Shown in pieces: positions 1 to 64,000 of a stretch of DNA of 64,000 nucleotides. The position numbers and the translations under genes were made by a program. How positions within the stretch are numbered: position 1 is the first letter of the stretch; each line of letters opens with the position of its first letter. The notes under the pieces were generated by a model that had not been told where the DNA came from, made no database searches, and saw only the letters and a program-made list of their open reading frames with translations. Source of the stretch: Sporobolomyces roseus (Eukaryota > Basidiomycota > Microbotryomycetes > Sporidiobolales > Sporidiobolaceae); assembly GCA_016617785.1 (NCBI GenBank), contig JADILM010000001.1:4588001-4652000 (forward strand), given 5' to 3'.

Positions 1-1104
1 ATTTGACGGAATCTATGATTTCAGGTTTGGTTTATCACTTGACTGGGGGTTACAAATTGAAGTATCATCCAGAGGGAAAAGAGGGACCCGAGATGGAATT
101 GAACTTTGAGGCTCCTTGGAAGAGGTTCAATATGATCGAGGAGTTGGAGAAACAGTTGGACGTGAAATTCCCGAGTGGTGACAAGTTGGATAGTGATGAG
201 ACTAACAAGTTCTTGAGGGATCTTTGCACCAAGGTGAGTTTTTTTCCTTAATCTGACTTGCTTAACTCGTACCGAGCAGACGACTGATCCCGTCCCGTGC
301 TTGATCGTAGCACAACGTCGACTGCAGTGAACCCCGAACCAACGCTCGTCTTCTCGACAAGGTACGCTTTTCCCACTCCTTTTCCCCTCTCTTTTCGCAC
401 TAACCCCCCACTCTTCCTCAATTCAGCTCGTCGGAGAATTCATCGAAAACCAATGTATCTCACCCTCCTTCATCGTCGGTCACCCACAAGTCATGTCCCC
501 TCTCGCGAAGCACCACCGATCGATCCCCGGACTCTGCGAACGATTCGAAGCGTTTATCGCCACGAAGGAAGTTTGCAACGCTTACACCGAGTTGAACGAT
601 CCGTTCATTCAGAAGGCAAACTTTGAGGATCAGATGAAACAGAAGGCGCAGGGAGATGAGGAGGCTCAAGGTTATGATGAAACTTTCGTGAGTTTTTGAA
701 ACCTTTTCTCGATTCATATTCTCACTCGAGTTGTTCACTCATTCTTGATTCCGCCGTTGTAGATCGACGCTCTTGAACACGGTCTTCCTCCTACGGGTGG
801 ATGGGGACTTGGTATCGATCGGTAAGCCAAACCTCTTCTCACTCTCTCAACAAACACTTGACTGAATTCTTTCCCTCTTTATTTTCATATCTAGTCTCGT
901 CATGTTCCTCACCGATTCTGTTTGTCTCTCTTCCTCCTTTACCTCATACCTACTCAACGCTAACAATGACACGCTTGAAAATAGACCAACATCAAAGAAG
1001 TCCTCCTCTTCCCCGCGAACAAGCCTCTCCCCAACGTCAACGCTGCTCCTTCGAATCAACCCGGAGCTGAGAACACGACCACTACTGGTGATGTCAAGGC
1101 TTAA
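1..1104 (+). CDS. KRS1: Lysyl-tRNA synthetase, cytosolic (3' part)
   Basis: Class II aminoacyl-tRNA synthetase that charges tRNA-Lys with lysine. Only the C-terminal part of the catalytic domain is here; the gene begins upstream of the window. Exons: up to 233, 311-361, 427-687, 763-821, 895-919, 985-1104, ending in TAA, with phases closing at every junction. Recognisable LysRS blocks are the stretch around [15 protein letters not shown], the segment [12 protein letters not shown], and motif 3 [17 protein letters not shown] followed by [12 protein letters not shown]. The donor after the motif 3 exon is GTTTGT, slightly unusual. The tail after the catalytic core is short and threonine-rich. 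Identity is secure from these motifs. Confidence 0.95.
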
Positions 1105-1266
1105 GCAGAAGAGAGGATTTGGAAAGAGATACAGAGTTTCGGGATTTATTGGGCTTAGGTCGAGAGAGAGAGAATCTGAAAATGAAAACACTTGTATTTT
1201 CCACATTTTCATCCTCTCTTTGAGAGTATCAAGAAGCGAGTAGACTACATCAAGGATCCATTCCAG

Positions 1267-2742
1267 TCAAGAAAGCAAGTCAATTCTCCTTTTCGTTCCT
1301 ACCACTTCTTTCACCTCTCGCTCAACCTTCTCGCCTATCCCTTTCCAGCTCATCTCTTTCTTTTCCGACTCTCCTCTCCCTTCTGGCCACTCCGGCGTCT
1401 GCTCGTAAAGCATCAAGTTCTCATTCTCAGTTTCGAGTCGTCCATTCGCAAACTCTGAAGGAGCCGCCACTGTTGCTGTTCCAGTAACGAGAACGTTCGA
1501 AGTCTTCTTTGCGAGTTGAAGGTTCGAACCGAGATTGAAAGCGAGTTTGGGCTTCTTTGAAAGTTGAGGAGAAGGACGGGATCGATTAAAGAGAAGAGTT
1601 TCAGGTTCTTGTGATTCCTCCTCCTTGTGATCGTTCTGTAATTGTTGACTTCGATAGAGTTGTTTCGAGCGACAAGGATTGAGTAGAGGTGGTTCAGCTG
1701 GCGGTAAAGGAGGCGATTTTCTTTTTGGAGGACGACGAGCGATTCTTGGTCTTCCGATCCATTTCTTCGCTACGACTCTTCGTTCATCGCCTTCATCTCC
1801 CTCATCGACGATGGCGTATTCTGCATTGATCGCTTCACCTTGCATTTTCATGCCGTTCAGTTCTTCGTAAGCTTTCGTAGCTGTTTCCGTTCCTCGAATT
1901 GAGAACGAAACTTCAGTCGAATCGGAGAGGAAGCGCGAAGACATGTTGTATGCATCGTAGGGAGAGAGGAGTCGGTCGATTGAGATGTCGGCGAGTGTGA
2001 GGGGACAGTTGGAAAGGATGAAATCGTAAAGTGGTTGGATGGGTGGAAGAAGTTTGCGTTTCGGGGAGGGAGCTGAAGGAGCTCCGACTCTCGCAAGCGC
2101 TTCTGAAGAACCGCGAGCGTAGATAGTGTCGGAGGAGCTAGTCGATGGAGGAGGGGTCGGAAAGGAAGGCGGTCGAGGAGGCAATTTGCCATATCCCGTG
2201 AAGGTTGCGGCGTTCGGATGAGGAGGTAGGTTCTTGTCAACCCATTCTGCCGCTGCTTCGGACGACATATCGAGTAGTCTTCGAGCTTCGAGAGCTGTCC
2301 TCGAAGTGATCTACGTGAGCGACTCTGCGGAACAAAGCTAATGCAAACGACTCGACGGACCTAGTTTGCAGCGATTCTTTAACCAACCTCCCATAACGAG
2401 TAGAGCTTCTGCATTCTTTGCTTCTCTCGCTTTCTCGCCAGCAGACGTCGAGATCCTCGCTCCGCTGAGCAAAACCATCTCGAGGTTGAGTTTCGAATAT
2501 TGCGAAGCTGGACGAGAAGCAGCCGTTTCTAGTGGTGTCAAATTCTTCCACGAATCTACGTTCACTTTTCCCATTCAGCTCTGACTGCTGTTGATGGCGA
2601 GAGGGAACATACGAGTTTGTTCGAGTGCTCGAGGAAGTTGACCTTTCTCCCTGAGCTCAATCACCCAGTAGTGAGTGAACAAGACATCCTCCTCCTCCAA
2701 CGCTGTGACTAGATAATCCACTAGTATCTGGTTGAGCTCCAT
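1267..2742 (-). CDS. Family A paralogue A1 (ankyrin-like N-terminus, RRM-like)
   Basis: Member of a seven-copy family seen only by its resemblance to the other copies in this window; function unknown. Exons 2742-2613, 2555-2361, 2294-1267 give 450 aa. Both introns are phase 1 at the same positions as in all other copies. Residues 1-108 form the helical N-terminal block (VTALEEEDVLFTHYW, then a SWKNL segment). After intron 2 comes the family signature AAAEWVDKNLPPHPN, a proline-rich linker and one RRM-like domain near residues 205-275. The second RRM of its relatives is not recognisable; the tail is basic and polar. The donor of intron 2 is GTCCGT, weak, but phase and homology support it. Possibly an RNA-binding regulator, by inference only. 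Confidence 0.75.
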
Positions 2743-3214
2743 TGAGTCATACAAGACTGAATCAAGATGAGATGAGCGAGTTGGATCGAGGAAAGGAGGG
2801 ACTGCGAGAGCCACGGCGAGGGCTTACCAGTATCACTGATGGTCTATGAGGGTGTGCGAGATATCTTGAGGTTTGAATCGAGTGTTAGAGTGAGTTGGAG
2901 TAGGTTTCGGCAAAAGGAAAGAGGACAAGGGAGCAGAGTGGGCGAAAAAACGCAAAGGTCGTTTTTGAGGCGAAACCAAGTTTTCGATAATCTGAGTCCC
3001 ACTACCGGCTCAGACTCGACGGAATGAGTGTATCACAAGGCCGAAAACATCATCGAATGCAACAGAAAGGAGAGAAGGCAGAGATTATAAACTTCTTCTT
3101 TCGATTCGTTTCGTTGTCAAGCAAAACATGTCTAGTATATAAAGCTACCACCCGTCCTGCTCTTCCCTGATACTTCAACTGAGCCCTAAAGCCCAATCAG
3201 ATTTCGTCTTCTCG
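2743..3214. other. Spacer between A1 and A2
   Basis: No gene seen. It holds the upstream region of A1 and the downstream region of A2, both minus strand. A TATA-like AT-rich run lies near 3130-3142, about 390 bases upstream of the A1 start; whether it is used cannot be told from sequence. Confidence 0.4.
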
Positions 3215-4856
3215 TTATCTCCTCCAATAGCTCCCCTTCGTGACCTCGCTCGTCCTACGATAATCTCCCTTCCTCGACTCAGTACTCCTCCTATAATCCC
3301 CTTTCTCCACATTACTGTCCCTTCTGTAAGTACCCCTGTTCGCATATCGGTCATCGAGCTTCACCTCGTTACGAGAAATCGGAGGAGGAGAGGATTCCCT
3401 GAATCGCTTGTTGAGCCTCTCTTTCTCTTGTTTCCTCTTGAACGATTTCCAGAACCTCGAGTCGTCCTCTTTGATAGCGGGACAGACATCGGGTTTCGCC
3501 GGGAGATGACCTGACATCGAAGAAACTCGAAGGAGAGGTGGATTCGAATCGTGAATTTCTCCAGGTTCGGCGGCACGTTCGAGGGGTTCGGCGGTTCGTT
3601 TGAGCCAGGAATGAGAGGAGTTAGGTTTAGCTGCATTGTTCCTCCACGATACGGGAGAGAGCTGAGGTCTTCTGAAAGTGACTGTTTGACGTTCGCGATA
3701 ATCGGTCTCGAGCTCGATGTTTTGATCTGCGGAATCGACAAGAGATGTCAAGCGGAGCAAACGCCGGGAGAAGAGCTCGTAAGAACTCACGGAATTGCAA
3801 CTTGAGGTGAACAACGGCCAATCTCGCAGCCATCTTTGACCCGAATGAAAGGAGGATGAATCCGCTCTTCGAAGGGGGCTTTCTAGTATCTTGATAGATA
3901 GCGTAAGATTCCGGCTTCTCCGAGAGCCCGTGATCTTGCATGATCTGGGTCATGATACTCTCGCCGTCGAGGTAGGGAAGGGAGTGAATACGAATCAGAG
4001 GAGAGGGATCCGAGTTGAGGAGTGATTGATTGAATACGAGTGGGCGCGAGTTCTGCAACGCCTCGGGAGAAGAGGGCAGCGAGGTGTAGGAAGTGTAGAT
4101 CGATTTCGAACTTCGGGAAGAAGGAGGTGAGGAATTCTGAGATGACTGCGAGGATCTGTTGTCGGTCGAATGCGATTCTGCTCTGGCCTCGACTTTGACG
4201 ACATCCTCTTTCGAGTCGTCGATAGCTGGAGCTTGTTCGTCGACGGGAGAAGGTGAAAGGGGAGTAGGTGGTTGAGGTAGAGGATTGTAACCCGTCAAAA
4301 CTCTCGCAGCGGGCGGAGCGAGTCCACATTCATCGATCCATTTTGCTGCAGCTTCTTCGCTCATCGACAGTAACAAAGCGGCATGGGCTGTCGAAAGAAC
4401 ACCTTCACGAACTCAGCAGAGCTCTGCGGAAGTTCGATATGAAACGTTGCGAACTGACCTTGAGCTTCGATTCCCGACTTTAACATGTCCCACCTCTCTT
4501 TCATACCTTCTCCATCTCTCATCATTTCCACCTCTTCGACAAGTCTTGCTCCATATACCTTCAACATCGCATAAATGATTCGACTTGTTTCGCTGATTTT
4601 CTCCTCACTTCGCAATATCGCTTCCATCGCCGTTTCATTCTTCCAGGAATCTGAGTACTTTCATCGCAGTAAGCTACAAGCTCGATAATGGCTGAATGAG
4701 GGGAAAGAACTCACGCTTCCCACTTTGAATTGCTTGTTTTCCTTCTTCCCCTCTTCCTTCCAACTCCTTGAACCAGTAATAGACGAATAGCAAGTCATTC
4801 TCTGAGACTGCCGTATGAAGGTAGTCGACTAGATTTGGAAGAGAGAAGTGATCCAT
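3215..4856 (-). CDS. Family A paralogue A2 (ankyrin-like N-terminus, RRM-like, RS-poor tail)
   Basis: Second minus-strand family A copy, head-to-tail with A1. Exons 4856-4715, 4650-4459, 4387-3791, 3726-3215 give 480 aa. The first two introns are phase 1 as in the family; a third intron (3727-3790), seen only in this copy, falls inside the last coding block after the first RRM-like domain. N-terminal block: LVDYLHTAVSENDLLFVYYW, then SWKNETAMEAI. Signature AAAKWIDECGLAPPA follows. An RRM-like fold lies near residues 240-312 (IRIHSLPYLDGES ... SGFILLSFGSK). The C-terminus is rich in R, D, Y and S with repeated GDYRR-type units rather than classical RS dipeptides. Function unknown. Confidence 0.75.
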
Positions 4857-5325
4857 CGTCGAGTTGGAGCGTGAGAGAGAAGGGGAAAGCGAGAACCAGT
4901 CGAGCCTGAAGCCAGAGTGCAGGCGAACGAGACTGGTCGTGATGGTCGACTGGTGGATCCTGATGTGTTCAACCTGATCTGAGGGTGAGGTACAGAAGGA
5001 GAGAGAGAGAGGGATTTGAAAGAAGCCGTAAAACTCCTTTTTCCCCTTTCCCGAGACTCTCCGCGGATCGATCTTGATCGTGTTGAAAACGCATAGTGAC
5101 AGCAAGAACAAAAAGCAGTGTGAGAAATCAACAGTAATCGAGGGTAAAAGCATAAGTGAGAGAATAAGAAAGGGTACTGAACGAAATGGTTGTGGGTATC
5201 TATAAACGAAAGCGAGTTCCAACCTCCTCCTCACTTCTCTTGCTCCCGCACCTGCGCTGCCACATCCTTTACGCTACTACTCGGAACCAGCCGAGTTCAT
5301 CTCCCTTCCCCTCCCGATCCCGAGT
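4857..5325. other. Spacer between A2 start and securin stop
   Basis: No gene seen. Both neighbours are on the minus strand, so this is the A2 leader and promoter region together with the securin 3' region. Read on the minus strand it is strongly pyrimidine-rich close to the A2 start, like the leaders of the other family A copies. Confidence 0.4.
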
Positions 5326-6864
5326 CTAATCGAATCCCAAATCCAATTCAAACCCCTCCTGTTCCTCATCCGCAAACCCAAATCCACTCTCCTCAACTCC
5401 CGCATTCTCAATCATTTCTTCCAACCCAATTCCCGCCATTCCAAAAGCCCCTAACTTCTCTTCCTCTCTCTCCAATTTCTCTTTCTTTTTCTTTAGTTCT
5501 TGTAGCTTGAGTTGGTCTGCTGTTGGTTTTGAAGCGAAAGAAGGTTTTCGAGATTGAGAAGCTAGGAGAGGAGGACGAGAGCGAGTGGAAGTGGATGATT
5601 GAGAGAGGGAAGAGTTTGGGCGGGATGACGAAGCGGAGGGTTTGAGGGGTGGTCGAGATGTCGAGGTGCTTGTTGAGCGAGAGAGGAGAGAGGAGGAAGG
5701 CTTGAGTGCGGAGGAGGAGAGAGCTCGGCGAGTTGCACTGATGGGTGCTGAGAGGGAGGGTTGGAGAGCGGGACGACGGAGAGTCGAGGTGGTCGAAGTG
5801 AGGGGTTTACGGGGTGGTGGCATGGCGGAAGAGCGGATTGAAGAGGCGAGGGAACTGTTTGAGGGCTTGGAAGCGAGAGGTGCGCGACGAGTTAATGAGG
5901 TGAGAGAAGCTGGAATTGGGAAGAGAGGTTTCGAGGGATCTTCGACGAGATCCGAGTCTGCGAGTAATCCTGAACTCCTCAGCTCGATATAAGTTTAGCT
6001 GTTGGGTCGAGAGAACTCACCGAGATCCGTAGGCAAAACTTCGTCTAAAGTGAATTTCTCTTCTCGCCTTAGGATCGCATCTTTCGCTTCCCATTCTTCC
6101 GGAGTCTCTGTCCCATGAAACGACATTCCCCTCAAGATGTCACCATACTCCATAGTCTTGTAATCTGGTTCAGGTTGTGGTGGCTCGTAAGGTTCCTCTG
6201 CGAGACACCCTTCAATACATCAGCCGCTGTGCAGATAGTGATGATGCAAATGGAGGGGTTCCTCACCATAATCTGCAGAGCTACCTCCAGCGTACTCCAC
6301 TTCTCGATCTCCCAGATTCCTGACTTCCTGCTGGACATCTTCTTCAACTTCTACCTCGATTTCCTGTTCTGCTTCTGGGGAAGGAACGAGTACTGGTGCT
6401 CTCTTTGGTCTGAGCGCTGTAGCTGGAGTTTGTAGATCTGCTAGAGGTCGTAGGGAACGGGGTTTAGGGGCTGGAGTCTTGAAAGACTGGGTAGGAGCGG
6501 TGGATTGAGAAGTTGAAGGTTTTGATGGGAACAAGAGAGCTGAATCTGTGGAGCATGGACAGCGCTAAGTCAGCGTCTGTGCAATTGCATAGTACTCTAC
6601 AAACTCACCTTTGTTACCGTTTCCTCCTGATCCGTTCCCACCTTTGCCCTGATTCCCATCTTTCCTTCCTAGCACTCCTCTCCCTACAGTGTTCGGTCCA
6701 CCTTTTCCTCCAGTAACAGGAGCATTCCCTTTCCCTTGTACGAGTGAGCGAGCAGGTGTTTTGTGATCTAATTTGCTGTTGTTGTTGTTGATGTGATGAG
6801 ATGGTCCAGCCAGTGAATGAGGGTTCTCTTGATTGTGATCTAACCCTCGAGGTCTTTGTAACAT
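5326..6864 (-). CDS. Probable securin (Pds1/Cut2-like separase inhibitor)
   Basis: Securin holds separase inactive until the anaphase-promoting complex destroys it. Exons 6864-6609, 6545-6267, 6197-6021, 5969-5326 give 451 aa with closed phases. The protein is disordered, basic and proline/serine-rich. Near residue 70 is a destruction-box-like RGVLGRKDGN (RxxL then N), matching the form seen in fission yeast Cut2. Near the N-terminus is a KEN-like NQENP, with Q in place of K. The middle holds an acidic stretch and then EEPPYEPPQPEPDY, resembling the YMPPP segment of Cut2 that contacts separase. Securins are poorly conserved, so the call rests on motif order and composition; a different APC substrate is the main alternative. 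Confidence 0.55.
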
Positions 6865-7271
6865 TCTCAAGAGAGTCGAACTGAGTATAGCGAATTGAGA
6901 GTTGAAGAGCGAGAGGGAAAGGAGGGAGAGAGAAATCTGGAGGAGGCGAGGCAAAGCCGCAAAGCGGGAACTTTTCGCAACTTCAACAGTTCGAGCCTGA
7001 GGAGCGACTCGGGAACCCTCGGGAGAAAGCAAGAAACACCTATGAGAAAAAGCAAGCGAGAGCTACGAAACATTTCGCAACTTCGCATTTTCGAGCGATT
7101 CAGCTCTTCCTCTCCACCCGTGTCGACGACCATTGACGAGCTGAAATAAAGATCTTGTTGACACACGGAGAAAAGCAAAAGACAGAGAGAGAGAATCGAG
7201 AACTGGGTATACTTCAAAAAAAGACGAAACGACGAAACAACCTCTCCTCCCTTTCTTTCGATATAATCCAT

Positions 7272-10200
7272 TCAAGCCCTCTGAGTAGCAGCCTGAGATT
7301 CTTCCTCCGCAAACCTCGTCTGCAAGTTCTTGAGTAACGAAGAACGCATCTTTGAAGCGACTTCCTTCCCTCCTCCTCCTCCATCTTCCGATTCAATGTT
7401 TTGCTGTTTGGTATCGACTCCACTCGAGACTTCTCGTTCGAGTGATAGTTTGTTTTGTGCGAGGTTGTACATGTCGTCGTCGATCGAGTTCTTCGTGATC
7501 AGTTTGATTACCGTTACATCCCTGTCAAATGCGAGAGAGAGATGAGATGAGATGAGTTGAAGGCGAGAGGAAGAATGCTTACCGAGTTTGACCGATTCGA
7601 TAAGCACGATCTTCCGCTTGCTTGTCGTTGTGAGGGCTATCGGGAGGGGCAGAGTCAGCAAGTGGCAAAGAGAGGAAGAGGGAGGAGCTCACTTGTAGTC
7701 GCAATCGTAGAACATGACAGTATTCGCAGCAGTCAAATTCAATCCCAAACCACCAGCACGAGTAGAGAGTACTGCGAAGATACAAAGGAATGAGCTGACT
7801 GAAGGGCGACTGAGGAGAAAGACTCGACAAACGGAAAACGGTAATCTCGGGATCATTGTTGTAAGCGTCACAAAGACCTTGACGTTCCGTAACGTTCGTC
7901 TGTCCCGTCAACTTGAGGTACTTGATGTCCATCGTATCGAGCACGACTTCGAGAATATCGAGGACTTGAGTGAATTGACTGAAAATGAGAACTCGATCTC
8001 CTTTTTCTCGAAGTCCAGGTAGCAACTCTTGCAATTTCGCGATCTTTCCTGCTGACATCCATTCGTCGTCTTTCAAAGCGTACTTGTTGAGTTGCTGAGG
8101 CGAGGCAAATCCTCGGTCAGTCTCGGGTTAAGGAGAGATGGAGGAAAAGGCAAAAACTCACCTTGTAACCTTGACAGAATCGGTGAAGTTCGAAATCCGT
8201 CATGACTTCCATATCCTCGTAGATGAGATCCTTGTTGCGATCTAGGAACTCTTCCTCCTTCAGACAATCTCGAGCCATAGCTTTCAACTTGCTGTCGTCG
8301 TAAAGTCGTCGGAACAACATGGGATGATTCGAAGCCTAAATCGAGCAGGCATCAGCAAACAGGGAGACTAAAAAGAAGACGAGAGCTAGAGCTCACCTTT
8401 CGTAGATCGGTAAGAACATGAGTACTCGAACTAGTATCCGCCTTGTTTCCACTCTTCGTACTCGCTCCAGTCTTCTTCTTGGGTCTACCTCGTTTCGGTG
8501 GTGGAGGAGGAGCGTTCTCAGCAGCCAAATCCTGATCCCCTTCGTCCTCCGAAGCCAACTCTTCCAATTCCTCCGCGTTCTTATCCGTCAAAGTTCTCCT
8601 ACTCCTTTGAATCGCTTCGTCGTAAACTTCCTTCTGAAGTGCCGTCATATCGCAGAACTCAATTCGTTCGAGTTTCTGAGGGAGATCTTTCAGTACTTGA
8701 GCCTTCTTGCGTCGGAGTACGAATGGTGTCATCATCTTTTTCGCTCGAGAGATTCGTTCGCGCGAGAGGAGGTTCGTTTGGTTTCCGGGTCCGACCTTGA
8801 AGATGGCGCGAAGTGATTCGTTGGCATCTCGGAATTGTTCGGGAAGGATGAAGGAGAGGAGAGACTAGAGACGAAAGGAGGAAGGTGAGTAGACATCTCG
8901 GAAAAGGGGTTACGAACAACAACTCACGACTAGCTCTTGCAAGTTGTTCTGTAGCGGTGTACCAGTCAAGAGGAGACGCCATTGAGCGCGAATCTGCATG
9001 AGATCCTTGTACTTCTTCGATTCACTGTTCTTCAGTTGATGACCTTCGTCGAAAACAGCGACCTGCGAAATCGAAAGTCAAGTTCAGTTTTCAAGCGTTC
9101 GTTCTTGCGAGAGGAGGGAAAACTCACCTTGAAGTCCATCTTACGCTTGAGGAATTTCTGATCGTCAGGAGATCCCGTAGCGATATTGTAAGTCGTGACA
9201 ACAACGTCCAATTCGACGAGCGACCTCAATTCCCTTCGAATCTCGTCTCGTTCAGCTTGAGATCCGTAGTAGCTGTGAGCGACGAGGTCGGGAGCGAAGA
9301 CTGAGAATTCTCGCATCCAATTCTCGAGAGTCGAAGAAGGGACGATAACGAGATGAGGACCTTTCTCGCCGGTAGATTTGAGGTGAGCGAGGAGAGCGAT
9401 GACTTGAGCAGTCTTTCCGAGACCTATATAAGGTGAATCGATCAGTTTCCGAGCTCTCCGCAGAGCGAAAGAAGAGAGGAAGAGAACGTACCCATCTCGT
9501 CTGCGAGAATACAAGAAGTTCCTCGACGATACAACAGATTCAACCAATTCACACCGAGCATCTGATAATCCTTCAACGTAATGTTGTCCGGTACTCCAGC
9601 GGGTTGTTTCCTAATGTATTCTCTGAACGCTTCTCGAACTGCAGGATTATTCGAAGTTTCGACTTGATTCCTAATCGTTTCCTCCGAGATCGCGACGAGG
9701 TCCATTCCGACTTCTGTATCTCCACTCGCTCCAGGTTTCGTTGATGAGGAAGAAGCGGAAGCGGCGGCACCGTGAGCCCAAATGTTCATTGTTTGAGAAA
9801 GTTGACGACCGATAGCTTCACACTCGCTGAGCACCTTGTCGACTTCTCCCATTCCGGTAACGACGTCGAGGTAGGTATCCATCATGTTGTTTCCTACTCC
9901 TTTCTGTTTGCGAGTTCGAGTTCGGAAATCGTTGGCAGTTGCGAAAGGTCGAAGTTTCATCGTGAGAGTCGCTTGAGTTGCGTTACAACCTACCGAAGAC
10001 AGGAAATATGTCAGCAGTCTGAAAGAGCAGCGTGAAGGGTAGAGAGTGAGACTCACCTGCCAACTCCATCAATAATTCTTTCTCGCAAGTGTTGAAGAAC
10101 TCGACCGCGAGTTGTTCCCTCCTCGCTACCGCTGCCGGGTTCTCCTTCGCTCCGTACTCGTCTGCACTTCCCGCCGAATCGTAATCTCCTCCATCATCAT

Positions 10201-12680
10201 CCGAATCCGAACCATAAGCCTTCTTCTTGGCCGGTTTCTTCTTGATCGCACTTCCTGCCGCACTCGCAGCGGCGAGTTGTCGAGCGAGGATCGATCCACT
10301 CGTGAGAGGAATTTGATGTTTAGGTTGAGATTGATCTTTACGAGGTCGACCAGGTCCTCTTCCTGGAGTTCCAGCTGCTGATCCGACTGCCGTATAAACT
10401 CCTCGACCAGAGTAAGCCGGGTTTCCTCCTCCTTGACCGGGAGGACGGTTTCCACTCGCGGCGTGACGTGTAAGGACTCCAGCGTATTGTGTCAACGATT
10501 TCTGATCGTCTGCTGAAATCTTTCCGGCAAAGTAAGCTCGTTGAAGTTCGAGGTAGTGACTGTAGTGAGCGTCGGTGAATCCAGCGTAGCCGACTGCTGC
10601 AGCGGGGAAGACGTAAGACGATTGAGATTGAGGTTGAGGTTGAGAACCGGTAGCGTAAGCGGGAGGAGGAGGTCGGCCGTATTGACTAGCTGCGTTCGCT
10701 GCCGCCACCTGAGCTGCGTACTGTTGCTGTTGCATCTGAAGTTGTTGCTGAGGACTGTAGGCCTGTTGGAACCCTCCTCCTCCAGGTTGACCTTGACCGT
10801 TCATCATTCCTTGAAATTGTTGACCGTAAGGAGGTTGAGATTGTTGTTGAACCGGTCTCATCATCGTCTGAATCTGAGCTCGAGATTGTTGTTGCTGTTG
10901 ATGCTGTTGCTGAAGGTGTTGAAGCGTTCCATACTGAGGATTCGAACCGTATTGTTGGTTTCCTTGTTGAGGGATCGCAGCGTGATTCGATCCAGGAGTT
11001 CCAGGATTCGACATGTGAGGTGAACCGATCTGAGCGTATTGAGCAGCGGGACTGTAGGATTGCTGTTGTTGTTGAGGAACGGGGGAAGCGGTACCGAGAG
11101 GTTTCGCGTCGAGGAGGGTTTGAAGTCCTTTGTTGAAGTCTCCTCCACTCGATCGATAAGCGTTCCATGCCTTCTCGACTCCGAAGTTGTTGCCGACTCG
11201 ACCGAGGAACTCTCGGAAACCAGGTTCGTTGAGATTGATCTGTTGTTGAGGGTTTCCGATTTGTTGCTGCTGTCCGCCGTATCCTTGCTGCTGCTGCTGC
11301 TGCTGCTGCGGATACTGTTGAGCGTACTGAGGCTGTTGATGGAGGTGAGCCTGTTGGAGATGGGGAGAGTGATTCGATTGAGAGGGGGGGTATTGTTGGA
11401 ATTGCTGTTGTGGGTAACCACCGATGGACGAAGAGAGGGGTTTCTGATCGAGAGAAGGGGATCCGACTGCGCCGAGTTGACCAGGTGAGTCGTGTACGGT
11501 CGGAGGACGCATGCGAGATCCAGGTCGAACGATAGGAGGTGAACTCGAAGCGGGAATGAGATTCTCTTGTTTGATCCCTCCTGTCGACATGTCGGCCATA
11601 CTTCCGGCAGTCGCGGGAGTAGGAGCGAGACTAGGTCCAGTGCTACCTCCATAGACTGAAGAAGCGGCAGAAGAAGGACCGGATTCGACGTGAACGTCGT
11701 TGAGTCGATTTTGAAGGTTCGCAGTGAAAGAACCAGGTCCCTCGTCGGCGGTCTGTCACGATAACGCACGATGAGCCAGAAGTCATACACAGTGCGTAAG
11801 AGGAAGGGGGTACTCACATCGTCTCCTCCAGGTCCACCTCTTCTCAACCTTTTCCTCGGTTGATCTTGAGGATGTGAAGCAGTAACTTGACTCATCCCGC
11901 TATCTCCCGATGCCGTTCTACCCATTCCCGTCGTCCTCTGACCGTAATACATGTTCCCTCCACTGAATCCATCCGTTTCGTTTCCTCCTCCATCGAGCGA
12001 AGGTGGAGCTGGAGAACCGTTTCCGCTCGGTGCAGGTGAACCGAAAGCGCTGCCGAGTTTGCCAGAGTAGATTGTACGTGCGCTAGTCTGGAAAGGAGGG
12101 GCAGCAGGTTGTTGCTGTGGCTGCTGCTGCTGTTGAGGGTAGTGGGAGGGTTGAGGAGGTTGAGATTGAGCGGTCGAAGGAGGAGATTGTTCGAGAGCTC
12201 GTTTCTGAGGGTTGAAAGAGTTGTCGCCTGTCAAGATGCACCGCAATTGAGTGTCAGTACGAAACTCCGAGGACCTTGAACTTTGCTTCTTCGATAAGAT
12301 ACACCCTTGCAAACTGCTGCTGAGAGAAACACAGGCGCAACGAAAACAACGAAACAACAGTGTAAGAGTCGTTATCGATACTTGGAGTAGACTCATTTGA
12401 CTTCTCGGATTGACCTCCACCATCAAGAACTTCGGCTACCGATCAAAACAATCCGTTTCGAGGAAAAAAGAGGGGTGATCTGTTTCCTTCCAACTCGCAA
12501 CCTTCCTTGACCAACTTTGAAGGTGTCCACCTATCTCATAAGCTTCATCCAAATAATATGAACGCGTTCGACCCATCCAAGGAGCCTTGAAGATGCGACT
12601 CGAAAACCCACCCAACTTTCCAACGAGAACAGAACGACAAATTGAATTGAGGGCTCACCGTTTGGCTCTGTACCGTTCAT
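7272..12680 (-). CDS. FUN30: Fun30/Fft3/SMARCAD1-type SNF2 chromatin remodeller
   Basis: ATP-dependent nucleosome remodeller linked in other fungi to heterochromatin maintenance and DNA end resection. Twelve exons: 12680-12659, 12227-11818, 11752-10057, 9989-9492, 9423-9128, 9062-8928, 8864-8397, 8335-8162, 8094-7833, 7771-7693, 7636-7583, 7521-7272, giving 1447 aa, stop TGA. The start is the short exon MNGTEPN; intron 1 is long (431 bp), so this end is the least certain. Residues about 1-320 are glutamine/proline-rich. A CUE/UBA-like patch ([21 protein letters not shown]) lies near 320-360. Helicase motif I is ADEMGLGKTAQ (about 875), motif [10 protein letters not shown], as in the Fun30 group, then [25 protein letters not shown] and [13 protein letters not shown]. 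Confidence 0.93.
11288..11308 (-). repeat. CAG/CTG triplet run coding polyglutamine
   Basis: Seven uninterrupted CTG units on the + strand, read as CAG (Gln) in the remodeller gene. Further Q-rich stretches flank it (10700-11450 and near 12110-12150). Length is likely to vary between strains. Confidence 0.8.
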
Positions 12681-13136
12681 CTTTACTCTATCTACTCCAG
12701 ATTGAGCTGGCTGACCTTGTCTCTAGTTGTCGTGAATTGAAGTTGGTGTCGAAGAGAGAAAGTGCTCTGTCACTCGCTTGTTCAACTCGTTCGAGTGCAG
12801 TTTGATCGATGGTTGGAAGCTGGTGATAGTATCGAAGAGACTCGACAAGTCACTTCAAGTCGGATCGCGAGGTCGGAGTGGGGTTTATAGTGAACACTTT
12901 CTCTCTTTTCTCGCTCTCTCTGCTCGAAGAGGGAGAAAAAAGGTGAAACACTTGGAATCATCATTACGCAAGGACGGCATAGACTCATAGGAAGGACTTG
13001 AAGCAGTACTAGACGATTGGCAAAAAGGTAAAAGACGCGTTTCCAAGTTGACGAAAAATCTATCGGCTTCGTTTGGAGGTTTTCGACGGAGACACCAAGT
13101 ACTTACCATCGCCTCCTTCAAATTCCCTTTTCGGAT
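12681..13136. other. Spacer upstream of the remodeller
   Basis: No convincing gene. It contains the remodeller 5' leader on the minus strand. Short open frames exist on both strands but lack family resemblance and good splice partners. Confidence 0.4.
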
Positions 13137-13466
13137 TTACCACTGATCGACATACTGGAATCCAGTTTTGTCGTCCTTGTAGTTGCGAGAACCGTAGATC
13201 GAATCGAAGTTCAAGTTGCTCGAACCTCTCCTCCGAAAAAAATCGCTTACCTTTCTTCTGCAATGACCGCCCTCTTCTTCAATCTTTCTTATCCAGGCAG
13301 ATTCCCCAGTTTGTAGATCGACGAAACAACGACGCTCAGTGCTCGAAACCTTATACTCTGTCGGTCGCAAGCTCCTCTTCGCGAAATCGCTTTTGATTCT
13401 TTTCTTTTTCGGTGTCGCAATCTCGCTTCTGCCCTCTTTCTCTTTCTCATACTTTGCTCTGGTCAT
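13137..13466 (-). CDS. Small basic ORF, possible WW-like motif
   Basis: Open frame of 109 aa starting at ATG 13466, 73 bp from a divergent plus-strand gene. It is rich in K, R and E and contains RRCFVDLQTGESAW, which resembles the second half of a WW domain (aromatic, D, T-G, W). The C-terminal residues TGFQYVDQW echo the same pattern. A donor GTAAGC at 13250 and an acceptor at about 13176 would remove 75 bases in frame, leaving 84 aa; no clear branch point is visible. I do not recognise the gene. It may also be one exon of a longer gene or chance. Confidence 0.3.
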   Translation of the reverse strand: MTRAKYEKEKEGRSEIATPKKKRIKSDFAKRSLRPTEYKVSSTERRCFVDLQTGESAWIRKIEEEGGHCRRKVSDFFRRRGSSNLNFDSIYGSRNYKDDKTGFQYVDQW

Positions 13467-13539
13467 TCACCTTTCGTCACTCGCTCATTCCCAACTACTC
13501 GTGACTCTACGCCTACACTCTCGTTTCCTTTCGCACTCG

Positions 13540-14666
13540 ATGTTGTCCACTCGTTTCTACGCTCTCTTTATCCTTTGTCGTGAGTGATTTCGCACGCTCC
13601 CTCTCTCACCTTTCGACATTGCTGAATCGCCTGTCGAAAAGTCGCTACTCTGGTCTCTTCGACAGCAGCTTCCCTAGGACCCTCCGTCCTCTTCCCCTCT
13701 CGACACGCTCACTACTCCCACAAACCCCTCCGACCTTCAATTCATGAGATCATTCAATCTCGACAAGCAGTAGCTCCTCCACCACTATACTTCACCACGA
13801 CGAGGAAAGAAGAACGCTTGCAGAGCAGTTTGAAGCGATTGCGAAAGTTCGGATGAGAAATCGAGAGCGTGAGGGACGAGATGGGGAGGCTCGAAAGCCG
13901 ATTAGGAAAGCTACACAAGCGAGACGATGTGAACCAGCGAGAGACTGGACAAGAAATCGTAAGCTATCCCCTTTTCAAGCTCGACGAAAACGAAACTAAC
14001 GAAATGACTCGGTCCAAACTAGCATGATCTTTTATATAGCTTGCTTCACTCGTTCCATACTTCCGAGTCAACGACTACAACTCGAGACCTCAATGCCAAC
14101 TTTGCGATCAAACCGAATCGAGCAGTTCCCTCTGCTTCTCCAATCCCTCTTCCCTCGGGTCGTGCGAAACGTTCTCTCGTTCAGCCTCAGACTATCTTGA
14201 CCACCGTAGGGTTCACGTATTTTTGCTCGCTCGATAGCTCGCTGACTTGTCGAGCAACAGGCCGACGTCGAACGAACTCTGATCAGGACTTTGACCTCGC
14301 TTTCTTCGACTCTAACCCTCGCGATTTCTTCCCTCTCCTCAATCTCGTCCACCTCTCAGCAAGCCGCAATAGAAGCACTCATTGGCGATCTACGTTGTGA
14401 GCAGAATGGCTCAGACTCTTCAGATCGAACTCGAGCTGATGCGAATTTTGTCGGATAGGGGAAATGCGAACGCTCTTAGCGGACACTCAGCAAAACGTGC
14501 CCGAACTAATGAAAGACTCTTTTCAATCCTTGTGAGCTCAGTCCTCCGCCAGTCTTATCCTCGAGACGTAGATGACTGACAACTTTCGCGAAATCGTTCT
14601 CAAAGAATCTCTTCTTCGCAAGCTTCACTCGCCGATTCGATGGTTCAATACACCTCATTGCCGTAG
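13540..14666 (+). CDS. Secreted-type protein, unknown, interrupted by one in-frame TGA
   Basis: Exons 13540-13579, 13642-13958, 14023-14205, 14261-14396, 14480-14531, 14606-14666; all five junctions keep one frame through to TAG. The first residues form a good signal peptide (MLSTRFYALFILC, then LATLVSSTAA). At codon 85 (13854-13856) there is a TGA. Stopping there gives an 84-aa secreted protein; reading past it gives 261 residues that continue as a charged coiled-coil-like segment and end in a Ser/Leu-rich helical region (SLSSTLTLAISSLSS). That downstream exons stay open and phase-consistent argues the TGA is recent, bypassed, or a sequence error. No family recognised; function unknown. Confidence 0.45.
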
Positions 14667-15110
14667 ATCTATCCCAATCGATCCAGTCACTCTTTTCAGG
14701 GATGTAGTGCTAGAAGATGCGAGATTGCAGAGCTTTAAAAGGGAAGATTCCGCACGAGAAGCTCGATTCAAGGGACCTCTGGCCAGTTTCCATGCGGTGC
14801 GCGGTGCTGAGATGTCGCATCAATCTCATAAAAGCGCACGGAGCGGTAGCCAAGCAGTATAGTGTTGTCGTGATGAGAGGAAAGCGATAATGAACGAAAA
14901 AAGAGAAAACACCGTTCAACGAGCGGGATAGCAGAGGAAAACGGAGCGTGAGGCAGTGCGATCTGTTGAGAAGCCTAGCAAGCCGTCAAGCAGTAGTATA
15001 GCGTACCTTCGCATCAAAGAGTGAACTGTAAAGAATCAAAAAAGTTCTCTCTGTTTTCTTCCGCCACATCTACCTCTCTCTTTCGCCGAACACTCTAGCA
15101 CCTCCCAAGA
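14667..15110. other. Spacer upstream of TRM112
   Basis: Nothing recognisable. The last 60 bases before TRM112 are pyrimidine-rich, as is common for leaders in this window. Confidence 0.4.
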
Positions 15111-15851
15111 ATGGTCCGACTAATCACGCAGAACCTCCTCTCGTGCCCTTCCCGAGCGTGCACTTATCCTCAAAACTTCCCTCTCTCGTTCCAACAAGTC
15201 GAGAAACTGGAAATGGTCGATGCAGAGTACAACGAGGAGTTCTTGAGAGGTGTATTGAGTCGATTGGAATGGAACGCGTTGAGGGAATCGGCGGCTGAGG
15301 TGAGTGAAAGAATTCTCATCAACAAATCGAATTAGCCAGCTCCGTTGGGAACGAGGGAGACTTAGGGAGGCATAGGCATAGAACATAGATACTCCAGTAT
15401 CATCAGCAGAGGGAAGCTCGGCGAACTCCGCCTTCGCCTTCGAAACAATTCTTCGCTTCCCCTTTCCTTCGCAACCTGACTAACCTGTCTTTCCCTTTCC
15501 TCTTTCCGCAGCTTGGCAACACCGATCTACCTGAACAATCTCCCGACTTGACCGCACCCGAAACCATCTCTTCTGACCTCCTCAAAACCCTTCATCATGT
15601 TCTACTAGAGGTGTGTTTCGACTCTGAGCCTATCCTGGTCTGATCTTCCTGACGATGAGTATTTGACGTTGATCCACAGATTGTGGTACGAGACGGTCAA
15701 ATGGTTTGTCCTCAATGTGCGCATGTATTCAAAATCAAGGATAGTATTCCAAATATGGTTCGTCTTTCCCTTCTCCCTCTTCGCTCTCAAAGCCCGAAAG
15801 CTCACTCGTTTGATGAAATAGCTCCTTGCCGAACATGAGATCAGAAAGTAG
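15111..15851 (+). CDS. TRM112: Trm112, zinc-binding activator of methyltransferases
   Basis: Small partner protein that stabilises several methyltransferases (tRNA, rRNA and eRF1 modification). Exons 15111-15299, 15512-15610, 15680-15757, 15822-15851 give 131 aa, the usual family size. It opens with MVRLITQNLLSC and a first Cys pair separated by five residues, and closes with the second pair in VCPQCAHVFKIKDSIPNMLL, the Trm112 signature. Intron 1 (212 bp) is longer than most here. The adjacent genes give no functional link. Confidence 0.93.
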
Positions 15852-16217
15852 GTGGAACAGGGTACGGTATCTGATTAGACTAGAGGTTTTCGAAAGGTGT
15901 TGTAACGATTAGAAGACGCACATTTTCTCGCTCACCCTCGCAGTCTCATCGCGCTGAGAGGTAGAAGAGATGGGATATGAACAATTTGCAGTGGCAACAT
16001 CCAAACAGAAGGGAAAAGGTATCATCAAATAATAGGGAGCATACGGTGAAAGTCGAAAAGAGTGGAATCAAGGGGAGGATATGGGAATCAGGGACTCAGC
16101 AGTGGGATATACACAGGGATAAGTATAATGATGAGGATAGGAACGGGTTCATTTGTTTCGATACAACAAGGGGGGAAGAGACGAGGGTATGATTGGTTAC
16201 AGTTTGGAGGAGGGGTA
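15852..16217. other. Convergent spacer, TRM112 / Cpl1-like gene
   Basis: Two genes end towards each other here. The + strand is purine-rich with many GGG runs, and no ORF is supported. Terminators of both transcripts probably lie inside. Confidence 0.4.
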
Positions 16218-17621
16218 TCACCAGTATTTCTTGGGTTGACAAGTACCGGTGGATCGATCGAAATCATAGTTCGGTGAGCAAGAAACTAATCACGACAAAG
16301 TTGAGAGTCAGTACGCAACAGAGAAAGGAAATGAGGAAATGAGGGAGGAGAGAGGAAGACTCACAGATCCTACATTTCGAATCGACGCAATCCGAGCTCG
16401 CAACTCCGACCAGTTTAGTACAATCCGTTCCTACTTCATCACTATCCATTGGTCTTCCACCCCAGAACCCGCTCACTGTCGAACAACCCCCACAGTGTGT
16501 CGCAGACGATTTCAGGTCGAAACAGGCCATTTCGTAGCCTCTGTCAAGGCCTGGTCGAGCGACAGGACAGATGTTGAAACCTGTTGGACAAGATGAACCG
16601 GAAGGGACGACGATCTTCGAGGTGCGTTGATTGGATGAAGATGAGGGAGAGGAAGAGGAGTATTTAGGGTTCTCGAAGCGGATTTGAGGGCGTCCTGGTC
16701 TTGGTCGATTCGGAGTAGTGCAGGTCAAAGATCGAGAGGAGCAATGTTCTGTCAGAAGGGGCGAGTCAGTGGGAAAGTCTCGAGAAGGGGAAAGGTGGAG
16801 AGACGGAGTGAGACTCACTCGAGAGACACGCAGAATGATTCGGTTTCGTTCCGATCTGGTACGCTCCTTCGAAAGAACAGTCTGCACCCGATCCACCGCA
16901 GACTGCTTTCCCGACAATCCCTTCTCCAGAGGTTGTCCGTTGACAACCGAGGTTTCCGGCGCAAAGCGTGTCGTCCGGTCCATCGACTCCTTCGCACAAA
17001 TCACCTAGTCCTCCACTGTAGATTCGCAGAAAGACGTCGGCGAGGTTCCGAAGATCGTAGATTCGCTAGGAGAGGACTTACATGCAGATTCCAGGTTTGT
17101 TGCGAGAACCAGTGCATTGACCAAAGTCACATTGAGAGTCGGCAGTGCATCTGTAATCGACGAACGTGCGCGGTCAGTACATAGAGCCTGTGATGTAGGT
17201 TTGAAGGTGTGGGTTCGGCAAGCGAAGGGGGAGGCAAAGTCGGCGTAATGCGAAAAGGCTCCGAATCCCATCGCAACTTTTTTGTTCTGATGCACGTTCC
17301 GACCTTTGCTTCACCTTGCAGAACCGTAGAGAGAGAGAGAGAGTAGTGAACTCACTTTGCACCTGCCCATCCACAATAGAAACCTCCTTGTTTAGTCTCT
17401 TCCACACACTGCGAGCCGACGGGTAGTCCGATAGTTTTTGGAGAAATCGACGTAGAGAGGTTGTCACAAATGTGTTGGTTTGCCGAAGTTGTACCGCAAG
17501 GGAACCGACCGGGTAAGGCTGTTGAGAGGGAGAAGTAACTGGCAAAGACCAAGGAAACTGCGAGAATTGTTGTGGACCGTTGGCGAGGTCGAGGTGAGCG
17601 AGAACTAGAGGAAGAGGTCAT
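16218..17621 (-). CDS. Secreted cysteine-rich protein with Cpl1-like domain
   Basis: Exons 17621-17356, 17150-17082, 17015-16819, 16748-16365, 16285-16218 give 327 aa, stop TGA. A signal-anchor or signal peptide covers about residues 16-36 (ILAVSLVFASYFSLSTAL). The N-terminal half has spaced cysteines (CTADSQCDFGQC, GGLGDLCEG). The C-terminal third matches the Cpl1-like pattern known from Cryptococcus secreted Cpl1: CPTGFNICPV, then GYEMACFD, HCGGC, GTDC, and a final Cys cluster ending QPKKYW. A serine-rich linker separates the halves. Such proteins are secreted or cell-surface in basidiomycetes; the exact role here is unknown. Confidence 0.75.
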
Positions 17622-18601
17622 GGTGCTAATAGCCGAACGAGCGATCCTTGTGAATGTGCGGAAGTTGAAGAGGGAAGAGGAGGAGAGGAAGGAGAGAAAG
17701 GGAGAGTTGTCTTCGCGTTGAGTGATTCGGGGTTTACGTTGAAAGGAGGTAGGAGCGAGAAAGGGAGGGTAGAGACAGCAGGAGAGGAGAGAGTAAGTAG
17801 TTGGAGCAACAAGGGTCAGAGACTGTTGCTGCTTCAGGAGCCGGCACTAGTCTTGATTAAATGAATCATTCCTCGACTTCTTCGAGAAACTTTCCGAATT
17901 TCGTGGGCAGCTTTTCATTTTCTGCAATTTATCGCTTCGCTTCCTGGACTGTAGATCTCGTACCATCGCATTGTGTAGAGCTACTGACTACCCCCGAGCG
18001 ACAAACGACGACGAACGACGACCAAAAGAGAGCTTTACGACGTTGCGACGGGATGAAGGGATCCGAGGTGTCAAACGCTTGCGGTACTGTTCGATCTCAT
18101 CGCAGAAAATCAAGTAGCAGCAACGGTTCAAGCAGCGATCACTTCTTTGTCAGACGCCGAGCAGTAGAGTTAGGAAGGTATTCGCAGCCAAAGAGGAAAT
18201 TCTCGCTTCCCTTTTTTCACTTTCCTGCCAGAACCTCAATCCCTGTGTCCCGCTTAGAGCGCGTCTCAGCACTCGTAAGAGACAAGGGACGGAGGGAGAA
18301 AGGAAGGTCAAGTGTAGATTGCGAAAAATGAACTTCTGGACTTCACGAAATTCGCAAGCATTCCTCTCGTTGATCGAATCTATCGGGATATTGCTTTGTT
18401 GCTACTGCAGATGAGGAAAGACGTTCCGAAGTGCCGAAGCACAGAGAGAAAGAAAGAAGAAGAGAAGCCGACGCAAAACAAAAGAGTGCGAGCGAAGAGG
18501 TCAAAGAATCAAAACTGAGTACTGCGATGCAATGAGAATAACTTATGTGATAGAGAACGACGCTGTACTGAACTCCTGAGTCCGTCTATGATAACCTCTC
18601 A
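17622..18601. other. Intergenic region of 1 kb
   Basis: Upstream of the Cpl1-like gene and downstream of the glycosyltransferase, both minus strand. A 156-codon plus-strand open frame at 17861-18331 has biased composition and no motif, so it is not called. I see no RNA gene or repeat. Confidence 0.4.
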
Positions 18602-20644
18602 TCAGAACCAACCACCTTTTCCAACCGACTTCAACCGTTGATCCCAAATCAAGTCGATCTTTTCTCCTTCCCTGTTCTTGTGTTCGATCCTGACGATTCC
18701 ATCCGCCGTCAAGGTCCTCACACCAGTGATATAGTAAGTTCTCTTGTCAACCGCTTCTTCTTGTCCAGGTCGAATGGGATAGAAAGTTTCGAACTCCCAC
18801 CAAGTGTGCTCCTACGTTCGCTCGCTATGAATTCAGCGCTTTGTCACACGCACTGAAGAACGAGAGGGAACGTACAGATTGATCCAATTGACCTTGAGTC
18901 AAGGGATCCTTCTCGATCACAACCGAATAACCCAAATTGACGACAACTTTCCCTTCTTCGAAAACGTATCTCCTCCCCCAATTGTCCCCACCTACAGCTT
19001 TCGCAGCTTTCCCAACTAATACAATACCCTTTCGTAAATCTCCCATTCCCGTCTCGTGCCAAGGAGGGAAGAGAGTGAACCATGACCCCCAGTGATGCAA
19101 GGAAGTGATGAGGAATCCGGATTGAAAGAATCCAGTACCGTCTCCTCGAATATCGAGTTGATGAAGCTATAGCGGCAAGATGGGTTAGTGAGCAGTTCGA
19201 GGAAGGAGAAAGAGGGACAGACGTACGGTATCGTCCACGGTGAGCAATTCATGAATATCCTTGTTTGCGACGACTGCTGCACAATGAGAAACCATCGCGT
19301 CACCTCCGAATGCAGATCCAAACTTGGCGAGACATTGTGACCCTACTCACCGGAACAGTGTGAGCGATAGATTCGAGAGGAGAGGGACGATTAGGAGAAA
19401 CTCACAAGCCCCTTCGGTATTCATCTTTTCAACCGTCTTGCGACTGACATAGATTCCTGCTCCTCCATACGCAATGTGTCCCCATTGAGCGACCTGGACG
19501 AGTTCGACAAAAGTCAATTTCGATCAACTGTAGAACGAAGAGAGATCAAACCGACTTGTTTCGTCGATTCACTGAGAGTACCAATCAACTTGTCCTCGTC
19601 GGCGGAGAAGGAAGAGAGGAGTCGAAGGAGAGAGTCGAAATCGGGGAAGAAAGTATCGTCGTCGCTGTATGTCGAAATTCTCTATCGAGATCAGCGTTTT
19701 CTCGCTAGACTCGAATGATGAAGTTCGACTCACGCAAACACGAACCATTCAACTCGATCTCCACCTTGACTCTCCCTCCTCACCGCTTCCTTGAAAAGTT
19801 CCTCCACCAACGCGAAGTACCTCGTCTCGAATCGATCTGCCTCCCTGGCTCTCATTTCGACATACATTCCCAAACTCTGTGCCTCTTCCACCGCCTCCCT
19901 CGTCCTCGCCTCCTCGGTTGGATTCGGTGGTGGAGTAAGTACCAACAACATTGGTAAATCTTGCGTTTGTTTCTCATTCGTCGGATCCAAAGGTGCGTTC
20001 AAAGAAGGTAACCAATGTTTCCACACGGGTAAATTCCACAGTACTCGATCTGGAGTAGTCGACATTCCAAACATGATTTTCGAGTTCTTCCAATCTTGTG
20101 GGATTTCAGGTCGAGGTGAAGAAGGTACTGAATGAATCTTGCAAAGTTGTTCTCCCTTTTCATCCCCTGGTAATCCTTCGTGCAATCTTCCTTGTCCTGG
20201 TTTAGTTCGTCCTTTCTGTCCTCCTCCAATGTCTTTCGAGGGCATTTGTTGAGCGAAGCGTAGTTCTCGAGGTGGGTAAGAGTAAGGGAGGAAAGGAGTT
20301 GGGTTTGAAGAATCTCCTAAAGTATACGTTCGATTGATTGTTCGTTCACTCGTTTGTGATCCTTCCAAAATGATGGTTGGGACATGTTTGAAACTAGTCG
20401 AGTAAGGACAGAGTTCGAGGAGTTTCGCTCGTTCTTGAAGAGCTTTCGATGGGGAAGAGGAAGAGGAAGAGAAGGGTCGTTTTCCCGAGACGAGGAGGAA
20501 GATGAAGAAGGTTCCACAGACGATTAAGAGGAGTTGGCGGGGTTGGAGAGAGCGGAGTCGAGGTGGACCTGCAGCGAGAGAGGACATGCCAGAATTCGAC
20601 TTCCTCGAAGAGTGCTGCGAGGTGAGTTGTCGAGAGTACGCCAC
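18602..20644 (-). CDS. Type II membrane glycosyltransferase, GT31/DUF604 (fringe-like)
   Basis: Exons 20644-19734, 19664-19556, 19493-19406, 19342-19227, 19166-18876, 18811-18602 give 574 aa, stop TGA. A cytoplasmic tail is followed by one transmembrane anchor (about 36-53, RQLLLIVCGTFFIFLLVS) and a serine-rich stem, typical of Golgi enzymes. The catalytic part begins near IMFGMSTTPDR; the metal/nucleotide-sugar site is WFVFADDDTFF (Asp 305-307). Next come AQWGHIAYGGAGIYVS, FGGDAMVSHC and HHWGSWFTLFPPWH, all as in DUF604 fungal proteins. Donor and acceptor sugars are unknown. Confidence 0.88.
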
Positions 20645-21171
20645 GGTGACAAGAAGCGTTGGCTAGCTCTGGTGCTGCTCTTGAGGGAAAGGGAGGGAGG
20701 GACAGAGAAGAAGTTGAGAGATGGCTGGAGTTCCGATGGGATGCTGTCAGCAGAGTCTAGAGAGTACGTTGATAGCGATCTGAGTGTCTTACAAGTTGAT
20801 CCGAACAATCTAGAAGGTGCTATAGTGCTGTTCTGATCGAGTTGAGGTGTTGAGAGATCTTAGTATGATGCAGGACGATTCGATCTGAATCTGAAGGCTA
20901 CTGTCAAGTTGGCGAGTATGGCGATAGTCTGGAATATGCTATCGAGGAGTTCTTGAAGCGTTTGGTTGAGCAAAGTGGGAAGTGAAGAATCAACCTTTTT
21001 TTCGCTCAAAGTCGAGACTCGCAAAATCGCAGAGAACCTTATTTCCCGGATCAGTCGGTCGCAGGACTACTATCGTCGACGAGCTCACTCGATGGTGTCT
21101 CTCACACCTGTCTTCGTAGCTGGCGACCCGGAACCAAATGCGAAGGAAAGAATGATTTCGCAACCGAGTGT
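20645..21171. other. Spacer between glycosyltransferase and QTRT1
   Basis: Upstream of the glycosyltransferase start and downstream of the QTRT1 stop. No gene, repeat or RNA gene recognised. Confidence 0.4.
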
Positions 21172-23285
21172 CTATCGCAATCTCGTCGGTACTCCCTCCA
21201 TCAAGTCCACTCCTACACTCTGCAAAGCCTCCACTGCCCACTCCCTGTGATCGCTCAACTTGATTTGATCAGCACGCATCGAGCGATCGAAGCAATTGAG
21301 CGACTTACGGGTATTTATCCTTCGCTTTAAAATATCCATCAAAGAAATCTACAAGATACTGAGCAAACCTATCCTCCATGATAGCCTCTCTTGCTCCATG
21401 CATCAATCTCGACTACTCTCACCGAACATCATCAGCTCCACTTTCCTACTCGAGAAGGAAGAGGGAAGGGGGGGACGAAACTTGATAAGTTAAATTATGT
21501 ATTGTGACAGCACTCGCAGCTGCCGTTTCCCTCCCTCCGAACAAACTCCACAAGCTCGCTCGAGACATCCCTTGACCCTCCAGACAGGTTGCACAAGGGC
21601 AAGAAGGATCGATGGCGCTGAAGTCGGACGACATGGACGTTTGACGGAGATTGACGGGTCCGCCGAAAGTCAGAGCGACTCCGAAGCGCTAGAGTTTGAG
21701 CGAGGGTCAGAAAGAAGTAAGAGAGGAAGCAGAGGAAAGGAAGAGGACGAACGGCGGTTCGAGTAGGGAAAACACAATCTGCCATATCTACTCCGAGGGC
21801 GGCACAAACGAGTAAATCTGTGGGCGATCCAGTTCACGAACGAGTTCAGTACGACGAGATGAGTACCTCGTAAGCGACCTGAACAGCCTACCTTCACCGT
21901 ATCCGATTCCCATCGAATACCTAGGTTTATTCTCCGGTAACCTCTTCGCACATTGCGCGATACTACACCTTCTCCCCCTCTTGTCAGTCCTGCCGATTGT
22001 CGATGAAAAAAGAATGCGATGACTGACATTCTCCAGAACACGCTCTTCTCTTCCCCTCCCGAAAGTCCACCAATCGCGTAACCAGGTAAATTCTTTTCCC
22101 GTTCAGGTTCCATCATTGCCTCCAAACACTTCTCTCGTAAATCATGATCCAATCCACCTGTGCAACACTCGAGATTGACATTCAGTTTTGAAAGGAATAG
22201 CAACGCGGATCTCGGAAGAGGACGCACCTTGAATGATTGCGAAGAGGTTTTGGCGAGAGGTTCGACCGGATCGGAGGTGTTCTGCTATACATCTATCGAG
22301 CCCTATACTCGGGAAGAGGGTGAGCTCTGAGAGCAGAAAGCAGAAGGAGAAAACGGGAGAGAAGGGAACTGACATCGTACGGATCTCCACATGGCTTCTT
22401 CCATCCTTTCTCCCGTCGTCAGACTAGCTACTACATCATCCAACTGCCTGTGCGAGACCTCTTTCCTCCTCAGCATCCCCGCGAGATAAGCCCAGGAAGA
22501 AAAGAGACAACGCACATCATGATATCAGCTCCTATCGAATGCTGAACCTGTATACACTTCTCCGGTGTCAACAAGGACGATTTCGACGGATCATACGGAT
22601 TCGCAAACAACACTCCGTCTTCCGTCACTCTTGACAACTTCACCCTGAAGAGCTCTCCAGCTTCGTCTCAGCTCTCCTTTCACAGCGATCTGAGAATGCG
22701 AAAAAGGAGCCTACAGTGAAACCATTTGAAACCCTCCCGAATCAGTCAACAAGTTCCCCCTCCATCCTTGGTACCCATGACTACTCCCTTCGCATCTGTC
22801 CAAAACTTCCGTTCCAGGGTTTTGAGAGAGATGATAAGTGTTATTGAGGATCAAGGTTATTGGAGGTTTGATCGATTCGAGTTGAGAGGGTGTAACGCCT
22901 TTCATCGTTGCTTGCTAAGAGTGCGAAAGGGGAAGAGAGAAGGGGAAAGTTGAGCGAAGAATTCCTGAGAGGGGAATGAAAGAGGAGGGGGGGACGAACA
23001 GTTGCGACGGGCATGAACGTTGGGGTCATAGTTTCTCCATGTGGCATTCTCTAGTCAGCTTCACTCCGCTTCAGCTTTCGGGGAGTAGGGAGAGCTGAGA
23101 GAGGGGAATAGAAGGAAACTGACCATTCTTGAAACTCTCGCTCGAGTCGTCTTGCATTTCTTGATCACTTGGAAATCCATTGCTGACATCCTGAGGAGCT
23201 CGAGTGAGCTACCTGAGCTATTCGAGGAGGAGAAGCGAGTTGTAGGAGATGAAAAGAGTTGGGAAATTTCCCTAGCTTCTACCAT
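21172..23285 (-). CDS. QTRT1: Queuine tRNA-ribosyltransferase catalytic subunit
   Basis: Exchanges guanine 34 of GUN-anticodon tRNAs for queuine. Twelve exons: 23285-23124, 23050-23000, 22914-22715, 22644-22516, 22447-22374, 22302-22228, 22157-22028, 21962-21892, 21817-21753, 21688-21482, 21412-21309, 21244-21172; 446 aa. Diagnostic parts: [40 protein letters not shown] (substrate-binding Asp), [36 protein letters not shown] (nucleophile Asp) and the zinc ligands CPCATC plus a downstream His. The frame extends to ATG 23285, giving a 32-residue extension before the next ATG (23189); the shorter start would resemble the usual N-terminus more closely. Donors are often weak (GTTCGT, GTTTCG). Confidence 0.93.
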
Positions 23286-23446
23286 TCACGCCTCATCTCG
23301 AGCACTCTCAAAAGCCTCAGATAAGCTACTTGCAGCGACTGTTCGGAAACCAATAGCGTCTGCGCGACTCGAACGAACGTCTCGCTGTTTTCCTCCACAT
23401 CATCTCTAACTTTTCCCAACTCTGCCACAACCTCTCTACTACCACA

Positions 23447-23910
23447 ATGGGAATCGTGAGCCTTCCCACTTCACTCTCAATCACTATCAGAACTAATCCG
23501 CCTCCCTTCCTTCTCTTTAGACCTCGGTCGACCCCGCCTTAATCGCCCCTCTCCTAATCCTCTCCGTCCCCGTCCTCTACTTCTCCTACGGTGTCTACCT
23601 CCGTCTCTCTCAAGGTCCTCAAAAAACCTACAACCCCTCAACAGGTATCGGTCGAGGAGCGCCAGGTTTCCAAACCGGAGTGAAAAAAGTCGCGATTCCA
23701 CCTGAATTGGCCGCTAGGATTAGGGCTGGAGAGGATGTCAGTGCTGAGGAAGTCACCGAGGCGCTGGATAAGGAGAGGGAGAGGATGAGGAAAGAGGAGG
23801 AAGAAGAGGAGAGAGTGAAGAATGGGGGAAGGAAATTGCCAGAGGGTGTAGATTCAGAATGGTTACAACCGGGTGCGTTGGGGAGTGGTAAGACGAGGAG
23901 GAGGAAGTAA
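23447..23910 (+). CDS. Small single-pass membrane protein, unknown
   Basis: Exons 23447-23455 (only MGI) and 23521-23910 give 132 aa. A hydrophobic segment near residues 8-27 (ALIAPLLILSVPVLYFSYGV) is followed by a short basic and glycine-rich region and a highly charged E/R/K helix that may form a coiled coil, ending with KTRRRK. The very short first exon has a good donor (GTGAGC) and phase 0. I do not recognise a family; topology suggests a tail-exposed protein of an internal membrane, by inference. Confidence 0.6.
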
Positions 23911-24306
23911 GGGGAGATGGGGAAAGGAGAAAGATTTTGGGTATTCGTGAGTTGAAATCGTTTCGTCGATTCAGCGTTCGAGAAGACTGGTCAGCTAATC
24001 GATCACTTGTTTCAACTCAGTGTTTTACCTTCATAGATGAAATTACTATTGACGGCATTCATTGCATACGACGAACCCGAATCGCCGTTCATCATTTGCA
24101 AAAGTCCCCAAGTCCACAATCAAAAGTCTACTTCGCAGTCGCTCGACACGAAAGCTTCGACTCGTCAACAAAGAGACTTGTGCTTCGCTTCTCTCGGCGG
24201 TCGGCTGCAATTTCCGGTATCCGGAACTGAACTTTCCCTTTGTTCTTCGACTCTTTTCAATCGTCCCTCCACATCTCTTTTTCTTCCCCTTTCTCCTTCC
24301 CTCTCT
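23911..24306. other. Promoter-side spacer of the family A array
   Basis: No gene. The 100 bases before A3 are strongly CT-rich, as in the leaders of A4 and A5. This is the left edge of the five-gene array. Confidence 0.4.
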
Positions 24307-26048
24307 ATGGCCTCTGTACAACAAGAGCTCACTGATCGCTTGGTCATAGCCGTCGATGAACAAGATGTGTTATTTGTGCTCTATTGGATAAACGAGCTGA
24401 AGAAACAGCAATGTCTGGCTCAAGGTATTCATGGGAAACGTGAGTCTCCCTCTACTCGTCTCTTTTTAGCAGACTACGCTGACATTGACGACGAAAAGAC
24501 TCTTGGAAACGTTATTGCGCCTTGACGTCTATCGCTCGAAATCCTCCCTCACCTTTTCGAAAACTCATTCTTCAGCTCCTACTGCTCAGTGGTCTCGAGG
24601 TCAAAACACTCGATATCATTCACCTCGAGCTCGTGAGGGAGTATAGTGACATGGTCAGTCAAGTAATGATCGACATGCTGAAGAAATGGGGGTGGGAAGA
24701 ACGAGAGAAAGGTATTTCTGCCTTTGATGATGTTCGAGCCCTGCGCCGAATACTAAAAATTCCTCTCCGAATAGCTGTATATGCTAGATTACTTCTCTCA
24801 ATCCCTTTGGAACAAGCAGCACACTGGATCGACGCAATTTTACCTCCTCATCCGGACCCCGCTACCTTGACTGGCTACTCTTCACTCCCGCCTCCTCCTC
24901 TCGAGCCTTACCTCCCCGCTACAATCCTTGACCACGGTCGGCTGAGCTACTACGTTCCCTTATCAGAAGCGCAACGTTTACTCCCTCTCACCTATCCCAT
25001 TCTTTCGAAAGTCTTAACCTACTCTCCTCCTCTCGCTACACCCGAGTCATTGTCTCGTCCTCAATCCTATCATGCTTCATCAAAGCGCTGGGCTCACGCC
25101 GCCGATTCTCACCCTCCTCACTACATCCCAACCCAGAGAAGCCCTCATACTTCTCGAGAATCCGCCAATCCTCACTTTCTCGAACCTCCCCCTACCGAAC
25201 CCGTCCCGGTACCTCAACTCACAAATCCCGTCAGTCTCGCTTTCGCCCGCTTCCCTCAAGGATTCACAGCACGAGATCTCATCGACCTCTTCCCGTCGTC
25301 GAACCGTCCATCACTTCGAGTGGCCCGCCTGGAATCGAAAACCAACGAGACGTGGGTGATAATACGAGTGGAGTACGAGGAGGCTGAGGGATGGATCAGG
25401 TGCTTGGACGGGATTGAGTTTGGAGGGAAAAGGAAAATGAGATGTTTCGTTACTGAGATGACGGGTGAAGAGATCATGGAGGATGAAACGAAGGCCGCCA
25501 CATCGTTACAGAAAGTAATAGATCATCACATTGCATCGGCCCCTCGCTCTACCTCGAGACCTTCAACTCTGAAATCGACTTCGACTCCAGTCAAGAAATC
25601 TCGTTCCTCCACTTCCATCGCCTTCCGCCCAAAATCTCTTCATCGACCACCTCCTGTCCCTACAACTGTCCTCATCTTTAATCTACCCCTCACTGTCAAT
25701 GTCAAACATTTACAACGATTCGGAATCACGGATGAGAAATATCGATTCCAACGCTACTCGAACCGAAACACTGTCGTAGCCGTCGTCCATTTCGGATCGA
25801 AGAGGTCGGCTGGAATGTTTTGTCATCGCTACAGGGAGCGACAGGAGGAGAAGAAGGGGAGGATGGCAGTGATGGTTGGTTCGGATAAATCGGTGGAAGA
25901 GCATATTAGGGAGCACTTTGAGGCGATGGACTTGGAGAATTCGGCAGCGAAGCCGGGATCGGATGAACTGATTGGACTCATAACGGTTGCGACGAGGTCG
26001 GTAGGGTGTGTGTGTATTGACTTCAAGAGACGAAGGATTGGGGATTGA
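24307..26048 (+). CDS. Family A paralogue A3 (two RRM-like domains)
   Basis: Exons 24307-24439, 24499-24711, 24775-26048; 539 aa, stop TGA. The second intron is 63 bp and leaves the frame open if retained, so an isoform with 21 more residues is possible. N-terminal block residues 1-115 (LTDRLVIAVDEQDVLFVLYW; FRKLILQLLLLSGLE). Signature QAAHWIDAILPPHPDP. The first RRM-like domain starts near 265 (VSLAFARFPQGFTARDL), the second near 411 (TTVLIFNLPLTVNVKHL). The first intron ends in AAG rather than CAG or TAG. No RS tail: the C-terminus is short and basic. Function unknown. Confidence 0.8.
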
Positions 26049-26384
26049 TGAAGTCTGCGTTCTCACTTGAGTGCTGATGCTCTTTTCGACTCGTCGAATC
26101 AGTATGTATACTCAATTGACTGCAACTCGATCAGGATAGAGCCTCCTGCTCGTCAAATGAGATTCATGGCAGAATTGTGCGAAGCGAGGAGTCTGCGAAA
26201 TTGTTCTCTTTTTTTTTTTGCGTATTTTCCCTTTTGCCTCCGCTGCTCAAATTTGAGCGAAAGTCGTAAGCTCTACAGCACTCGCGAAGACGTAGAGAAA
26301 ACTCCGAGTCGACATCTCTCGATCGCAAATTTTGCCTCACTGTCCTTCAACTTTTTCACCTCTCAGCAATCCATCGACCTCAGC

Positions 26385-28319
26385 ATGAGTGTACAGGAGC
26401 AAGAAGAGCTCGTACAAGCTTTGGCTGATCGCTTGATCACGGCTGTGGACGAGCAAGACGTGCTCTTTACCCTTTTCTGGCTCAATGAATCGAGGGAGCG
26501 GAACTTGATCAAGCAAGTGGTACAGGCGAAACGTACGTGAAGAAGCTCTTTCAATCTATTCTTCTGCTTTGCTAAGCTTTTCTGCACTCCTAGACTCGTC
26601 CACAAGGTGTTCTGCTCTCGAGTCTATCACTGGATCTCCCTTCTCACAACTCCGCAAAGTCATCCTCCAGATACTCTTACTACAAGGTGCAGATGGTCAA
26701 GATAGAGGGATCAAACAGCTGGCAATGGAAAAGAAGAATTTGGAAGTGTTGGAAATTTTGGTCGCTTGGAATACGGTCGATCGCGAACAAGGTGCGCTGC
26801 TCCTCACACTTATCCTTTCTTGCCAGATCTGATCAGATGTAGAGAGCGATACACAGTCAAAACGGCGGAATACCTCCTTTCCCTCCCCCTCCCAGAAGCA
26901 GGAGACTGGATTGATTCTAATTTACCAGAACCTCCAAATCCTGCTTCTCTTACGGGCTTCAATCCTCTTCCAACTCTCGCACCGAAACCAGCAGTCGAAG
27001 AAAACATGCCGGTACCATCTCCAGCGCCGGTGCAGCGCGAACCAACTCCCTTAGCTCCAACTCCTCCTCGTGACCCTTCGCCAATGCCTCCTGCGACAGA
27101 ACGCACTCCCCCTCCTCCTTCTATCCCTTCGCCCTCAGAATCATCAGTCAAGCCGACACGATCTCGTGCAACATCAGTAGACGGTACAGAGACCGTGCTG
27201 ACCTCAGTGGAGTCGACCTCTCCACCTCTCAAACGGCCACCACTCCCTGAGCAACCGGAAAGAAACGGACGACCGCACCACGCTCCGAGATCTCCTCGAT
27301 CACGACCACGAACTATGCCAGACGCAGAGCATCGTGCTCGAGTGCAAGTTTCAAGATTTCCCGTTGGTTTCAACGGATACGATCTCGAAGCGGTGTTCAG
27401 CGATGTTGGAGTGATCTGCGAAGTCATTCTGTGTCACTCTCGGTATCAACCGACATACGCATTCGTCGACGTCGACCAGGAGGACCTCAATCGTTGCCTC
27501 GATCTCCTCAATTTTCGGGTCATCTACGAGCACGAAATCCGATGTGATCCTGCAAAGCGAAGGCCTCAATTCTCTCCTGGCAACTCGAACCGACCTGCAG
27601 TACCTCGACGACCCGCTTCACCTCCTCCCTCTCGACCTCGAGATTTCCCTCCTCGACTTCCTCCTTCGTCCTCACTCCCATCTCCCGCTCGAATGTCCAA
27701 TTCCACCTCGTTCGATTCCGAACTCGCAAAGAACCTCATGATCCTCAACCTCCCTTACCTCGAAACCGACGAGGCTCGTATAGTGCTCAACAAGTTTCGT
27801 AGCTTCGAACTCGTCCGACTTTCCGATCGAGATCAAGCCGTCGCGTGGTTCCCTCAAACTTCACGAGGAGATCACTTGTTCAAGCTGTGGGATGATTTCG
27901 CGGTAGATGGAAGGAGGTTAAAGGTAGTGACAGCGAAGGATGGATTATCGAAAGAGGAAGCGATTGAAGATTACTTCAAGAATTCGAGAAGGGAGAGGGA
28001 AAGATCTAGGTCGAGAAGTGTCAGGAGTCGTTCAAAGAGATCGGTGAGTCCAGTGAGGGAAGAGAGGGAGAGGAGCAGCAAGTATTCGAGTAGTAGGAGT
28101 AGTAAGAGGAGACATCGATCCCCGTCGGTCGAGTCGAACGACTCGTATGGACCTTCACCACCACCTCCGACTACGACAGATCGTGAGGAGCGACCGAGGC
28201 ATACTCCTTCATCGTCGAGTCGATCAAAATCGGGTTCTTCGAGTAGATTGAGGTCACCCTCGTCGTCGAGGAGCAAGAGGCACCATTCGAGTCATCACAG
28301 TAGCTCGAGAAGGAGATAA
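26385..28319 (+). CDS. Family A paralogue A4 (two RRM-like domains, RS tail)
   Basis: Exons 26385-26532, 26594-26791, 26857-28319; 602 aa, the longest copy. N-terminal block 1-115 shows the clearest ankyrin-like unit: ILQILLLQGADGQ followed by IKQLAMEKKNLEVLEILV. A proline-rich linker precedes RRM1 near 273-348 (VQVSRFPVGFNGYDL ... PTYAFVDVD) and RRM2 near 406-485 (KNLMILNLPYLETDE). Residues about 490-602 are a real RS domain with many RS/SR dipeptides, as in splicing regulators. The aromatic RNP1 positions are partly kept (YAFVDVD). A nuclear RNA-processing role is a reasonable inference; nothing here proves it. Confidence 0.8.
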
Positions 28320-28622
28320 GGGATGGGATCTGGGACGGGAGAGCATGGGGGAGGAGCTGAGAAGGGAAACGAAGCAGGTGGACGTCGGAAGGCAGGCGGA
28401 TTCGAGAGAGGAAGGAGATTGACGATTTATACCCTTTTCTCCATACCTTGTGTGTTTATTTCTATTCTATCCATTCTGCTCGCATTGCAAATTGTATTAT
28501 CCACTTCGCTTCGGTGCTGCGTCCGCGGACTTGCTCGGACATTTCCCTCTCTCTCTTTTTTTCTATTCCCATTCTCGCTCTTTCATCTCCTCGCTCTCTT
28601 CTCCTGTATAGTTACCTTCAAC

Positions 28623-29982
28623 ATGTCGACAGCTCAGGAGCTTACGGATCGTCTGATTGTCGCCGCGGAGGAGCAAGATGTCCTGTACGTTTTGCATTGG
28701 ATCGACGAGATGAAGCGGCAAAAGTGCTTGGACGAAGCGATCAACGGAAAGCGTGAGTTCCTTTTCTCTTCTATGCGTGAGCTATATCTGATCACTTCTC
28801 ATCGACAGATTCGTGGAAAGGCTACTCAGCAGTCGGAGCAATCATTCCTTCTCCCTTCACTCGACTTCGCAAGCTCATCCTCGAGGTTCTACTCTTGGAA
28901 GGTGCAGCTGCGGACGCAGGGCTAGAGCTGTGTATGGAACACGGGAACAGCGAAGTTATGGAGTTTCTGCTGAACTGGGAAACAGGAGGTCGCGAAAAAG
29001 GTTCGTCGAGCTTTGCCTCTATTCTGATGCGGTTCGTAGCTTACCAGTGCGGGAAACAGCTAGCGATGCTGTCCATCTCTTGGTACTTCCGTCGGAGAAA
29101 GCGGCAGACTGGATCAAATCGAATCTTCCTTCGCCTCCGAACTCCGAATCTCTCACGAAAGACAGACCTCTCCCTGCTCCCCCTTCTCCTCCTCCCACGC
29201 CAACGCTCGAGCCGATACTTGCGATCTTACAGCCATCGACAGTCGTTCCTCAACTACAGCAAGAAGACACAGTTGCTAGTCTCGGAGTCATCGACCTAGA
29301 AGATTACCGCCCGATTGAACCTGAGGATGGAGAAATTGTGACAACCTCGAAACAACTCGCAGCTATAGGGGATTCGGTCCCGCAACAATATCATCTACCT
29401 CGTCCGCCCATCTCGTTCCATTCAGCAGATCCGATTCTCGAGGAGAACTTTGCTGATTCGACATTCTCCGCAACTTCACGCTGTCCAGTCGCAAGCGCAT
29501 CAATCGATTACAGGTTTCCTCTCGTATCGACACCGATCCCTCTCCCTTACGAGGCAGTCACTCCGTCTCAACTCTCAGATCGTACAAATCTCCCTCGTCC
29601 TCTCCCGGTTCCTCCTCTACTGCCTCATCCTCCTTGCATCCCTCCAGCCAACCCCTCACATACTCTTCTCATCGTCAATCTTCCACTCTACGGCACATCC
29701 GAATCCCTCGCATTCCTCATCAACTTTGCCTACTTTGTCGAAACTTTCACCATTCCTGATCGCAACCAAACTGTTGGATTCGTTCAAGTCGACTCGGCCG
29801 AGGAGGCGAGTACGTTGAAGAAACAGTGGAATGGCTATGCGGTGAATGGAGCAAAGGTGAAAGTCGTTCATGGTGAAAAGGGTTTGAAGGGAAAAGAAGC
29901 GGTGGATTATTATTTCAAAAATGAGGATGAGATCGCACGAGCATTCACAAGGGATACAGGCAAGAGGAGGAGGTATGGATAG
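28623..29982 (+). CDS. Family A paralogue A5 (shortened, one RRM-like domain)
   Basis: Exons 28623-28752, 28809-29000, 29060-29982; 414 aa. The N-terminal block (LTDRLIVAAEEQDVLYVLHW) and signature AADWIKSNLPSPPN are kept. The region that holds RRM1 in A3, A4, A6 and A7 is replaced by a proline-rich linker, so only the distal RRM-like domain remains (about 307-385, TLLIVNLPLYGTSESL ... NQTVGFVQVDS) with its helical end KEAVDYYFKNEDE. The donor of intron 2 is GTTCGT. The tail is very short and basic (GKRRRYG). Confidence 0.78.
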
Positions 29983-30409
29983 GGCTACTTGAAGAGTGTT
30001 CGGATCGATAGAAGAGGGGTTGAGGCGAGAGAAAGTGTGGCATTATTTTGCGAAGAGGTAGAGGAAATGGTCAAAAGACAGGCTTCGCAGTCAGCCGCTC
30101 TACGCTCATCGACGCTCAGGACAGATTACTATATCAGAGCCGTCAAGGTCTAGCGAGATAACTTCAGAAGTGTCCGATTTCGCTGCCCAGAGCTGAGATG
30201 TGAGACGAGGAAAAGCCTCAAAGATACCTGCTTCTTTGTTGTTTCGCGGTCGCCTGATCCTATCGTCACAAAATACCGTCTCGTAGCTTCCGCATAGACA
30301 GAAATCGGGAAGAAGTCAGGTTGCGAACGCTAGCGCTTGAACTCGCTCTCTCCTATTGACTTTTCACCTTTCACGCCCACAGTCTGTAACGACCAGCATT
30401 ACCGCTTGA

Positions 30410-32046
30410 ATGAACCATCAAGATCTCACAGATCGCCTGGTAGTAGCCACCGAGGAGCAAGATGTCCTCTACACTTTGTATTGGATCAACGAGATGAAGG
30501 AAGAAGGCTGTTTGGAGCGAGCTATCGACAGCAAGCGTGAGTGCATTGTTGATAGCAGCAGGCTCAAATGGATCTAGCTGACTCTCGCAAAGATCTCGCA
30601 GACTCGTGGAAGGGTTACTCGGCTCTCGCTCTTATTGCTAAATCCTCCGTCTCTCAACTTTGGAGAATCATCCTCGAGATACTCCTACTAGCGGGAGCAG
30701 ATCCACATTCATCAGACATTGCAATGGGGGATGTGAATACGGAAGTTTTACTAATCTTGATGAATTGGGAGTGTCGGGGGAGAGAAGCGGGTGAGTCCCT
30801 CTTTTAGTCCTTGTACAAGAGTAAGGTCGACTGAAACGCGTTGAGAACAGCTGTGGATGCTCGACACCTTCTTGCGCTTTCACTCGAGACGGCAGCGGGC
30901 TGGATTGATCAACATTTGCCTCCTCCACCAAATCCTGAACTGCTTACAGGCTTTCAAGATCCTCCCGCTCCTCCTGACGTTTCATCGAGAACAATCACTT
31001 CCACGCCATCAACCTCTCTCTACAGTGCCCCTTTACGAAACAGCTCGACCTCGCTTTCTAGTTTTTCGCTCGAACGGCCGGTCTCTCGCGACGATCCCCC
31101 ATCTTCCTGCATCGCTGCGCTCGATCCTGCACACCATTCACCATCAGAATCGATCATTTCTCCAGTCCCTCTTCCCCTCGCTTCTCACTCTGCAGCTTCT
31201 TCCCCTTCAAACGCATCTTCTTTGGATCGACCTCTCCCTCCTTTCTATTCGATTCCTTCGAATATCTCCATTTCAGCTCGATGCCCTTCCTTCGATATCT
31301 TTCGAACGCTCTCGTCACAGAACTTTGATCCTCTGGTATCTCCTCCTCTGCCACCTCGCCCTTCAGAAGTCCGGCTCGAATCACCTGTCACCGATACAGA
31401 ATCTATGTCGCTCGTCCAACTCTACATCGGAGGTCTGCCACGAGATTATCCTACGCACCAAGTCCCTGCACTCTTTGACGAAATTGGTGTCCGCTGTCTA
31501 GTCAAATTCTGTCGGAACGGCTCGAACAGACGAGGTTACGCTCTCGTACTGGTTCGAGCAGACGAGGCAGCTCACTGCATCACCCATATTGATCACTCTC
31601 AAATTGATGGGTTGCAGACAGAATGCCACATTCTACCGGAAAGGAAGAATCACGAAGCTAACGAGAACTTTGTCGTCTTCGATCGGATCTCCTCCTCGCT
31701 ACCAAGCCGTCCCGCTACCCCTATCTCAACCTTTTCGCTCAATTTATTGATCTTCAAACTCCCTCTGAACGAAACCCTCACCGCTCTCTCGATTCTCTCG
31801 AGCGTTCCCCGATTTCAGATTTATCGACTCTTTCAGGAAAATCAGTCTGTCGCTTTCATTTCAAACACTTCAGTTCGGGTTGTAGACGATCTCTTCACAC
31901 GACTAAATGGATACGAGCTGGATGGTAGAAAGCTGGAGGTCGTTCAAGTCGGAAGGGGGATGGGAGCTGGAGAAGCCATCAAGTTTCACCTCGGAAATCC
32001 TCTCATTGGACGGAGATCTACGTCTTTTCCTCGCTCTAGCTCTTGA
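30410..32046 (+). CDS. Family A paralogue A6 (two RRM-like domains)
   Basis: Exons 30410-30536, 30602-30790, 30851-32046; 503 aa, stop TGA. N-terminal block LTDRLVVATEEQDVLYTLYW, middle block IILEILLLAGADPHSSDIA, signature AAGWIDQHLPPPPNPELL. A long serine/proline linker leads to RRM1 near 291 (LVQLYIGGLPRDYPTHQ ... RRGYALVLVRADE), the most canonical RNP1 of the family, and RRM2 near 401 (LNLLIFKLPLNETL). The tail is short with no RS domain. Confidence 0.8.
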
Positions 32047-32476
32047 GATACCTCTCATACTCGTCAGTCACGCTTCTCCGATGGCAGGAAACGTAGCAGA
32101 AGTCCAGAAAGAATAGGGAGGAAAGGAAAGAAGAGAGTACACGGCAAGGGAAAGGATCGTAGCTGTCGAGGCTAGGGGAGTCAAGGATTGCTTTGCTCAG
32201 GGAGAAAGGCTAGACAAGGATATAGAGGACAATCTGTGACTTGTACAAATCGAACTCAACTCTTCTTTTTCTCCAAATTTATACTGTTCAATACTACTTC
32301 GTTTTGTCTGTTGCTCGTTTGATTTTGATTCGCTCGGTCTTGCGAGAAGGACTCGCAGAGATAGAGTGTGACAGCAATCTGATTGACATCTTGCGAAAAT
32401 GAGCGAAACTGCTCATTCTGCTCTCTCGCTTTCACTCTCCACCTTCACCACGCTTACGATTCGGAAAGACGCTTGA

Positions 32477-34182
32477 ATGATTCCGCAAGAACTTGCAGAT
32501 CGACTCCTGATAGCGGTTGAAGAGCAAGATGTCTTGTACGTTCTACATTGGCTATCCGAGATGAAGGAAGAAAAGTGCTTGAAATCAGCCATCAACAGCA
32601 AGCGTGAGTTCACTTATACTATAAAGGGACCCTTAGATGTGTGACTGATTGACCCAATTCATTTGTAGACTCTTGGAAGGGTTACTCTGCGCTCGAATCC
32701 CTCATTCAAACTCCCTTCTCCACAATTCGGAAGACTATCCTCGAGATACTGCTCTTACAAGGTGTAGATGGTCAATCGAAGGAGGTGCTGGACTTAGCGA
32801 TGGAAAAGCGGAATACAGATGTACTTGGGATTCTGCTGAATTGGGACAAAAGAGGACGGGATGAAGGTAAGTTCCGCTTGTTTCCTCGCTAGGAACATGA
32901 TTACGCAGAGCTGAGCGTGGTGTATACATGAACTGCAGCGGTCGATGCTCAACGCCTGATTGAGATGCCGCTCGAAGAGGCTGCAAATTGGATTGATCTG
33001 CATCTGCCGCCTCCTCCCAACGCAGAACATCTCACAGGTTGCGGCGATCCTCCTGCTCCACCCTCTCATCTACCTTCTCCGCCCATCGAGACCCGCCCAG
33101 CTTCACTTCCCGCCCCTCCGACCCCAGAGCTTCCCCTTCTTCCCTCGAAGCCCTTTCTTCCCGAATCTCCTGAGCAAATTCCTACCGCCCCTGCCAAGAT
33201 GAGATCTAGTCCGAGATGGAAGAATGCATCAAACAGCTCCCCTCCACCGGCTCGACCAACTTCTCCTCGAAAGCGATTCGTCGGAACGAGTTTGTCGAAT
33301 TGGACGAGTAGTCAGGCTCTTCAACACTCGCAGCCTCCTTCTCAGCTTCCACATGCTGCCAACGCAAGGGCTCGACTCAACCTCTCGCACCTCCCAGTCG
33401 GATTCGATCAGCGCGAGTTTAAAGGGCTGTTTAGTAAGATCAACGTTCAACCTCAGGTCGTCCTGTACTGTGTCAATTACACTCCGACGTACGCCTTTGT
33501 CGATGTCGACAAAAAAGCAGCAACGCATACGATTCGTGAATTGAATGGCTTGCAGATCGGCGGTCACTTCCTTCGAGCCATTTTCGCAACTTCACAATCT
33601 CGCCGTACTGCAGCTTCTCAAGATTCCTCAACTTCCTTCCGTCCCCCCAGAATTTCTCCTCCTTTGATTCAACCTCCTACCGCACCTCGAGCCCACTCCG
33701 ATCCTTCACATCCAGTTTCTCTCGATCAAAAACACCTCTCTCGCTCTCATCCTTACCGTCGATCCTCTACTTTTCGAGATAGCATCGAATCAGACTCCAC
33801 TTCCACGCCCTATACCAACACACGACTCCTCTTCAACCTGCCCCTCACCGACTTCAGCCGTCTCTCGCGTGTCGCTCATCTTCTCAAAGGAAATCAGATT
33901 ATCAAGTACCCAGAATTCGATCAATCCGTCATGATTGCGCCGACTGTCTCTCGAGCAGCTGCAGATCGATTCGATAACCTGTGGGATGATTACCTGTTGG
34001 ACGGAAAGCGATTAAAGGTGGTCAGAGTGAAGGTGGGAGTCGAACCGAGGGATGTGATTGAGGGATACTTTCGACACGCAAGCTCAGGATCCTCACACAC
34101 TGCCCCGAACTCGCAACGTTCATCCACAGCCTCTCAACGCTCTCGCTCTCGTTCAGTTTCACCTCAAAGACGGCGAATGTAG
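32477..34182 (+). CDS. Family A paralogue A7 (two RRM-like domains, short RS end)
   Basis: Exons 32477-32603, 32669-32866, 32939-34182; 522 aa. N-terminal block LADRLLIAVEEQDVLYVLHW, then ILEILLLQGVDGQS and KRNTDVLGILLNW. Signature AANWIDLHLPPPPNAEHL. RRM1 near 252 (ARLNLSHLPVGFDQREF ... PTYAFVDVDKK) and RRM2 near 404 (TRLLFNLPLTDFSRL). It closes with a short Ser/Arg segment (SQRSRSRSVSPQRRRM). Shared VGF and PTYAFVDVD segments make A7 the closest relative of A4. Confidence 0.8.
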
Positions 34183-34524
34183 ACATCGAAATCCTAGGTT
34201 CAGGAGTTGCTTTGTCGGCGATTTCATATTATGATCTCGAGGGTAGCGGTTCGTCGAGGGAATCGGTCTCGTAGTCTGTTCGAGTCGTTGATCAGCTTTA
34301 AGATGTGTCTTGTCGTAGCTTATAACGTCGTTTTCGATTTGTTTTGCGAATCCGAATCTCTTTTGACTCTCGTTTCTCGTCAGTATCCCGCTCGTCCGAG
34401 TCTTGATCAGAATCAGCACGAGTCTGACAGAATCGTGAGAGCAAGAAAGGGAAACGAAACGCGGCCATATCTTCACTTTCCTACTCTTCACTGCTTCTAC
34501 TATTCCCGCTCAAACCGACTCGAA

Positions 34525-36677
34525 ATGGCTCCAATCGAGCTTCTACGACCTTATATGTGAGTTATGCATTGTCTCTCACCTCTACAAGCTAGAGCTGACA
34601 TCTTCTCATCATCCAGTTTGACCACGTAGCAAGTTTCTTACCATACGAAGAAGACGACTCTTTCGCTACTCGAGGTACTATCAGGAAGAGCGATCTAGAT
34701 GGTGGAGTCCCACGCGACATCGTCAGTCTCAGTTCATGCAGTACTCGCCTTCGAAGATCTTTGTTTTCGACTGTATTCAAAACCGTCGAACTAGGTGAAG
34801 TTGAGAGGTCTATGGAGTACAAGAATAGCTTGAGTTGGACTCTACAACATGGAAGAAACGTTTTGAAAGCTGCTTGGTAAGCGAGTCTTCCTCCTTTTCG
34901 CCTCTTTCCCAAACTGATTCTCAACGATTCACAGTCATGTCGTTTTGCATTACTTCTATCCCGACGCCTTCGCGCTGGCTGCGGAGTGTCTCTCGGTTCG
35001 TCAAATGACGGCTCGCTACTCGCGCTGGATCTACTCATGACCCCCAGATTATTTAGCAAATGTCGAATCTTCGCAAGTTCTCTCACAGTTCGACTTTAAC
35101 GATTCCTCGTCTCTTCCTCCCAATTCTCAAGATGCTTCCGCAGCTCGCGTTGTTCAACCTACGAGATTCGGGGGTCGAGAACCTGCCTCTTCTCGATGGA
35201 TTATCAGCCAAAATCAGGTCGCTCGAATTCAGGATCGTCGGGCACGCAATTCTTCATCCGGACTGTCTCCCATACTGTCCGAGAATCATCTTAAAAGTCA
35301 TGAAAGGATCGAGTGATACAGCTTACGCCCCAGGGCCCGACGAGACAGCTTTTCAGGTCGCACTCATCCAAAACTTCGGACGCTTCCTCCATCGCTCTCA
35401 ACAAACCATCGAGACTCTATGTCTGGACATCGCCAGCTTTCAGTGGAATCAATTCCTTCCGGGTTGGTTCACGCTCGTCTTGAGGGAAGCAAACAAGCTA
35501 TCTCCCACGCCAATTTCGTTTCCTAACCTCAAACGAGTCCTTATCGAGAATTCATGGATCGAAGGGAAGCTCCTCAAACATCTTCTCGCAACTTCGCCGT
35601 TCATCACACACCTTTCGATATTCGGCATGGGCAAGGCCGAGTTCGACGTTATCGTCAGGAAACAACCGCTGTTGAAATGATTGTGAGCTTTTCCCCTTAT
35701 CTTTCGCATTCTGTCTCACTCATTGAAGCATTCGAGCTGCAGGAATCTCTTGTTCGTTCAGGTTCCAAAGACACTGCCGAAGTTCCTCTCTTCGATCATT
35801 GATGGTGCTGAGATCGAACAGCAAGTCCTTTTCCGCTTGTTCCCGCCCTCGGATCTCATCGCTGACCTTTGATCGTGACCCATAGTCTCTACCTCAACAA
35901 CGTTGCTCCTCTCGACCTTCGAGATCTTCTTGCCGAGTCTACCTTCTCTGCAGCACAGAGTCTGCGAACTCTCAAGATTATCTTTGGAGATCCGTTCCCC
36001 TTGCGTCCTTACCACTTCGACAAGCTTACCAAGCTCTGCCTCAACCTCGAGGAGCTCATCTTCGATGGGAAGTACGAAGGTGAACCTGTAAGCATTCAAC
36101 TCTGTACTGAAATGGGCCCCGAGCACTGATCCGAATGGTTCGCAACAGATCGAGTTCTTCCGCATTCTCGCCCAGCTCCCGAGACTGGCTCATCTTGACC
36201 TCTCCCATCCTTGGGATACTCGTATTGAGCATTACTCTCCTTTGTTCGTTCATGACGGTCGATTCATTCGAACCGAAGAAGTCGGAAACTTCAGGATCAT
36301 CAGCTGCATCGGGACTTCATGGAATCAAGAAGTTCGTAATCGCATTCGTGAGCTCTACTTCTTCGTTGCCTCGTCTTCCTACGTTTCAGCAAAGTTTCGG
36401 AAGTCAAAAGCTGAGCGTTGATTTGTCTGTTTCTGACGGAACAGGCAGCGATGTCGATGGTTGTCGCCCTCTTTACGTTAAGCGATTCTCATCAATCGCT
36501 CTTGCTCAGCCCTCTCTTTGCAAACTCGGCTGGAAACCGACTCTGGAACTCGAATGGATTTGGAAGTTTGATCGCAAGGCAGATTCAGGCGAGTTGATCA
36601 TTACAGACGAACCTATCATTACCTACGACAAAGGATCAGATACTATCGGAGCTGCTGGAGTGATGGCTGCAGATTGA
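34525..36677 (+). pseudogene. F-box/LRR-like gene, probably damaged
   Basis: The start MAPIELLRPY reads like an F-box beginning, and exon 2 from 34617 continues FDHVASFLPYEED, but joining them at the visible GT..AG sites is one base out of frame. Exon 2 runs on with SLSSCSTRLRRSLFSTVF to about 34876, then an exon near 34936, and an LRR-like exon from about 35059 (MSNLRKFSH, HLSIFGMGKAEFDVIV). An in-frame TGA at 35678-35680 lies two bases before the next donor; later exons (from 35743, about 35880, 36150) stay open with LRR-like text such as LYLNNVAPLDLRDLL and RLAHLDLSHPW. Several junctions are uncertain. A weak alternative donor would avoid the TGA. F-box proteins pick ubiquitylation targets; this copy may be dead. 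Confidence 0.5.
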
Positions 36678-37390
36678 GCTAGTCATGGCGAGTTTCTCGA
36701 AAGAATCCAGTAACATAGAATAGATTAGTACCCAAACTCTTGCGCTTTCAATCAGTATTCAGTAATAACGAAACGACCTTTTACAACGATCTACTTTGAA
36801 AGACTTGCGAGGCAAGTGAGGGAAGGGAGACAAGTTCAAAAGAGGCTTGCGAGTGCTGGTCCTTCTCAACCAAACAAAGCTTCGACTCTCAGCTCTCGCT
36901 CTTCTGTAACCCTCACTTGCTCTCTATCACAAAAGTATCATCACATTATACAGCTCAAAGGAGGAGGAGGCGAGCTTCGATCACCTCCTTGGAAACCCGT
37001 TTCTTCGCAAGACCTGCCATTTTCATCGAGCTCTCGGAAACCTCATTTCGCTTCCAAGTCTCGTACTTCGTACTCCGGTCAGCACAGACAGTTGCAAAAT
37101 ACTCGAGTGAGCGATAATTCGACGGTTGAGCCAACTTTTTCACTTCCTTTGAAGAGGATAATGCCGTCGTTACCAGTTTATCTCGAGTTTATTTCGAGGA
37201 GCTAGAGTCTCAGGCTTGTCACTACCCTCGTTCTGAGAGACCTCGAGCATTCTAGGGTGGCGGAGAAGCTGGAGGAGAAGGAGGAGAAAGGGTTCGACTC
37301 TTTCATTCTTCCTTTCTTTCACACCCATCCTCTCATTCTCCACACTCTCACTTTCCCAGTCAAGCCCAAACCAATCATTCAGACGTCGCG
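36678..37390. other. Intergenic region
   Basis: Short open frames at 36816-37205 lack any recognised motif, and I do not call a gene. The 100 bases before 37391 are pyrimidine-rich, consistent with the leader of the small secreted gene. Confidence 0.4.
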
Positions 37391-37736
37391 ATGATCTTCT
37401 CGAACCTCCTATCGACTCTCCTCTTCTTCGTCCTCGCCGGAGTCGCTTTCGCACGACCAGCTCCTCGTTTCCTCGAGCTCAATCGGCGAGCTGCTCCTAC
37501 CGACGGTATCTTCGGTATGTCTTCTCTCTCGTGTTCTTCGAATCGTCAGGATTGCACGCTGACTTTCTCTCCTTCTCGTCAAAATAGTTCCTCATCCCAG
37601 ACCTGGGAAACCGGTCAAGCTCCCTCCATCGTCGACTACCGTCGTATTCGAGCCTACGAAGACGCCGATCAAGATCAAGATTATCAAAAATCCGAAGATT
37701 GGAAAGATCCCTAACCCAAAGGCAGGGAACAAGTGA
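37391..37736 (+). CDS. Small secreted basic protein, unknown
   Basis: Exons 37391-37514 and 37588-37736 give 90 aa. The intron has a GTATGT donor, a GCTGAC branch point and a TAG acceptor; unspliced reading also stays open (107 aa) but gives an acidic, featureless tail, so splicing is preferred. Residues 1-21 are a clear signal peptide (NLLSTLLFFVLAGVAFA). A dibasic RR near 32 could be a Kex2 site that frees a mature part of about 57 residues, rich in Lys, Ile and Pro, ending in IKIKIIKNPKIGKIPNPK. No cysteines. Function unknown; the composition would suit a cationic secreted peptide. Confidence 0.6.
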
Positions 37737-38102
37737 GATTGGCTAGATGGTGATGCGGCTGAGACCACGACGCAGCGAGCGACGGAGGAGCTTTGAGCGA
37801 GTTGTCAATTGAAGAAGAAGGAGGAGAGGGAAGGAAGACAGAGCGAAGGCAGAGGGACAGAAACAGTTTATACTTTCTGAAAGATTCGTTTGTCGTTTGT
37901 CATTATGCCTGTATCGCTAGCTCGCTCTCTCTGTCATCAATCGAGCACACTATGCTCTCACACTGTCAATCTCGCTGCGGAGAGGGCGGACAGCGAAGAG
38001 ACTGAATGTAAAGCGGTGCGATTTCTACATTTTCCTTCTTCTCTCGTGACAAGCGATTATCGATCCTGTTCCTTTTGAAGCGACCATCCTCAAGCTCGTA
38101 TC
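37737..38102. other. Spacer between small secreted gene and B1
   Basis: Convergent 3' ends. No gene or repeat recognised. Confidence 0.4.
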
Positions 38103-40903
38103 CTACCACTCATCAATTCGGTTCCACCCCTCTTCCCTCTCCCTCACTTCCCTCGCAATCTGTTCCCTCTCAATCTGATTCCAACCGTTCCTCGCCCATC
38201 GATCTTCTCTTCTCGATACCTGCCTCGAAGCAGAATCATCTCGATGGGGTCGTACAGCGACGGGTTGGAAGAGTTGAGGTCGATTCGAAAGAGTGAAAGC
38301 TGGAGATGAGGGAGGAGGAGCTCGGTTATAGGAAGTTTCGTGGAAACGAGAAGTGGAAGCTCGAGGCTGATCAGGGATCGGCTGTCGAGGAAGAGGTACC
38401 CTGGAAGATCGAGGGGAGCGTAGAATCGGAGTATCTTCACGCCAGTGACGAGGGTCGGGTTTAGCTGGATCTGGTGAAGATTGAGGAGGAGGCGATTCTG
38501 GAGAAGGGAGTCTCTTGCGAGTTCTTGTGGAGTGTCGAAAGTGACGAGATGTACGAGAGTGGCGGCCAGGACTGGGAGAGTATTGTCGAGGTGAAGGACT
38601 TTGAGAGCGTTTGCGTTCGGATCTTGTCCTCTTTTTGATTCTTGCGTGTTGTTCAGCTTCATCCTCCTCCTCCTCGCGGCGTCTACTTGATCGTGTTGAG
38701 TCTCGTACTCTGTTGCTGTCGTGCTCCCTCAAACGAGAACGACTCCTCGATCTTTTGTTCGATCTCCTCCTCGTTTCGTCTCGATCAACACCCCTTGAGC
38801 GTACCTTCCTTGTTACCGCTTCCCCTTCATCCCTCCTCTCACTTGCTACACCGACGAAGCGACTCTGACCCCTCTTGACCCTCCTAACCCTGATCAACCG
38901 ATCCCCGACCTGAATTCCTTCAAAATCCCTCTCGACAATCTTCGCAGCTTTCTCCCCTTTCACCTCCAACCTAACCTGTACCATCTCCCCAGTATCTTCC
39001 AACGTCAAGCTCTCCCAGAACATCAAAGTACCTTTCAACATTCCCTCTACCTCGCTCACTCTCGTGTTCCTCCCAAAACCCTCGAGCACTAATCCAACAA
39101 TCTTATTCTTTTCCCCCCTCTCCGCAAACTTCGGTTCGTTCTGCCACTCTTCAAACCCCCTCACTTGTTCTGCCGCACTAGTTCGATCAACTTGGTCTCG
39201 AGCTACTGTCAATCTCACTGCCCATTCACTCCCACCTCGTTCTAAAGGGATTCCTCCTTTCTCTCGGACTCGTCGATTGATCTCTCCATTCTCTCAGAGC
39301 TCGCGTGAGACTAGGATGAAGCCGAATGCGGGCGTACGATAAGTGTGAAGGGAATGGGAGTGGAGGGTGACAGGTGGAGAGAGGGAAGAGAAATAGGAGA
39401 CGAGAGCTGAGTCAGGAAGGTGAGGGGGGAGGGAGAGGTAGAGCTTGATCAGTTGTGGTTGGGAGGTCGAGGAGAAGGAGTTACGAGCGGGAGGAAGGAA
39501 GCGGGAGGAAGTGGAGACTGGGTGAGATAGAGTAGGAAAGGGTTCATAGCGTTCAGAGGAGATTAGCGTAGGATTTCTGTGTCGAGGTGGAGAAAGGGAA
39601 CGTTGTCGATGCTGGGACGAGTCAAGGTAGGTAGAAGGAGAATGTCGCGAATGAGGCGAACCTGCGAAAACAACAAGAAAACGTTTAAAAAGCGTGATCA
39701 TTTGTCGCGAACGCTCAAAGATAACTCACCAGCTCTACTCTGATTCCCCCGAGCGTCGTTCATACTCCTCAAGTTCGAGCTGATGAGCTGATTCCTCGCC
39801 TCAGAGAGTTTTATACCCCAACTCCTCATCCCTTGCAGCCCAAACTCCATTTCTCCTCTCCTCCTGAGCCTTCTCTCAATCTCTCCACTCTCCCAAAGAT
39901 CTCGTTCGACAACTATGAATCCCATCGCAGCTCGCTGAGAGGTCGAGAGATGTTGTTCGTAAATTTCGAGAGGTGGTGAGAGGGAATTGAGATAGTTTGT
40001 GAAGGTCGAAGAGGGGAGATTGGTAGGGAGGCATAGGTGAAGTCTGATCAGTGAAGGTGTGGATGAAGAGGGTTGGGGAGGACGAGCGGGAGGGAGAAAG
40101 CGTGAGGTGTGAGAAGAGGAAGCTGGAGGAGAGAGAGGAGGGAGGGAGGGTTCATTGCGTCGAGTAGGGATAGGCGATGGACTTCTTGGTCGTGGCGATG
40201 ATGATCTTTGTCGTCGTTGCCATGGGCTTGCGATGTATGATGAGGGAGATTGTCGAGGACGAGGCGAATCTGAGGAACCCGAACTCGGCACCGTCAGCCT
40301 GACACCTCCTGATATGTTGAGGATTGGGACACTCACTGGATTCCCTCCTTCTTCTCCCAGTATCACTTTCGCTCCTCCGCGATCGAGCTCCCCCTATTGC
40401 CAAATCCTCGTTCGAACATCCAATCTCCACTTCATCTTGACTCTCACCATAATCAAGCTCCATCTCCTCACTACCACTCCTCGACCTGTCCCTTCCATCG
40501 CTGCGTCCACCCCTCGAGATCTTGAATACAGAGCTAGACAGAGTCGTATCTGGTGATTCATCGTAAACTGAATTTGAGCGAGGTGAGAGCGACATTTCTG
40601 TTTGATGCTGAGTCTGGGAGGCGGTTGACTGCGAAGGGCGACGACGAGGAGAGGAAGTGGAGGAAGAGAGAGGAGTAAGAGAGGAAGAACGAGAATTAGG
40701 TTGTTTGGAATTGTTGCGAAGAGGAGAATCTACGAAGACCAAAGTTTGGGGATCAGCTTCTTGTCCCTGAGTTCGTACAGGGTCAGTAGCAAAGACTCAC
40801 TGGATTGCGATCTTGCGCTGTGAATGCTGTAGATTTCAGTATTGCCTCCCTTTCGATCCGAATCTTCGACGATTTCTCCCGCTTCCCCAGCAGTCACTCT
40901 CAT
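38103..40903 (-). CDS. Family B paralogue B1 (RRM-like, duplicated exon, RS tail) with one in-frame TGA
   Basis: Exons 40903-40801, 40729-40337, 40269-39730, 39661-38103, all joined by phase-1 introns. The full frame is 864 codons with a single TGA at codon 468 (39294-39296); stopping there gives 467 aa. Exon 3 and the start of exon 4 are two copies of one unit: an arginine/serine start, SRFLPPAR, then an RRM-like part (LIRLHLCLPTNLP versus LIKLYLSLPPHLP). In unit 1 and in B2 and B3 this part ends with a D/ELWExGEI motif; in unit 2 the Trp codon is TGA. Downstream come a second RRM-like domain (GLVLEGFGRNTRVSEVEGML) and a long RS domain, all open. Probable RNA-binding SR-like protein or its recent pseudogene. 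Confidence 0.6.
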
Positions 40904-41451
40904 CCCTGACGCGAAAGCTGTACGCGCTTCTTCGTTCAACTATTAGCGCTGTCTAAGGAGTCAATAGGGGAGAGGAGAGACGTACGGTTGACTCAGATTA
41001 AGAAGAGGAAAGAGCGAGTTGACGAAGGGTTTGAGGTTGAAGGTCCGCGGTGTTCCGAGAGTGACCTGCGAGATGGTAGCGAGGTGATCTAGAGCTGTAA
41101 AGGGTAGGAATAGAGGAAGAGGGGTGAGAAGTTAAAAAGAGAAAGGAAGAATTGAATCGCAGAGAAACTCGTGACCCCACTTGTCGAGACTGATTTCGAC
41201 TTACTTTCTTGTGATTGACTTAGATCTCACTACCTGTCAGAACGTACAGGAGCGGATGAGAATGAGAACAAGCGATGTTTTCTAATGACTACTAGCAGAA
41301 AGAGGAAAAGACGGCAAAACCCGACGAAAGAACGTTAACCCTCCCAACTTCATCCGCGTTGTAAAGCAGTGATTTGGACTGTATATCGAAACATCAAGAA
41401 AACTATTGATCCCCTTCCTACTTCCCTCAATCGCACCCTTTTCAACGTATC
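40904..41451. other. Spacer between B1 and B2
   Basis: B1 upstream region and B2 downstream region. A minus-strand frame at 40998-41180 cannot be joined to B1 in phase, so it is not called. Confidence 0.4.
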
Positions 41452-43474
41452 TCACCTCCCTCCCTCGAACTCAGATTCTACTCTCGAATCCCTCTCCATT
41501 CCCAGATCCTTGACGTCCTTTTTCCATCCGTAGTGAATAGCAGGACCATACGTCGAGGTGCTCGAGAGATATTGAGAAGAAGAAGATCGGTTAGAGGAGT
41601 TCCTCTGGGTTTCGAAAGTCCGAGGTCGTGTTTGATCATGATGACGAGGTTCTTTCGGAGGTTCGAGGGAGTGTGCGGGTGAGGAACGCTGTTGAGGAGC
41701 GATTTGAGAGAGGAGGGGTTCAGGTGAGGGACTACGAATACGTTTCGACTTGGGATTCCTATGGTGTCGAGGAGAAGGAGGTGAGAAGGAACGTTCCCTT
41801 CTACGACGAGGTGGTGAGCGAGATCTTGATCGAGAGCGTCGACTATGGCGGGAACGACGTTTGGGTGAAGGAGAGCGGGAGGAAGAAGAGGAGGAAAGGG
41901 ATCGATGTCGTCTCTTGTGAGTTCGGCGATGACGACGAGGGCTTCGTGAACGTGAGCGAGAGTAGGAATCGTGTCGTCGAGAGCGATGAGGGTGGCGAGA
42001 GCGTCGGCGACGAGGCGATCTTGAGCGGGATCTTGACCTTGACCTTGAGTGATAACGATCTCGTTTCTTTTCCTTGTCTCTCTTCCTACTCCTTCTCTCA
42101 TTTCGTTCCCCTTCTTCATCGTACCTCTTCGATCTCTTTCGACGACTGTCCCTTTCTTGCGTTCTCCTGTAACTCCTACGATCCTTCGAATATGAACGAT
42201 TCCTTGATTTCGACCTTGACTCCCTCCTTCTAGATCTCGACCTTCCTCGACTCGCACTCCTCTCACGTCCTCTTCCCCTCTCCTTCGTTTCGTTCGATTC
42301 CTCCTTGATTCCTAAAGTTTCCTCCTTCAAGCGAGATTGATCCATCCTCTGAGTAGTTTCCGACCCTTCTCTTCTCCCTCACTTCCCAAAAGAGCTCTCC
42401 TCCCTCTCCTCTCCGCCCAAATCCGGTTCAATGGCGACTCTGATCGTCCTCCCATCTTCCCCCAACCTCCAACCTCCCAATGAATTCACCACTCCCATCG
42501 CCGCTTTCTCACCATGAATCAAAAACTCAAACTTCCTCCCCCCTTCGAGAACCCTGAACGATCTCCAATACTTCAAGAATTGTCCGAGTAAACCCTGAAC
42601 CGATTCTTGACTCGTACCTTTCTCGAATCCTTCAAGAGAGATTCTCACCCAATCATTACTTTCATTCATAATCCCACTCTCAAACTCCCCTTTCCGATCT
42701 CCCATGCCCAAATTAACATCCCCATTCTTCTTCGTTGTTGAGAGATTAACTTCTAGATCTCCTTGCCTAGCAACCCTCAATTTGATTTCCCAATCCCTTT
42801 GAAACCCTCTACCAGTATCTAATCCTTTACCCCAAGTCCTCTTGAAGATCTCACCACTCTCCCATAACTCCCTCTCAACGACGATTAGTCCAACGGTAGA
42901 ATAAACCTCGAGAGAATAAAGCTTGATGGGTCGATTCAAGGAAGCGAAGTAATCGGCGAGGAGTTCGGGGTCGAGGCGTGGAGGGACTGGGAGGTAGAGT
43001 TTGATTAGTTTTGGAGGAGAGGGTGGATGAGAAGTGGTTGAGGAAGGGAGTGGAGGACGAGGTGGATTCGGAGATTGTGGTCGAGGCGAGATGGATAGTG
43101 TATGGTAGCTGTAATGCGAAGAAGGGGAGCGGGGGGATACAGGAGAAGAAGAGGAACGTCGTCGTCGATGAGTGCGGGAAGCGGAAGAAGGCGAGTGATC
43201 TGAGAAGTGGGTTCGAAAGGATTCTTTTTGAGGGGATTAGCTCATTCTGGACGATTGAATGATAAAAGGGTTGCTCACCCCTCCTACTTTCTTTAGCTGC
43301 GTAGTTCTCGTTCTCCTCCAATGACGTCGTTGCGGATTCGTCAATCTCGCCCTCCTCTCTAACTCTTCCTCTTTCCGAGCGTTTCTCGTGCAACTGATTC
43401 TCACTCGATCCATTCCTTTCCCTTTCCCTTTCCTCTTTCCCATTCCTATCGTCTACACTCTCCGCTTGATACAT
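41452..43474 (-). CDS. Family B paralogue B2 (RRM-like plus RS tail) split by one in-frame TGA
   Basis: Exon 1 43474-43279 and exon 2 from 43199 share a phase-1 intron. Exon 2 encodes RRM1 (LIKLYLPVPPRLDPELLADY ... ERELWESGEI) and RRM2 (WVRISLEGFEKGTSQESV), then reaches TGA at 42379-42381 (codon 339). The same frame then runs open for more than 300 further codons, through ATG 42345, as a dense RS domain to TAG at 41452. B3 has RRMs and RS tail in one frame, so B2 looks like that gene with one nonsense codon, or two products (338 aa RRM protein, 297 aa RS protein). No in-frame intron of normal size removes the TGA. Confidence 0.6.
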
Positions 43475-44101
43475 ATTTCGTTATCGATATCGAGAGGCGT
43501 TGAAGAGAGATGGAGGGAACGGAAGATTGAGGGTTGCTGATTCTTCTTCCTAGGCTGAGTGATCGTATTTCTGGATTCAGCTCCAATCCGGGCTGATAGA
43601 AGAGTAGGAAGAGACTCACCGTAGTTCTGTCGGAGCAAGCGAGGAAGTAGTTTCGGGAGTTGAAGAGGACAAGGTTGAATGGAGAGGGATGCAGCGATTT
43701 TGAGGGGTGGAAGAACTGCTCTGTGTATTGATTGGGCTTGTGTAGAGATTGAGGATCTGTTGGTTGAATGTGAGATGAAAAGAGAGAGAAGAGTTTGGGA
43801 GGGAACAAGGTAAGTTTCTAAGAGAGGACTGAGTCCCGCAGTCAATTGTAACCCACTTTCAAACCTCGCTCGAGTAAGCTTACTTTATCGTTGGGACGTC
43901 GTCGAGATAGATCACTATCGAATGGGTAGCGGGGGAAGAAAGGAGGGAAAGAAAAAAGAGAGAGAGCGAAAAGAGCAAAATCGATACTCTCCCTCTTCTT
44001 GCGTCTCCTTCGTTCCTTTCTGAATAGAGATCTATAATAATCACAACATTTTCTTTCCCTATCTCCTCTCTGCGATCTACCCCCGACCCCCTCTCTTTCG
44101 T
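43475..44101. other. Spacer between B2 start and RRP40 stop
   Basis: Both neighbours are on the minus strand. Frames around 43446-43845 overlap the B2 start but do not extend it in phase. There is a purine-rich + strand block near 43930-43980. Nothing else recognised. Confidence 0.4.
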
Positions 44102-44969
44102 TTATCCCTTAATCTCTCTAATAAGCTCTACCATTCTCTCCATCTCTTCTAATTCCCCTTCCTCTCCCTCCGCTCCCCCTTGACCTTTAACCCAAACTCT
44201 CCCATTCATTCCCACCGCCACTTCAAAAGGAAACTTACTTCCCAATTTCCTCAATACTCCATTACTCTCACTCAATAACCTAAACACTCTCCCTCTCCCA
44301 AGTTCATCAGCTTCGAATTTGAGAATGAAGAAAGTAGAAGGGGAGTAACGTACGCTCTACAACGAGAGAGTTCCATTGAACGTATCAGGAACCCTTCTGA
44401 GAGTTCACCGAAACCAGAAGATTTTTGTGTAGTTTGATCGACACATGATAATTCTGGTTCACTGAATGGTGGAGTAGGTAACAAGTATCCATAAACGATC
44501 GTACCAATCTGTAATCGGAGTTCACTCAAGTTCTACAATCAGCACCACCCTCCAATTGGAGAGAGAAGGGAGAAAGGAAGGGGAAGTTTTTCACTTTTAA
44601 ATTTGGTTTATTCCTTTTCGTAGCACCTTCGAATGCGAGTGCGTCTAAACTCGCAGATTGTGAAGCACCGATATCTACTCTGTAACCTTCTGCGTGTCTG
44701 GCAGTGATGATTCCTAGTACTGGTTCGGGAGGTGAAGGGGTGTAACGTTTCAAAGTGGATTCTAACCATGAACGTTGTTTGTCGTTGTTGGAGGAGGAGA
44801 GAGTGCCTAGTATACCGGCTCGGGTAGAAGTCATCACTGAGGAGGAGGAGGAGGAGGAAGGGGAAGAGAGTGAGGAAGATAGAGAAGAAGTGAGACCGGG
44901 ACCGAGGTGTAAAGAGGTTGATGAGGAGGAGGGAAGCGGGAGTGAGTCGCCAGGTAAGAGTACTTGCAT
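44102..44969 (-). CDS. RRP40: Exosome complex cap subunit Rrp40
   Basis: S1/KH cap subunit of the nuclear and cytoplasmic RNA exosome (human EXOSC3). Exons 44969-44595, 44508-44354, 44279-44102 give 235 aa, a normal length. Signature parts: the S1 region YRVDIGASQSASLDALAFEGATKRN, then GFGELSEGF, and the KH-type end FEVAVGMNGRVWVKGQ. The N-terminus carries an extra serine-rich low-complexity stretch (about residues 15-45). It sits back to back with ADA2 (start codons about 275 bp apart), so a shared divergent promoter is likely. Confidence 0.95.
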
Positions 44970-45244
44970 TTTGATTGAGCGAGGTTGGGTGCAAGTGAAG
45001 CGTTGGAAAGAGAGAGAGAGAAGGGAGGAACTACTTGATCATTCACTAATCACTCTCAGACTACTAGATCACTCCAAACCACCTCTCAAGCAACACCACG
45101 AACCTCTAGAACTCTAGCCATTCAACTCTGAACTTCCCTCATCGCTTCCTCGTTTCTCTTCGACTCCTCATCAATTCCCCCTCTCTCCCATCTCCCTCCT
45201 TACTCCCCAGTACACTCCCTCACCCTCTCACACACATTTAGTTC

Positions 45245-47272
45245 ATGACAGTCACCAAACGTAAACAAAAACCTCGCGAAACTGGAGGATCCGATCCAAT
45301 CCCCTCTGGACCTCCAACTCTAGAATCAGGAATAAAAGCTTCTTGTGACTCATGTTCGGCCGATATAACTCATTCGGTACATGTTAGGTGTGCTGAGAAA
45401 CATCAGGGATCAGAGAGACTCACTTGTCCAGATTTCGATTTATGTGTTGATGTAAGTCTCTCTCTCTCTCTACTCTCTCTAAGGAGGAGGCTGATCAAAG
45501 AAGGAGAGGTTTGAATGAGTTAGTGTTTCCTACATGGCAAGAGTTTGGGACCTCATCGACCTACACACGCTTATCGAATCATTTCGAGTCATTCGTTTCC
45601 CATTTTCACTCAGTTATGGGGAGCAGACGAAGAATTGTTATTGATCGAAGGTGCACAAATGTATGGATTGGGGAATTGGGCAGATATTTCAGAACATGTA
45701 GGAGGGAGGACTAGGGAGGAATGTAAATTACATTATGAGAAAACTTATTTGGCTTCTCCAGATTGGCCAGAACCTGTAAGTCGCTACTAAGTCTCCTCTC
45801 TCTCTCGTATCAAAGGGAGAAGGTACTGATGAGATAAAGAGAGTAGATCGTGGAAGAGAATTTCTCTCCTACAGATTTAGACACTTTCGCATCACTCAAG
45901 AAAACTAGGTTGGAAATATTACAATCCCGACCTCTACCTTTACCACCACCTAAACCACTCGCTTCGGCACCTACTTGTCATGAGATAGGAGGTTACATGC
46001 CTGCCAGGTTGGAGTTTGAACACGAGTACGAGAACGAAGCAGAGGTGTTGATCAAAGATTTGGAGTTTGGAAAAGTTTATCATTTTGGTGGATCTGATCA
46101 ACCTGCCGCGCCTCCACCACCATCACCACCGAAGGAACCTGGGGAAGTTGTCGTGGTGAGTGAGGGAGGAGGAGGGGAGGAGAAGAAACCCGACAAGGAG
46201 AAGGATGAAGAAGAGGAAACAAAGGAGGAGGAAGAAGGAGAACTCGAGTTGAAAATGAGTATTTTGGAGATGTTCAATGAAAAGTACGACAAGAGGATGG
46301 CGGCGAAAGATTTAATCTTTGATAGAGGTTTGATCAATTATAAAACTGTACGCATTTACCTTTTCACTCTTCTCTTCTCTTCTCTCTACTGACTTTTCTC
46401 TTTGAAACGCATGATTTCAGCTCTCAGCTAGTGAACGTAAACGATCGAAAGATGAGCGTGACTTGATCACACGAACCAAAGTATTTGCTCGTATCCAAAC
46501 TTCGAGAGATCATGAAGAATTCGTTGATGGTTTACTCTGTACGTTCTCTCTCTTCCTCTTTCTCTCTCCCTCCCTCGTGCCCCCCAACTAACCCCCTTGT
46601 CCTACTCCAGACGAGATAACCCTCCGTAAACGTATAGCCGAACTTCAAGAATACCGTCGAAACGGAATCACAACCCTCTCTTCCGCTACTCAATACGATC
46701 ACTCTAAAACCTCTCGAATCTCTCAAAAAGCCGCTTCCTACAGAGAATCCATTTCACTTTCTTTCGATCGTTCCACTTCTTCCTCCTCCTCATTAGCCAC
46801 CTCTCAAAATCGACCTCACAAACCAAATTCCTCTGGAGGGATCACTTTCACTTCCTCTTCTTCTGTTAAGCGACCACCGGCACCTCCTTTAACCCTCGCA
46901 ACTTCGAATAGTCTCAATTTGTTGACTCCTCTAGAGAAAGAGTTGTGTTCAACTTTGAGAATGTTACCTAAACCATACTTATTCTTGAAATCTAGTATTT
47001 TGAGGGAATGGGTTAGGTTGAAAAGTAAGATGAATGGGAAGGAGGCTAGGAGGGTTGTTGGAGCAATGGATGGAGGAGAGTGGGGGGAGAAGGTGGAGAG
47101 GGTTTGGGAGTTTTTGAAGGAAGGCGGTGGGCTCAAGGAGGAGAGGAGGGAGGAGGATGGGGAGGAAGAAGGAGAAGGAGAGGGAGAGGAAATGGATGAG
47201 GATACGATCGAGACTGGAGGAGGAGGAGGAGGAGGAGGAGAGAGAGAGGTGGGAATGGAAATTGAGACTTGA
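45245..47272 (+). CDS. ADA2: SAGA adaptor Ada2
   Basis: Links Gcn5 acetyltransferase to the SAGA/ADA complexes. Exons 45245-45451, 45524-45775, 45847-46347, 46421-46538, 46611-47272 give 579 aa, stop TGA. Domains in order: ZZ zinc finger (about 33-90, [16 protein letters not shown] ... [11 protein letters not shown]), SANT/Myb (about 100-148, [21 protein letters not shown]), conserved middle ([37 protein letters not shown]), and a C-terminal SWIRM domain ([20 protein letters not shown]). Lineage-specific acidic inserts lie at about 240-285 and after SWIRM, where poly-Glu and poly-Gly runs extend the end. Confidence 0.95.
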
Positions 47273-47939
47273 AGAAGAGGAAAGGGTTTCTTCAGTTTCC
47301 AAGGTGGTGTTCTGGGGCTCTCTCTCTCTCTCTCTCTCTCGTGATCGAAACCTCTTGTTGTAGGCTTTTCCTTTTGTGATTCGTGAGTAAGTTGTTGTAT
47401 TTAGTCCTTCTCGGTCGTCTTCGGAGTTTGCGCGGTGAGGTCGACTAGAGGGTGCGAGCGTTGAAACTAGTCTTCTCTCTTTCTCCTTTCCTCTCTCTTC
47501 CTCACTTCTCACTCCCGTTCCTTCACTCTACGACTTAACTCGTGGATTCACGCTGTACTCACCCACGAAACCATCTATCAAGATTGAACCATTCTCGCTC
47601 TTTTCACTCTCTAGCTCGAATCGGCTTGACAATCTGTAAGTCTCTTCTTATTCACCATCGCTTTCAGATGGATGCAACGCTGATCTGATCCTTGCGACTT
47701 AGATCGTCGTTTTCTCGCCTCGCTGTTCGTCGTCCCGAGGAGTTTTCGACTTTTCCCTCGGTTTACTTCAAGATCTTAATTGGCTGCGCGCTTTCAAAGT
47801 GAGTCTCATTCCTCTCTAGCCCGCTAAGTCGTACCGCAGCTAAGTTCGAGTGACGTCACTCAGCTAGGATCGAACTCCCAAACCCTCGCTCATTTCGCCC
47901 TTTTTTCGTATCGCAACCACCACCTCGAGTCGCCCCCTC
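47273..47939. other. Spacer between ADA2 and B3
   Basis: Contains a CT microsatellite (47318-47340) and the B3 leader region. No gene recognised. A short match to a tRNA B-box near 47861-47873 has no A-box partner. Confidence 0.4.
47318..47340. repeat. CT dinucleotide microsatellite
   Basis: About eleven CT units in the ADA2 3' region. Confidence 0.85.
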
Positions 47940-50155
47940 ATGGATATGGATAGGTATGAGGGTATTAATCAAAGAGGAAGGAGCAAGTTGTCGAGATTCA
48001 GGGTGCGAAGGGATCCGAGTGTCGAATCGGGAGAACGACAAGTCAGGAATGATTTCGAAGGATCGTTGAGGAACGAAAGTCAGGACGGATTGAGGGATGG
48101 GTCAGCTCGTAAGTATCTCTTCATTACTGCTTCGCGTTGCATGCCTAGAAACCGAAGGAGCTCAATCTCACGTCTGAGGATGCAGCTTCACTTCCTTGCA
48201 AACCGAATCATTCCCGTTCTCCTTCAATCGCCCTCCCCAATTCCTCGTACCCTCAATGCCTCGACTACTCACTCCCTCGCTCTCGCTCCCCAGCCTCGCC
48301 TCGTCCAAGTCGACCTCTTTCTCCTTCTCCCATTCCGCTTCGTTCTCACTCTCTACCAGCTACTCCTCCTCTTTACAACTGCACTTCTACTCCTCGTCCT
48401 TTCGACCGAGTCAAGCTCTACCTACCTTTACCCTCTCATCTCCCCTCCGGAATTCTCTCCGATTACTTCGAATCCCTTTTCCCACCGATCAAGGTCTATT
48501 CACTCAAACTACATGCCACCAAGACGACCGCGCTCGCTTTCGTTGTCGTTGATCGAGAGTTATGGGAGAATGGGGAGATCGAGAAGAGGGTTCAAAGGAG
48601 TGAGGGATTGTGGAGTCGTGGGAAAGAATGGATCGTTCGATTAAGCTTAGCGAAAGGTGAACACTCCCAGAATGGGTTAACGAACCTTGATCGATCAGGT
48701 GGCAAGTTGGAATCGGAGAGGAAGGATCACGGGTGGGTAAGGATTGAATTGACGGGGTTTCCAATGGGAACGAAGAGACAAAGTGTTGAAGTTTTGTTGG
48801 GGCGTCACCTCAAGTTTTGGAACCGATTTGAGATGAATGAAGAAAGGGGATGGGCAAGGTTTGAAGTGAAAGGAATGAAGCCGGCTGGGGTTGTCGAGAG
48901 GAACTTGGAGGGATTACGAACGGGCAGCGAAGGGGAAATCGTTAGGGTCAGGATCGAGCGAGACGAGGAGAGGTTGGCAGGAGATGGGAAGTTATCGAGC
49001 TTGAACGGAGAAGAGGATGGGAGAGATTGTGAAAGGATGCAGGAGATCAGAGCGAAAACTTCTTCGCCGGATAGCTATCAACGAGCTCAATCTCCCAAGG
49101 TCTCTGAACGAGAGGGATCAGTAGGAGTGGAGGAAAAGCCTAGGAGACGCGAGACGAGTCATCGTCGAGAAAGAGGGAGATCCAGGTCAAGATCAACATC
49201 GTCGGAATGGTCAAATTCGAGGTCAAGTTCAAGGGAGTCGTATGATCGCGGAAGAAGGAGGAGAGGCAGAGATCGTCGTCGTAAAGAGTCGAGGAATGAT
49301 GGATTGGAAGATGAAGAGGGTCGAGAACAGCGAAGGAGCAGGAGGAAGAGAGGGATCAAGAAACAAAGCTCCCATCGGACACCTTCATGTTCACTCTCAC
49401 GCTCACGCTCGCCTCTTCGTGGAAACTACCGTCACCACAGAAGATACCACTCTAGATCTCGTTCCCGCTCGACAAGCCCTCGTCATCGTCGACACCGAAA
49501 AACCTCTCGCCGTTCTCCATCTTCTTCACCCATCCGCTCGCGCGCAACTAGACAACGTTCTCGCTACGACAGTCGCTCAAGATCGAGCTCTACCTCTCCC
49601 TCTCCCCGTCGTCGAGAGAGACACGACAAACGTTCGATCGCACCTCTTTCGCTTCAACGACACAACGAAACGAACCATCACTCTCTTGGCCCTTCTAGTC
49701 AATACCCCCCATCAGCTCAGACTCCTCACTACGACGAACGATACGGACATCCGATCTCAATGCACCCGAATCTCGGTCATTTCCAACAATTCCCTCCTCC
49801 TCCTCCTCCTCCTCACTACCAGCCTCATCCGACCTTCACCTCTACTCCTCCCGTTCCTCCACCCTTTAACTACTTCTCTCAACCGACTCCCCTCGCTTCT
49901 TACCCCATACAACCCAATTATATCCAACCTCGACTCCCTCCCAATCAGAGCGTCTATACTCGCTTCCCATCCGCTCCCTCTCCAAATTTGACAATCTATA
50001 CTCCCACTACACATTATGAACGATCTCAAATTGCAGAGAATACGATCAGACAGATCACCGAGAACTTGGAGAGAAACAGGGAAAGGAATCGATTGGCAGC
50101 GAGGGAGTTGAGGGGTCAAGGAGAAGGACGATACTCGATGGGATACAGGGAGTAA
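47940..50155 (+). CDS. Family B paralogue B3 (two RRM-like domains, RS domain), intact
   Basis: Exons 47940-48108 and 48186-50155 give 712 aa with one phase-1 intron, no internal stop. RRM1 near 132-200 (RVKLYLPLPSHLPSGILSDY ... RELWENGEIEKRVQ), RRM2 near 238-320 (WVRIELTGFPMGTKRQSV ... GEIVRVRIER). Residues about 360-560 are a dense RS domain with SRSRS runs; then a proline-rich part with a poly-Pro run and tyrosines, and a charged helix (QITENLERNRERNRLAAREL). Architecture is that of an SR-type splicing factor, but the RRMs lack textbook RNP motifs. It is the reference copy for judging B1 and B2. Confidence 0.8.
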
Positions 50156-51803
50156 GCGCTTGTGGAAAACGTGGAAAAGACACTGGCGGGAGAGTATGGC
50201 GAGGAAGTGGCTGAGGGTTTGAGCTTGAACTTGGAATTAGTAAAAACTTTGCGATCTTGAAAACATGTTGAAACGATTCGCTTCCGTACATCTGAGCCAC
50301 ATGGTGTGATACTCAGCGTAGAATTCAATAGTACATACTGGGCGTTACATCGCGAGTCGCTCATGCACGGCTTAGAGTCGCTTCGCAAACGACAAGAGTT
50401 CGTTAAAGCTCAACTTGAACTTGCTGCCGACCGAAGCCTCGAGTGTACTCGCGAACTCTACTGGACCGAGCGTGCATCGATTTGTCGGTATCGACGAATC
50501 AAGACGAACTGCAATGCATAGCTCTCGAACGACAGAGTTTGACGAGATCGAAAAATGGAAACAACGGCGACGGTACTTCTTCCTTTCTCACCCTTTCGGT
50601 CCATTCTTCCACGTTCTACTTTGTTCCGCTTCGGAGAGAGAGAGAGAGAGCTCTCCGATCAGCCGAACCTCTCTACTGTCCCAAAATGAACAGAACTCTA
50701 TCATTACTACTCTGCGATTAGGAACTCTAACTCTATGGTCGAATTTCAGGGGTTTTCCTCTTCCAAATCATACGAAACCTGCTCTGTTGGCTTCGAGACT
50801 CGGGTACAGCTCTGCGCTTCTGGCTCTCGCATACTTCTTCATCGTCCTTTGATGGTCAAGCCGAAGCTCCGACTTCTTAGCAAAGTTGCAGGAATCAACT
50901 CATTTTCGGGGAAAAGAGACTTCGAAACCACGTTGTCTGGGGCCGAAGCAAACAGCGGAACCTTCAGAGAAGCTTGAAAGATGAACGTGGACACTCCATA
51001 GGTAAGTAGCTACTCAAGTACGTACCGATCTTTGAGAAGATTAATATTGACTTTTCCCTCGGAGAAACAGGCGAAACTTCTGTCGCTTCATGCCAGTGTG
51101 CCCGGTACGAGAGAATGTATGATACGACCGTTGCAGTACTCGCGCCATTCGAGAGAGGAGGTGAAAGGTAGCATACCTCGTTCTCCTTTCCTTTCTTTTT
51201 GCTCTTCCGACGGCAATTTCATGCAGATTCCTGCGCGGATCTGAAGCAGCAGACACAAGGTAACGATCCTATTACTTTCATTGTATGCATAAAGCTTATA
51301 CTTACTTTGCAGGTTGCGGGTCGACCCCAACACTTCTTCGCACGAAAATTCCTGCCCTTCGCTCAACTTTTCCCCCCCTTTCGGAACCTCGACATGCCTT
51401 CGAAACTCTACAAACATCTGCCATCATTAGCTTATGGCTCTTCGATTGCGGAGGAATTGCCTCTCTTGTCCAAACTCACCCTGGCATGTTAGGTTTTTTG
51501 ACACTTTAAGCTTCGCGTGCTCGCACGAAACGCTTCATTTTTTCGGGGACGGGACTTGCCCACGAAACTCTCGAAACCCCCTGAACATTTCTCCTCGACC
51601 TCTTCCTCCTTGAGGAACGCAAAAACAAAACCCGCTCGACGAATCGACACTCCTCTCTTTTCTTTCCTTCACTACTCTCCTCCCTCACTCTTCCTCTCTC
51701 ACACACACATCCACCTTCTCTCCTCCTCTCCCTTCTTTCGTCTCTCCCAACTTCACACTTTCCTTCACCCTCACTCTCCTTTACCCCTCTCAACTCGATC
51801 AAC
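50156..51803. other. 1.6 kb region without a confident gene
   Basis: Several short open frames (for example 50306-50521, + strand) have no recognisable motif. Between 51000 and 51330 there are good splice-like pairs (GTAAGT ... CAG; GTAACG ... GCAG) bounding very short segments, which could be leader exons of the secreted precursor that starts at 51804 or a non-coding transcript. The final 130 bases are strongly pyrimidine-rich. Confidence 0.4.
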
Positions 51804-53506
51804 ATGCTCTTCAAGTCTGTCGCCATCCTTTCGGTTGCCGCTCTCGCCGTCGCCGCTCCTCTTCAACAAGAGGTGAGTGTTCCTATAATCTCCAGTTGAC
51901 GCGATAAGCACTGACTCGGAATTTCCTCTTCATTCAGCGTCGTTCGATCGATCTCTCTAAGCGAGGATCCAACATCGTTGACGCCGACGTCAATGCGCAA
52001 GTAGGTAAATCCACCTCCGCAGACGTCGCAGCTACCGTATCAAAGGCTGGAGAAATCACAGCTGGTGAGTCGATTCTTTCCTTCTTTCTTCCTGAGCTTC
52101 GCTGATCCCTTCTCTCTCCTTTGGCCTCTTCTAGGAGTTGACGCTCAAGTTGGCAAGCTCCTTGGTCTCGACCTTGACGTATGTTCACCTCCAGCTCTTT
52201 CGTTCCCTCCCTTCTTTCGCAAAACTGACGATTCGTGCGTTGTCTCCTTCCTAGTTGGACGTCGGATTAGGACGACTCCTTCGCGGTCTTCTCGGTGGTC
52301 TCTTCCACCACAAGCGAGACGAGATCCTCTCCATCGAAGACGTGAGTATCTCTTCTCTCGATTCAACTTTTCGGGATCGGTCGCTGATCTTTCTTCTTCC
52401 TTCAATAGCTCGTCAAGCGCTCGGGTGACATTCTCAACGCCGATATCGATGCGACCGTCGGGCAAAAGACCAAGGCTTCTGTTGACGCCGTTCTTACGAA
52501 ATCTGGGGAGCTCACTGCCGGTTAGTCCGCCTTTCCTCCCTCCCTCCCTCCCTCTCGTTCTGACATATCGCTAACCTCCGTGCTACAGATGTGGACGCGA
52601 AGGTTGGTCGCCTTTTGGGCTTGAACGTCGATGTGCGCTATCTTTTTCTCCCTCCCTTCCCCCTTTCTCCTCCTTCCCCCTTTCCCCTCCTTCGCCCTAT
52701 CCCACACATCGCCATTCCACACATCGCCATTCCACACATCGCCATTCCACACATCGCCTCCCCCATGCTTGAGCGGGATCGCTGATGCTCTCTCTCCTCG
52801 ACAGGCCGATGTTGGACTCGGTAAACTTTTGCGCGGATTGTTGGGAGGACTCTTCCACCACAAGCGTGACGACATTACTCTCCTCTCCGATGTAGAGCTC
52901 TCTCACTTGCTCTCCGCCAACGTTGATGTATGTCGTTCTTCCTTTCTACTAGATTGTTCGATCGCGACGAAGCTGACTTTTCTTTTCCTCGAAACAGCTT
53001 CGTGTCGGTCTCTCAAAGCTCCTTCACTCTCTCCTCAAGGTCGATGTCGACGTTTCCAAGCGCTCCTTGATCAACTCGGACACGGACGCGGCTCTCAACC
53101 AGAATGGACTCGGACTTGGATCGCTCACGACTGTTGGAAACGATATTGGTGCCGCCGTTGGAGCGATCGTTACTCCTGAGTCAACTGCTGCCGGAGTTAA
53201 GGGTCAAGTTGGACAGGTCCAAACCGACACGGAGGCACTCCTCAACAAATCTGGACTTGCCCTCGGTTCTTACGTAAAGGACGATAAATCTACCCTCGGT
53301 GTTGGCTCCATTATCAACAAGGAGGGAACCAACACTGCTCTCATTGGATCCCTCGGTCAGCTCCTTGGCGTCAAGGTCGATGCCACCACGACTCCTATCC
53401 TCAAGGGTCTCCTCCGAGGCGTAAGTCTCCCTTTTCTTCTTTCGCTATCATCCTTGACAAGCTTATTGACATCTCTGCTCCTCCATAGCTCCTCGGCAAG
53501 AACTAA
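51804..53506 (+). CDS. Secreted repeat precursor with Kex2-type KR sites (KEP-like)
   Basis: Nine exons: 51804-51872, 51938-52064, 52135-52178, 52255-52341, 52409-52520, 52589-52632, 52805-52927, 52998-53420, 53489-53506; 348 aa. Residues 1-18 are a signal peptide (MLFKSVAILSVAALAVAA). Dibasic sites: RR 24-25 and KR at 31-32, 100-101, 112-113, 181-182 and 223-224. Two long modules (about 33-109 and 114-189) each hold VDAxVGxLLGLxxD followed by xDVGLGxLLRGLLGGLFHHKR; a third, diverged unit (203-224) and a fourth near the end (LGQLLGVKVD ... LKGLLRGLLGKN) follow. The GLLRGLLGGLF core is amphipathic and weakly cationic. No cysteines. Processing by Kex2 in the secretory path is inferred; function unknown (surface peptide, repellent-like or antimicrobial are possibilities). 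Confidence 0.75.
52702..52758 (+). repeat. 15-bp minisatellite in intron 6 of the secreted precursor
   Basis: Unit CCACACATCGCCATT repeated three times plus a 12-base partial copy, all identical, inside intron 52633-52804. This intron is therefore longer (172 bp) than the others of the gene. Confidence 0.9.
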
Positions 53507-54700
53507 GCTTCATTCCCCTTCCCCTGTCTCTCATTACTCGCACCGCAACTTTCTCCCTCGTCTCGTCTCGTCTCTTCACGGTTTACCTTTCACCTCTTTA
53601 CGTTCCTTTCAGTGCTTCGTCTGTTTTGTGCCTTCCTCAGTAGTGCCCCCCTTATTCTTCTTCTTCGGTTCCCTAAAAGGTGGATGTCTCCCTTCTTCTC
53701 TATTCATTTCAGTTCTTTCGTTAGCAGTACCTCAGTTCTATTTATCTATCTATCTATCTAAACATATTGTCCTTCGTTTAAATGATTGACCAATGCAAAA
53801 CTAGCTTGTTCTGCACTCTTTGACTCAGGTTGCGAAGAGAGCTTTGTCTTTTTTTCTAAACTTCATCGGCGTTTCTGCGAGTGGTTTCGAGGGAACTTGT
53901 GCTTCTTTCGATCAAGGCAGCTCAGATTTGACGGTGTCGATCCTCTCCGCTGTCCTCGAATATCGTTAGGTAAGGTGTGATTCGTCTTCGCAAGGAATTC
54001 GAAGTTGCGAAAAGCTTTTTCGTCTCCCATTGCTCCCATTTCGATTCTACCTCGCCCGCTCCTCCCTAGTCGAGATTTAATCGTCACTGTTCATACTCTG
54101 ACCGTGCATCGACTGAATTCAAGCAAAGAAAGTCTCCTTCTCCCACCCCGCACTTTTTCCCTCTCTTTCGCTCCTTCCCTTCCGTCTTCTCTCGTCAATA
54201 GCGCTTTATTGCAGCTACAAGGTCAGTCAGCGATACTCACTTCATAAAGGTGACCAATCTGACTTGAACCCTACTTTTTGAACCTCCTTTTTTAGTCTCG
54301 CTCCTTTCACTCTCAAACCTCCTTTCAATCTCCTCAACACATCATCAGATCTGCGCCCACTCAATACCACCATAAACTACACCGCCAATAGATTACTCTC
54401 GACGCGCAACAGTTCGCGTATTGGGAAGAGATAAAGGGGATCAGAGTGGGCAACGAACGCGGAGGGAATTGCCAGTTTTTACCGGGATCAGAGCCTCAAA
54501 AGTAGCGAGTTGGCTTCGTAAGTACACTCTCTATCCTCTATTGGTCTATAGCGAACCGTAGAACTCCGTATGAAGTGAGGAGGAAGTGTCACTGGACTTT
54601 ATTCATCTGATGGGAAAGGAGAAGGAACTGTACACGCTTATTGAACGCCAGCTGACAAGTTTGCTCGTATGTCCACAGGGCCTCTTAAGCAAAACCCAAC
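53507..54700. other. Intergenic region of 1.2 kb
   Basis: Downstream of the secreted precursor and upstream of the DUF1765 gene. It has a TATC microsatellite at 53743-53760. Short frames near 53786-53980 and 54005-54247 have no recognisable content. Nothing else supported. Confidence 0.4.
53743..53760. repeat. TATC tetranucleotide microsatellite
   Basis: Four and a half TATC units in the probable 3' untranslated region of the secreted precursor. Confidence 0.85.
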
Positions 54701-57700
54701 ATGAGCAGCGACTATCGTTCGAACGGTACTCACGCCTCGCCCCCTCCTCTCGCTAAACTACCTCCTCCCGTTCCCTTCACAACCGAGCGACAAGCTTCTT
54801 TACCGATTCGACAGAGTACGGCACCAGCAGACATTGGTCCACCAACTCCTCCGAAACCTAGCAGCTCGTTTTCAGGGAATTCCGAACCAGAGCCCTCTTC
54901 ACCGAATGGACTCGCACAGTCGAAATCCTGGACTCAACTGGCCCCACAACGACCTTTCGTCAACGGGAGAGGGAACGTACAGCTTCCGGGAGCTCCTCAA
55001 CGATTCATCCCTTCGAGTTCACCTTCTTCCAGCACTCTGAATCTAGGTTTACCGGTTCAGAGAACACCTTCGATCAGGAACGAAGGGCAGCAGACTTATG
55101 TTAGGAGATCACCTAGTCCTGAACCGACATCGAGAGTGGGAGCGGAAAAGGCCGGTGAAGGAACGATGAGTTTCCCAAGTCAGTTCGGAGTTAGGCAGAA
55201 GGTAGCGATTAGAACGAGTTCGAGACCCCAGGCTCGATCGACGTCGAGCACAGGTGCACCGAGAAACTCGGACGACGGACTACGGCCAGAAGATCGGAAT
55301 TCCATGCACAACTCGATTTCTTCCCATTCTCACCTCTCCCATGCCTCGTCCTCCTCTTCGACTTCGACTGTCACCAATTCGACTCCGATCGCTTCTCCAC
55401 AACTTGTAACAGTTCCTTCTCTTCCTTCTACCTCGACTCCTCTTCCTGCTACTCCACAACCTCAGACTCAGCAAACTTCCTCCCTCGCCGCCGAACCTAA
55501 AACTTCCGTACTTGATCGGCCTCGTCCCAAGACTCCTGATCCATTCTCGACCATCTCTCCTTCCACTTCCCGCTCACAAGCTCCGATTATCACGAAACGG
55601 CATGCTCCGCGACCTTCAGCCGCATCGACCCTTTCGACCTCGACGAACGACGATGCCAGCCGACGGAATACTCCTTCTCCTGCTCTCCCAAGCTCGACAT
55701 CAGTACTAGATCGACCTCGACCTAAAACACCAGATCCTTTCGGTTCTCATTCACCAGGACCCTCGACTCGAACACCTTCAATCATTTCGGAATCTCCGAC
55801 AATTACAAGATCGATAGCTCCTACCAGCGTCATGGTTCGACCTCGACCGAAGACGCCAGATCCTGGAATGATGCTTGAATACGGGGAAGAGGAAGAGGGC
55901 AACATGAGATCGAAAACACCAGATATCGGAGGAGTGTCTCGATTTGCTGCACCAGTGGAAGAGGATAGAACGAGATCGAAGACCCCCGATAATTCGAGTG
56001 TCTTTGCGTTTAATGCGGCGACGGGAGGAGGAAGCGTTGATGGTCATGGATTGGGACGAAGTGTGATGGACAGACCGAGACCTCGAACACCGGATCCTCA
56101 AGGTTGGCTAGATTCCGCGACTACTTCAGCTCAGTCCTTCGACACACAGTACACGAGAACAGTTCCCTCGAGCAATACGAGCTACGTTCAATCCTCGACC
56201 CCTTCCCTCCCTCATTCGAACTCGTCCGCTTCTATCCCTTCGATCTCTCGACCTTCCTTCGACTCTTCAGCCCACTCCTACTCAGACTATTCTGCTCCTA
56301 CCACATCACCTCGAAGCTACCCTCCCAGTCGGTCGAGACAATCGACAGGACCTTCGAGTGCTCTCGCATCGGAAGCTCCTCTCCTCAATCTCGACTTTGA
56401 TTTCGGTTCCTCCTTCAGCAACTCGGACACTCTCTTCGGTCTGAGCGATCTTCTCAGTTTTGGGTCAGACTCGATTACGCCAAAATCATCTCAACCTCCT
56501 CCTACAGAACCTTCGAATCTCACCTCTACTTTCCAGCGACCGACTCACAATCCCTCTGCCTCTTCCTCCTCTATTAACAATCATCTCACTCGCAACTTAC
56601 CTCGGAAAGAAGCACCAAAAGTCGATCCGGTGTTGCAACTCGAGTTGGAGATGGAGCGAGCTATTCCTCTGAATGAAGAAACGGGGTCAAGGAGACATCA
56701 GAGGGACTGGTCGAACGCAACAGATGACAGTGAGCGAGATGTTGGGTCGGAAAGTGGTAGAAGCAGAACTCCAGCCGGATTCATGGGAAGAATCAGGAAG
56801 AAGGGAGATTCCATCTCGTCGATGAGGTCCATCGTGACTGCCGGAAGTATCAGTGAGGCGAGTGTAGGAACTGGAGGAGGAAGTCCACAACCGGTCAAGA
56901 GGCGGAGAAGGAGGAGTTTGGCGAGTTTGTTATCGTTCGCTTCAAACAGTGGGAAAGAAGATCGAGAATCGGATTATCCACCTCGCACTCGAACACCAGA
57001 ACCCAATATGATCTCCTCTCCCGTTCTCACCTCTGTCAATGGTGTCCCTTCTTCCCCTTACCCTCGTTCACATTCTCCAGCTCCCCTCAATTTCGAACCC
57101 TCGACCACCGATCTCTCTTTCGATAAATCTCTCCCTCCGACTCCGATCCGCCAGTCAGTCTACGATGATGACCGAACACCTCCCGCCTCTGCTGCACCAA
57201 ATCAGATGGTTCATCGACCGGTGCACGAACGAACTCTGAGCGGAAACAACCCACTCTCTCGTCAACTTTCCCGTCTCCGTCAACGAAGTGAGAACTCGAA
57301 CCATTCTCATTCGAACCATTCTCACTCGTCGTCATCGGGATCAAAGTCTGGATTCCAGGTCGTTTCAGGATCCACTACGAGGAATCGAGGAACTGGAGGA
57401 CAAGGTTCAATCTCTTCCCTCGCTTCTTCGCAACAGACTCATTCTTCCTCCCGAAAAGACTCGTCCGAGTTCGGCTATCAACCTCGGAACGACCCTGTTC
57501 CTTTCACTGCACTTCCTCTTTCTGAACCTCCTCAATCCCAACCAACTCAACCGACTTCTTCTCTACCTTTCGGTAAACGACTCGTTCAACGGATAACGAA
57601 ATCCAACAACTCTTCCTCATCTCGACCTGTCGATAACGGTGCAGCCTCGCAAACTTGGACAATGCCGCTCAAAGATCACGATGAAGAAACTGCTCGACCT

Positions 57701-60700
57701 CGAAAACCACCTCGTCGAGGAAGTTTGACGAGCTTGTTGAATCTCGGAGGAGAAAGTTCGAGTAGACCTACGATTCAAAAGAAGAAGTCTTTGTTGGGAA
57801 TGAGCTTGCCGGCGGGAAGGAAGAGTGATGATATGTTAGTGAGAGGGTTTGGGAAGGAACGAGAACAGAGGGAGAATTGGGTGGGATCGGTCAGCGATAA
57901 TGGACATGGAGATTCATCGTATCGGGAGAGGAGGAGCTTTGATCTCTTGACTGATCGTGAAGCGATTCCGAGACGACCTAGTACCGATAACCTCCTTGTG
58001 AGTTTCTGAACTTTTCTCCTCGCTTTACGCCCGTTCAATTGGGACTGACTTATCCCGGATCACTCTCTGCAGACCTTCGCATCGGCCAAGCTGTCAAAGA
58101 TGGCTTTATCAGACGAGAACGGCGATCCCGTCACTCCTACTCCCGCTACTCCAACAGCGAACGGTTTCCATCCCTCAGGAGACATTTCATCCGGACAATC
58201 GACTCCTTCAGTCAATACTCCCGACAACACAGCTTCCATCATTTCGACTGCTCAACTTGTCAAACGATCAGACGGTTCACCGACGGTGGGACTTCAAGAC
58301 GCCGAATCGCCTCTCTTCTCTCGCACCGCAGCTCCTACGCTCGTTCGATCAGACAGTCTCCGTTCGACTCCTCGTCAATCAGCTTCAGCTCCTCCATTCG
58401 CAGGTGCAGGGATGCAGCAGAGAACATCGCAGGACTCGTCTTCGAGATCACCTGCACCTCAACCTTGGAAGAAGAGGGGAAAGATTCCGGATTCTGGACT
58501 AGGCAGCGACGCTAGCATGAGCTCGGCTTGGCTTGACGTCGAAGATGCTCTCGGATTGTGAGTTTCTTCTTCCTCTCTAATGTATTTCGCAAGAGTTCGC
58601 TGATGTTTTGCGAGTGTACTCAGATACTCGAAAGCTGTTCAAGATAATCATCCGGATCGCTCGCTCGTTCTAGCGAATACGCTGCTGCCGTTCTTGAAGA
58701 AAGAAGAGGACAATCCTGCGACGAGGACGAATGAGAGATTGGCGAAGAGACAACGAGACATTCTTTTCGGCTGGTGAGCTCACCCTCTTCAAGCGCACTT
58801 TCTCTCGGATAAGCTGACTGATTCTCGTCGATTAGGTTGAACACGTTGACTACTGAATTGAAAGAGATGCAACCTGCTCACCGAGGAGCTTGTCTCGAAA
58901 GTGTCGGAGCGATCGCAGAGAGGTAAGTCTAGCATCTAGCATATTGATGCGGTTCTGTCGCTCACTCCTTTCTTTGCATGTAGCCACTTCCTCTCCGCTT
59001 CGACACTCGAGAACGATCTCGCTGGTCAATCTCGATATCGAACGGCTCTTGTCACGATTCTCCAATTCGCCGTCGACAAGCTCAACGAGAAAGGTGAGCG
59101 CTCTTTCCTCAGTAAGCAACACGGAGCCTGTTTACTGACGCTGTTCGCTCACAGCCGTCTACGCAAACACTCTCGTCTTCTCCGGTCGTGTTTTCGCTCT
59201 CGCTTTCTGGCGTATCGAAGGTGTAGGACTCAAGCTGCTGCGAGCTCTACCTCAAGTCAAGCGAGCTGGTCTGAAACGGATTCTCGAAGAAGCTGGAGTA
59301 GATGAACAGTGAGTCACATCTTTGCTCTAGCTTGGCTTTGACAGCTAACGTCGACAATGTCTCTCACAGCCGGTTACCTCCCGTCGATCTCGAAGCTTTC
59401 CCGTCGCATCTATCGTCACTCTGCCTTCAGAATTTCCGTGCCTACACTTCGCTACTCCTCCCTCTCAGTTCGATGCCTACTCTCCCAGATGATAAATTCC
59501 TCATCAAGGACGGTGATATCTCGGTCGAGATGAGTGGCAACTGGTACGCTCTTTATCCTCTTCTGCAGTAGCACTTGTGCTGACTCTTTCTCCCTATTCA
59601 GGCTCATTCGATGGACTGCCTCCGATTCCGATCTTCCCTTCGCTTTCTACCGAGCTTACCATAAACAACTCGCTTCCTACTTGATCCCCATCGAAGCTAG
59701 AGAAGAGATCCTCGATCAAGAACCGATGTCACCTTCAACCTTGATCACCGCTCCCGGTTTCCTCTTCCTCGCCGCCTCCCTTCTCGAAAAGAGTGACGCC
59801 CTCGTTCATCGCAACCTCCGTTCAGTGACTTCAATGGGACCTCACAACAGCAATTTCAACACGAATGATTCGGCCAATCTATCATTCGGAGCTAAACCTA
59901 AAGTACTCGAACTCGCACATCGACGACTTGTTCAGACCTTACTCGAAATCGTTGGAGGCTCACCGCCAGCTCCAGGAAGCGAGGAGGAGTCGTCCGATAC
60001 TGCTTCTCGTCGTCATGCATTCCGTCGAATGATGCAAGTTTGGATCAAGGCCTGCGTCAAACGAACTTCGATGTGGGATACTCGAAGCGTCTTCATCCTC
60101 CTCGACTTGCTCGAAGGTCTCATCTTTGCTCTCACCTATCCTTCCGAGAATAGTCGATCGTCGAGTGATGAAGACCCTGCACCCCCGAAACCTGATCAAA
60201 GGTTCTTCGACATGTTGGGATTCGAATTCGTTTTCCCTGTCATCAAGAAGATTCTTCTTGAAGCGGACAACACCGTTACTCTCATGAGAACTATTTCCTT
60301 CCTCTATGCTCATTTCGAAGTGTAAGTCTGCAATGTCTTCGCTCTCGTTTGAATAAGCTGACTCTCGTCTCGAACAGGTTCACATTGCGCATCGAGGATC
60401 GAACCGCTCTCTGCGAAGGTATCATTCTCGACGAAGCCGTCTTTACTCGTCTCTTCCTCTCTTACAATCAAGGAACTCGAGGATTCTGGTGAGAAAGGGA
60501 ACTACTCTCTGCATGAAGACAATTTACTGACTCGCGCACTTCCTGCCCTTACAGGATTCGATTGCTCGTTTGGCGACTATCTCGACTTGGTGTCATCGCA
60601 AAAGAGCAGAACCCGAACCTACCACCCGATGAAGGTATCCTCGCTCTGTTCGGTCTCCTCAACGTCCGACTCGAGGCAATTCGAAAACGACATGATCAAC

Positions 60701-61895
60701 TCGAACCTCTCGATGATGTACCAGACGATGGCGTGTTCTTCCGACCGAAGCGTTCGACTATCTGTTCGACTCGAGGTGTCAAAGAAGCTCCCTGGACTGT
60801 CGACGAACTCGCCGAGACTTTCGAAGAGGAAGGATCAGAATACGAGGAGGAGACACAAGAACTCGTTCGAGCTATTCCTCCGCCTCCCTCGAGCACTAGC
60901 AGTACTGGAGGAGGATCGACCAAGAAGGGAGATAACAAGACTGTTTCAAAGGTAGTCTCGTGGTTGAAAGGAGGATTGGGCAAGAACAAGAAAGGACTCA
61001 AAGTCGTTCCCGTTCCAGATAGTCAGATCGATCCTTTCACCGTTGAACGATCAGCTACCATTCGACGACCCGATGAACCTTTCATTGAAGATTCTGGACC
61101 CTCCTCACAAGAATGGCCTCAATCGAATTTGCCGACGACGATCGAAACTGGAGTCGTTCGAACGAAAACTCCCTCGTCAACTCCTCCCGCGACTCCCGAG
61201 AAGAATGGACTCCTGTCCCCAACTCTTCCTCAACGCAACAAGTCGACCTCATCGAGCTCGTCCGGTTCGCAAAGGAGAAATTCTCGACCTACGAGTCCAG
61301 CATTCTTCTCTTTCGAATTCGAGAATGGAGTCATTACTCGTTCAGACGTCGATCCTGCCATTGCCAATGCTACAACCTCATCTCCTTCTCCCTCTTCATC
61401 GGCAACCCCGAATGGAACCTCTGACAATATGCTCCCTACCTCTCCAATTCGACGAACCGCGAACGCTCACCCCGATCCTCAATCCGCCATGTCCCCTCGA
61501 GCGTCCATCCGCTTCTCGAAAAGGATCTCGATCTTACCTCCCGCCGCTCTCGACCTGCTCAAGAAAGAAAGAGGTGGATCAATCGCCGAAGCTGTCCCTC
61601 CAATTCCCGCTCAGTACCGAAGATCAATGCAGCAGAATGGATACGATAAGAAGTTCCATCCTTATGCTGTTAGGGGATTGAGAGACTTGGAGGATAGTTA
61701 CGATGAGTGGACAGAGTGGGTAGCGAAATTGCAAGAGGACGAGGATAGTGGTCAGAATAGAGGAAATAATAATCCTTATTGCGATCTCGTAAGCCCTTTC
61801 TCTTCGCTCTCTTACTTCAGCAGTCGCTCATGATTGCTCTTCTACAGGTTCCTCGCCTCGCTGTATCTTGGCCAACCTCGTTCACCGACGATTAG
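54701..61895 (+). CDS. Large DUF1765 protein
   Basis: Eleven exons: 54701-57997, 58073-58557, 58624-58773, 58836-58922, 58984-59093, 59155-59308, 59370-59543, 59602-60321, 60378-60488, 60555-61788, 61848-61895; 2189 aa, all phases close. The first 1250 residues are disordered and Ser/Pro-rich, with six spaced copies of an RPRPKTPDP-type motif between about 269 and 460. The folded part (about 1258-1760) matches DUF1765: RQRDILFGWLNTLTTELKEM, VYANTLVFSGRVFALAFWRIEG, LIRWTASDSDLPFAFYRAYHKQ, TAPGFLFLAASLLEK, FILLDLLEGLIF. The remainder is again disordered. The biochemical role of DUF1765 is not established; the many SP/TP sites suggest control by proline-directed kinases. Confidence 0.9.
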
Positions 61896-62322
61896 ACTCT
61901 ATTCTCTGTTTATCTTCTTCGCAATCTCGCAACTTTTCGTAAGTCCCTCGCTGCTCTCCCCCTTTTGACCTTACGCTTACGCCCGTGGTTATATAGACTT
62001 ATCTCTCTTCTCTTATATATCTGTCGCAACCTCTGTTCAAACACCTTTTCAGTACCATTTTTCGTTCCCCTCTGTCTTTTTTTTTAATACCTCTCTCTCA
62101 CTCTCCCTGTCTTTTCCCTTTTATCTTGATTATCGCTGCTCCTCTCTGTCTTTCTTTATCGTATAACTGCCTTTGATACCTGGTTGTTTTCGCATGACTT
62201 TCAAACTGTTCCTCTTCTTCATCAGCGAGGGTTGCGAATTTCTCTCCTCTTCACTTCACTTGACTTCCCCCGCTTTCCACTCCAGCCTCACACCAATAGC
62301 ACCACAAGCTTAATAATAGAGT
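61896..62322. other. Spacer before PRKRIP1
   Basis: T-rich 3' region of the DUF1765 gene and leader of the next gene. No gene recognised. Confidence 0.4.
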
Positions 62323-63210
62323 ATGGCACCACCTTCTGAACGTAAACCTCGCCCACCCGGACTCTCAAGAGATGCTACACCCGCTCAAATCCAAGCCCAT
62401 CAACTCAACAAGCTCTTAGCGAACCCAGAAAAAGAGGTCTATATTCCTTCGAGGCCTGCAGAGGGAGTACAAAAGACCTTGAGACCTCCGAGAGAGATGA
62501 TGAAGAATGTTCAAGGTAGTAGTGCGGGAGCTGGTTCAGGTGAATTCGTGAGTCGTTCTCGGCGCTACATTGACCACTTCGTATGTAGAGACTGATGTAC
62601 GAATTCGATCGGCTCACAGCACGTCTACAAACAAAGTAGGAGGAGGGAATATGAGCGGTTGAAATTGATGGATGAAGAGGAGGAATACGTAAGCCTAGCT
62701 TGTTCTCTCCCGATTCAGATGCTATGCAAGAGCTAGATCTAGCGATCTCGTAGCGTTTCGAACAATGAACTGACGATTCACTTTCGCTTTTCGCAAACTG
62801 AACAGTTGAAACAAAAGAACGAAGCGGAAGAACGGCAACGAGCAGCAGCAGCAGAAGCTGAAGAGAAGACTTCGAAGAACCGACTGAAACGACAACGTAA
62901 AAAGGATGCTAGGAGTAAACACAAAGTCGGAAAAGAAGGAGAGGAGGAATCATCTACTAGTGGAGTTGGACCCTCGGCTCCTTCGAATGGAGGAGGAGAT
63001 GGAGATGGGAAGAAGAGGAAGTTGGCGGGAGGTGGAGCCATGAGGTTCAAGAGCGCTGAAGAGAGGGAATTGGAGGATGAAGAGGAAAATGAGGTGGTGT
63101 CGAAGAAGGACGAGGAAGAGAAGGAAGAGGAGCTGAAGCGATTGAGGGAGGAGGAGGAGAGGGCGAGACCGGCGCAAGAAGCGGGCATCAGGATTCAGGA
63201 CGATGATTAG
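62323..63210 (+). CDS. PRKRIP1 family (DUF1168) spliceosome-associated protein
   Basis: Exons 62323-62547, 62620-62688, 62806-63210 give 232 aa. The family core is complete across the two introns: RPPREMMKNVQGSSAGAGSG, then EFHVYKQSRRREYERL, then a long charged helix (about 85-130) that in the human protein lies across the spliceosome. The acidic, low-complexity end (about 140-232) is variable in the family. Identity is secure; the role in splicing follows from the family. Confidence 0.92.
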
Positions 63211-63647
63211 CTTCGAGAAGGGAAGGAGAGATTTCGTAAACAATTTCGTCGATTTCAGAACATGTTGTTTCTCCTCAGGGGTTCTTTGTAAGCCTCTGCT
63301 TCGCTTCCTCTTCTCTAATCGCTGTCTTTGTACTGCTTCCCTTTCGTTTCCTGTTCCAACAACGTCCTAAAAGCCTCGAGAGTGGTTCCTTCGGTTCTTT
63401 GCTACAAGGCTCGGTTTTCTCCTCTATCCTTCCTCGCGGTGTCTGTGTCCTCGTCTCCTTATGATTCGCTCTGAAGGAGTGGACTGCGGCGAACAGAGGG
63501 TCCGCGGAGGCGAAGCGGGGATGGATAGAATCTCTCTTGTGTCTTCTCGCTCTTATTCCTCTCTCTCGCACCCTCCGTCACTGTCAGGCCCGTTACCCCG
63601 CCAGCTCACTTTTCTCAACTCATTTCGATTATCGGAGCATCTTGCAG

Positions 63648-64000
63648 TCTCAACTTCCACCTAAACTTCCAGAAAGATATTATCGAGAAGATTAGATGGA
63701 ACGAAAAGCAGGAGCAAGAGATTGCAGAAACGAGGCAGCAGACATTGGAGGTTCACAGGAAGACGGTGGATCAGCTCGCAAAGTGTAAGCCTCTGACCAG
63801 CTTCTGATATCATCTGAGCATGAACTTAGTATACTCTGTGGAACACAGCAAAAGCAACTCTATCTTCTGTTTTGGCTCTTCGTGAATCCCAAGAACAAGA
63901 ATTGCGAGAAGGGATGGAGTTGTTGCAGCAGGTCGCAAACCCTCATAGCCGTACTGTAAGTCTCCTGTCAATACGTCAAGATTTACCGGACTGAATCCTC
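63648..64000 (+). CDS. Coiled-coil protein, partial and unrecognised
   Basis: Two exon-like blocks: 63648-63784, preceded by a CAG acceptor, and about 63849-63956, followed by GTAAGT. They join in phase and read as a charged coiled coil (FQKDIIEKIRWNEKQEQEI, QQTLEVHRKTVDQLAK, then LALRESQEQELREGMELLQQ). The upstream exon or exons could not be fixed, and the gene runs off the window. Composition suits a structural or kinetochore-type subunit, but no family is recognised. Confidence 0.45.

What the first reader, a model, noticed from the sequence alone, without database searches (positions are those of the whole stretch)
51804..53506. Secreted precursor built from repeated amphipathic units flanked by KR sites
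The conceptual protein has a signal peptide, five KR sites and near-identical blocks around GLGxLLRGLLGGLFHHKR, each ending in KR. This is the layout of Kex2-processed repeat proteins (alpha-factor, Rep1, candidalysin-type precursors) but the peptide is none that I recognise. The released pieces would be glycine/leucine-rich and amphipathic, so a surface-active, signalling or antimicrobial role is conceivable.
Basis: partly seen in the sequence, partly recalled or inferred. Interest (0 to 1): 0.8.

Follow-up and report, generated by a model that had tools for sequence, protein, structure and literature searches.

The report
Yeast secreted precursor with cleavable modules
A Sporobolomyces-like yeast encodes a secreted protein built like beads on a string, each bead ending at the same protease cutting mark, and related yeasts keep those marks; the beads may coat the cell surface, but neither cutting nor function has been tested.

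Summary
Nine exons (51804-53506, +) splice into a 348-residue, cysteine-free, apparently secreted precursor with five KR sites (0.92 expected in shuffles) and one RR. Nine full-length relatives in seven named Sporobolomyces species are all "hypothetical" or "uncharacterized"; no Pfam or PDB match. Cut at dibasic sites, the ten proteins give the same recurring pieces: 28 M modules (~67 aa), seven D pieces (~42 aa), 21 short pieces (7-12 aa) and a C-terminal piece. M modules end in KR in 27 of 28 (RR in one), while basic positions inside them drift between K, R and other residues. A kexin gene is present. So: probably a Kex2-processed repeat precursor of an undescribed family. Best functional guess, by analogy only: surface-active coat modules working like Ustilago repellents.

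The parts
51804..51872 (+). exon 1: start codon, signal-like peptide (about residues 1-18) and start of pro-segment
   Evidence: splice model; hydrophobic peak
51938..52064 (+). exon 2: RR site (51938-51943), SIDLSKR with KR (51959-51964), first half of module M1
52135..52178 (+). exon 3: middle of M1 (44 nt, phase 1 to 0)
   Evidence: same length and phase as exon 6
52255..52341 (+). exon 4: Gly/Leu tail of M1, KR (52312-52317), start of acidic spacer
52409..52520 (+). exon 5: end of spacer with KR (52415-52420), first half of module M2
52589..52632 (+). exon 6: middle of M2 (44 nt, phase 1 to 0)
52805..52927 (+). exon 7: Gly/Leu tail of M2, KR (52862-52867), first half of D piece
52998..53420 (+). 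exon 8: end of D piece with KR (53058-53063), most of the C-terminal piece
53489..53506 (+). exon 9: last residues LLGKN and stop
51965..52317 (+). module M1 (69 aa; span includes introns)
   Evidence: 44 of 67 aligned residues identical to M2, third codon positions 21 of 67
52318..52420 (+). 12-aa acidic spacer DEILSIEDLVKR between two KR sites (span includes an intron)
   Evidence: counterparts in other species
52421..52867 (+). module M2 (69 aa; span includes introns)
52868..53063 (+). D piece (42 aa; span includes an intron), degenerate half-module
   Evidence: M-profile match 26.4 bits against 13.5 for the best of 900 shuffled pieces
53064..53503 (+). C-terminal piece (124 aa; span includes an intron), ends in a Gly/Leu tail without KR
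   Evidence: eight beta strands predicted in two relatives at pLDDT about 56-72

Best explanation
This is a secreted multi-module precursor. Steps: (1) a signal peptide takes it into the ER (inferred from sequence); (2) the genome's kexin cuts after RR/KR at module boundaries and a Kex1-type carboxypeptidase would trim the basic residues (inferred from the near-fixed KR boundaries; Kex1 was not looked for); (3) this releases two ~67-residue M modules, a ~40-residue D piece, short acidic spacers and a 124-residue C-terminal piece, the larger pieces ending in a Leu-rich tail unit (predicted); (4) the cysteine-free modules coat or self-assemble on the yeast surface and lower interfacial tension or aid attachment, working like Ustilago repellents (guess by analogy). 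I put step 2 at about 0.85 and step 4 at about 0.4.
For: Recurring pieces between dibasic sites in ten proteins, M lengths 62-69; M boundary KR 27 of 28 and RR 1 of 28, against R11/K11/N3/S3 and K17/R10/H1 at the two basic tail positions; L, I, V or F two places before the dibasic at 41 of 67 sites (that Kex2 favours such a P4 residue is recalled). Kexin exons with S8 and P domains. M1 and M2 share intron positions and phases and 44 of 67 residues, while synonymous sites are saturated (pS 0.83, pN 0.27): old duplicates whose protein sequence was kept. Codon adaptation 0.536 against 0.306-0.460 for seven other window ORFs and 0.384/0.430 for two kexin exons, consistent with strong expression. 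Rep1 has a similar plan (ten peptides of 35-53 aa plus one of 228 aa, surface-active amyloid-like fibrils; PMC4617103, passages). No hydrophobin domain found (no working positive control, so weak).
Against: No proteomic or RNA evidence. Structure models are poor (mean pLDDT 37.4 and 37.7, pTM 0.31); only the strand region of the C piece reaches about 56-72, and one of five modelled M modules shows no strands. Tail amphipathicity is not above composition shuffles. The site after SIDLS is KR in only six of ten proteins (RR and KK in one each, QR and ER in two), so that site is not indispensable, though the RR seven residues upstream is kept in ten of ten. A 12-residue period in the C piece was not found (lag 12 z -2.2; lags 11, 17, 24 z about 5). 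The C-piece tail of the window protein matches the M profile only at 11.3 bits, below the best shuffle at 13.5. No sequence kinship to Rep1 was shown.
Confidence: 0.45

Rival explanations
1. Same Kex2 processing, but the products are membrane-active or antimicrobial peptides used against competing microbes; the Gly/Leu tail inserts into membranes and the acidic part masks it.
For: Tails of M modules carry net +1 to +2 in 27 of 28 (the other was cut too long by my pattern) and many Leu; acidic spacers lie between modules.
Against: Whole M modules are acidic (net -1 to -8), unlike most cationic antimicrobial peptides (recalled); no dibasic site separates the tail from the rest of the module.
Confidence: 0.18
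2. Not cleaved in the mature state, or only the pro-segment removed: an intact modular cell-wall or slime protein whose KR boundaries are linkers.
For: Module order is kept among relatives; beta-prone C piece; cleavage not shown.
Against: The boundary dipeptide is KR in 27 of 28 M modules, whereas a mere need for charge would let K and R interchange, as they do inside the module; many KR sites lie 10-12 residues apart around spacers.
Confidence: 0.15
3. A signalling precursor in which the short conserved acidic spacers (such as DLSSEELY) or the 7-residue pro-peptide are the active peptides and the modules are carriers.
For: A 10-residue spacer of the type xxxSEELYKR, or one close variant, occurs in seven of ten proteins.
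Against: Absent from the window protein and P0001, which have a 12-residue spacer of another type, and from P0008; no Ste13 signature at 67 sites; basidiomycete mating pheromones are not made this way (PMC6339444, passages).
Confidence: 0.08
4. Gene-model artefact: the exons are mis-joined and the repeats do not form one protein.
For: No transcript was examined.
Against: S. roseus protein collinear across the eight junctions and eight further annotated relatives; M1 and M2 share intron positions and phases.
Confidence: 0.02

Closest known systems
Ustilago maydis repellents (Rep1)
   Same: Repeats described as amphipathic and separated by Kex2 sites, several small products and one larger product (PMC4617103, passages)
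   Different: Here 2-3 modules of 62-69 aa plus a D piece in six of ten proteins, not twelve repeats of 34-55 aa; short acidic spacers; no detected sequence kinship (Rep1 itself was not aligned); activity untested
Kex2-processed repeat proteins (KEPs) in general
   Same: Secretory precursor whose repeats are separated by dibasic sites (PMC6339444 section 24; PMC7329392 section 13)
   Different: The window copy has only two full repeats plus a degenerate half-repeat; eight of ten family proteins have three
Ascomycete alpha-pheromone precursors
   Same: KR-delimited repeats
   Different: Modules of ~67 aa rather than 9-24 aa (range from PMC6339444); no XA/XP signature at 67 sites
Candidalysin precursor (Ece1)
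   Same: Named among KEP-derived peptides in PMC9769878 (passage); segments ending in KR (recalled)
   Different: Not compared by sequence; here the modules are longer and acidic; no lytic activity known
Hydrophobins
   Same: Proposed surface role only
   Different: No cysteine after residue 18 in any of the ten proteins

Membership tests
KEP (Le Marquer 2019; Umemura 2020) | N-terminal signal peptide | tested here: inconclusive
   hydrophobic N terminus by Kyte-Doolittle; SignalP not available
KEP (Le Marquer 2019; Umemura 2020) | At least four fragments after in silico cutting at KR/RR | tested here: met
   seven fragments after the signal part, six without the C-terminal one
KEP (Le Marquer 2019; Umemura 2020) | At least three similar repeats between dibasic sites (Umemura: each at least 8 aa, none over 100 aa) | tested here: inconclusive
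   window: two M plus a D piece matching half of the M profile at 26.4 bits; eight of ten family proteins have three M. The published pipelines were not rerun
KEP (Le Marquer 2019; Umemura 2020) | Actual cleavage by Kex2 | not testable with these tools
   kexin gene present; no peptide data
Ustilago repellents (Rep1) | Kex2-separated amphipathic repeats of 34-55 aa | tested here: inconclusive
   M modules are larger, 62-69 aa, but D pieces are 41-44 aa; helical moment of the tails not above shuffles in 27 of 28 M tails
Ustilago repellents (Rep1) | Surface-active amyloid-like fibrils | not testable with these tools
   needs purified peptide
Ustilago repellents (Rep1) | Sequence kinship to Rep1 | tested here: inconclusive
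   three protein searches returned Sporobolomyces proteins and two unnamed ENA fragments only, but each scored only about 8000 candidates; Rep1 was not aligned directly
Alpha-type pheromone precursor | Ste13 signature XA/XP after the Kex2 site | tested here: not met
   0 of 67 sites in ten proteins
Hydrophobin | Conserved cysteine pattern (eight, recalled) | tested here: not met
   no cysteine after residue 18 in any of ten proteins

The most novel reading that the evidence does not exclude
Sporobolomyces evolved, independently of the smut repellents and without hydrophobins, its own polyprotein of self-assembling surface modules: beta-rich units with amphipathic tails, released by kexin and spaced by acidic peptides, forming a water-repellent or adhesive coat on yeast cells or ballistospores living on leaves.
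Probability: 0.3. Interest if true: 0.65.

Novelty: new member of a known kind. Interest (0 to 1): 0.45.

Why it matters
It gives a concrete, conserved and testable candidate for how Sporobolomyces yeasts, core members of the wheat-leaf yeast community in one survey (PMC12866564, passages), modify surfaces, in a genome where no hydrophobin domain was found (without a positive control). A second, unrelated repellent-like system would suggest that Kex2-cut repeat precursors are a recurrent route to fungal surface coats. If the modules prove antimicrobial instead, the family would matter for biocontrol by leaf yeasts.

Tried and rejected

Literature: 'Sporobolomyces' does not occur in the held main text of either KEP survey; their supplements were not opened (no look-ups allowed), so a listing of the S. 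roseus protein there is not excluded. Eight paper searches were run. Those on Sporobolomyces with Kex2 (2 of 2 papers listed), hydrophobin (11 of 11), secretome (15 of 35), biosurfactant (10 of 70), surface-activity terms (10 of 32) and strain names (1 of 1) listed no title on this family; I looked into two of those papers only. Papers seen: PMC6339444 abstract, passages, sections 6 and 24; PMC7329392 passages and section 13; PMC9769878, PMC4617103, PMC4161775 and PMC12866564 passages only.

Rows handled before counting: two ENA fragments (P0009, P0010) were left out of family counts; the 7-residue leader was stripped from P0004 and P0007 M1 (QR/ER instead of KR) before the module alignment; P0006 has a shortened C piece, and P0011, marked partial, has a C piece followed after an extra KR by a truncated second one; the pattern cut the tail of one M module (P0005 M3) and of the window C piece far too long.

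Full report
What is there. The window comes from a 22.4 Mb, 15-contig genome. By its relatives it is a Sporobolomyces-like basidiomycete yeast: the closest named protein is from S. roseus JCM5353, 76% identical over 97%; the genus is an inference. A nine-exon gene at 51804-53506 encodes 348 residues; the eight introns have GT..AG ends, seven of them 65-76 nt and one 172 nt. The two module copies have the same intron positions and phases: exons 3 and 6 are both 44 nt and run from phase 1 to phase 0. No transcript was examined.

The repeat. Cutting the precursor at dibasic sites gives a signal/pro part, SIDLSKR, M1 (69 aa), a 12-aa acidic spacer, M2 (69 aa), D (42 aa) and a 124-aa C-terminal piece. 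M1 and M2 share 44 of 67 aligned residues but only 21 of 67 third codon positions; pS is 0.83 (saturated) and pN 0.27. They are old duplicates whose protein sequence has been kept. With a profile of the 28 M modules, six of seven D pieces score above the best of 900 shuffled pieces (13.5 bits; window D 26.4). The end of the C piece aligns to the same profile region in ten of ten proteins, but only four score above that shuffle (S. blumeae 28.2, S. carnicolor 21.1, the two S. pararoseus 16.0 and 13.8), and the window copy does not (11.3). So the larger pieces appear to end in the same tail unit; for the window C piece this rests on its relatives.

The family. Three protein searches found nine full-length relatives in seven named Sporobolomyces species, plus two ENA fragments 97-98% identical over 34% of the query. 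Each search scored only about 8000 candidates, so relatives elsewhere may have been missed. S. salmoneus has two copies with nearby locus tags, both on a contig of 169,762 bases, presumably the same one; in the window genome one was found. The ten proteins hold 28 M modules (two in the window and P0001, three in each of the other eight), seven D pieces in six proteins, and 21 short pieces. The pieces are defined by the cuts; what is not built in is that they come out homologous and of near-constant length. Exceptions: P0004 and P0007 have QR/ER at the site after the 7-residue leader, P0006 has a short C piece, and P0011 (marked partial) has an extra KR after its C piece followed by a truncated copy.

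Why the KR sites look functional. Each protein has 5-6 KR against 0.57-0.93 expected in shuffles. The M boundary is KR in 27 of 28 modules and RR in one; the two basic tail positions inside the module read R11/K11/N3/S3 and K17/R10/H1. Related sequences are not independent, but the contrast lies within the same sequences. At 41 of 67 dibasic sites the residue two places upstream is L, I, V or F. Against this, the site after the leader is KR in only six of ten proteins, while the RR before it is kept in ten of ten. A kexin with S8 and P-domain exons is present on contig C6; a transmembrane-looking stretch follows in the same frame (by eye). The XA/XP signature of pheromone-type processing is absent (0 of 67).

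What the pieces look like. M pieces have net charge -1 to -8 and their tails +1 to +2 in 27 of 28. No protein has cysteine after residue 18. Tails are Leu/Gly-rich, but their helical moment is not above shuffles of the same composition (0.146 and 0.183 in the window; one of 28 below 0.05). Models of two relatives have low confidence. Both place eight strands in the C piece (pLDDT about 56-72); four of five M modules show short strands followed by a helix at pLDDT below 40, the fifth no strands. Fold comparison gave only generic sheet matches. Codon adaptation to histone/actin segments is 0.536 against 0.306-0.460 for seven other window ORFs, consistent with high expression.

Interpretation. 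The layout fits Kex2-processed repeat proteins. One survey reports that basidiomycete yeast-like fungi produce longer putative peptides than the 9-24-aa class usual in Dikarya (PMC6339444 section 6). Among characterised members the closest in working plan is Ustilago Rep1, whose peptides of 35-53 aa and one product of 228 aa form surface-active amyloid-like fibrils (PMC4617103 passages). I propose a similar coat role, by analogy only. No hydrophobin domain was found, but the tool warns that nothing rang anywhere, so absence is not shown. I do not file the gene as a repellent: kinship and fibrils are unshown and the main repeat is larger. Membership in KEP is strong in layout but open on repeat number in the window copy, on the formal signal-peptide call and on actual cleavage.

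Verdict. Real, conserved, probably processed, function open: a new family within a known kind of precursor.

Noticed in passing
window 39698-40393 (-), 42379-43236 (-), 48149-50155 (+): Three ORFs share by eye a motif like KLYLPxP..DYFxSLxxPIKxYSL..VVxRELWExGEI, with RS-rich stretches in or next to two of them; a possible local family of SR-type proteins. No Pfam hit at E <= 0.001 for the two scanned.
   Followed up: no
window 52699-52758: A 15-bp minisatellite (about four copies of ATTCCACACATCGCC) lies inside intron 6 and accounts for part of that intron's unusual length of 172 nt.
   Followed up: no
P0006 and P0007 (S. salmoneus JCM6883): Two paralogues with locus tags 005855 and 005859: one lacks the D piece and has a shortened C piece, the other has both, suggesting a local duplication and two subtypes in the genus.
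   Followed up: partly
P0011 (S. ruberrimus JCM16303, partial): M1 and M2 are nearly identical, and the C piece is followed after a KR by a second, truncated copy, hinting at recent duplication or an assembly effect.
   Followed up: no
window 59534-60325 (+): ORF with a DUF1765 match (51.5 bits), function unknown.
   Followed up: no
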